Positions 1-30,991 of a stretch of DNA of 30,991 nucleotides are shown in pieces. The stretch is from positions 1 through 30,991 of the IMG/VR virus record IMGVR_UViG_3300023181_000069; one strand, 5' to 3'. Made by a program: the position numbers and the translations under genes. The DNA is from a virus. Numbering within the stretch: the stretch's first letter is position 1; every line of letters starts with the position of its first letter. The notes below the pieces were generated by a model, which was given only the letters and a program-made list of their open reading frames with translations, did no database searches and had not been told where the DNA came from.

Positions 1-21
1 GATTGTTAATATTAACATAAT

Positions 22-336
22 TTAAACTTCTAATAATTTGTAAATAATCGGTTTAATAAATTTTTGTAACCAGTCATCATCGGTTACTGGTATCACTTCA
101 GTCCAGTTAGTATCATTACCTTGAGAATCTTTCTTAGTTCTGGTGATTTGTGTCATACCTGAGTAACGATAGAAAGAATGTTGAGAGATTTTAATAGACT
201 TTGCCCCTTGTATAAATACAAGGTTACCATTAGAATCATCAGCTAAAACTATGATATTATCTTTATTTAACTGTGTAATTAACTTTGCAATAGCCGATGC
301 CATTACACTTGTAGGTACTTGTGTATATCTTTCCAT
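22..336 (-). CDS. Hypothetical phage protein, 104 aa
   Basis: The 104-aa product is soluble, with no signal peptide or membrane segment. It has a predicted alpha/beta N-terminal half and a polar middle containing TKKDSQGNDTNW. I do not recognise the family. It starts 2 nt after the stop of the upstream membrane gene, so both probably sit on one leftward polycistronic mRNA. The start is the only ATG near the expected A/T-rich leader. The gene is complete; its stop lies just inside the left window edge. Confidence 0.8.
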   Translation of the reverse strand: MERYTQVPTSVMASAIAKLITQLNKDNIIVLADDSNGNLVFIQGAKSIKISQHSFYRYSGMTQITRTKKDSQGNDTNWTEVIPVTDDDWLQKFIKPIIYKLLEV

Positions 337-338
337 AT

Positions 339-557
339 TTATTTGCTTTTAGCATAATTTAACCAGTACTTAAGTCCTGTAGGTTTAAATGAATATAACA
401 TTTCGCTATAGTTTGGTAATTTGTCATATAAATCTCTATTGATATGCCGTATCGTTATTCTTGTAGCGTAAACTGATTGATTTCTAATCAGCATGATTAC
501 ACAAAACAGAGCGACTAAGCCTAATATGATAAGTACTACTGTAAATATAATTGTCAT
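339..557 (-). CDS. Small single-pass membrane protein, 72 aa
   Basis: Residues 3-25 form one strongly hydrophobic helix (IIFTVVLIILGLVALFCVIM). A basic, Tyr-rich tail of about 45 residues follows and is probably cytoplasmic. There is no lipobox or cleavage site. The upstream leader is almost pure A/T, as for most genes of this arm. It ends 2 nt before the next gene. The function is unknown; many small membrane peptides in this arm look alike. Confidence 0.8.
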   Translation of the reverse strand: MTIIFTVVLIILGLVALFCVIMLIRNQSVYATRITIRHINRDLYDKLPNYSEMLYSFKPTGLKYWLNYAKSK

Positions 558-659
558 AATTTTTATTTTTTAAATTTTTTATTAAATAGTAGCTCGGTTT
601 AATTTCAGACTCACACCGATGGATTTATAGCCACACTACAATTTGGGTCTCAGAAGTTC
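558..659 (-). other. 102-nt intercistronic gap, possible structured RNA
   Basis: There is no credible ORF. The part near 595-659 is clearly less AT-rich than the leaders and resembles the other intercistronic modules. I could not find a convincing closing stem. The leader half contains TTAAATAGTAGC, a string also found before the gene starting at 19743. Confidence 0.3.
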
Positions 660-1025
660 TTAGTTGTATATAGATTCCAAAAAGATATCAATTTCTCTAC
701 CCATTCCAAAATGAGGTTTCTCATGTAAGATCTCCCTTATCTTTAAGAGGGTTGATGCTTTGATAAAATTATCACGTTTTGCTGAATAACACCTTTTAAA
801 GAATAATCTCTCAGCATCACTATAACGCTCATCTTCAGAATGCTTAAGGAGTTTCCCTAATAAATTATAGGTGGGGATATTCCAATAAACTAAAACTTTA
901 CACATTTTAGGATCTCTAAGAGATTTATTCTCGTTTCTCCCTAAAGACACTTTAGAAATTCTATCAGAATCTAAATAGACACTAAATAGATCATCTTTAC
1001 GAATTAATTCATGTGTTCTAATCAT
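660..1025 (-). CDS. Hypothetical protein, 121 aa
   Basis: This is a basic, soluble 121-aa protein with a Trp/Tyr-containing core (VLVYWNIPTYNLLGKLL) and a charged helical C-terminal half. No family is recognised. Its start overlaps the end of the upstream gene by 8 nt, which suggests translational coupling. Codons near 734-751 contain the 18-nt motif CCCTTATCTTTAAGAGGG, which recurs in the intercistronic modules. Confidence 0.8.
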   Translation of the reverse strand: MIRTHELIRKDDLFSVYLDSDRISKVSLGRNENKSLRDPKMCKVLVYWNIPTYNLLGKLLKHSEDERYSDAERLFFKRCYSAKRDNFIKASTLLKIREILHEKPHFGMGREIDIFLESIYN

Positions 1026-1260
1026 AAACTAACGTTTTAAATAAATGATCAATACAAGCATTAGCTGTATCTCTAATTGTCATTAATAAATCGGCACGAA
1101 TTGGTTCTCCATGTTGATCATAAAAACCCATAGCCATTGTAGCTATGTATTCATTTAAATATTCTTCTTTTCCATCAATGAGTACATCTAACATAAATTC
1201 CTCATGATGTTTTAATTGTTGAGCTCTAAGCTGAATCAATTGTTGTTCTGTAAATGCCAT
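1018..1260 (-). CDS. Hypothetical protein, 80 aa
   Basis: A small helical, acidic protein beginning MAFTEQQLIQLRAQQLKHH. The reading frame is open five codons further upstream (MKLKI). I prefer the ATG at 1260 because the usual leader AAACTTAAGATA directly precedes it. No family is recognised. It is coupled to the downstream gene by overlap. Confidence 0.75.
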   Translation of the reverse strand: MAFTEQQLIQLRAQQLKHHEEFMLDVLIDGKEEYLNEYIATMAMGFYDQHGEPIRADLLMTIRDTANACIDHLFKTLVYD

Positions 1261-1284
1261 TATCTTAAGTTTCAAATTATTTGC

Positions 1285-1497
1285 TTATAACCATTTAGGT
1301 GGTTTGGAATTATTATTAATATCAGATGTGATTAAATAGAAAAGTAATACAGAGATTAAACCTACCCAGGAAAATAAAGCAGGTAGAAGACTACAAACTG
1401 CCATACCAGCCCAACTATTATCTTCTTGCTTATTTCTTACTTTTTTACCTACAAACCAAGCCGATACAAATCCCAGTATATAAATTATTAATATCAT
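1285..1497 (-). CDS. Two-TM membrane protein ending KPPKWL, 70 aa
   Basis: Two hydrophobic helices (about residues 1-16 and 33-57) are separated by a charged loop (KKVRNKQEDNSWAG). The protein ends in SKPPKWL. Length, topology, the loop Trp and the C-terminus match the 81-aa protein at 3885-4130, which ends DKPPKWM, so the two are probably paralogues. The function is unknown; a small inner-membrane modulator is possible. The module at 1517-1610 lies directly upstream and would be in its 5' untranslated region. Confidence 0.8.
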   Translation of the reverse strand: MILIIYILGFVSAWFVGKKVRNKQEDNSWAGMAVCSLLPALFSWVGLISVLLFYLITSDINNNSKPPKWL

Positions 1498-1516
1498 TTT
1501 ACTTTATGTTTTGTTT

Positions 1517-1610
1517 AAAGTTGCCCCTCATAAAAGTATGGTGAGCATTGTGTCTCTGGTACCAACCTGTATTCCGATCATCACCGATCTATTTATGAGG
1601 GGACAACTTT
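1517..1610 (-). repeat. Inverted-repeat module M1
   Basis: The outer arms are AAAGTTGCCCCTCATAAA and TTTATGAGGGGACAACTTT, complementary apart from one bulge. An inner stem GGTGA/TCACC follows, then about 36 nt. The right arm touches the stop codon of the HNH gene (1610). The left arm leads into the A/T leader of the next gene. It belongs to the CCCTCATAAA family described in the findings. Confidence 0.75.
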
Positions 1611-2266
1611 TAATTAAATGGATTAAATTCTTCTAAAGGTTTTCTATTTACAAATTGTTTAACTACTAAATAGATCTGTTTCATTTCCTCTGGTTTAGTA
1701 CATTTAAATCTTAATTGATTACCAGATGTTAAACGCTCATATATGGCTTGAAGTTCAATTACTTTAAAGTCATCTTTAAGACCATTTATTTCACCTAAAC
1801 AACTAACACAATTACCTTCAACATAACCTTTATCGTTATCAACTCTATCAATAGAGATTTCACTTAAAGATTTATATTTAACACCTGTGTAATAGCACTC
1901 TTTTTGTTCTAACAAAATAGAAAACGTTTCAAAACTAATATTAAATTCAATGCCTCTTTTTTTCGCATCGAAGATTTTCTTTTTGTAACGTTTAACAATT
2001 TCGGTTTCAGTAAAGAATATTTTATCAAATGTAAAGCAGTCAGCTATATCAGTAATTACAGGAGATTTTGCTACTTCTACAATTGTCACAGCTAGTTGTT
2101 TTTGTTTGAGGTCCCACTCTGTACAGAATTTAACATAAGCCTTTTTGGCATTTGCTAATTTCTTCTCAGTTTTAGGACCACCTTTTTTATTTTTAATAAT
2201 AGCAGTCATAGAGGTAACTTTACATTTTAATAAAGCTTTTTCTTTTTTAAATTGTTCTTCTGTCAT
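1610..2266 (-). CDS. HNH-type endonuclease, 218 aa
   Basis: The C-terminal half matches phage HNH nucleases. It has CYYTG at residues 124-128, ISIDRVDNDKGYVEGNCVSC at 137-156 (the D-R/N core) and a following IN..KDD segment. The N-terminal 120 residues are Lys-rich and helical and may bind DNA. Such proteins are usually free-standing homing endonucleases that nick DNA of related phages; no intron is evident here. The start is the ATG after an A/T leader. The module at 1517-1610 abuts the stop. Confidence 0.75.
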   Translation of the reverse strand: MTEEQFKKEKALLKCKVTSMTAIIKNKKGGPKTEKKLANAKKAYVKFCTEWDLKQKQLAVTIVEVAKSPVITDIADCFTFDKIFFTETEIVKRYKKKIFDAKKRGIEFNISFETFSILLEQKECYYTGVKYKSLSEISIDRVDNDKGYVEGNCVSCLGEINGLKDDFKVIELQAIYERLTSGNQLRFKCTKPEEMKQIYLVVKQFVNRKPLEEFNPFN

Positions 2267-2278
2267 AACAATTAGGTT

Positions 2279-2452
2279 TTAATTAAATATTTTCTCTACA
2301 ACTAAAAAAGTTGTTTTATTAGCTTTTGAGTACCATGTAAATCCACTCCAGATATCTCTATTAACATATCTTTTATGAAATCTGTTGCTTCGTAAGTCTT
2401 TACAAAGATAACCTTGTTGATAATCTAATTTTATAAACTGTTCTAAATCCAT
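2279..2452 (-). CDS. Small hypothetical protein, 57 aa
   Basis: Direct translation gives a 57-aa protein starting MDLEQFIKLDYQQGYLC and ending EKIFN. It is rich in aromatic and basic residues (RYVNRDIWSGFTWY). No family is recognised. It lies between the HNH gene and a structured non-coding module, with the same A/T leader type. The coding call rests on an uninterrupted frame and fit in the operon. Confidence 0.6.
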   Translation of the reverse strand: MDLEQFIKLDYQQGYLCKDLRSNRFHKRYVNRDIWSGFTWYSKANKTTFLVVEKIFN

Positions 2453-2481
2453 TGTATGTACAATTTAAAGCTTTATATAGT

Positions 2482-2551
2482 TGCTCACCAAGCCTACGAG
2501 ACTTGTTCGACTACAGCCATACTGTCAGTTCTATCTTCCCTGAAGTGAGCA
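2482..2551 (-). ncRNA. Cloverleaf-shaped module without tRNA signatures
   Basis: The 70-nt segment is closed by TGCTCAC/GTGAGCA (7 bp). On the minus strand it contains TCAG/CTGA with an 11-nt loop, CAG/CTG with a 5-nt loop, and CAAGTC/GGCTTG with a 5-nt loop. One pair is a U-G wobble only in minus-strand RNA, favouring that strand. T-loop and U33 signatures are absent. This is a hand fold. Confidence 0.45.
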
Positions 2552-2667
2552 TTTGTTAATTGTTTTATTGCGAACACCACTGTGGTGTTGTGGAGGATAA
2601 GGCATTGATCCCTTATTTCTGCCCAGACGAGGCAGCGTCTTCAAATTTAGACGAATCCCCCATATGT

Positions 2668-2764
2668 AACGAGTTTAGCACTAGACAGTCTACCTGGTCT
2701 GCCAATCTCCTGCTTATTAAGGCAAGTATCCTTTATCGGGTAATTGAACGATAGTGCACTCGTT
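2668..2764 (-). ncRNA. Cloverleaf-shaped module with three 5-bp arms
   Basis: Outer arms AACGAG/CTCGTT enclose an inner closing stem GCACTA/TAGTGC (2678-2683 with 2752-2757). On the minus strand three 5-bp hairpins follow: TATCG/CGATA, CTTGC/GCAGG around the 8-nt loop CTTAATAA, and GGCAG/CTGTC. Two pairs are G-U wobbles only in minus-strand RNA. The size and arm pattern are tRNA-like, but D- and T-loop consensus bases are missing. Confidence 0.5.
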
Positions 2765-2770
2765 ATACCT

Positions 2771-3049
2771 TTAATTTGTTATTTCTATTACTTGTACTCT
2801 AAATGAACAACTATAATTATCCAGTCGTCTTGTATAAATGTCCCATAAATCAAGATCTTCCTCTTCAATGGGATTTTCAGATAGACTATGGAGTCTTTCT
2901 CTATAGAACTCCTCTAGTTTTGGAAAGATTTCATTTGCTTTTTCAACAAATAAATTAGCTTTTTCTTCATCTAGGTAAGTTTTCTTAGGGTAAGAAAAAT
3001 GATCATCATAGGATCCTCCATAACACATTATTATATAGATCTTTTCCAT
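2771..3049 (-). CDS. Hypothetical protein, 92 aa
   Basis: A soluble acidic protein beginning MEKIYIIMCYGGSYDDHF, with a central helix rich in Glu and Lys and a short beta C-terminus (FRVQVIEITN). The beta start, helix and beta end suggest a compact alpha/beta domain. No family is recognised. Its ATG overlaps the stop of the upstream lipoprotein gene by one base, so the two are translated together. Confidence 0.8.
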   Translation of the reverse strand: MEKIYIIMCYGGSYDDHFSYPKKTYLDEEKANLFVEKANEIFPKLEEFYRERLHSLSENPIEEEDLDLWDIYTRRLDNYSCSFRVQVIEITN

Positions 3050-3303
3050 TATTTTATTTGTTTTATTATTTTACATTTACGAGTACCAAATTCTTTTGGT
3101 ACAAGATTGTTGTTTGCATCTAGATAAACTATCTCACCAACATTAAAGACATTATTTCCATCATAATACTGTTGAATGGCTATAATCTCATCACCGTTAT
3201 CTAATTCAGCAGAATAGAGAACTATAGGTTTATTGATTATCTTTGATTGTTTTGAGCATGCTATCATTACGAATAGCAATAAGAATAATGTCAGCATTTT
3301 CAT
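3049..3303 (-). CDS. Small lipoprotein, 84 aa
   Basis: The N-terminus MKMLTLFLLLFVMIACSK is a classic lipoprotein signal peptide with lipobox MIAC at residues 13-16, so Cys16 would be lipidated. The mature part is a short beta-rich domain with a DNGDEI segment. It could be a host-surface or superinfection-exclusion lipoprotein, but that is inference. It is coupled to the preceding membrane micropeptide by an ATGA overlap. Confidence 0.8.
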   Translation of the reverse strand: MKMLTLFLLLFVMIACSKQSKIINKPIVLYSAELDNGDEIIAIQQYYDGNNVFNVGEIVYLDANNNLVPKEFGTRKCKIIKQIK

Positions 3304-3377
3304 TTTAGTGCTTTATGTAAAAAATCTATAACTACATACAATAGCACTGTAGCTAAAGTAGTGAGTATTATGGCCAT
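3300..3377 (-). CDS. 25-aa membrane micropeptide
   Basis: Direct translation gives MAIILTTLATVLLYVVIDF followed by LHKALK, a single hydrophobic helix with a basic tail. The TGA stop overlaps the ATG of the lipoprotein gene (ATGA), and the usual A/T leader is present. The function is unknown. The very small size lowers confidence, but position and coupling argue for translation. Confidence 0.55.
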   Translation of the reverse strand: MAIILTTLATVLLYVVIDFLHKALK

Positions 3378-3381
3378 AATT

Positions 3382-3591
3382 TTAATTTTTAAGTTTGTTT
3401 TTATTTATTACGTCTTGGGATCTAGGATATGCTCCATATACTATTGGACTTGTATTAATTGAACTGGAATCGCTAGTAATTACTTCCCCATCTATTAAGA
3501 GGGTCACTTTTACTGTTTTCTTAATACATTGTACTTCGATTGTCAAAGAGTCTTCTAGATAAGCTTTAATTGCTTCTGATAATTCTGTCAT
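3382..3591 (-). CDS. Hypothetical protein, 69 aa
   Basis: A small soluble protein: an N-terminal helix (TELSEAIKAYLEDSL), a beta region (VQCIKKTVKVTLLIDGEVI), then a Ser-rich, basic tail. No family is recognised. Codons near 3486-3503 contain CCCCATCTATTAAGAGGG, a close match to the module core motif. Confidence 0.75.
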   Translation of the reverse strand: MTELSEAIKAYLEDSLTIEVQCIKKTVKVTLLIDGEVITSDSSSINTSPIVYGAYPRSQDVINKNKLKN

Positions 3592-3625
3592 AATTTTTTC
3601 TAATTTGTAGTCATTATCTTTTTAT

Positions 3626-3880
3626 TTAAAAGTTAGGTAAATGTGTTAATTCTGGATCATCACTAGCTAAAACTTTATACACCCAACCTTGATCAAATCC
3701 CCATAAAACTTTACTATAGCGATTCTCTAGTGATGTATTACCTCTTTCTGGTGTGAGTACAGCTACTAAGTATTGAGAAGGATCACCATTATAGATTACA
3801 ACAGTATCTCCTAATTTAGGTTTTTCTTTTATGACCATATAACAATAACCATTACCTAATACTATTATTTCGTTTATCAT
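3626..3880 (-). CDS. Small beta-rich protein with DPELTHLPNF tail, 84 aa
   Basis: I place the start at the ATG at 3880 (MINEIIVLGNGYCY) because the leader GTGAAATA precedes it. The frame is open 16 codons upstream but would overlap the previous gene. The KPKLGDTVV segment and C-terminal VLASDDPELTHLPNF recur in proteins at 11223-11441 and 13288-14013, and more weakly at 6102-6335. I infer a small beta-barrel family of unknown function. Confidence 0.75.
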   Translation of the reverse strand: MINEIIVLGNGYCYMVIKEKPKLGDTVVIYNGDPSQYLVAVLTPERGNTSLENRYSKVLWGFDQGWVYKVLASDDPELTHLPNF

Positions 3881-3884
3881 TATT

Positions 3885-4130
3885 TCACATCCATTTAGGT
3901 GGTTTATCCTTCCATTCGACTTTATCAAGTAATTTTACAATTAATATTACTAAAAATAAAAATGCTAAAGAAGCTACAGCTGCCCAAGAAAGTAATGCCC
4001 AACCTAATACATAAAGCGCGTCACCCCAACTATATTCTTTTTTGTTTGTTTTTTTTTCCCATCGTAATCTTGCTCTAGCTATAATAAAAGCAATTATTAC
4101 TCCTATTAAGTATATCCCAAATCCTATCAT
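3885..4130 (-). CDS. Two-TM membrane protein ending KPPKWM, 81 aa
   Basis: There is one N-terminal helix (residues 3-19), a basic loop (RLRWEKKTNKKEYSWGDAL) and a long second hydrophobic stretch (39-67). The end is WKDKPPKWM. It is paralogous in layout to 1285-1497. It overlaps the upstream gene by 4 nt. No enzymatic motif is seen; a membrane-embedded phage modulator is possible. Confidence 0.8.
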   Translation of the reverse strand: MIGFGIYLIGVIIAFIIARARLRWEKKTNKKEYSWGDALYVLGWALLSWAAVASLAFLFLVILIVKLLDKVEWKDKPPKWM

Positions 4131-4561
4131 AATTTTAATATTTTAAGTAATTGAACTAACTCACTCTTATAGATCATATTTTTAGTAATAGTTATTATTT
4201 CATCATCATGCCTTATATTAGAATTTCCGTCTCTTAAAAATACATAATATTCACCTTTACCTTTATCGTTACATATAGCTAATGATATGGATCTATAAGC
4301 ATAACCTACTGTATCAGATTCAAACGTTTTTGGAAAAATTACATCTGTTAATACATACTCCCAACTCTCTTGTATTAAATTTGGTCTATGAATAAAACCT
4401 AAATTAATTAATATCTCAGGAGTTATTTTAACTTTCTCATTCATAATTTCTTTATGTTTAGGCCATTTTGGCGCTAATGGATCTACTATTAAAACTATAG
4501 CTGTATAAATACCTGCCACAATAAAAGCAAACAGTAATACGTATGTTATAAATGTTAACAT
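4127..4561 (-). CDS. Membrane-anchored hypothetical protein, 144 aa
   Basis: Residues 3-28 form a transmembrane helix. A soluble domain follows from about residue 40 (MNEKVKITPEILINLGF). That part looks like a small phage protein that often stands alone, so this may be a fusion of an anchor to such a domain. An internal ATG at residue 40 could give an unanchored form. The function is unknown. It is coupled to the downstream gene by a 4-nt overlap. Confidence 0.8.
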   Translation of the reverse strand: MLTFITYVLLFAFIVAGIYTAIVLIVDPLAPKWPKHKEIMNEKVKITPEILINLGFIHRPNLIQESWEYVLTDVIFPKTFESDTVGYAYRSISLAICNDKGKGEYYVFLRDGNSNIRHDDEIITITKNMIYKSELVQLLKILKL

Positions 4562-4589
4562 ATCTTTTCTTTTAAGTTAATTAATTTGC

Positions 4590-4663
4590 CGCCAACCCAG
4601 GATTCGAACCGTGATTTACTCGGATTAGCGCCCAAGTACATTACGTTCATATGTTAATCGGCG
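4590..4663 (-). tRNA. tRNA-like gene with 8-nt anticodon loop (Ser-GCU-like?)
   Basis: On the minus strand the acceptor CGCCGAT pairs with GTTGGCG. Positions 8-9 are TA, the D-stem is ACAT/ATGT, and the anticodon stem is CTTGG/CCGAG. The T-region is GGTTCGAATCC, but the T-stem has mismatches. The anticodon loop is GCGCTAAT: 8 nt, with C rather than U before a possible GCU anticodon. The D-loop lacks GG. No CCA is encoded. It may be degenerate or deliberately altered. Confidence 0.55.
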
Positions 4664-5112
4664 TTATTATTCGTTTACAGACAAGGTCGGACTTTAACCG
4701 ATTTTTAAACTAGTATACGAATTACACGTATTTACCTTCTTCTGTATCATTCTATTATTATTTTCTATATATTTTATGTTTGAATTCAGGCTATTCTCCT
4801 GACTACTTACTTAAAGTGTTACACTATACTTGACTTTTTCAGTTTCTCTATGTTATTATGTTAATGACTTCTTTTCTGAGTGAGTCACGAGGCTTTTGTC
4901 CCTCCATTTCCTTGCTAGTGAGGCAGGCAACATTACATATGAACTATTGAGTCTAGACTAATTTTAAATTGTTAAACCATTATATAATAGGGCACTAATT
5001 AATTAAATACATTGCTATCAGAATTGAAAGCCCAGTTCGCATACATTGGTAATTACTCCAACAATTACAGTGAATGCTCTATACACTTAAGTATACTAGT
5101 ATTTAATATTTT

Positions 5113-5205
5113 TAAATGTGAACTACAGTTACGTAACTTTCGTTAGAGGCTTAACAGGCTATTAAGGCTTCTGGAGGTCGACTACTCCATTTTCGTTCAC
5201 ATTTA
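5113..5205 (-). ncRNA. Inverted-repeat module with three internal hairpins
   Basis: TAAATGTGAAC (5113-5123) pairs perfectly with GTTCACATTTA (5195-5205). Inside are TGGAG/CTCCA with an 8-nt loop, CTTAA/TTAAG with a 7-nt loop, and the palindrome AGTTACGTAACT. The layout is a four-way junction like a tRNA, but no tRNA consensus bases are present. The strand is inferred from neighbouring genes. Confidence 0.45.
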
Positions 5206-5221
5206 TGTTTTTAAGAAGATT

Positions 5222-5295
5222 ACTTTATGTAGGATTTGAAGAGCCCGTCTGGCCTCTGGTTAGGCCAACGCTGTGTAACTGATCTATCATAAAGC
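5222..5295 (-). tRNA. Degenerate tRNA-like element
   Basis: The 74-nt element is closed by GCTTTAT/ATAAAGT on the minus strand. It has a middle hairpin TGGCC/GGCCA around an 8-nt loop and a T-loop-like TTCAAATCC at about the right distance. The D- and T-stems do not pair well. It is probably a decayed or non-translating tRNA relative. Confidence 0.35.
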
Positions 5296-5320
5296 AATCT
5301 AATCGTGTATTTCTACACTA

Positions 5321-5401
5321 AGAACCCTCATAAAGGTATGGTGGTTTCAGCTGTCCAGACCGCGTACTCCTGCTTCTATCACCGAGCTATTAAGAGGGTC
5401 T
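5321..5401 (-). repeat. Inverted-repeat module M2
   Basis: AGAACCCTCATAA pairs with TTAAGAGGGTCT apart from a bulge and a mismatch. An inner GGTG/CACC stem is shared with M1. The right arm lies 5 nt from the stop codon of the upstream gene (5407). It is part of the CCCTCATAAA module family. Confidence 0.65.
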
Positions 5402-5406
5402 ATATT

Positions 5407-5613
5407 TTAAAGCCACTTTTGATAAAAATATTTACCTTCTTCTATATTGTCCAAAAATATTGAACAAGACTTCATTGGTGCAAAACCTGTTAATATCCAA
5501 ATAATTAATGTAAGAGGAAATAATATACAAAGAATTATACCAAACACACATACCAAAATGATATGTAGTGCTAAAAGTAGCCACGCAAGTGATTGTAATA
5601 ATCTATTTTTCAT
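5407..5613 (-). CDS. Hydrophobic membrane protein, 68 aa
   Basis: From the ATG at 5613 the protein starts MKNRLLQSLAWLLLALH. It has one very long hydrophobic stretch (about residues 6-43), probably two helices forming a hairpin, and ends YFYQKWL. An upstream ATG in the same frame at 5646 would add 11 polar residues and overlap the previous gene more; the 11-nt overlap start is preferred. It resembles the preceding gene in layout, perhaps an old duplication. Confidence 0.7.
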   Translation of the reverse strand: MKNRLLQSLAWLLLALHIILVCVFGIILCILFPLTLIIWILTGFAPMKSCSIFLDNIEEGKYFYQKWL

Positions 5614-5914
5614 TCCATTTGTATAATATGTCGAACTTTCTATCATATGTGGGATTATCTATCCAAGTTTTCTTATATATTACAAAATCCCAAGGTGTTC
5701 GATAAATCCAGTATTGTTTGTGATGATTAAATATAAAATCTTGACGCTCATATTCTTCATTTAGTAATTTTATAAAATACTCCCATTGCTGTCTAGGTTT
5801 AAATGTCCACAATATGCCTAAAGGTATAGTTATAATAAAAGCAAAAGTATAAAATAACGTACAGCGCATTATCACCCAAATTAATCTGAGCAAGAACATT
5901 ATTGGCTTTCCCAT
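5603..5914 (-). CDS. Membrane protein with basic aromatic tail, 103 aa
   Basis: There are two closely spaced hydrophobic helices within residues 5-36, then a soluble tail rich in Trp, Tyr and Lys (QYWIYRTPWDFVIYKKTW). No lipobox is present. It starts 2 nt after the stop of the 55-aa gene upstream and overlaps the downstream gene. The function is unknown. Confidence 0.75.
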   Translation of the reverse strand: MGKPIMFLLRLIWVIMRCTLFYTFAFIITIPLGILWTFKPRQQWEYFIKLLNEEYERQDFIFNHHKQYWIYRTPWDFVIYKKTWIDNPTYDRKFDILYKWNEK

Positions 5915-5916
5915 GA

Positions 5917-6084
5917 TTAATTACGATCGTAAGCTAAAGCATCCTCTCTTGTCATAAGAACACCATTTAAGATACACCAGCTTCTGCGTGGTTCTTGATT
6001 TACAGGAGGTTTTGGTACTAACAATGGAATAGGTTGCCCAAATTTGTCTGTTTTTAATTTAATTTGTTTCTTTATGTTTTTCAT
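5917..6084 (-). CDS. 55-aa protein with NGVLMTREDA tail
   Basis: Direct translation gives MKNIKKQIKLKTDKFGQPIP at the start, a Pro-rich middle, and a C-terminus CILNGVLMTREDALAYDRN. The last 16 residues closely resemble those of a 20-aa microORF at 21065-21127 (NGVVMSIEDARDYDRN). Conservation between two distant loci supports both being translated. The function is unknown. Confidence 0.65.
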   Translation of the reverse strand: MKNIKKQIKLKTDKFGQPIPLLVPKPPVNQEPRRSWCILNGVLMTREDALAYDRN

Positions 6085-6101
6085 CTTGTTTGTTTTTAAA
6101 T

Positions 6102-6335
6102 TTAAAATTGAAATATATTAATTGAAGGATCATTACACATTACTATAGCATGTATAGAGCCTTCTAGCCACCAATTTAACTTCATGTTGTAATCGTGCCT
6201 TTCCAAATAAACTGCTGGTACTTTATCTTTCGCATACCAGAAACAAGGAGTATCTTTACCAGGTTCTATAGAGCTATCCAGAATATAGATAAAACCATCG
6301 TTATGTACTTCAAAATGATTGATATTGTTTTTCAT
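6102..6335 (-). CDS. Hypothetical protein, 77 aa
   Basis: I place the start at the ATG at 6335 (MKNNINHFEVHNDGFIYIL); the apparent earlier start is TTG. This ATG overlaps the TAA ending the remnant SSSDW coding tail at 6336-6377 (TAATG), an original stop-start coupling. The C-terminus AIVMCNDPSINIFQF resembles the DPxL tails of related small proteins in this arm. Confidence 0.7.
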   Translation of the reverse strand: MKNNINHFEVHNDGFIYILDSSIEPGKDTPCFWYAKDKVPAVYLERHDYNMKLNWWLEGSIHAIVMCNDPSINIFQF

Positions 6336-6377
6336 TACCAATCACTTGAAGAACCTCCACCACCAAAGTCAGAGGCT
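6336..6377 (-). pseudogene. Remnant 3' end of the 6850-7167 gene
   Basis: The minus strand here encodes ASDFGGGGSSSDW followed by TAA, nearly the same C-terminus as the gene at 6850-7167 (DFSGSGSSSDW). It lies just downstream of the HNH gene. The simplest reading is that the HNH cassette entered the 3' end of that gene and left the original end behind. Confidence 0.6.
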
Positions 6378-6779
6378 TTATTTTTTAATTTTTGTATACC
6401 AATTCCAACGTTCTCCATTTTTAATTCTTCTAATTTGTTCACTCTTTACATTAAATTTCTTACCTATTTGACTATTTGGACTATCATCAGCTAGAATTTC
6501 ATCAATTATATCACAGGTAAGTTTACTATTCCATCGATCTTCACCATAGATAGTTTTATTTCTACCTTTCGTAACTTTATCATCAGAATTTTCTTTATTG
6601 GTTCCAACAGATAGATGTTCAGGGTTACAACATCCTGGAATGTCACAACTATGCATTATTAATTTATCTTTAGGTATTGCACCATTATAAAGCTCATAAG
6701 CAACTCTATGGGATCGTAAATCTTTTCCTCTATGACACATTCTACCATAGCCATCCTTATCTTTATGACCTGTCCACAT
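6378..6779 (-). CDS. HNH homing endonuclease, 133 aa
   Basis: This is a clear HNH_3-type nuclease. It has DKDGYGRM near residue 8, HRVAYELYNG at 24-33, HSCDIPGCCNPEHL at 43-56 with H43, N52 and H55, then GTNKEN and KGR. The C-terminal part (IGKKFNVKSEQIRRIKNG) looks like a DNA-binding helix-turn-helix. The family makes site-specific nicks or breaks that spread the gene. The frame is open upstream to a TGA and encodes the usual leading residues (DKDINPGHWMWTG), but without an ATG, so the true start may be non-standard or the 5' end lost. Confidence 0.85.
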   Translation of the reverse strand: MWTGHKDKDGYGRMCHRGKDLRSHRVAYELYNGAIPKDKLIMHSCDIPGCCNPEHLSVGTNKENSDDKVTKGRNKTIYGEDRWNSKLTCDIIDEILADDSPNSQIGKKFNVKSEQIRRIKNGERWNWYTKIKK

Positions 6780-6849
6780 CCAATGCCCTGGATTAATATC
6801 TTTATCTACAAAATGTAAAAAATGTTCTTCTAGGTCTTTTCACATAGTC

Positions 6850-7167
6850 TTACCAATCGCTTGATGATCCACTCCCTGAAAAGTCACCTCCATCGAAACC
6901 ATCAAAGCTTGATGAATCTGAAGATGAACTATCAGATGAACCAAAATCCCACGAAGAAGAATTATCTTGTGGTGTATCATCAAATGCACTTAATATTGCT
7001 CCAGTTAATAATACATCTGCTAATGCGTTAGATTCTGAAGATTCCTCTTGATGTTTGATGTACTTCTTTTTGTTATAATCACTTAGTCTGTTATAAGTCC
7101 ATTCATCAATACTTGTAAGTAGATGTTCAGGATTACTGTAAGTGTATTCGTATTTTAATCTATACAT
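6850..7167 (-). CDS. Ser/Gly/Asp-rich tail protein, 105 aa
   Basis: The N-terminal half is charged and helical (LTSIDEWTYNRLSDYNKKKY). A short hydrophobic segment (ALADVLLTGAILSAF) follows, then a low-complexity tail of Ser, Asp, Gly and Phe ending SGSGSSSDW. Such tails occur in many phage small proteins of unknown function. Its 3' end is duplicated at 6336-6377 on the other side of the HNH gene, with several synonymous differences. Confidence 0.75.
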   Translation of the reverse strand: MYRLKYEYTYSNPEHLLTSIDEWTYNRLSDYNKKKYIKHQEESSESNALADVLLTGAILSAFDDTPQDNSSSWDFGSSDSSSSDSSSFDGFDGGDFSGSGSSSDW

Positions 7168-7178
7168 AAGGTTTTAAT

Positions 7179-7454
7179 TTATAGTTCGTTATATACTTTA
7201 ATAGCTAATTTAAGATCAAGATGTTCTGATTCTTTTGTAATTCCATCATAAGTTTCGTTTGCTGTAGGATATTTAATATATGTAACTTTAAATACTGTAT
7301 TTGCATGACCACTTAAAACACCTAACAGATTACTAAGTTTAGTGATGGATATAATAGATTTTTGATAGTTTGAGCCCGTATATTTAGCAAGAGCAGATTT
7401 TAACTTAATGTCTTTAAAATCATTTATTTCTAATTTTTCTTTTCTAATCATCAT
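7179..7454 (-). CDS. Hypothetical protein, 91 aa
   Basis: A basic, soluble protein with mixed helices and strands and no signal or membrane segment. Two adjacent ATG codons could serve as start. No family is recognised. It has the standard A/T-rich leader. Confidence 0.75.
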   Translation of the reverse strand: MMIRKEKLEINDFKDIKLKSALAKYTGSNYQKSIISITKLSNLLGVLSGHANTVFKVTYIKYPTANETYDGITKESEHLDLKLAIKVYNEL

Positions 7455-7468
7455 TAATGTAATTTAGT

Positions 7469-7663
7469 TTAAATTTTCCAGGCTTCTCTTATTAAAAGAA
7501 AGAGATAAAATATAAGACCTATTACAGGTATCATCCCTATAATCCATTGTTTTCTTGTTAATATGGGTTTGTTATCAAAAGTTATTAATCTACCATAAAC
7601 TGTAGGTATTAAAAGTTGAAACATAAACCATATTATTGTGTATGCTATTATTCTGCCTATCAT
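7469..7663 (-). CDS. Two-TM membrane protein, 64 aa
   Basis: There are two hydrophobic helices (about residues 5-22 and 42-58) around a short polar loop (RLITFDNKPILTRKQW). The tail is short. Small two-helix phage proteins can be holins or membrane modulators, but nothing here distinguishes them, and lysis genes appear to lie on the right arm. Module M3 lies directly upstream. Confidence 0.75.
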   Translation of the reverse strand: MIGRIIAYTIIWFMFQLLIPTVYGRLITFDNKPILTRKQWIIGMIPVIGLIFYLFLLIREAWKI

Positions 7664-7682
7664 TTTGTTTTCGTTTTAGTTT

Positions 7683-7765
7683 AACAGATGCTCTCATAAA
7701 GAGTAAGAGATTAACCCGCACTGGGTAGCATTTTGTTCACCCTACTTTTACGAGGGGCATCTGTT
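7683..7765 (-). repeat. Inverted-repeat module M3
   Basis: Outer arms AACAGATGC/GCATCTGTT pair perfectly, followed by TCTCATAAA against TTTACGAGG. The outer bases differ from other modules but keep pairing. Inside, ACCC can pair with either of two flanking GGGT segments, so two exclusive hairpins are possible. Confidence 0.7.
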
Positions 7766-7785
7766 GTTAATAATTTTATTTAATG

Positions 7786-7875
7786 CCAAGAGAGAAGGGG
7801 TCGAACCTTCGAAAGGAATTTCATCCTAGCATAGACTTCTATCTACACTTCCTTTGACCACTTGGATATCTCATG
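7786..7875 (-). tRNA. tRNA-Ser-like gene with abnormal anticodon arm
   Basis: Minus strand: the acceptor CATGAGA pairs with TCTCTTG (one mismatch). It has TA at 8-9, a D-arm TCCAAGTGGTCAAAGGA, a long variable arm AGGA/TCCT and a perfect T-arm GAAGG-TTCGACC-CCTTC. The D-arm and variable arm identify the Ser class. The anticodon arm GTGTAG/CTATGC leaves an 8-nt loop ATAGAAGT, not 7 nt; AGA would be the only Ser-like anticodon. CCA is not encoded. Confidence 0.75.
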
Positions 7876-7877
7876 AT

Positions 7878-8054
7878 TTATTTATGTTTTAGTTTAATTG
7901 TATCAACTTTAATGTGTACTGGATGATCAATCTTTAATGATTTTGGTGTAGTTCTTAATTTACCATCTCGCATTACAACTCTGAAATTACTATTATTACT
8001 AGTAGTACAACAGAACATAAGTACTAGAACTACTAATAAAAATAGCTTTTTCAT
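7878..8054 (-). CDS. Small lipoprotein, 58 aa
   Basis: Direct translation gives MKKLFLLVVLVLMFCCTTSN, a lipoprotein signal peptide with tandem Cys at about residues 15-16. The mature part is basic (VVMRDGKLRTTPKSLKI). It has the usual A/T leader. It was recognised by signal sequence and frame continuity; the role is unknown. Confidence 0.65.
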   Translation of the reverse strand: MKKLFLLVVLVLMFCCTTSNNSNFRVVMRDGKLRTTPKSLKIDHPVHIKVDTIKLKHK

Positions 8055-8056
8055 AA

Positions 8057-8266
8057 TTATTTACTTTCTATTTCACACAATTCACAAAAATGGCTACCTT
8101 TTGCAGCTTTATTCTGGCAAATTGTAAATGCACATTTGGGTTCTTTTGAACTTCCTGGAGATATATCCATATATATTTCACTATCTTTAATTGTAAGTAC
8201 GAAGCTACATAATGCCACACCAGCGGCCATACCGATAGTGAATGTAAGCATAAATAATATTATCAT
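8057..8266 (-). CDS. Membrane protein with Cys-rich tail, 69 aa
   Basis: There is one N-terminal helix (residues 2-25). A soluble tail holds CAFTICQ and HFCELCE, four Cys in a spacing typical of a small zinc ribbon. The combination suggests a membrane-anchored zinc-binding peptide. The function is unknown. It ends 2 nt before the lipoprotein gene. Confidence 0.75.
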   Translation of the reverse strand: MIILFMLTFTIGMAAGVALCSFVLTIKDSEIYMDISPGSSKEPKCAFTICQNKAAKGSHFCELCEIESK

Positions 8267-8277
8267 AATTTCTTTGG

Positions 8278-8514
8278 TTAATTTTCAATATAATTTTTTA
8301 ATTTCTCTATTATTTCTTTGCGTCGTTTATTGATTCTGCCTAATTCTTCTAATAATTTAGTTGGCCCTACAATTATAGAATTGATATCAGGTCCAACATG
8401 ATCAATTTGTCCTTCGATAGGTTCATAATTATCAAGAAAAGCAATTGATTCTTGCCAAGATTTCATTGTTTTTAATGTAATATACTTTCTAACTGTTATA
8501 TGATCTTTATCCAT
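8278..8514 (-). CDS. Hypothetical protein, 78 aa
   Basis: A soluble protein with an N-terminal beta segment (DHITVRKYITL) and a long charged C-terminal helix (LLEELGRINKRRKEIIEKL). No family is recognised. The gap to the next gene upstream is 2 nt, so both are probably on one mRNA. Confidence 0.75.
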   Translation of the reverse strand: MDKDHITVRKYITLKTMKSWQESIAFLDNYEPIEGQIDHVGPDINSIIVGPTKLLEELGRINKRRKEIIEKLKNYIEN

Positions 8515-8516
8515 AA

Positions 8517-9056
8517 TTAATGTGATTCTATAATTTTAATTTTATTTGGATCTATCCCAACGCCTTTGCCATCAGAGATATCTTGTAATGTTAATTGCAC
8601 GAATGACTCAGATTGATTTACTTTTCTGCAATATTTCCAACGATACATTCTTATAGGACTTTCAGTATCAGTTAAATCTTCCATTGAATCCGCAATTAGA
8701 TAAGGAGATTCACCAGGTAATTTAGCAACAAATACATCGCCACAAGATCCCCAATCGTCTAATTCGCCATCTTTGTATTCTACTCTATCGCCATATTTAA
8801 GTTCTTCTTCAGGTTCAGACTGCAACGAAAAGATAGAAAACTTATGGTCATCAATGACTTCTGTCCAAAAAGATCCACCTTCAATAGTCTCTTTCCAGTC
8901 AAATCCTCCTGATATTTTTCCTGAACTAGAATCACTTTCAAAAATTCTAACATCTTGAAATCCTGTTTGATCAAATTGATATTCTAGCATCTTAGCTATA
9001 ATTTCTTTTGGGAATCCCTTTAGTTGACCTTTTGGCTCGTATTTGCTTAAATCCAT
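8517..9056 (-). CDS. Conserved phage protein, 179 aa
   Basis: The segment LKGFPKEIIAKMLEYQFDQTG, then FESDSSSGKISGGFDW and SFWTEVI, is a pattern I associate with Bacteroidota and other phage small proteins of unknown function. The N-terminal domain (to about residue 75) carries it. The C-terminal half is beta-rich with GDRVEYKDGELDDW. It is one of the larger proteins of the arm. No catalytic motif is seen. Confidence 0.8.
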   Translation of the reverse strand: MDLSKYEPKGQLKGFPKEIIAKMLEYQFDQTGFQDVRIFESDSSSGKISGGFDWKETIEGGSFWTEVIDDHKFSIFSLQSEPEEELKYGDRVEYKDGELDDWGSCGDVFVAKLPGESPYLIADSMEDLTDTESPIRMYRWKYCRKVNQSESFVQLTLQDISDGKGVGIDPNKIKIIESH

Positions 9057-9057
9057 A

Positions 9058-9141
9058 TTAATATTCTATATATATTTTATATGCGTTGATAGCTAAACAT
9101 AATATGAAAAAGCCTATCATTAATTTTGTATTTTTTGACAT
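9058..9141 (-). CDS. 27-aa membrane micropeptide
   Basis: Direct translation gives MSKNTKLMIGFFILCLAINA plus YKIYIEY: one hydrophobic helix between polar ends. It sits immediately upstream of the 179-aa gene with the common A/T leader. Small size limits confidence. Confidence 0.45.
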   Translation of the reverse strand: MSKNTKLMIGFFILCLAINAYKIYIEY

Positions 9142-9174
9142 AGTTTTATGTTTAAGTTAATAATTTTATTATTT

Positions 9175-9250
9175 GTGGAGCATAGAACCGGATGATGTTC
9201 TACCTCAAGGCTAACCGCCCGAATGCTACATTTTACACTAATGCCCCATG
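9175..9250 (-). ncRNA. tRNA-sized structured module
   Basis: On the minus strand TGGGGCAT pairs with ATGCTCCA (one G-U). Inside are TAGAAC/GTTCTA around an 8-nt loop and GGC/GCC around GGTTA. There is no TTCRA T-loop. It lies between genes like the other modules. Confidence 0.4.
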
Positions 9251-9298
9251 CGATTAAATAGTTTAACAACATACTTAGGTTGTAAAGTTTTCACTTTT

Positions 9299-9673
9299 TT
9301 AATATGATACTTTATTAAAACCACTGTTCATACTAGAAACTACTTTAGGAGTTTGATCTGTATTTGTTGTAGTTTGCACTAACTTATCTATTAGATGCTC
9401 ATTATATTTTACTTCGTCTTCTAATTTTCTAACTAAAGAGTTAATAATATAATTATTTTCACTAATAGTATTAAGATATCCAAGTGGACTTGGTGCAACG
9501 TCTCCTTTATTCATATTTCCATCAGTTGCTACTTCTGGCTCAAATACATATGGTTGAATTTCACTAATAATTGACTTTAATCTAGAGTTTTGACTAACTT
9601 TAGTTGAAAGCAAGTTTCTTAAGTCATTAATTGAAACTTCTTGTTTTGATATGATATCACTTAATGTGTTCAT
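9299..9673 (-). CDS. Hypothetical helical protein, 124 aa
   Basis: Two long helical segments (residues 3-38 and 68-98, with heptad-like Leu and Ile) are joined by a Pro/Gly-containing linker (PEVATDGNMNKGDVAPSPLG). A Thr/Ser-rich C-terminal tail follows. Coiled-coil dimerisation is plausible. No family is recognised. Confidence 0.75.
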   Translation of the reverse strand: MNTLSDIISKQEVSINDLRNLLSTKVSQNSRLKSIISEIQPYVFEPEVATDGNMNKGDVAPSPLGYLNTISENNYIINSLVRKLEDEVKYNEHLIDKLVQTTTNTDQTPKVVSSMNSGFNKVSY

Positions 9674-9867
9674 TTCTTATTGTTTATTGTAATTTAAAAC
9701 TTATCTCTTGTTTTATATTATCTAAACTATAGTTCTGGAAGCATTCCCAATATCCTTTCGGTCTGTGGCGCTACTTATGTGATTAGACAGCACATTAACT
9801 ATTCATTCCAGCTGTTAACCTATGTGATTTGATTGTTCACTAGTTTAACTCTAGATGTTCTTAAAAA
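9674..9867 (-). other. Intercistronic gap with structured segment
   Basis: There is no credible ORF. The middle (about 9730-9860) is less AT-rich and contains CACATAAG-like repeats and TCTGGAA/TTCCAG, suggesting a module like its neighbours. I could not define a single closing stem. Confidence 0.3.
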
Positions 9868-9999
9868 TTACAAATCGATTAAATTCCATACTTCATGAAT
9901 AGTGATATTGTATTTATCAGCTAATACTTGTAAATCTGTATCTTCTACTGATTGGGCATTATAATCGGCTTGCATTGCAGCTAATGTTTGTTCATCCAT
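9868..9999 (-). CDS. 43-aa acidic protein
   Basis: Direct translation gives MDEQTLAAMQADYNAQSVED, then LQVLADKYNITIHEVWNLIDL. The second half reads like a short helix-turn-helix (LADKYNITIHEVWNL), so DNA or protein binding is possible. It has the A/T leader and lies directly downstream of module M4. Confidence 0.6.
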   Translation of the reverse strand: MDEQTLAAMQADYNAQSVEDTDLQVLADKYNITIHEVWNLIDL

Positions 10000-10022
10000 A
10001 ATTTTGTTATTTAGTTTTAATT

Positions 10023-10127
10023 AGAAGTTTACCCTCATAAAAGATAAGGGAGAATATGTCATTGCATAGCGTAACAGTTGATCCGGATCATAGGATTCCA
10101 CCTGAATCTTTAAGAGGGCAAACTTCT
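10023..10127 (-). repeat. Inverted-repeat module M4
   Basis: AGAAGTTTACCCTCATAAAA pairs with the right arm ATCTTTAAGAGGGCAAACTTCT region with two mismatches. Inside lies the palindrome TGATCCGGATCA. The right arm overlaps the stop codon and last codons of the 52-aa gene upstream. Confidence 0.7.
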
Positions 10128-10268
10128 AATTAATGTTTTAATTTCATTGTGAATTTCAATAGTAAATATACAATACGCAACAGGAATGATATTTAATTGT
10201 TTACACATATTACAATATCCACCATAATACTGTTGAGTTACTTGTTTGGCTTCTGATTTCCAAGTCAT
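10110..10268 (-). CDS. 52-aa protein ending inside module arm
   Basis: Direct translation gives MTWKSEAKQVTQQYYGGYC, then NMCKQLNIIPVAYC and a C-terminus IRSLPS. The last residues and TAA are encoded by the right arm of module M4. C-x2-C and a further Cys could bind metal, but this is weak. It starts 2 nt after the stop of the frameshifted gene upstream. Confidence 0.6.
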   Translation of the reverse strand: MTWKSEAKQVTQQYYGGYCNMCKQLNIIPVAYCIFTIEIHNEIKTLIRSLPS

Positions 10269-10270
10269 TT

Positions 10271-10559
10271 TTAACCTCTCAGAATCCTTCTGTTTAGAAC
10301 TGTATTGATAGATTCATTATTAAACCTAGCGATAACTTTAGTATTATTCCATACACTTTCGCTCGTAGACAAAGTAACAATACTACTGTTAAAATCTGAT
10401 ATAATTATACCACCTTTGAGAGATAGAATCTACAGATCTTGCAGTCAATATATCGGCTGCAGCTTCAAATGCTGCTCTAAAGTTGTAAGGGTGTTTTGTA
10501 ATATATTTTACAATAAGTTGGTCTTCTGTAGATGTAAATCTTGGTCTTGAATTTGTCAT
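10271..10559 (-). pseudogene. Frameshifted Myb-like small phage protein
   Basis: From 10559 the frame reads MTNSRPRFTSTEDQLIVKYI, then FRAAFEAAADIL and SISQRWYNYIRF, ending at TAA 10389-10391. Removing one T from the TTTT run there restores a frame that continues NSSIVTLSTSESVWNNTK to a TAA at 10271-10273. The combined product of about 95 aa fits a phage SANT/Myb-like family (FxxxExxxI, then AFxxAA, then SxxxRWY). It could be an assembly indel, decay or slippage. Confidence 0.6.
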
Positions 10560-10606
10560 TATCTCTTTTATTTAGCTTTTTTTATATTTTATTTCGCAAA
10601 TAGTAA

Positions 10607-10691
10607 TTAGGAGTATACTCTATATTCTATTCTACCTAATAAGTTATCAAAGACAATTATTGCATGTCTGTAAAGTGTAAATTTTTTTCAT
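10607..10691 (-). pseudogene. Possible 27-aa gene disrupted at an A7 run
   Basis: The ATG at 10691 overlaps the upstream stop (TAATG) and is followed by seven A. As written, the frame stops after 14 codons. With one A fewer it would read MKKFTLYRHAIIVFDNLLGR and end RIEYRVYS. The position and frame favour a gene whose A run has gained a base, or one read by slippage. Confidence 0.35.
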
Positions 10692-10888
10692 TATTTCTCT
10701 GTATAAAATATTTCAACTTCGAAATCATCATCCCAGTGAATACCAGCAGGAAAACCATCTACCCAATTTAAAGTATTTGGATATCCACTTAATTGTAATC
10801 TTGGTCTGTGTTTGGCTGTTCTTACGAAGTCAAATTGTCGTAAATGATTAAGCCTTTCATATTCTTCTTCAGTGATTACTTGTTTCAT
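10691..10888 (-). CDS. Hypothetical protein, 65 aa
   Basis: A soluble protein: N-terminal Glu-rich helix (ITEEEYERLNHLRQFDFVR), then an aromatic segment (YPNTLNWVDGFPAGIHWDDDF). No family is recognised. It overlaps the next gene start by TAATG. Confidence 0.75.
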   Translation of the reverse strand: MKQVITEEEYERLNHLRQFDFVRTAKHRPRLQLSGYPNTLNWVDGFPAGIHWDDDFEVEIFYTEK

Positions 10889-10895
10889 ATATTGT

Positions 10896-11171
10896 TTATT
10901 TTAATAATAAAGAATCAGTTCTTGCTATAACTTTAAGATCACAAACATTAAAATAATTTCTCCATTCTGATAGAGATCTATTACGATTTTGAATTTCCCA
11001 ATTGCCTGGCTCACTATATTCAGTTACTACAACAGTATCTGGTTTTCTTGGATCGCAATAGGTTATCTTAACTGTATATTCATAAGTAGGTATTCTGTTT
11101 GGCTGTTCTGTACATGACATACATATAAGTGTTGATATAAATATCAAAAATGATAAGATTAATGTTTTCAT
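10896..11171 (-). CDS. Small lipoprotein, 91 aa
   Basis: The signal peptide MKTLILSFLIFISTLICMSC ends in a lipobox (CMSC, Cys20). The mature domain contains YCDPRKPDTVVVTEY and two further Cys. It is probably exported to the periplasm or surface of the host. It starts 2 nt before the end of a possible micropeptide gene. The role is unknown. Confidence 0.8.
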   Translation of the reverse strand: MKTLILSFLIFISTLICMSCTEQPNRIPTYEYTVKITYCDPRKPDTVVVTEYSEPGNWEIQNRNRSLSEWRNYFNVCDLKVIARTDSLLLK

Positions 11172-11173
11172 AG

Positions 11174-11212
11174 TTAGTCTCTCTGAAATGCTGCTAAAAT
11201 GCGTTCATGCAT
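11174..11212 (-). CDS. Possible 12-aa leader peptide
   Basis: MHERILAAFQRD is encoded with an A/T leader, and its stop lies just before the lipoprotein ATG at 11171. This may couple or regulate translation of the lipoprotein. Very short; tentative. Confidence 0.25.
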   Translation of the reverse strand: MHERILAAFQRD

Positions 11213-11222
11213 TATTTTAAGT

Positions 11223-11441
11223 TTAAAAGTTAGGTAAATCTCTAATGAAATCTGGATTATTTGTTGCTGTTATAATATAAAGAAAACCTTCTTGATAAAG
11301 ATTAATATCTGAGTATGTAACATTACTAATCCAATAAATATCCGTAGCAGCATTTAATAAATGTTTCATTACATACTCATTATCTTTAGGTTTTCTATTA
11401 ATACAAACATAATCAAATCCTCTATACTCTATTATTTGCAT
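11223..11441 (-). CDS. Small protein with NPDFIRDLPNF tail, 72 aa
   Basis: The N-terminal YRGFDYVCINRKPKDNEYVM and C-terminal YIITATNNPDFIRDLPNF align in layout with the protein at 3626-3880 (ASDDPELTHLPNF). It is a member of the small family described in the findings. The start overlaps the stop region of the Cys-rich gene upstream by 10 nt. Confidence 0.8.
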   Translation of the reverse strand: MQIIEYRGFDYVCINRKPKDNEYVMKHLLNAATDIYWISNVTYSDINLYQEGFLYIITATNNPDFIRDLPNF

Positions 11442-11587
11442 TTCTTCTTAAGTTTTCTTGGAATTTTTCTCTTAGTCTCCAAAGGTTTATAATATTTTGT
11501 ACAATGAGAACATTGTCGCTTACACTTAGACCAACCTTCAATAGCTGATTGACAATAACCGAAATGTTTGATCTTACTTTTTTCCAT
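11432..11587 (-). CDS. 51-aa Cys-rich basic protein
   Basis: Direct translation gives MEKSKIKHFGYCQSAIEGWS, then KCKRQCSHCTKYYKPL and a Lys-rich tail. Six Cys in C-x9-C-x3-C-x2-C-like spacing suggest a zinc-binding domain. I recognise similar short proteins from other phages, function unknown. Another frame covering 11422-11679 is longer but lacks a leader and crosses a structured module. Confidence 0.7.
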   Translation of the reverse strand: MEKSKIKHFGYCQSAIEGWSKCKRQCSHCTKYYKPLETKRKIPRKLKKKCK

Positions 11588-11599
11588 AGTTTTAAGTTA

Positions 11600-11691
11600 A
11601 TATATTGGACTAATAGTTTTTTATTCTTGTCTGTACTAACATTCTGTGTTCCATGTGGCGAAACATGGAGATTCACCATGTACCAATATAT
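11600..11691 (-). ncRNA. Inverted-repeat module with alternative hairpins
   Basis: ATATATTGG (11600-11608) pairs with CCAATATAT (11683-11691). Inside, ACATGG at 11663-11668 can pair with CCATGT at 11651-11656 or with CCATGT at 11676-11681. It lies in the 5' region of the Cys-rich gene, so a switch is conceivable. Confidence 0.45.
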
Positions 11692-11778
11692 AAAGCTTCA
11701 GAACGACCTAAGTTTCGAAACTAAGACTTCAACCTTTCTAGGGCGCGCACTCGATTTATGCTAGAAGTTCTTACTGCT
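11692..11778 (-). other. Structured intercistronic segment
   Basis: There is no ORF. On the minus strand TTCTAG/CTAGAA closes a hairpin. AGAAC/GTTCT brackets it together with the palindrome GTTTCGAAAC. It is probably another compact RNA module. Confidence 0.35.
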
Positions 11779-12294
11779 TTATTTCTTTATAACTTTATAC
11801 AAATGAAAACATAAAATATATTTAAAATCAGGACCAAAATCTTCATCGTCTAAGTATTCACATTGAGGTTCTAGTTTACCAATATACTCACCCCATTTAC
11901 TCCATCTCCAACCTCCACCTTTCCACTTGTTTTCAAGATCTTGGAATACCGGAGTAACAGCAATAACATAAGCATTATCTGGATCAGCTATTTGTTTAGC
12001 ATAGAACTCTTTTATTTGTTCTACATTATCAGCAACTCCATATTGATTAATATAATGTTCATTGAAATCATCAGGCAATGGGCTTTGAGACATCAATTCT
12101 TTATTGATATTCCAACCATCAAGTTTCTCAATAAACTCTTCTTCACAGAAGTTATGGTCAAATGCACAACGATAGATACCTGTTTCAAGTATTAACTCTG
12201 GTGTATCTTGTGAATCATATTCGAACTTATGTTGAAGAGCCACAGCTTTTCTTCTTGCAATCTCTATTGGATCTGGTGTAATTTCTACTAACAT
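11779..12294 (-). CDS. Conserved phage protein, 171 aa
   Basis: The segments GVADNVEQIKEFY, GGGWRWSKWGEYIG and EYLDDEDFGPDF form a pattern I associate with phage proteins of unknown function. There is an N-terminal charged helical stretch and no membrane segment. It is one of the larger, better-conserved genes of the arm. No catalytic residues can be assigned. Confidence 0.8.
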   Translation of the reverse strand: MLVEITPDPIEIARRKAVALQHKFEYDSQDTPELILETGIYRCAFDHNFCEEEFIEKLDGWNINKELMSQSPLPDDFNEHYINQYGVADNVEQIKEFYAKQIADPDNAYVIAVTPVFQDLENKWKGGGWRWSKWGEYIGKLEPQCEYLDDEDFGPDFKYILCFHLYKVIKK

Positions 12295-12296
12295 AT

Positions 12297-12506
12297 TTAT
12301 ATTGTTGAGGTAGTTCTTTGTTTAACACCTAAATTAAAAGCTTTCTTTAAATGTTTTCTAATATCTTTGGCTTGTTCTCTACTAATAGCTATTTGTGCCT
12401 TTTCTTCACAATCATCAATTGTAAGCACTACAATACCCTTACTACTCTTAGTTGATAATGTTAAATCTGCCGATGTTGTTCTTGATTTGATTAATAATGG
12501 TTCCAT
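12297..12506 (-). CDS. Hypothetical protein, 69 aa
   Basis: The N-terminal part is beta-rich (TTSADLTLSTKSSKGIVVLTI). An acidic turn and a basic helix (SREQAKDIRKHLKKAF) follow. No family is recognised. Spacing to the next genes is 2-4 nt, in the same transcription unit. Confidence 0.75.
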   Translation of the reverse strand: MEPLLIKSRTTSADLTLSTKSSKGIVVLTIDDCEEKAQIAISREQAKDIRKHLKKAFNLGVKQRTTSTI

Positions 12507-12510
12507 AATT

Positions 12511-12858
12511 TTATTTCTTTAGTGCTTTATGTACTTGTTCAACGAAATAGCCTGTAATATAAGCCTGGTGTTCGTCGTTATTTCTTTTTAGAGGTGAATG
12601 TATATGTAGATAGACTTCGTTCGTTAGATGTACGCATTCATGTGCTATTGTTGATTTAGATGCGTTTGGTTTAACAAATATCACATAAGAGAACTTATCT
12701 TTATGCCAACCTGAACATACAAATGCTACAGTGTCTTCAACATCAAATGATCTAGGAAGTTTAACCTTATATTTCTTCTTAGCTTTAGTAAAGTTTTTAG
12801 CTACGATAATTAGAAGTTGGCCCCCATAAATAGGTAGGTGAGATTTAATCCTCTTCAT
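12511..12858 (-). CDS. Minimal HExxH metalloprotease-like protein, 115 aa
   Basis: The zinc motif HECVH is at residues 73-77 inside STIAHECVHLTNEVY. A candidate third ligand, Glu, is in NNDEHQAY (about residue 96). The N-terminal LPIYGGQLLIIVA forms a beta strand. The layout matches small phage metallopeptidase-like proteins of unknown target. The N-terminal codons contain a half copy of the module arm (CCCCCATAAATAGGTAGG, 12821-12838). The start overlaps the previous gene by 14 nt. Confidence 0.75.
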   Translation of the reverse strand: MKRIKSHLPIYGGQLLIIVAKNFTKAKKKYKVKLPRSFDVEDTVAFVCSGWHKDKFSYVIFVKPNASKSTIAHECVHLTNEVYLHIHSPLKRNNDEHQAYITGYFVEQVHKALKK

Positions 12859-13069
12859 TTAAATTAATGATATGATCCGTAATTACAAATTTATCTTTAT
12901 GCCATGATTTAGATGTTTCTCCTAATTTGTAATATGTTTGTGTGCCAGTTTTAATGACGACACCAGCAAATGTATCATTAGCACTACCTAATTGATCACT
13001 AACCATTAAATACGGTCCTTTAGCATTATTATCAATGGTTACAATTTCTCCTTGTTTAAATTCTGCCAT
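12845..13069 (-). CDS. Small SH3-like phage protein, 74 aa
   Basis: FKQGEIVTI, YLMVSDQLGSAN, FAGVVIKTG and YYKLGETSKSWHKDKF are the strands of a small beta-barrel pattern seen in many phage proteins. These are often called SH3-like and have no known role. The C-terminus is acidic. The damaged gene at 19057-19293 seems related (FKGVIL, then SESW..EEF). Confidence 0.75.
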   Translation of the reverse strand: MAEFKQGEIVTIDNNAKGPYLMVSDQLGSANDTFAGVVIKTGTQTYYKLGETSKSWHKDKFVITDHIINLNEED

Positions 13070-13071
13070 AA

Positions 13072-13281
13072 TTAATCAGTTAAGTTAGTTTGACTCATTC
13101 TTTCAAATGTTTCTGTATCAATCACTTCAAGACTATTGCTTCTATCTTTAACGACATAAACTCTCTTGATACCTGCCCTCTCTGTTACTTCCATACATTC
13201 AAATACTTCAACTAATTCTTTGTAACTATCTGGTCCATTCTGAACCCATCTAGCTATTATGTGAGTTTGTTTTACTTTCAT
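13072..13281 (-). CDS. Hypothetical protein, 69 aa
   Basis: A soluble beta-rich protein: VKQTHIIARWVQNGPDSYKE, then FECMEVTERAGIKRVYVVKD. No family is recognised. It ends 2 nt before the SH3-like gene. Confidence 0.75.
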   Translation of the reverse strand: MKVKQTHIIARWVQNGPDSYKELVEVFECMEVTERAGIKRVYVVKDRSNSLEVIDTETFERMSQTNLTD

Positions 13282-13287
13282 AATTTT

Positions 13288-14013
13288 TTATTTTAAATTT
13301 TGTTCAATCCACATATCAAAACTTGGTGACCAACTAGAACCACCAGTCATATGAATATGATCAACAGTTCCATCAGGATAAGTTGAAATCATATCAGGTG
13401 ATGAATAGAGTATTCTCTGTAGTAATCTAATTACTTCTTCTCTATTCCAAGATGATTTAGCTGGCATTAATCTTAAATCAATGAAACCTTGTGTTGTTGA
13501 TGGCTCATAAGAATATTCATTCTGGCCATAAGAATAATTTTCCCAGAATTCATCTTGTTGGACTAAAACTTTATCGATTCCTTCAGCTTGAACATATTGT
13601 TTTAAGAATTCTTGCGAAATTGGCAATAGGTTTAATGAAGGATCAGTTGATGCAATGATTTTTCTACAAGAAGTACAAGTGTCTAATCTTCCTCTTTGAA
13701 CTATAGCTTCATTTGGATATTCTAATTCACTTAAGCAAACACAAATATCACCTTCTTTCACTTCATCATCAGATAGAATATAAAGATGTTGTGGTTCTAA
13801 AGCCTTTTGTGAATACTTTGTAAATGTAACTCCTGTATCTCCAAATCTAAAAACACCATCAAATGTTATATTTGTTTTAGTAACTAATGCGATTTCTTCT
13901 CTATTAAGTGTATTGACTACAATATCACCAACAGCTTCAACTTTATCAGTTGGTAACATGACAATTTGAGCTTCCTTATAGAACTTATTGTCTATTTGTA
14001 TTATTTGTTCCAT
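13288..14013 (-). CDS. Multi-domain phage protein, 241 aa
   Basis: Residues 1-90 are beta-rich. A second unit from about 91 reads LYILSDDEVKEGDICVC, with CTSCRKIIASTDPSLNLLPISQ near 120-150. This GDxxx...ATDPSLNLP pattern is a recurrent Bacteroidota phage small-protein motif, shared with 3626-3880 and 11223-11441. The C-terminal part is Trp/Ser-rich. It looks like a fusion built around that domain. The function is unknown. Confidence 0.8.
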   Translation of the reverse strand: MEQIIQIDNKFYKEAQIVMLPTDKVEAVGDIVVNTLNREEIALVTKTNITFDGVFRFGDTGVTFTKYSQKALEPQHLYILSDDEVKEGDICVCLSELEYPNEAIVQRGRLDTCTSCRKIIASTDPSLNLLPISQEFLKQYVQAEGIDKVLVQQDEFWENYSYGQNEYSYEPSTTQGFIDLRLMPAKSSWNREEVIRLLQRILYSSPDMISTYPDGTVDHIHMTGGSSWSPSFDMWIEQNLK

Positions 14014-14029
14014 AATGTTTTAATTTAGA

Positions 14030-14356
14030 TTATTCTCTTGCTTTGTTATAACCAGCGATGAAAGCATCATACTCTTTAACTCTAGGATTATAATAACGTT
14101 CCTCGTAATCATCCATATCTTTATGTAATGGAATACCACAATAGTCTTTAGCTAAAGATTTGGTATTGTCTTCTTTTATAAGATAAGAGTCTACAGATAT
14201 TATACCTGCTTGTCTACTATGAATAAACTCTGCCCAAGGATATCCAGCTTCAGTAATTCTAGTAATTTTAGCTTTCCTCCATCTTTTAGTACTTGGATGA
14301 TGATTGAACCAGTAAGTTTTACCAACTTCTAGATTCTTTGGATTATTATTTTCCAT
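14030..14356 (-). CDS. Hypothetical protein, 108 aa
   Basis: KNLEVGKTYWFNHHPSTKRW and ARITRITEAGYPWAEF suggest a small beta-barrel. A charged tail ends YDAFIAGYNKARE, typical of small phage proteins that finish in F-x-GY. The same FxAGY element is seen near residue 30 of the protein at 18590-18937 (DFVAGYK). The function is unknown. Confidence 0.75.
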   Translation of the reverse strand: MENNNPKNLEVGKTYWFNHHPSTKRWRKAKITRITEAGYPWAEFIHSRQAGIISVDSYLIKEDNTKSLAKDYCGIPLHKDMDDYEERYYNPRVKEYDAFIAGYNKARE

Positions 14357-14367
14357 AATGTTTTAAT

Positions 14368-14508
14368 TTAAAGTTTATATATTAAATAATATAGACACAA
14401 AAACCATGATGTAATTGGTATTAATTTCCATAATTGAAATCTTCCACCAGCTAAAAATGCATTATAGAAGAATAGTAGGATTGTAATTATTAACAATGTA
14501 GTTTTCAT
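14368..14508 (-). CDS. 46-aa two-helix membrane peptide
   Basis: Direct translation gives MKTTLLIITILLFFYNAFLA, then GGRFQLWKLIPITSWFLC and a short end. Two hydrophobic stretches flank a small polar turn. It has the usual A/T leader. The role is unknown. Confidence 0.55.
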   Translation of the reverse strand: MKTTLLIITILLFFYNAFLAGGRFQLWKLIPITSWFLCLYYLIYKL

Positions 14509-14522
14509 AATGCTTTTAATTT

Positions 14523-14668
14523 AAAGTTGGCCCTTATAAAGAATGGGGTGGTTCGCCCATTAAATTCACTGAAAGTTAATGATCATAATAACTTCATCAA
14601 TCTACATACGGATTGAGATTGCTTTTTCATGTTCATCCAATACCGCCCATTCTTTATGAGGGTTAACT
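14523..14668 (-). repeat. Inverted-repeat module M5
   Basis: CCCTTATAAAGAATGGG pairs with CCCATTCTTTATGAGGG, extended by AGTT/AACT outside. The interior is about 100 nt and AT-rich. It is the longest module of this family without a tRNA. Confidence 0.7.
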
Positions 14669-14911
14669 GTTTCAATTTCTTATTGAAAACCCCAACTACG
14701 CACACCTCCTTAAGGGTACGAATAATGCTGTCCTAATAGAAGTTAGAGGTCTAAGGAGGTTACACTGACGTATATTTGTACTCCAACTGCGTCCTAGCAG
14801 ACAAACGGATTTTCCAATCCTGCTCGACCCATATAGTTGTCAAACTATTTCTCTATCATAGAGGGCACTACTAGCCAATTAACTATAAAGGCTCGTGTTT
14901 TTAATCTATTT
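14669..14911 (-). other. 243-nt hairpin-rich gap
   Basis: There is no ORF. It contains TTTCAAT/ATTGAAA (14670-14688), a module CCTCCTTA/TAAGGAGG (14705-14759), and CAACT/AGTTG enclosing GGATT-TTCC-AATCC (14806-14820). On the minus strand the last hairpin resembles a tRNA-Cys anticodon arm (GGATTGGAAAATCC), but no full tRNA is present. Confidence 0.4.
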
Positions 14912-15001
14912 TCAACCATGTAATACATCATGAAACATAAACCCTAATACAAATGCTCCTAGAGCAATACATATAATAACGATTATTCCTTCTGCGATAA
15001 T
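14912..15001 (-). CDS. 29-aa membrane peptide with non-ATG start
   Basis: The frame reads IIAEGIIVIICIALGAFVLG, then FMFHDVLHG. No ATG is available; the codon in the right place after the A/T leader is ATT (or ATC). It may use a rare start or have a mutated ATG. Coupled to the gene upstream by position. Confidence 0.35.
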   Translation of the reverse strand: MIAEGIIVIICIALGAFVLGFMFHDVLHG

Positions 15002-15195
15002 TATTTTATAAAGAGTGTTATATTACCTGTCGTGCTATACCACACTAAAGATAATGCTACTATTATCACGAATCCACAAATCAATATGATTGCAGCTAAT
15101 GATGTTTTATAATCATCCTTTTCATCGACTGACACACATAGCAGTATAATACCTATAATTAATAATATTACACCAAATCCCATTAGTATTTCCAT
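15001..15195 (-). CDS. Two-TM membrane protein, 64 aa
   Basis: Helices at about residues 3-22 and 32-54 are separated by a polar loop (SVDEKDDYKTS). There is no signal cleavage. It starts 6 nt after the downstream end of the next membrane gene, so the three genes 14912-15558 form a membrane-protein cluster. Confidence 0.75.
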   Translation of the reverse strand: MEILMGFGVILLIIGIILLCVSVDEKDDYKTSLAAIILICGFVIIVALSLVWYSTTGNITLFIK

Positions 15196-15201
15196 AATGT
15201 T

Positions 15202-15558
15202 TTATTTAATAGTATCAATCACACAATACATTCCAACTGAATCTTTAGGATCAATCTTAAGTGTCTTCATGTTAACTAATACTGTGTCACCTATTTTGTA
15301 TAAACTAGAAGAGTCTTGAACTACAAACTTACTGTTTCGTTCCAACTCTCTTACTTTTAGTTGTTTTGGAGTTTTACTGAGTTCTTTATCTACTTTATTT
15401 GTATAATTTTTTATAGAAACTATACCTAAAATTGAAAATAACAGAAACAAAGCGCCTATGCCTACTCCACCAGGTTCATCGTTTGACATGCCTGCAATTA
15501 TACATATTAAACCTAATACTCCAAAAAATATTGTTAAAAAGACTAATCCTATTACCAT
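15202..15558 (-). CDS. Membrane-anchored small protein, copy A, 118 aa
   Basis: Two N-terminal helices (about 5-50) are followed by a soluble beta domain (PKQLKVRELERNSKFVV, then YKIGDTVLV, then MYCVIDTIK). It is clearly paralogous to 15578-15922: the same order, the same GDTxLV and CVIDxIK motifs. Tandem duplication is the simplest explanation. The function is unknown. Confidence 0.8.
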   Translation of the reverse strand: MVIGLVFLTIFFGVLGLICIIAGMSNDEPGGVGIGALFLLFSILGIVSIKNYTNKVDKELSKTPKQLKVRELERNSKFVVQDSSSLYKIGDTVLVNMKTLKIDPKDSVGMYCVIDTIK

Positions 15559-15577
15559 GATTTTATGTTTTAAATTG

Positions 15578-15922
15578 TTATTTAATTGCGTCTATTACGC
15601 ATAATTCTCCTTTTGGATCAATTGTTATTTGATTTGTCTTTGTATCAATTAAGATAGTATCACCTACTTTATACAGATCAGATGTTTTATCTATAACAAA
15701 TATTAGATTTTCATCTAATTGTCTAATCTTTAATTGTTCAGTTTTAAAAGGACTCTTTTTGTCGACATTTTTACTAATGTTCATCATAAAGAATAGAAAG
15801 CCTATAAATATGCATAATATAAATATTCCAAAACTTATTCCTACTAAATTTTCATGCTCAAACTCTAAGCCTATAATAGTAAATATTAATGCAATTATGG
15901 CTATTAAGATTATTATTTCCAT
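15578..15922 (-). CDS. Membrane-anchored small protein, copy B, 114 aa
   Basis: Two N-terminal helices are followed by TEQLKIRQLDENLIFVI, YKVGDTILIDTKT and LCVIDAIK. It is a paralogue of the neighbouring 118-aa protein. The soluble domain resembles small beta-barrels and would face the cytoplasm or periplasm depending on topology. Confidence 0.8.
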   Translation of the reverse strand: MEIIILIAIIALIFTIIGLEFEHENLVGISFGIFILCIFIGFLFFMMNISKNVDKKSPFKTEQLKIRQLDENLIFVIDKTSDLYKVGDTILIDTKTNQITIDPKGELCVIDAIK

Positions 15923-15949
15923 TTTGTTTAAATTTTGATTTGAAAGATT

Positions 15950-16103
15950 GCTCTCATAAAGATCGGAGGAATGATTGGATTCGAACCAATGACCTACTCT
16001 GCGGATTTACGGTACCATACTTTCATCCGAATCGAACGGAATACTACCCTGTGAGCTGTTCTACCTGACTGAACTACATTCTTGTCCATATCTTTATGAG
16101 GGC
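15950..16103 (-). repeat. Inverted-repeat module M6 enclosing a tRNA
   Basis: GCTCTCATAAAGAT (15950-15963) pairs with ATCTTTATGAGGGC (16090-16103), 13 of 14 positions, and directly continues the acceptor stem of the tRNA inside. It shows that a family module can carry a tRNA as cargo. Confidence 0.75.
15966..16083 (-). tRNA. tRNA with about 44 extra nt in the anticodon region
   Basis: Minus strand: the acceptor AAGAATG pairs with CATTCCT (one mismatch). TA is at 8-9, the D-arm is a perfect GTTC-AGTCAGGTA-GAAC, and the T-arm is a perfect ATTGG-TTCGAAT-CCAAT. The variable loop is AGGTC. Between GCTC and GAGT, where a stem closing 7 nt is expected, there are over 50 nt, including a second T-arm-like hairpin CCG-TTCGATT-CGG. 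The anticodon cannot be assigned. An intron or an inserted domain is possible. Confidence 0.7.
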
Positions 16104-16119
16104 TAACTTTTAAGTTTAT

Positions 16120-16293
16120 TTAATTAGAACGACGAGCATACATATACCAATCTGGTACAGTAGGTTGATTATTCTCTGCATTATAAGAAGTTACAAATGT
16201 ATCAGCTTGTTCAGAAGTATCAAATTCTTTAACTTCATCAAGACGTTGTCCCCAACCTCTTTCTGATTCTATTATTTCTACGTAATATTTCAT
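16120..16293 (-). CDS. 57-aa conserved phage protein
   Basis: Direct translation gives MKYYVEIIESERGWGQRLDE, then VKEFDTSEQADTFVTSYN and TVPDWYMYARRSN. I recognise this pattern (KYYVEI, GWG, VKEFDT, VPDWYMYA) from phage and bacterial small proteins of unknown function. It is probably a compact alpha/beta fold. Confidence 0.75.
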   Translation of the reverse strand: MKYYVEIIESERGWGQRLDEVKEFDTSEQADTFVTSYNAENNQPTVPDWYMYARRSN

Positions 16294-16296
16294 AAT

Positions 16297-16521
16297 TTAA
16301 AGGTTAATTACATTTAAAGTTCCATCATCTTCCTGAACTAAAAAATCACCAGGATGGCATACTTTTTCACCTTCAAGTGTTCCAACAAATATTACATTAC
16401 CTGTTGGTTTATTCATTCTAATTAAATAACCTGGTTTATCAAAATCAAATTGTTGTAATGCTTTACCTACCCAATCTGCAGCTTGTTCTAATTCATTACC
16501 ATTCCATAGTAATTTTTCCAT
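16297..16521 (-). CDS. Small protein, 74 aa
   Basis: LLWNGNELEQAADWVGKALQ, then VIFVGTLEGEKVCHPGDFLV and DDGTLNVINL. The HPGDFLVQEDDGT segment resembles phage proteins of the type 'MxxGDWIIKxxxGxxxV', function unknown. It ends 3 nt before the next gene. Confidence 0.75.
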   Translation of the reverse strand: MEKLLWNGNELEQAADWVGKALQQFDFDKPGYLIRMNKPTGNVIFVGTLEGEKVCHPGDFLVQEDDGTLNVINL

Positions 16522-16538
16522 AATGTTTAAGTTTTAAA

Positions 16539-16573
16539 ACAGTGACCCGCTAATTAAAGCTAAGGTCAACTGT
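16539..16573 (-). other. Intercistronic hairpin
   Basis: ACAGTGACC (16539-16547) pairs with GGTCAACTGT (16564-16573) apart from one bulge, closing a 16-nt loop. It may be a processing or stability element between two small genes. Confidence 0.4.
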
Positions 16574-16581
16574 AAATGATT

Positions 16582-16833
16582 TTAGATTAGATCACCTGAT
16601 TTTCTATACATTCTAACATGATCCCTTGTTAATTCAAATTCACACATCTCTAACATATAATCCGGATGTTTGAAATGTCTTAATTCACACTCATGTGGAA
16701 GATCTGGATAATCAGTAGTTTGACCAGGATATATGTTTGAATAACAATCTTCTACAATCCCTTCATCTATAATATCCCCTACTTTTTGTGAAGCTTGATT
16801 AAATTCTCTTATTGCATAGTATGTTGCTTTCAT
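16582..16833 (-). CDS. Hypothetical protein, 83 aa
   Basis: A soluble protein with a beta start (KATYYAIREFNQASQKVGDII), a segment with Cys/His (PHECELRHFKHPDYMLEMCEF) and a basic end. The Cys-His content might bind metal but no standard finger is seen. No family is recognised. Confidence 0.75.
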   Translation of the reverse strand: MKATYYAIREFNQASQKVGDIIDEGIVEDCYSNIYPGQTTDYPDLPHECELRHFKHPDYMLEMCEFELTRDHVRMYRKSGDLI

Positions 16834-16876
16834 AATAATATTGTTTTACAGTTTAATTCATTAATTAATTGCTTTG

Positions 16877-17000
16877 CCTCTTGAGAAGGACTTGAACCTT
16901 CAGTTTTCCCGGTCGTGACGCTGATCGCGGAGCAGTTCTAATTTTACACTTACTCTATTACTCACTTACCAAGTGTGTTTACCATTTCCACCATCAAGAG
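16877..17000 (-). tRNA. tRNA with Leu-type D-arm and about 40-48 extra nt
   Basis: Minus strand: the acceptor CTCTTGA pairs perfectly with TCAAGAG. The D-arm is GTGGAAATGGTAAACAC (Leu type), and the T-arm is a perfect GAAGG-TTCAAGT-CCTTC. The total of 124 nt exceeds a Leu tRNA (about 85) by some 40 nt. The excess lies between the D-arm and the variable region; an early piece can fold as CACTT-GGT-AAGTG. No standard anticodon loop is visible. Confidence 0.65.
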
Positions 17001-18216
17001 ATTTAGTACCGACTATAACGGTTAATATAGGCTATACCTTTCGGCTGTGTCTTTCTATTAGTTTGAGTTTCACTTTACGACTCACCGCACAGAGTTCTTG
17101 GACTTTCATGTATGTCTTTAGCAGGTTTGATCCACTATTGACTATTATAACTTTAGTGATCTACCACTAATTACTCTGCTACGTCACTAGCCTGTTATGA
17201 GAATGCATATCATGATTGAGTAATTTTACCATGTTCTCGTCTTACACTGTGTATGCCTACACAATGGTTTGTTATAATGCTTTCCCTGATTGACAGTCAG
17301 TTCTTGTACATTATAACACAATAGTCTCGTGGCCTATTGATCACCGTTTCCCCGGTTGACGATGTTGGTACTTTCGCTTAGCTGATCTACCAACAGACCA
17401 TTTAGAGTTGCATTACTATCTACTCAAAAGTTATAAGGAATCACACCTCTTTCACTTGGACAATTTTCAATGATAATCAATTTTAGCATCATACTAATTG
17501 GGAAATAAGTGTTGCTGTTATTATGTACAACTAGCTTAAAACGATTTGTGTTGCTATTCTCGCACGATTTATACGTCTGTTGCAACTTCCCTATCATTAA
17601 ATCCTTTGTATCCGTCGATACTGGATATAGGCAGACCAATGAGAGGAATTTACTCATACATTGGCTTTATTAATACTTCAGATAACATGTTTCCTCCATC
17701 ATTAGTAATGCGCAATATTGCGGTATTTATAAAGTAATTGAAAACTGGCGATATTTCACACCAGTCTTTATAGACATCCTATTACATAGGCGCTGTATTT
17801 TAAAATTGGCAGGTGTCAATACATTGGACACTACTCCTCCCATGACTCCTTTTAACGTTAAAGCTTTCGTATTTTCCGAGATTAGTAGTCTCTATTTTTA
17901 AATCGCTTCCGTTCCCCCTTCCCACTAGGGTCTGCTACTACCAATATTTTACAAAGGGTTAGTTAATGTTTTTAAATAGTAGAAGGTGTTATAAACTCTT
18001 AGGATCAGTGCAGCCTTCACTACACAAACCACCACTTTCTAGAAGTTCCGGTCGTTATAACTTAAAAATCACTATTTATATCTTTAAAACTATTATAATA
18101 AGATCTACTGTTATTTCAGTTTATTATTAGACACTTTATCAAAGTTAAATTCCTTCTATGTAGGACATAGTATTAAGGAGGTCTTTACTTATTATAATAA
18201 TTTTATAAAAAAAAAA

Positions 18217-18284
18217 CAAATTAAACGCTCTATCTCTATAAGCTACCATGCATCTGTCCTTTTCGACGGGATCCTTTTAATTTG
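18217..18284 (-). repeat. Inverted-repeat-bounded module
   Basis: CAAATTAAA (18217-18225) and TTTAATTTG (18276-18284) pair perfectly around a 50-nt, less AT-rich interior. It lies inside the long non-coding region. Confidence 0.45.
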
Positions 18285-18298
18285 CTTAATGTTTTTTA

Positions 18299-18534
18299 AA
18301 TAAACACATCATCCTTCTTACCAACTAAGGAAGTAAGTGTAGGACTTTCGCAGCTACTACCTACTCAACTACTTACTATTACCACAACAACGGTCAGAGG
18401 TATTGGCACACTTGATCTTTTACAAACTGGTAAATGGTTAATTCCACATTACGTATGCGTTACAGCTCTGTTTCACACTGATATAATAACATACTCCGCG
18501 TCTTTGTATTGTTGCATTCATTGATGTGTTTATT
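18299..18534 (-). repeat. Inverted-repeat-bounded module, 236 nt
   Basis: The arms AATAAACACATCA (18299-18311) and TGATGTGTTTATT (18522-18534) are a perfect 13-bp inverted repeat around about 210 nt without ORF. A match of this length at this spacing is unlikely by chance. Confidence 0.5.
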
Positions 18535-18565
18535 ATGTTTTATCTAATTGTTATTTAAATGTTGG

Positions 18566-18584
18566 CCCTCATAAAAATAGAGGG
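18566..18584 (-). repeat. Solo module arm forming its own hairpin
   Basis: CCCTC-ATAAAAATA-GAGGG forms a 5-bp hairpin with the family core. No partner arm lies nearby, but a 20-nt exact complement is at 21964-21983. It sits just past the stop codon of the gene ending at 18590. Confidence 0.6.
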
Positions 18585-18589
18585 AAGCG

Positions 18590-18937
18590 TTAATTAGATT
18601 TTGTAATAGTTTTTAATTTAACTTTCACCAAATGCCCATGATCTAATAGTGTATTTAGTATTTTGAGATTTTCATCTCCAACATTTGCACTACAAATTGT
18701 TTGATTTTGTTTAAATAAATAAATGTCGTTCTTTGTTAAATAACCTTTGACTTCTTCGTAAGGGTATTCATCAGGAGCCATATTCATTGCAATAATTTTC
18801 AAATCTAAATCTTCTTTTGCGTTTTCATTTACTGATTTATAACCAGCAACAAAATCTTCATGATTATGTGGATGTGAGTTATTGATATTAATTCCTTGTT
18901 TTGCTGCTTTTATTCCAGCTTGAAATGATGAATTCAT
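18590..18937 (-). CDS. Hypothetical protein, 115 aa
   Basis: MNSSFQAGIKAAKQGININN, then HPHNHEDFVAGYKSVNENAK forms an N-terminal domain with two F/AGxK repeats. The C-terminal half (KGYLTKNDIYLFKQNQ and HGHLVKVKLKTI) is alpha/beta. The FxxGxxxA...DFxAGY motif recurs in phage small proteins. The function is unknown. Confidence 0.75.
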   Translation of the reverse strand: MNSSFQAGIKAAKQGININNSHPHNHEDFVAGYKSVNENAKEDLDLKIIAMNMAPDEYPYEEVKGYLTKNDIYLFKQNQTICSANVGDENLKILNTLLDHGHLVKVKLKTITKSN

Positions 18938-18954
18938 AATGTTTTAGTTAAAAT

Positions 18955-19055
18955 ATTGCCCTCATAAAGAATAAGGTGAAGTTATTACTGCCAGTTCTCC
19001 AAAATTTCAGATGGACATTAATGAAATTCTTACCTTATCTTTTTATGAGGGACAG
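18955..19055 (-). repeat. Inverted-repeat module M7
   Basis: TTGCCCTCATAAAGAATAAG pairs with CTTATCTTTTTATGAGGG plus GACA. An inner GGTGA/TTACC partly pairs. The right arm ends 2 nt from the stop codon of the gene at 19057. Confidence 0.7.
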
Positions 19056-19056
19056 T

Positions 19057-19293
19057 TCATAATTGATTTTCAATAGTTATACCAGTAGAACTTAATTCAA
19101 AACTCTTCATTGCGCCAACTCTCAGAATAACGATACAAAGGATACCAAAAAAAAAATAATCTGTATATGACTCAAGAATTACACCTTTGAATCTATCAGT
19201 TAAATTGTGTTCTCCTACAGGACTAGTAACTAATATTTTACAGTAATCATTTTGAACTAAATTTCCTTGTTTGAATTTACCTTGAAATTCCAT
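19057..19293 (-). CDS. Small protein, 78 aa, probably twice frameshifted
   Basis: The N-terminal part (GKFKQGNLVQ, then DRFKGVILESYTDY) fits the SH3-like small-protein family of 12845-13069. After a T10 run the expected ending (YRYSESWRNEEF) is found in another frame, and after a TTTT run the original frame resumes as ELSSTGITIENQ. Two compensating homopolymer indels would explain the odd hydrophobic stretch FFFGILCIVILRV, which otherwise looks like a helix. Confidence 0.55.
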   Translation of the reverse strand: MEFQGKFKQGNLVQNDYCKILVTSPVGEHNLTDRFKGVILESYTDYFFFGILCIVILRVGAMKSFELSSTGITIENQL

Positions 19294-19311
19294 ATGATCT
19301 TTGATTTAATG

Positions 19312-19335
19312 TTGCCCTATTCTTTAAGAGGGCAA
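19312..19335. terminator. Short hairpin with module core
   Basis: TTGCCCT (19312-19318) pairs with AGGGCAA (19329-19335) around the 10-nt loop ATTCTTTAAG. This is the compact hairpin form of the module motif and lies between two genes. It could be a terminator or processing site. Confidence 0.45.
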
Positions 19336-19339
19336 ATGT

Positions 19340-19495
19340 TTATTTACTGTCAATAAATGCTGAGACTAACATTCTAGCATCATTAAATGTGTGTAATACT
19401 TTGAGTCTTGCTTGTTCTTCTGTGATGAGCTTAGTTTGTTCGATCATTGCTTTGGCTAATAAATCTTTGAGAGTTTTTAATTCTTGTTCTGTCAT
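19340..19495 (-). CDS. 51-aa helical protein
   Basis: Direct translation gives MTEQELKTLKDLLAKAMIEQ, then TKLITEEQARLKVLHTF and an end LVSAFIDSK. It is almost entirely helical with a heptad pattern, probably a coiled coil. It has an A/T leader. The function is unknown. Confidence 0.65.
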   Translation of the reverse strand: MTEQELKTLKDLLAKAMIEQTKLITEEQARLKVLHTFNDARMLVSAFIDSK

Positions 19496-19506
19496 AATAT
19501 TAAAGA

Positions 19507-19743
19507 TTAAAGGTATTTGTTACAAGCTTCAGCGAATGTCATATTCTCTTCTTTTATAGCTTTAACTACATTGCCGCATTCAACTAATGAAAAACCCAAC
19601 AAATCAACTAATAGTCTACAAGCTTGTAAACGAGCTAATGATTTGATACATATATCCATTATTTCTGGAGTCTTGTATCTGTACTGATTTCTAGTTGAAA
19701 CCAATGAAGCTTCAGCTAATTTAATAAGTTCTTTTGCTAACAT
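19507..19743 (-). CDS. Hypothetical helical protein, 78 aa
   Basis: I choose the ATG at 19743 (MLAKELIKLAEASLVSTRNQ), preceded by the conserved leader AAACTTAAAACT; an upstream in-frame ATG at 19770 lacks it. The protein is all-helical with two Cys (DICIKSLARLQACRLL). It is the first gene of the leftward arm next to the control region, so it could be transcribed early. Confidence 0.7.
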   Translation of the reverse strand: MLAKELIKLAEASLVSTRNQYRYKTPEIMDICIKSLARLQACRLLVDLLGFSLVECGNVVKAIKEENMTFAEACNKYL

Positions 19744-20015
19744 AGTTTTAAGTTTTAAATAGTAGCCCAAATCGATTATGATTATGCACTGTTGTAAAGG
19801 ATAATAAACTATTTAATGCACTGATCACGTAGTCCTGAGTTTCTAACTATTACTAGTTTAACGTGCAATCTTAATCAGATAAGAGAACACAATAAGGAAA
19901 GCGTTGTTACATTAAATAGTTTAATATGTAAGGTGTTTGTTATACACACACATTTTTGGTAGTTTTTATGCCAAATGACACACTTTTACCTATTAATATT
20001 GATATAAATTAGGTT
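19744..20015. other. Divergent control region with inverted-repeat module
   Basis: This 270-nt stretch separates the leftward and rightward genes. TAAACTATTTAATG and CATTAAATAGTTTA (14 bp, about 19807-19923) enclose about 90 nt containing AACTA-GTAA-TAGTT and CACGT/ACGTG pairs. No strong minus-strand TAnnTTTG box was found by eye. It may hold the leftward promoter or an origin. Confidence 0.4.
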
Positions 20016-20071
20016 GTTTTGGAACGATTTTGTATCTTTGTGGAGTTACTGAGAATAAATCGTTCCAAAAC
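20016..20071 (+). promoter_or_regulatory. Promoter within a 15-bp inverted-repeat operator
   Basis: GTTTTGGAACGATTT (20016-20030) and AAATCGTTCCAAAAC (20057-20071) are perfect inverted repeats. The Bacteroidota -7 box TATCTTTG lies between them (20033-20040). A -33 TTG at 20014-20016 is closer than the usual 19-nt spacing. A dimeric repressor binding the arms would block this promoter, plausibly the downstream RepL-like protein. Confidence 0.65.
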
Positions 20072-20157
20072 TATTAGATTTCATAGGATAATTAGATAGT
20101 AATTTAACTAAAATCACCTTGGAATATGTTTAAAGGCATATTCTTTAAAACAAAAAC

Positions 20158-20646
20158 ATGCCAGAATTTAATCCATTTCTTATACCTGATGTATTTGTAA
20201 TACAAGCTATAAAGAAGAAAAATAAAACTGTTACGTCAAGTAATAATAGATCTGAACAAATACAAGAGGATGAAGGATTTTCTCCATCAACTGAAATAAC
20301 TGTTGTTAATACAGCGTTGATAGATGTGACATTAAATACGAAAGTATTTAGATCAGTTCAATTTGAGGAGAAGTTCTATAAATTACCATCATGTGGTAAA
20401 GATTTATTTTATTATATAACACAGCACATAAGATCTGAATGTGATTACATTGAATTGAGACCTGAGAAATGCTGTGAAGTGATGGATATGGGAGAAAGAA
20501 CATATCGTAAAGCTAGATTATCATTAATGAATTGGGTAATTGCTGATAGATCTACACGAAAATTAACTTATTGGGTTAATCCTGGTATCATGTTTAGTGG
20601 AAATAGACTCAATAAGTTTGAAGAATTCGCAAATATTAGAGCTTAA
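20158..20646 (+). CDS. RepL-like winged-helix DNA-binding protein, 162 aa
   Basis: The first 60 residues are polar and possibly disordered. Residues 65-162 fit the RepL/winged-helix fold of plasmid replication initiators: KLPSCGKDLFYYITQHI, then MGERTYRKARLSLMNWVI (recognition helix region), then the hallmark YWVNPGIMFSGNRL. In this family the protein binds DNA at the origin; in phages it may instead regulate early genes. The operator-like repeat just upstream suggests autoregulation. It is the first rightward gene. Confidence 0.7.
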   Translation: MPEFNPFLIPDVFVIQAIKKKNKTVTSSNNRSEQIQEDEGFSPSTEITVVNTALIDVTLNTKVFRSVQFEEKFYKLPSCGKDLFYYITQHIRSECDYIELRPEKCCEVMDMGERTYRKARLSLMNWVIADRSTRKLTYWVNPGIMFSGNRLNKFEEFANIRA

Positions 20647-20754
20647 AGGTTCTAATTTAATATGAATATTGCAATAAAAGTGGTGTTTCTTTATGGTGTT
20701 GATAATACATGAGCTATAATGCTTGATTCATTGTAATTGCTAATTGGAAATATT

Positions 20755-20865
20755 ATGAAATTGATAATGGTAGGAATATTGGTTGTGTGTTCCTCGCACC
20801 TTCAGTGCTCTACACATAACACTCACTCTAATCTATCCATCAACTCTTCAATCATCTCATCTTAA
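20755..20865 (+). CDS. Possible 36-aa lipoprotein
   Basis: Translation gives MKLIMVGILVVCSSHLQCST, a lipoprotein-like signal with Cys at 18, then a short Ser/Asn/His-rich tail (NTHSNLSINSSIISS). A small lipoprotein could be an outer-membrane spanin, but it is far from the other lysis-type gene. Tentative because of its size and lack of relatives. Confidence 0.35.
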   Translation: MKLIMVGILVVCSSHLQCSTHNTHSNLSINSSIISS

Positions 20866-21022
20866 TCTATTCAAATCTCAATTAAATCCTTAATCTTCTT
20901 CTTCCTCAATCATGTTCGTTAAATAACACCGGTAACTAGCTATCTAGTAACTTAACTTCCTGGATACACGATATATTCACACCATATCTTATGCTTAACA
21001 CTCGAACAATAACTTTAAAGCG

Positions 21023-21059
21023 AATATAGATAGACACCCAATAGGAGCCTATCTATATT
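21023..21059. terminator. Bidirectional terminator-like hairpin
   Basis: AATATAGATAG and CTATCTATATT form a perfect 11-bp stem with a 15-nt loop. It lies just past the stop of the leftward 20-aa microORF and downstream of the rightward RepL-like unit, so it could end both. Confidence 0.55.
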
Positions 21060-21064
21060 AGTAT

Positions 21065-21127
21065 TTAGTTACGATCGTAATCTCTTGCATCCTCGATGCT
21101 CATTACAACTCCATTGATTTCCACCAT
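21065..21127 (-). CDS. 20-aa microprotein related to 5917-6084
   Basis: It encodes MVEINGVVMSIEDARDYDRN. The last 16 residues share 10 identities with the C-terminus of the 55-aa protein at 5917-6084 (NGVLMTREDALAYDRN). The leader is A/T-rich. It follows the terminator of the 163-aa gene, so expression may depend on readthrough. Confidence 0.5.
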   Translation of the reverse strand: MVEINGVVMSIEDARDYDRN

Positions 21128-21162
21128 GATATTTTATCTCTTTAAAGGTTTTTGAATAAAAT

Positions 21163-21190
21163 TAGGCACTGTCCTAATGAACAGTGCCTA
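21163..21190 (-). terminator. Terminator of the 163-aa gene
   Basis: TAGGCACTGT (21163-21172) pairs perfectly with ACAGTGCCTA (21181-21190) around an 8-nt loop. On the minus strand it is followed by AATTTTATT. It lies 18 nt past the stop of the 21208-21699 gene. Confidence 0.8.
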
Positions 21191-21207
21191 GACTAATTGT
21201 TTGTGGA

Positions 21208-21699
21208 CTAGTTTACAGTGATAGTGTAAGCTTTGCCAACGTTTTGACGGTCTGAACCAGGAATGGCTCTTGCGGTAGATGCGTCAGGTGCAACGGCAAC
21301 GACTTTAAGGTTTTTTCCGAACATAGCTTCCAGGTCAGCACCAGAAATTGTACGAGCAGCTTTTCCGTTGATAGAAGACTTTGCTGATCTACGTAATGTA
21401 GAGACTGCAACGGTAGTTTTGTCGTCAAAGATTAAAGATAAGCTCAGAGCTTTACCACCAGCAGGAACTGAGAAGATAACTTCACCAGCTTCATTGCGAA
21501 TGATTTGTCCTTCAGCAGGAGATCCGTCTTGTTTCTTTGTAGGTAATGTAAGAGTAGTTTCAACGTAGTTAAAATCTACTAGTTTACCTTCATAGCCTTC
21601 AGTAAGACCACCTGAGATTGGAGCAATTGCGTTTAAGTCTGCTGTAGCTCTAACTGCTTTAAATGCTGCTTGTAATTCTGCGAATGTTGTAACTTCCAT
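21208..21699 (-). CDS. Ala-rich protein of higher GC, 163 aa
   Basis: The sequence is Ala/Thr/Val-rich with no Cys, membrane segment or signal. It has an N-terminal helix (TFAELQAAFKAVRATADLNA), a beta-rich middle and a basic stretch (LRRSAKSSINGKAARTISGA). Codon choice is visibly richer in G/C than all neighbours, and it has its own long leader and strong terminator. This suggests very high expression or recent acquisition. A nucleic-acid-binding role is possible but not shown. Confidence 0.8.
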   Translation of the reverse strand: MEVTTFAELQAAFKAVRATADLNAIAPISGGLTEGYEGKLVDFNYVETTLTLPTKKQDGSPAEGQIIRNEAGEVIFSVPAGGKALSLSLIFDDKTTVAVSTLRRSAKSSINGKAARTISGADLEAMFGKNLKVVAVAPDASTARAIPGSDRQNVGKAYTITVN

Positions 21700-22000
21700 G
21701 ATTTTTGTTTTTTAAATGTAAATTTGAAATTTGTTTTTTGTACGATAGAGTGAATCCTTTTCACTTTTTCTCAGGAATCAGGAGGGGGTTGAGTTTATAT
21801 ACACCCAACACACATAGACAATACATATAATTTTGAAATCTAATTGCTATGGGGGTACTTTATATATTCTCAATTTTAAAAAAATATATAAAAATTTTTA
21901 TGTTTTCCATATTACAAATCCCATCATACCTGGCATAATTCTTGTCAATCCCAAAAACAATCTTCCCTCTATTTTTATGAGGGGCAATTCTCAATAACCA
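21700..22000 (-). promoter_or_regulatory. Long leader and promoter region of the 163-aa gene
   Basis: About 300 nt without ORF. On the minus strand there is a hairpin AGTGAA/TTCACT (21749-21766) and a purine/pyrimidine-skewed stretch near 21780. The solo arm hairpin at 21965-21983 lies at the upstream end. I cannot fix the promoter position. Confidence 0.4.
21965..21983 (-). repeat. Solo module arm forming its own hairpin
   Basis: CCCTC-TATTTTTAT-GAGGG is the reverse complement of the solo arm at 18566-18584. Together they would bracket 3.4 kb, including the RepL-like gene and control region. Confidence 0.6.
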
Positions 22001-22009
22001 ATAAACATA

Positions 22010-22041
22010 TTTGTATTTACAAAATTAAATAAGTAACTTTA
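22010..22041 (+). promoter_or_regulatory. Bacteroidota-type promoter
   Basis: TTTG at 22010-22013, a 20-nt spacer and TAACTTTA at 22034-22041 match the sigma-A-type consensus except for the last base. The ATG of the next gene follows 26 nt later. Confidence 0.6.
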
Positions 22042-22067
22042 CCGTCTTAAGACATATATTAATAAAA

Positions 22068-22733
22068 ATGAATTTAATAATAAGCCATTGGAAGTTTGTA
22101 GCTATATTAGCACTGTTAGCTACAGCAGCCTTTCTCTATAAGAGATTGAAAGATACAGAGACAAAATTAGATAATGCGACTATTACTATTAAGTCAATGG
22201 ATCAAGGTATTCAGCAATATAAGGCGAAAGATTCTACATGGAATGTAAGGTTAGTCAATGAGAGAAGAACAATGCAGGATATAATTTCCTCTAAAGATTC
22301 AACCCTTATAAAGATTAAGGAGCAATTAAGTAATGCTGGTGTTAAATATTCTAATGCTGTTGCTGCAGCATATGTAAAAACAACTATTGTTACAGATACT
22401 GTAATAAAGTATGTTAGACCTTTAACTAGTAGTGTTCAAACGGATACAACTCTTGATTTCTCAAAACGTCCACATATCATTAATACAGTAAAATTATCTG
22501 CTGAGACCGCTACTAATCACCTTGAAATTACTAACGAACAATTTATTCTAACTAACGGTAGGAAGGAAACTATAAATCCAAGAAAATCTTTCTTTTTATG
22601 GAGATGGTTTCAAAAAAGGCATTGGGTAATTTACACGGATATTCATAACTCTAATCCTTTTATCATAACTGATGACGCTAAGTTTATAACTATTTTAGAA
22701 AACGATGGTTCAACTAAATCAGAAAAAAGATAA
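22068..22733 (+). CDS. Membrane-anchored coiled-coil protein, spanin-like, 221 aa
   Basis: There is a transmembrane helix at residues 8-24. A coiled coil (about 25-95) and a beta C-terminal domain with KSFFLWRWFQKRHWVIYTDI and NPFIITDDAKFITI follow. This anchor, coil and end pattern matches Bacteroidota phage proteins (DUF6549-like) and the general layout of inner-membrane spanins (Rz), which join inner and outer membranes at lysis. The family name is from memory and the lysis role is inference. It has its own promoter. Codons at 22303-22320 contain a core-motif copy. Confidence 0.65.
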   Translation: MNLIISHWKFVAILALLATAAFLYKRLKDTETKLDNATITIKSMDQGIQQYKAKDSTWNVRLVNERRTMQDIISSKDSTLIKIKEQLSNAGVKYSNAVAAAYVKTTIVTDTVIKYVRPLTSSVQTDTTLDFSKRPHIINTVKLSAETATNHLEITNEQFILTNGRKETINPRKSFFLWRWFQKRHWVIYTDIHNSNPFIITDDAKFITILENDGSTKSEKR

Positions 22734-22767
22734 TATGGTTTACCGTAAAACTATTTAGTAGTATCTA

Positions 22768-22798
22768 TTGTAGAACATTTTTATTTTACCTACATTTG
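22768..22798 (+). promoter_or_regulatory. Bacteroidota-type promoter
   Basis: TTG at 22768-22770, a 20-nt spacer and TACATTTG at 22791-22798. It would drive the 189-aa gene starting at 22874. Confidence 0.7.
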
Positions 22799-22873
22799 CA
22801 ATAAGTAGGTAAGGGTGTTACTGACTTAAAATAAACATAAAGCAGATAAAACCAATTAAATGAAAACAACGCA

Positions 22874-23443
22874 GTGGAAAACTTAATAAAGATCTTAGAA
22901 ACATTAAAGGGATTCACAGATAAACGCTTCTACGTATTGATTGCTCTATTGTCTATAGGTTGGATCATTTACATTTTTCAGGATCAAATTAAAGAGTACT
23001 CTTTTAATCCACAAAACTTACAAGAAATATCAAACGAAACAGGACTGCTAGCTACACTTGAATCCACAAAGGTTAAACACCCATTAGCTACAGGTTATGC
23101 TTTTTATTTATATCAGCCACGTTCTGATGCTTATTATAAAACATTAATGGGTACTGACGTTAAGTATATGAAAGATAATAGATTCTTTCAATCTATCCCT
23201 CTTAATACTCAGAAGTATCTTAATTATAGATTAGTAGAAAGAGAATATATACTTTTATCTTATTCTAATATAGAGGAAAAATCTTATACTGATATGTATG
23301 CGTCTGACTATATACTTGTATATAATGTAAAAGTAAAAGAAACAATAGCAGAAGTAATAATTACATTTAATGTTTCCCCAACACCCGAAGAAATAGAAGT
23401 AATACTAAAAGAATTAAGAACTATTAAATACTTCATTATTTAA
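22874..23443 (+). CDS. Membrane protein of unknown function, 189 aa
   Basis: It starts with GTG (GTGGAAAAC); no in-frame ATG lies near. A hydrophobic helix is at about residues 20-36 (VLIALLSIGWIIYIF). The remainder is a soluble alpha/beta domain of about 150 residues. An 8-codon frame beginning ATGAAAACAACG overlaps the start and could couple translation. The gene has its own promoter and terminator, so it is monocistronic. No family is recognised. Confidence 0.7.
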   Translation: MENLIKILETLKGFTDKRFYVLIALLSIGWIIYIFQDQIKEYSFNPQNLQEISNETGLLATLESTKVKHPLATGYAFYLYQPRSDAYYKTLMGTDVKYMKDNRFFQSIPLNTQKYLNYRLVEREYILLSYSNIEEKSYTDMYASDYILVYNVKVKETIAEVIITFNVSPTPEEIEVILKELRTIKYFII

Positions 23444-23447
23444 CAGC

Positions 23448-23474
23448 AAAGGCATCCCCACAAGAGATGCCTTT
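23448..23474 (+). terminator. Terminator of the 189-aa gene
   Basis: AAAGGCATC pairs with GATGCCTTT around a 9-nt loop and is followed by a T-rich stretch (TGTTTT). It lies 5 nt after the stop codon. Confidence 0.85.
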
Positions 23475-23503
23475 TGTTTTACCATAAAATTTCAGTATCT
23501 TTA
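23473..23503 (+). promoter_or_regulatory. Consensus promoter giving a nearly leaderless mRNA
   Basis: TTTG (23473-23476), a 19-nt spacer and TATCTTTA (23496-23503). The ATG of the nuclease gene begins 8 nt after the box, about where transcription should start. Confidence 0.75.
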
Positions 23504-23510
23504 CACTTTA

Positions 23511-24494
23511 ATGGAATATAAGAATATGAGAGAAATAAATAAATCAACACTTAAAGTAGATAAGTCAAATTTAGACCTTCAATATAATGATGAGCTACAT
23601 CTTTATTGGAACTCACGTTGGCCTGATCGTAAATACACCTCAGTTACAACACTGATCGGAAAATATCATGAAAAATTTGATAGTTTCTATTGGAGTCGAT
23701 ATAAGAGCATGGAGGCAATTATGGGACCTGATGTATTTAAATCTTCTGGTTTAAAGTCAACCCTTTTAAAAAGTAAGAAGTGGGATGATAAATATCTTCT
23801 AGCTTACAACATTGATGAGGCAAACTTTGAACAGCTTGTAGAGCAAACACTTCAAGGTTACGCAAAAAAATCAGAAGAAGCTTGTGATTATGGAACTGAA
23901 TATCACAATAAACAGGAAAATAAATTTTATGAAAAACCTATTCAAAGGATAACTGATTATAACTTTGGTATTGATATACAAAAAGATTTTCAATGTGAAA
24001 AACATAACTTTGATTTGAATAGAGAGAATGCAATCCTACCTGAATTCTTAGCTTACTATTCATCCCCAAATGGAATAATGAATCTAGCTGGACAACTAGA
24101 CGTTTTATTAAAGCAGGGCAACAATCTCTTCATTTTAGACTTCAAAACTAATGCCAAGGGAATTGAGACTAAAGCTTATTTTGACCCTATTAAAAAGAAG
24201 AAGAAAATGATGTATGCTCCTCTTTCTCATATAGAAGATACAACATATGAGCATTACACATTACAGCTTTCTATATACGCATACATGCTTCAACAAATTA
24301 ATCCTGAATTCGAAATAAAGCTCTTACGCATTATCCATGTTGATAGAGAAGGTAATGAAACTTTATATGACCTTAAATACAGAAAAGATGATGTTAAAAA
24401 ACTTTTTAAACACTACGAAAAAGAAATTATAATTGATCACTATCGTAAAACAGGAAATTTACTAACATCTAACAGAGATTATTTTGATAAATAG
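23511..24494 (+). CDS. PD-(D/E)XK nuclease, RecB/Cas4-like, 327 aa
   Basis: The N-terminal part has YTSVTTLIGKYHEKFD, typical of the first strands of this fold. The catalytic block lies at about residues 190-215: AGQLDVLL (Asp), then FILDFKTN (D-x-K). A Gln helix (YTLQLSIYAYML, about 249-260) is the usual motif IV. Such nucleases act in phage recombination, end processing or host DNA degradation. It sits in the rightward arm before packaging genes. The stop is TAG. Confidence 0.85.
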   Translation: MEYKNMREINKSTLKVDKSNLDLQYNDELHLYWNSRWPDRKYTSVTTLIGKYHEKFDSFYWSRYKSMEAIMGPDVFKSSGLKSTLLKSKKWDDKYLLAYNIDEANFEQLVEQTLQGYAKKSEEACDYGTEYHNKQENKFYEKPIQRITDYNFGIDIQKDFQCEKHNFDLNRENAILPEFLAYYSSPNGIMNLAGQLDVLLKQGNNLFILDFKTNAKGIETKAYFDPIKKKKKMMYAPLSHIEDTTYEHYTLQLSIYAYMLQQINPEFEIKLLRIIHVDREGNETLYDLKYRKDDVKKLFKHYEKEIIIDHYRKTGNLLTSNRDYFDK

Positions 24495-24513
24495 TTTTTA
24501 ATACTTATCTTTG
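24483..24513 (+). promoter_or_regulatory. Perfect Bacteroidota promoter, leaderless gene
   Basis: TTTG (24483-24486), a 19-nt spacer and TATCTTTG (24506-24513), an exact consensus. The next ATG is at 24519, about where transcription should begin. Confidence 0.8.
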
Positions 24514-24518
24514 GCATT

Positions 24519-24791
24519 ATGGAATTGAAAAGAGTAATAACAGGTCACCTAAACGAACTGTTAAATATAAATAAAGATTTAGGAACAGAGAGAATGGAGA
24601 TATGTAAAAGATGTCCCCTCTTAAAGATTACAGAGGAATGGGGTCCGATTTGTAATTCAGAACTGTATTTAAACGTACAAACAAATGAGACTTCAGAAAC
24701 ACCCAAAGAAAACTTTAAAAAGGGATGCGGTTGTAGATTAAATGCTAAGACAAGAGATAAAGAATCACATTGTCCACTAAAAAAGTGGTGA
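24519..24791 (+). CDS. Conserved Cys-rich phage protein, 90 aa
   Basis: The Cys pattern is CKRCPL, ICNSELYLN, GCGCRLNAK and HCPLKKW: seven Cys, probably binding zinc. I recognise this architecture from Bacteroidota phages, function unknown. Codons at 24615-24636 include CCCCTCTTAAAGATTACAG with a local CCTCT/AGAGG hairpin, matching the module core motif. It probably starts an operon running to 26339. Confidence 0.8.
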   Translation: MELKRVITGHLNELLNINKDLGTERMEICKRCPLLKITEEWGPICNSELYLNVQTNETSETPKENFKKGCGCRLNAKTRDKESHCPLKKW

Positions 24792-24806
24792 AATTAATAA
24801 GTAAAT

Positions 24807-25616
24807 ATGAATAATGTAAATCAAAGTTACAATGACTGGAATAAAAATCCAGATGGTGTACAACAAAATTATGTGTATACCCCACCCCAAACCTGGCAGA
24901 CAGGCACTACATCTATAACAACCTCATCAGATAATGATGAAGCTTATATCTGTTTAGAAAATATTGAAGTATCTCAAGAGTTAATAGATGAACTTGGAAA
25001 GTTGATGTCCACACGTAACATCTCCGTATCTTTACGAGGGGTAACCATTAAGAAAGATGTTAAAGACTCTGAAAAACCACACAATACAAGTGATGAAGAA
25101 TTCGAAATAGCATTTCAAGCTGCTAGAGACGCTGAAATTAAGAAAGTCTATAAAGATGCAGAACTTATACCAACAAATGATCCTGCTGGAGTATTAGAAC
25201 TTTTAACTGAAGAAACTAAATTAGAAGAACCTCAACCGCAAGAATTAATAGGAGAAGATCCTTTGGAAAAAGTTGTAGAGAAAGAGAATGAATACGATAC
25301 TTTAGAAGACACCAGAAAAACATTAAGTCAAAAGTTTAATATATTTAATGAATCAGTAGCAGACATTAATGTTTTAAATAGAATTCACGAAAAATTAGTT
25401 GAAGAAGAAATTGAATATAAAAAACATAAGTCTAAGGTGGTAGGTGAAGATCCACTTCCAGAAGTGATTAAAGAAATTAAAGTAGCTCCAGTAAAACAAA
25501 AATCTACATCAGAGGATTATAATGAACATATTCAATCTGAATATATAAGATTAAAACAAGAGAGAATAGAAAGATTAAAAAGTAAATATAAAGAAAACTA
25601 CAAAACAAATTATTAA
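24807..25616 (+). CDS. Acidic hypothetical protein, 269 aa
   Basis: The first 45 residues are Asn/Thr/Ser/Gln-rich and disordered. An ordered part (AYICLENIEVSQELIDELGK, then NISVSLRGVTIKK) follows. From about residue 90 the protein is Glu/Lys-rich and helical, ending in a basic coil. It could be a scaffold or an accessory protein of the packaging region. No family is recognised. It lies 15 nt after the Cys-rich gene. Confidence 0.75.
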   Translation: MNNVNQSYNDWNKNPDGVQQNYVYTPPQTWQTGTTSITTSSDNDEAYICLENIEVSQELIDELGKLMSTRNISVSLRGVTIKKDVKDSEKPHNTSDEEFEIAFQAARDAEIKKVYKDAELIPTNDPAGVLELLTEETKLEEPQPQELIGEDPLEKVVEKENEYDTLEDTRKTLSQKFNIFNESVADINVLNRIHEKLVEEEIEYKKHKSKVVGEDPLPEVIKEIKVAPVKQKSTSEDYNEHIQSEYIRLKQERIERLKSKYKENYKTNY

Positions 25617-25620
25617 GAGA

Positions 25621-26037
25621 ATGGCAATATTAAATGTAAAAGCAGGTTATGATCAAGTATTATTTAAGATAGTACCTAACCCAACAATGAAGTTAAAAAC
25701 TGAATCAGGTATCATAGTAAATTCAGGAATGTACCAATCACAAGAAACAGGTGAGTTTGAAAAAGCAAATGAAATGATTGGTTTTGGTGTTGTTACAGCA
25801 ACAGGTCCTGACTGTAAATACGTTAAGACAGGTGATGGTATGTTTTACTATAAAGGTTCAATTAGACCTATACCAATTGGAGAAGAAGTTTGGCAAGTGT
25901 CTGAACGTAATGTAATGGCGTGGGTAGACAAAGAAGATCCTTCACTGAAAAAAGCTTTTGAAGAATACACAAAGCAAACAGCTGTACAAGAACAAGAAAT
26001 GAAAGATACAGCCCATAAATTAAATATTCTATTATAA
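25621..26037 (+). CDS. GroES-like co-chaperonin, 138 aa
   Basis: The order of motifs fits GroES: DQVLFKIV, KLKTESGIIVNSG, GFGVVTATGPDC, VKTGDGMFYYKG and QVSERNVMAWV. GroES caps GroEL and helps fold proteins; phage versions can work with the host chaperonin to fold capsid protein. The chain is longer than bacterial GroES (about 95 aa), with a helical C-terminal extension. It lies 4 nt after the previous gene. Confidence 0.75.
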   Translation: MAILNVKAGYDQVLFKIVPNPTMKLKTESGIIVNSGMYQSQETGEFEKANEMIGFGVVTATGPDCKYVKTGDGMFYYKGSIRPIPIGEEVWQVSERNVMAWVDKEDPSLKKAFEEYTKQTAVQEQEMKDTAHKLNILL

Positions 26038-26039
26038 AT

Positions 26040-26339
26040 ATGTTAGAAAAAATAGACAATGAAAAGATCTACTTTAATCCAGGAGATGTAGTAGAAATTA
26101 AGCATCAACTTACAAATAAACCGGCTATGTTGGTCAAAGAGAAAGCAACTAAACTGATTAAAGGAGATTCACACTTTCAAGGTATTAAATGCTTCTGGTT
26201 TACTACTACAGGAGAATATCAGGAACAAGTCTTTTCAACCAAAGACTTAATGATGATTAAATCGTCATATACAGTAAATAATCAAGATAAGTTTGTTCGA
26301 ATGGAATTCCCTGCAGTTGGTTTAGATACTTACGGATAA
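26040..26339 (+). CDS. Conserved phage protein, 99 aa
   Basis: YFNPGDVVEIKHQLTNKPAM, then IKCFWFTTTGEYQEQVFSTK. The pattern GDVVxLKH...PxMxV...CxWFxxxGxxQExxFxTxDL is one I know from phage small proteins (DUF2158-like), function unknown. It probably has an SH3-like barrel. It starts 2 nt after the GroES-like gene and is followed by a terminator. Confidence 0.75.
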   Translation: MLEKIDNEKIYFNPGDVVEIKHQLTNKPAMLVKEKATKLIKGDSHFQGIKCFWFTTTGEYQEQVFSTKDLMMIKSSYTVNNQDKFVRMEFPAVGLDTYG

Positions 26340-26352
26340 AATAATTAAAATT

Positions 26353-26388
26353 AAAGCCTTACATGTTGATAACATGTAAGGCTTTTTT
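26353..26388 (+). terminator. Strong rho-independent terminator
   Basis: AAAGCCTTACATGTT and AACATGTAAGGCTTT form a perfect 15-bp stem with a 3-nt loop, followed by TTT. It ends the operon that begins at 24519. Confidence 0.95.
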
Positions 26389-26398
26389 ATTATATTTG
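26366..26398 (+). promoter_or_regulatory. Promoter overlapping the terminator
   Basis: TATATTTG at 26391-26398 is a good -7 box. The best -33 TTG (26366-26368) lies in the terminator loop, 22 nt upstream. It would drive the virion/packaging genes from 26427. Confidence 0.6.
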
Positions 26399-26426
26399 CA
26401 TTTCTAACAAATTTTACATATAAATT

Positions 26427-27263
26427 ATGGACGACAAAGAACAAAATGAATTTATACAATTCCTGAGAGATCAATTACAAGCTTCTGATGATTCAGATTT
26501 CGAACAGAAAGTACAGCAACTTGGTGAAGAAGGAATCAAACAGGCACACATAGCCTTTCAGAAAGCTAAAGTTAAGCAGTATATGACTGGTGGTAAACTT
26601 GAAAGAGTTAAACAATTAGTTGCAGTTAAACAAAAAGGTGGACTAATAAAAGGTGGTACGAAAGCAGTAAAAGAATATCAAGCTATGTTAAATAAGTTTG
26701 GTTATAAACTTAAAGAAGATGGTGGTTGGGGAGCAAAAACTCAAGCTGCTTATGAAGATTATATAAAAAAGAATGCTGTCACAGGTAATGATCAAGTTGC
26801 ACGTATAAGTTCTTCTCAAGATGTTAATTCTCAAGCCAATTTTAGCCCTATTACAGGTTCAGCTAATACAGCACAACTTAGAGCATTACCTGGAATATTA
26901 CAAAATTCCTTTACTCCCGCTATGAACGAAAATACAAGCAGAATTCCAGATGTTTCTATAGCAAATGCGGAAGCAGCTAAATTAAATGGCTACTATAATC
27001 CTATAGATGCTAAAAATATTCAAGCTTCTTTTAATTTCGCAACTGGTAAGTTAGAAATGAAGCCAAAAGAAAAGACTAAGAGTAAAACGAAAAAGCCTAT
27101 GAGCGAAGTATATCCTGTTTTGTTTACTCCAAGAGCAGAAGCATTACAAGGTATTCCTCAAGGAAAAAGTGCTCAAAGTCCTTGGACATGGTCACAAGGT
27201 AACAATATTGATTATGGTCCTGAAGATTTCGATTATAGGACTGGGCAAAAAGTAAAAAGGTAA
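26427..27263 (+). CDS. Virion-associated protein with peptidoglycan-binding-like domain, 278 aa
   Basis: Residues 80-115 (AVKEYQAMLNKFGYKLKEDG then GWGAKTQAAYEDY) match the peptidoglycan-binding repeat, which anchors proteins to cell wall. The N-terminal part is helical and acidic, and the C-terminal half is low-complexity with Lys/Pro stretches. Genes of this kind next to the terminase in crAss-like phages may be virion proteins. No catalytic domain is visible. Confidence 0.7.
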   Translation: MDDKEQNEFIQFLRDQLQASDDSDFEQKVQQLGEEGIKQAHIAFQKAKVKQYMTGGKLERVKQLVAVKQKGGLIKGGTKAVKEYQAMLNKFGYKLKEDGGWGAKTQAAYEDYIKKNAVTGNDQVARISSSQDVNSQANFSPITGSANTAQLRALPGILQNSFTPAMNENTSRIPDVSIANAEAAKLNGYYNPIDAKNIQASFNFATGKLEMKPKEKTKSKTKKPMSEVYPVLFTPRAEALQGIPQGKSAQSPWTWSQGNNIDYGPEDFDYRTGQKVKR

Positions 27264-27293
27264 AATAATAACAAAACGACAATAAGAAATAAT

Positions 27294-27863
27294 ATGGATT
27301 TATTTATAATGGATAGCTCAGAGAATCTGGTTATCAATAAAATAGAAATACTACTAGTGCCAGAATTTGCTGCATTATGGGAACCTATGCATAATAGAGC
27401 CTCATACGACAAGAATGGCTACAATAGAATAAAAGCTAATAAAGAATTTAGATATATCTTCATGGCCTTAGATTGGGATTCCCCATATAAGAATATGAAC
27501 GAACAATTAAGAAAAAATACAGCCATAGAAGAATCAGGACTTACTCCTGAAGAACTTAATGATCCAAAACTTATTGCAGCTGCAAAGAAGTATGAACTAA
27601 TGCAAATTACTCCTCAAGCAAGACTATTGAAATCTACATATAGGTTACTTGATGAAATGTCGTTGTATAATGAGTTACTTGATCTTCAAGAAAGAAAAGA
27701 GGATGGTACTTATGTAACTGATGCTAAGAAAGCTGGTGATGGTATGGCTAACTTACCTAAAATATTAGCTAGTCTGGAATCTCTAGAACTTGTAGTTAAA
27801 AAACAGAAAGAAGCTAATGGTAAACAAGTTAGAGGTGATGTTGAAACTGGAACATTTGACTAA
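27294..27863 (+). CDS. Protein preceding terminase, 189 aa
   Basis: A helical, charged protein without a membrane segment. The core is EFAALWEPMHNRASYDKNGY, then KEFRYIFMALDWDSPYKNM. The position directly before the large terminase, with a TAATG overlap, is where a small terminase or conserved crAss gene is expected, but no helix-turn-helix is obvious. An ATG at residue 6 is an alternative start. Confidence 0.7.
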   Translation: MDLFIMDSSENLVINKIEILLVPEFAALWEPMHNRASYDKNGYNRIKANKEFRYIFMALDWDSPYKNMNEQLRKNTAIEESGLTPEELNDPKLIAAAKKYELMQITPQARLLKSTYRLLDEMSLYNELLDLQERKEDGTYVTDAKKAGDGMANLPKILASLESLELVVKKQKEANGKQVRGDVETGTFD

Positions 27864-29977
27864 TGAAGAATAATTTAGAATTAGTCAGTGAAGAATGGCG
27901 TAAAAATATAAAGTGGGATGTAACTCATGAACAAGCTCTCAAAATGGTTATAGATGGCACTATGGTTTTTGATGAACGTTTATCTTATGAAACTACAGGT
28001 TATCGTCCAATAGATGAAGTAAACGGTCTAGACTTTGATCCCCTACCTTTTAAGAGGGTTGGCTTAGATAGGATGGCTCATCCAAAAGGTAAGTATAATG
28101 AATATATAAACGGTACCTCACCACATAGACATTGGTGGAAGAATGAGCATATTAAGTCAGAAGATGGCTTTGTATATAATAATTATAGGGTGACTGGAGA
28201 CCATTATTTTTTTTTAAATTATTATACAATGCTTATTCCTAAATTAGGAATGAAAGCAGGATCAGGAAGAGATAAAGAGCATCCTAACTTTTGGGTATTG
28301 CACTACAAATGGTTTCATTATGTAGAGATGGCTGAGATGTTAGGTTTTGATGCTTTGGCTCTTAAAGGTCGTGGAGTAGGTTTTTCTGAAATGGGCGCTT
28401 CACTTGGTGTTCGTCCATTTATTACAACCAAAGACTTTTCTACTGTTTACTTAGCTTCATACGAACCATATCTTACAGGTAAAGGTATTCTTCAAAAATG
28501 TTGGCTTCAATTAGATTGGCTTAATCAAAATACTAATGGGGGAATGCGACGAACTCGTTCTCTTAACCAAGGATTACATAAACGCGCAGGAATACTCGAT
28601 AAACAAGGTGTTGAATACGGACACGGTTCACAAATATCTGGACAGGTTGTTGATAAAGCCGATAAGCTTAGGGGTGATAGAACAGAACGTTTAATATTTG
28701 AAGAGTTTGGTTCTAACCCTGTAGGACTTGATACTTACTCTGTAGCAAAAGCTCTTGTGTTAAATAATGGTATTCGTTTAGGTATCCGTATTTTATTTGG
28801 TACAGGTGGTGATACTGATATAACTGAAAATAAACAAGGTAAATCTAAAGCCGGAATTATGGCTCTTGAAACAATGTTTCTTAAACCTAGAGGATTTCTT
28901 ATATTGCCTTATCGCCATAATAAAAATAATACTAATCAGTATGTAGAAACAGGTTTCTTCGCAGCATCATTTGAAACTGTACAACAAGTTATGGATCATA
29001 GAGGCTATGTAAAACCAGAAGAAGGTAAAGCTTATTACCAAAAGCAAAGAGACATGATTGAAAATGCAGAAGCATTAGCAAAAGAATGTGCAGAATTTTG
29101 TTTTACGTATGAAGAAGCTCTTTCTCGTAAAGGATCGAATATATTTAATCAGGCTAAATTAGCTGAGCAAAGAATTGAAGTTGACATACATGGAACTACA
29201 CCCAAACCTAAAAAAGGATTCTTAAAATGGATTTATGCTGGGGATACAAATCAAATTATTGGTGTTAAATTTATAGAGAACCCTAAAGGCGATATAGAAA
29301 TAATAGAAGAACCTCAATTTGATGAACAAGGTCAACGTATTACTAATCTATATGTAGCTGGAATCGATTCTATTGATGCTGGTACCAATGAGTCCGCAGT
29401 TGGCGAAGGAGGTTCTAAATTCTGTATTGTAGTTAAGAAACGTACCCTTGGTTTAGGAGGTAATATATATGTTGCTAAATATATTAATAGACCAGCTGAT
29501 GTTCGGGAAGCTTACGAAAGAGCTCTACAGTTATTAACGTGGTATGATTGTAAAGGTAACTTAGAGGATACTAAAATAGGTTTAAAAGGATATTTCCAAT
29601 CTAAAAATATGATGCATTTCTTAATGAAACGCCCTCGTTACGCATTAGAAGCGCAAGCTGGAAATAAAAATGCTACACAACTTTATGGTACACCTGCTAC
29701 ACCTAAAGTTATTACATATGGTTTAGAGTTAGTGAGAGACTATATTGAAGATTATTCTCAAAATATATTCTTTTCAGATATGCTACTTCAGTTACAGGAT
29801 TACTCTGATGAATTTAAAGGAAAATATGACTTAGTAGCAGCACTACAAATGTGTGAGATTGCAGATCAAGAACTTAATGGAGTACCAGTTAAAAGAGAAC
29901 AGATCCAAGAATGGTCCGACTTTGGTTACTACAAAGATAAATATGGTAGAAAACAATTCGGAATTATAGAAAAATAA
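27863..29977 (+). CDS. terL: Large terminase subunit, 704 aa
   Basis: An ATPase-nuclease packaging motor. A Walker A-like KGRGVGFSE lies at about residues 167-175, and a Walker B with catalytic Glu (ERLIFEEFGSNP) at about 273-284. The nuclease domain begins with YVAGIDSIDAGTNES at about 497-511, giving the first metal-binding Asp. Its length is about right for crAss-like TerL. It cuts concatemers and pumps DNA through the portal. Codons at 28040-28058 contain CCCCTACCTTTTAAGAGGG, the module core motif. Confidence 0.92.
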   Translation: MKNNLELVSEEWRKNIKWDVTHEQALKMVIDGTMVFDERLSYETTGYRPIDEVNGLDFDPLPFKRVGLDRMAHPKGKYNEYINGTSPHRHWWKNEHIKSEDGFVYNNYRVTGDHYFFLNYYTMLIPKLGMKAGSGRDKEHPNFWVLHYKWFHYVEMAEMLGFDALALKGRGVGFSEMGASLGVRPFITTKDFSTVYLASYEPYLTGKGILQKCWLQLDWLNQNTNGGMRRTRSLNQGLHKRAGILDKQGVEYGHGSQISGQVVDKADKLRGDRTERLIFEEFGSNPVGLDTYSVAKALVLNNGIRLGIRILFGTGGDTDITENKQGKSKAGIMALETMFLKPRGFLILPYRHNKNNTNQYVETGFFAASFETVQQVMDHRGYVKPEEGKAYYQKQRDMIENAEALAKECAEFCFTYEEALSRKGSNIFNQAKLAEQRIEVDIHGTTPKPKKGFLKWIYAGDTNQIIGVKFIENPKGDIEIIEEPQFDEQGQRITNLYVAGIDSIDAGTNESAVGEGGSKFCIVVKKRTLGLGGNIYVAKYINRPADVREAYERALQLLTWYDCKGNLEDTKIGLKGYFQSKNMMHFLMKRPRYALEAQAGNKNATQLYGTPATPKVITYGLELVRDYIEDYSQNIFFSDMLLQLQDYSDEFKGKYDLVAALQMCEIADQELNGVPVKREQIQEWSDFGYYKDKYGRKQFGIIEK

Positions 29978-29979
29978 AC

Positions 29980-30246
29980 ATGGAACTATTAGAAAGACTT
30001 GAAAAATACTTAGCAGATGTAATGTGTGTTAAGTATAATGGAATTATAGATTATACGGTAGAACCAGATAAAGAATATTATGAGCTTAGATGGCAGTTAA
30101 ATCCGGATGATAATACTCGTTCCCTTATATTACAGGGGCAGTTTTCTAGTGAAGAAGCCTTTGGTGATTATGTAATTCGAGAAATTAAAACTAAAAGATT
30201 TCACTTGTATAAGAATTTTAGAGTAATAAAAGTGAATGAGAACTAA
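29980..30246 (+). CDS. Hypothetical protein between terminase and portal, 88 aa
   Basis: A small acidic alpha/beta protein (MELLERLEKYLADVMCVKYN, then YELRWQLNPDDNTRSLILQG). No family is recognised. It starts 2 nt after terL and overlaps the portal gene by 11 nt, so it is co-translated with packaging genes. Confidence 0.75.
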   Translation: MELLERLEKYLADVMCVKYNGIIDYTVEPDKEYYELRWQLNPDDNTRSLILQGQFSSEEAFGDYVIREIKTKRFHLYKNFRVIKVNEN

Positions 30247-30991
30247 TAACTACAATGAACATCGTTACTATACTGAAGCTCAAAAAGATACAGATGAATA
30301 TTTAATTTCTCATATTGATAATGCTATCGCAGAGTTAGTAACAGAAAAGAAGCATCTTAAAACAGCCTATAATTATTATAACGGTATAATGGATGCGGAA
30401 GAGTTTGCTTATTTGGAATCTAATTATGGAGTTGGTAATCCTACTTCTATTGAATTTGTACCTCTTGTTCGTAAACATGTGGATACACTTATTGGTGAAC
30501 ATTTAGGTAATAGACTTAAACCTAAAATTAGTTGTAAAGATAAACGAACTTTAGATGTAATAGATAAACTCAAAAAAGAAGAAATAGATAGGGTAGAATT
30601 GTCCCTCTTAAAAAGTGAGTTTCAGAGTAATCTAGATCATCTTTTAGAATTACAAACAAACCCTAATGCTCAACCACCAATAAGCCAAGCTTCAGAACAA
30701 GATATTCAAAAGAAAAAAGAACAAACATCTAAGAGTTTTACATCTGAATATGAACTGTCAGCTCAATTTATAGTAGAACATCTTAAACAAAATAAAGCGT
30801 TTGATTTAACTGAAAAACGAAGATTATTAATGCTTGATTTATTAGTTGCTGGAGAATGTGGCTATAAGATTGATATAGTACACGAAGGTCAAGCCCCTAA
30901 AATAACAATACTTAACCCTAAACATCTGTTTTATGAACGAAATTTAAATTCTTCATATCTTAAAGATGCCCCAAGAATAGTATATGTTAAA
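30236..30991 (+). CDS. Portal protein, N-terminal part (runs off the window)
   Basis: Translation from the ATG at 30236 gives MRTNNYNEHRYYTEAQKDTD, then a helical region. AYNYYNGIMDAEEFAYLESN and YGVGNPTSIEFVPLVRKHVD follow, then VDTLIGEHLGNRLKP. This YYNG..D..EF.YLE..YG.GNP..IEF.PL..KH.D.L.GE string is typical of crAss-like portals. The portal forms the dodecameric DNA gate at the capsid vertex. The frame is open to the right edge (252 codons). Confidence 0.88.
   Translation, partial: MRTNNYNEHRYYTEAQKDTDEYLISHIDNAIAELVTEKKHLKTAYNYYNGIMDAEEFAYLESNYGVGNPTSIEFVPLVRKHVDTLIGEHLGNRLKPKISCKDKRTLDVIDKLKKEEIDRVELSLLKSEFQSNLDHLLELQTNPNAQPPISQASEQDIQKKKEQTSKSFTSEYELSAQFIVEHLKQNKAFDLTEKRRLLMLDLLVAGECGYKIDIVHEGQAPKITILNPKHLFYERNLNSSYLKDAPRIVYVK

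What the first reader, a model, noticed from the sequence alone, without database searches (positions are those of the whole stretch)
15950..16103. Module arms wrap a tRNA whose anticodon region holds about 44 extra nucleotides
The acceptor, D-arm and T-arm are canonical, but over 50 nt lie between the anticodon half-stems GCTC and GAGT. This includes a second T-arm-like hairpin (CCG-TTCGATT-CGG). It is much too short for a group I intron. The module arms extend the acceptor stem by 13 bp. It could be a new small tRNA intron, a tRNA fused with part of another, or a tRNA-shaped RNA with a non-decoding role.
Basis: partly seen in the sequence, partly recalled or inferred. Interest (0 to 1): 0.8.

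Follow-up and report, generated by a model that had tools for sequence, protein, structure and literature searches.

The report
Phage tRNA mimic without an anticodon
This virus of bacteria carries a gene for an RNA shaped like a transfer RNA whose code-reading loop is replaced by a conserved 50-letter folded domain; unrelated viruses, including the classic phage T5, carry the same RNA, so it is an overlooked RNA family of unknown function and not an intron or an error.

Summary
On the minus strand (16083-15966) a complete tRNA cloverleaf has 53 nt between its anticodon half-stems instead of 9. The insert is neither an artefact nor, on present evidence, an intron. A covariance model built from other phages without this window finds it at 68 bits (E 1.7e-18). 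The same domain occurs in T5, where it is annotated 'rna2' and, in phage 5, 'tRNA-like RNA with unknown functions'. It also occurs in hundreds of T5-like phages, in T4-like Acinetobacter phages, and in several diverse metagenomic phages, with one convincing copy per genome searched. The tRNA bodies differ between phages while the domain is conserved: an anticodon stem, a GGGY/RUCC helix with compensatory changes, a genuine T-arm, an AUGGU...CGUAA element, and GCA. No splice placement gives a normal anticodon loop across the family. Neighbouring tRNA genes nearly always encode CCA; this RNA usually does not. I conclude it is a non-decoding, tRNA-shaped RNA whose anticodon loop became a structured domain, possibly a second tRNA elbow. 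It probably acts in trans on conserved host tRNA machinery, but its target is unknown. Rfam has no model for it. The 'module arms' around it are local to this phage.

The parts
15966..16083 (-). tRNA-like RNA gene: acceptor AAGAAUG/CAUUCCU, D-arm GUUC/GAAC, anticodon stem, variable loop AGGUC, T-arm AUUGG-UUCGAAU-CCAAU
   Evidence: Rfam RF00005 40.9 bits; arms parsed (acceptor 6 of 7 bp, T stem 5 of 5)
16053..16056 (-). anticodon stem 5' strand GCUC
   Evidence: pairs with GAGU 15999-15996; this stem covaries throughout the family
15996..15999 (-). anticodon stem 3' strand GAGU
16000..16052 (-). 53-nt conserved domain in place of the anticodon loop
   Evidence: model without the window: 68.2 bits, E 1.7e-18; family alignment
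16046..16049 (-). GGGU, 5' strand of internal helix GGGY/RUCC
   Evidence: U-A to C-G compensatory change in T5-type and AB1I1L sequences
16003..16006 (-). AUCC, 3' strand of internal helix
16026..16040 (-). second T-arm: UCCG-UUCGAUU-CGGA with the G53-C61 pair and UUCRAUU loop
   Evidence: three of four pairs show two-sided changes; last pair G-C in all 18
16019..16025 (-). variable linker UGAAAGU (a few nt to more than 40 nt in other members)
   Evidence: L047 has an extra hairpin here
16014..16018 (-). AUGGU, nearly invariant, D-loop-like; may form a short AUG/CGU hairpin
16007..16011 (-). CGUAA, nearly invariant
16000..16002 (-). GCA abutting the anticodon stem (AUA in Acj9/AB1I1L, ACA in L055)
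16090..16100 (-). 5' module arm CUCAUAAAGAU, outside the tRNA body; local to this phage
15953..15963 (-). 3' module arm AUCUUUAUGAG

Best explanation
The feature is a member of the phage T5 'RNA2' family. It is a stable, non-decoding RNA with a tRNA body (acceptor, D- and T-arms) whose anticodon loop is permanently replaced by a conserved domain of about 50 nt. That domain continues the anticodon stem into a second short helix and carries a second T-arm plus a GG-bearing D-loop-like element, in an order that would fit a second tRNA elbow. It is made from a single gene per phage, usually inside the tRNA array, and probably processed like a tRNA. Most likely it acts in trans as a tRNA mimic: the body is handled as a tRNA while the folded anticodon domain, which cannot decode and offers no normal anticodon loop to cut, engages or blocks a conserved host component that deals with tRNAs. 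Shown by computation: family, structure, conservation, lack of a usable anticodon. Inferred: that the domain is retained in the mature RNA, the second-elbow contact, and the bait or inhibitor role.
For: Detection by a model without the window: 68.2 bits. Homologous domain in T5 rna2 and, by blastn, in 431 phage records. Also in T4-like Acinetobacter 133 and Acj9, Providencia and Proteus phages, and metagenomic phages. Covariation: 99.3% of cells paired, score 0.58 against 0.13 in shuffles, no shuffle reaching it, slid versions at most 0.12; without the window 0.58. Anticodon stems highly variable yet paired. One convincing copy in each of 18 records. No splice placement gives U33 plus R37 across the family. 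Neighbouring tRNAs encode CCA in about 97% of cases, RNA2 usually not. GenBank AJ604531 note: 'tRNA-like RNA with unknown functions'. The T5 rna2 annotation spans the whole 125-nt cloverleaf with insert.
Against: No RNA data here: retention of the domain and processed ends are inferred. The D-loop/T-loop contact inside the domain rests on nearly invariant nucleotides, so it has no covariation support. Yersinia phage phiR2-01, L055 and L047 deviate in places. No target is identified: no complementarity to E. coli rRNA beyond chance. The three records related to the window's phage carry no hit, though the 80%-identical one is a fragment.
Confidence: 0.55

Rival explanations
1. The 53 nt are a new small intron in the anticodon loop of a decoding tRNA, removed by a protein or by self-splicing.
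For: Position is the usual one for tRNA introns; tRNA body intact. If the intron ended just before the last 6-7 loop nucleotides, U33 would be restored and the anticodon would be CCG (Arg) in 19 of 21 and CCA (Trp) in 2.
Against: That product would have a pyrimidine at position 37 in all members, and the 3' 'exon' nucleotides RUCC covary with GGGY inside the insert. Acceptor stems and discriminator bases vary with no shared identity. T5 rna2 is annotated as the full 125 nt. No group I, BHB or other known intron core is recognisable, and Rfam finds none.
Confidence: 0.07
2. It is a bait or inhibitor specifically for host anti-phage tRNases (anticodon nucleases such as PrrC or PARIS AriB, or retron effectors): the body is bound but the loop cannot be cut.
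For: Found in tRNA-rich phages. In T5-like phages the tRNA-rich region counters retron-Eco7, by tRNA-Tyr (PMC11555353).
Against: Known tRNases of this kind read the anticodon loop of particular tRNAs, yet here the loop is absent and the body is not conserved. PMC11555353 found tRNA-Tyr and ORF75, not RNA2, as determinants against retrons Eco2 and Eco7.
Confidence: 0.2
3. It is an RNA that docks on the ribosome, RNase P or another universal machine to redirect it, with the second elbow as the contact.
For: The domain, not the body, is conserved among phages of Enterobacteria, Acinetobacter and probably Bacteroidota hosts, so a target common to all bacteria is needed. The tRNA elbow is the part that RNase P and T-boxes clamp (abstract of PMC4919913, and own knowledge).
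Against: Beyond the anticodon stem the domain would probably clash in the ribosomal A and P sites. No rRNA complementarity beyond chance.
Confidence: 0.25
4. It is a decaying tRNA pseudogene or a chance insertion or assembly error.
For: One A-C mismatch in the acceptor; not called by ARAGORN.
Against: Domain conserved in hundreds of phages with compensatory changes.
Confidence: 0.02

Closest known systems
Phage T5 / BF23 / Salmonella phage 5 RNA2 (AY692264 32962-33086; AJ604530; AJ604531)
   Same: Same architecture and same domain: T5 rna2 scores 86 bits with the family model R1; 76% identity to the window over 63 nt
   Different: Different tRNA body; a CG pair instead of UA in the internal helix; no flanking module arms; Gammaproteobacterial phage
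tRNA (Rfam RF00005)
   Same: Acceptor, D-, anticodon- and T-stems; positions 1-71 all matched
   Different: No anticodon, 53-nt structured loop, usually no encoded CCA although neighbouring tRNAs encode it
tmRNA
   Same: tRNA-like body with the anticodon arm replaced; GAGG...CUCGUAA..CCGCA resembles E. coli tmRNA pseudoknot 1 (from memory)
   Different: No tag reading frame, about 120 nt instead of more than 300 nt; ARAGORN's tmRNA search found none in the window and Rfam none in it; the resemblance does not hold through the family
Intron-bearing tRNAs (group I; archaeal or eukaryotic BHB introns)
   Same: Extra sequence in the anticodon loop
   Different: Too short for group I; splice placement test failed; the domain pairs with the would-be exon
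Circularly permuted tRNA genes (PMC3978253)
   Same: Within the insert the T-arm precedes the D-loop-like element
   Different: No acceptor halves in the insert; it is nested in an intact tRNA body

Membership tests
T5 RNA2 family | Conserved anticodon domain (GGGY, T-arm, AUGGU, CGUAA, RUCC, GCA) | tested here: met
   68.2 bits with a model lacking the window
T5 RNA2 family | tRNA body around the domain | tested here: met
T5 RNA2 family | Located among tRNA genes | tested here: inconclusive
   True in most members; in the window only degenerate tRNA-like genes lie nearby
T5 RNA2 family | Stable full-length RNA in infection | not testable with these tools
   Known only as annotation for T5
Decoding tRNA | 7-nt anticodon loop with U33, directly or after splicing | tested here: not met
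   after splicing, U33 is restored only together with a pyrimidine at 37
Decoding tRNA | Aminoacylation | not testable with these tools
   No conserved identity elements seen in the acceptor
tRNA intron | Joined exons give a functional anticodon loop | tested here: not met
   No placement gives U33 and R37 across the family
tmRNA | Tag reading frame and tmRNA covariance match | tested here: not met
   the AUG-containing frame is not conserved between members
Any Rfam family other than tRNA | Match at the gathering score | tested here: not met
   T5-type RNA2 (phage 5) has no Rfam match at all at E up to 1

The most novel reading that the evidence does not exclude
A widespread, unmodelled class of phage RNAs with two tRNA elbows: a tRNA body whose anticodon arm ends in a second, circularly permuted D-loop/T-loop elbow. 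It works as a non-decoding tRNA mimic that disables or redirects a conserved bacterial tRNA-handling machine during infection.
Probability: 0.3. Interest if true: 0.9.

Novelty: new variant of a known kind. Interest (0 to 1): 0.75.

Why it matters
T5-group 'RNA2' seems to have been left as a line of annotation ('tRNA-like RNA with unknown functions'). The same domain in Acinetobacter, Proteus, crAss-related and other metagenomic phages, with compensatory changes and one copy per genome, makes it a real and widely used phage RNA that tRNA finders miss or cannot type. T5 is a laboratory phage, so function is directly testable. If it mimics tRNA to block a host factor, it would be a new RNA-based counter-defence or take-over tool and a handle on what conserved machine it binds.

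Tried and rejected
1) Another register giving a normal tRNA: ARAGORN finds none. 2) Antisense to rRNA: the longest perfect complementarity is 7 nt, as in shuffled controls; one 7-mer falls in the sarcin-ricin loop but is not conserved in the family. 3) A hidden small reading frame from the AUG of AUGGU: the frame is broken in the window and differs between members. 4) tmRNA PK1 resemblance (CGAG...CUCG): not maintained in L009, L023, L035 or the window. 5) Small ribozyme or riboswitch: no Rfam hit to the locus other than tRNA. 6) Copies in host genomes: none in 5,426 E. coli genomes; of six pattern hits in other bacterial genomes, none has the domain. 7) Mobile element with conserved arms: other phages lack the arms; each record has a single convincing copy. 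8) A search of Bacteroidota genomes with the model could not be centred and was not run. 9) Relatives of the window's own phage: the closest (80% TerL) is a 35-kb fragment and shows no hit, so it says nothing. Paper searches for the T5 RNA2 gave no functional study.

Full report
OBSERVATION. The window is a 30,991-base IMG/VR virus record. Its terminase large subunit matches PHROG 6681, and its best relatives are unannotated human faecal phages at about 40% identity, then crAss-like phages. On the minus strand at 16083-15966 Rfam's tRNA model matches over its full length at 40.9 bits, with 53 nt between the anticodon half-stems GCUC and GAGU. ARAGORN does not call this gene. The flanking arms are an 11-bp perfect stem, then one mismatch and 2 further pairs.

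FAMILY. A sensitive DNA search of phage records with the locus hit the T5 group, matching the insert and the T-arm but not the 5' body. In T5 the hit is an annotated misc_RNA, 'rna2', 125 nt, which is a cloverleaf with the same insert. blastn with T5 rna2 finds 431 phage records. Counted by organism name, that is 261 Salmonella and 112 Escherichia records against 271 and 128 for the T5 terminase; Klebsiella T5-like phages mostly give no match (4 against 81). Pattern scans of IMG/VR found the domain in unrelated records: T4-like Acinetobacter phage 133 and Acj9, Providencia phages, and several metagenomic phages from 22 kb (fragment) to 311 kb. A search of 18 whole records found one convincing copy in each.

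ASCERTAINMENT. Some scans contained the T-loop in the pattern. The scan did not: it anchored on AUGGU, CGUAARUCCGCA and the T-loop of the body. All members it added carry UUCRAUU in the insert. GGGY was in no pattern.

STRUCTURE. In an alignment of 18 members the hairpin has three of four pairs with two-sided changes and an invariant last G-C pair. The GGGY/RUCC helix shows U-A to C-G exchange in T5-type sequences and again in AB1I1L versus Acj9. Cells paired 99.3%; covariation score 0.58 against 0.13 in shuffles and at most 0.12 in slid versions. Without the window the values hold. The anticodon stem has 4-5 standard pairs in all 21 sequences although its sequence differs widely. Acceptor stems of 5-7 pairs and T-arms of 4-5 pairs are present in all, but acceptor sequence and discriminator vary. 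A model built from 17 other sequences finds the window at 68.2 bits, E 1.7e-18.

NOT A DECODING tRNA. For every way of joining n loop nucleotides of the 5' side with 7-n of the 3' side, no choice gives U33 and a purine at 37 in more than 5 of 21 members. The only placement restoring U33 in all yields anticodon CCG in 19 of 21, CCA in 2, and a pyrimidine at 37. It would also cut through a helix that covaries. Neighbouring tRNAs in the same loci encode CCA in about 97% of cases, whereas most RNA2 bodies do not; the two Providencia copies may. These points argue for a non-decoding RNA, with the domain kept. Retention itself is inferred; T5's annotation of a 125-nt RNA agrees but I saw no RNA data.

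SECOND ELBOW (inference). The hairpin has the tRNA T-arm signature: last pair G-C and loop U U C R A U U. It is preceded by 4-6 nt after GGGY, like a variable loop, and followed, after a linker of very variable length, by AUGGU, which looks like a D-loop with G18 G19. Read this way the domain is a circularly permuted tRNA core: anticodon stem 3' strand, variable loop, T-arm, linker in place of the acceptor, D-loop, anticodon stem 5' strand. L047 has an extra hairpin where the acceptor would be and L055 an extra stretch where a variable arm would be. Because AUGGU and the T-loop are nearly invariant there is no covariation to prove the contact.

MECHANISM. One copy per genome, conservation of the domain rather than the body, and hosts as far apart as Enterobacteria and probably Bacteroidota speak for a trans-acting RNA with a target common to bacteria. 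T5's tRNA-rich region is known to counter tRNA-cleaving defence through tRNA-Tyr (PMC11555353); in the passages I read RNA2 is not mentioned, and a search of its text for 'tRNA-like' found nothing. My most likely reading is a tRNA mimic that engages or blocks a host tRNA-handling component. The choice between a defence nuclease and a housekeeping machine is open.

MODULE ARMS. CCCTCATAAA/TTTATGAGGG arms enclose at least six other intergenic stretches in this window. Other RNA2 members have no such arms, so the arms are a separate feature of this phage.

NOVELTY. RNA2 is named in three T5-group records, so the kind is known by name; I found no paper on its function in the library searched (most subscription papers are not held, including the old T5 tRNA literature) and no Rfam family. 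New here, as far as I could check: its presence in distant phage groups, its covariation-supported structure, the argument against an intron, and the second-elbow proposal.

Noticed in passing
window 1513-1613, 5313-5410, 7679-7768, 10020-10130, 14519-14674, 18947-19063 (all -): Intergenic stretches closed by conserved arms CCCTCATAAA...TTTATGAGGG with unrelated interiors; folds from -22 to -41 kcal/mol. A repeated RNA module of unknown role.
   Followed up: partly
window 16878-17000 (-): Second tRNA-like RNA, Leu-like D- and T-arms and 7-bp acceptor, with an enlarged anticodon loop and/or variable region (123 nt). No DNA relatives in phage records. T5 RNA1 is also a Leu-like tRNA with an anticodon-loop insert.
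   Followed up: partly
window 4598-4680 and 5220-5293 (-): Further degenerate tRNA-like stretches with acceptor-like ends and T-arm-like sequence, read by eye.
   Followed up: no
L065 (MT835539 4868-7890), - strand: A related faecal phage carries several tRNA-like genes with anticodon loops of about 18-20 nt, so enlarged anticodon loops may be common in this phage group.
   Followed up: no
window 4675-4747 (-): Sub-threshold match to the AdoCbl-II cobalamin riboswitch (30.7 bits, gathering 36.5) in a non-coding stretch.
   Followed up: no
L004 (T5), L061 (Salmonella phage 5): RNA1, RNA3, RNAI, RNAIII, RNAIV and RNA2H are annotated there as tRNA-like or stable RNAs of unknown function.
   Followed up: no
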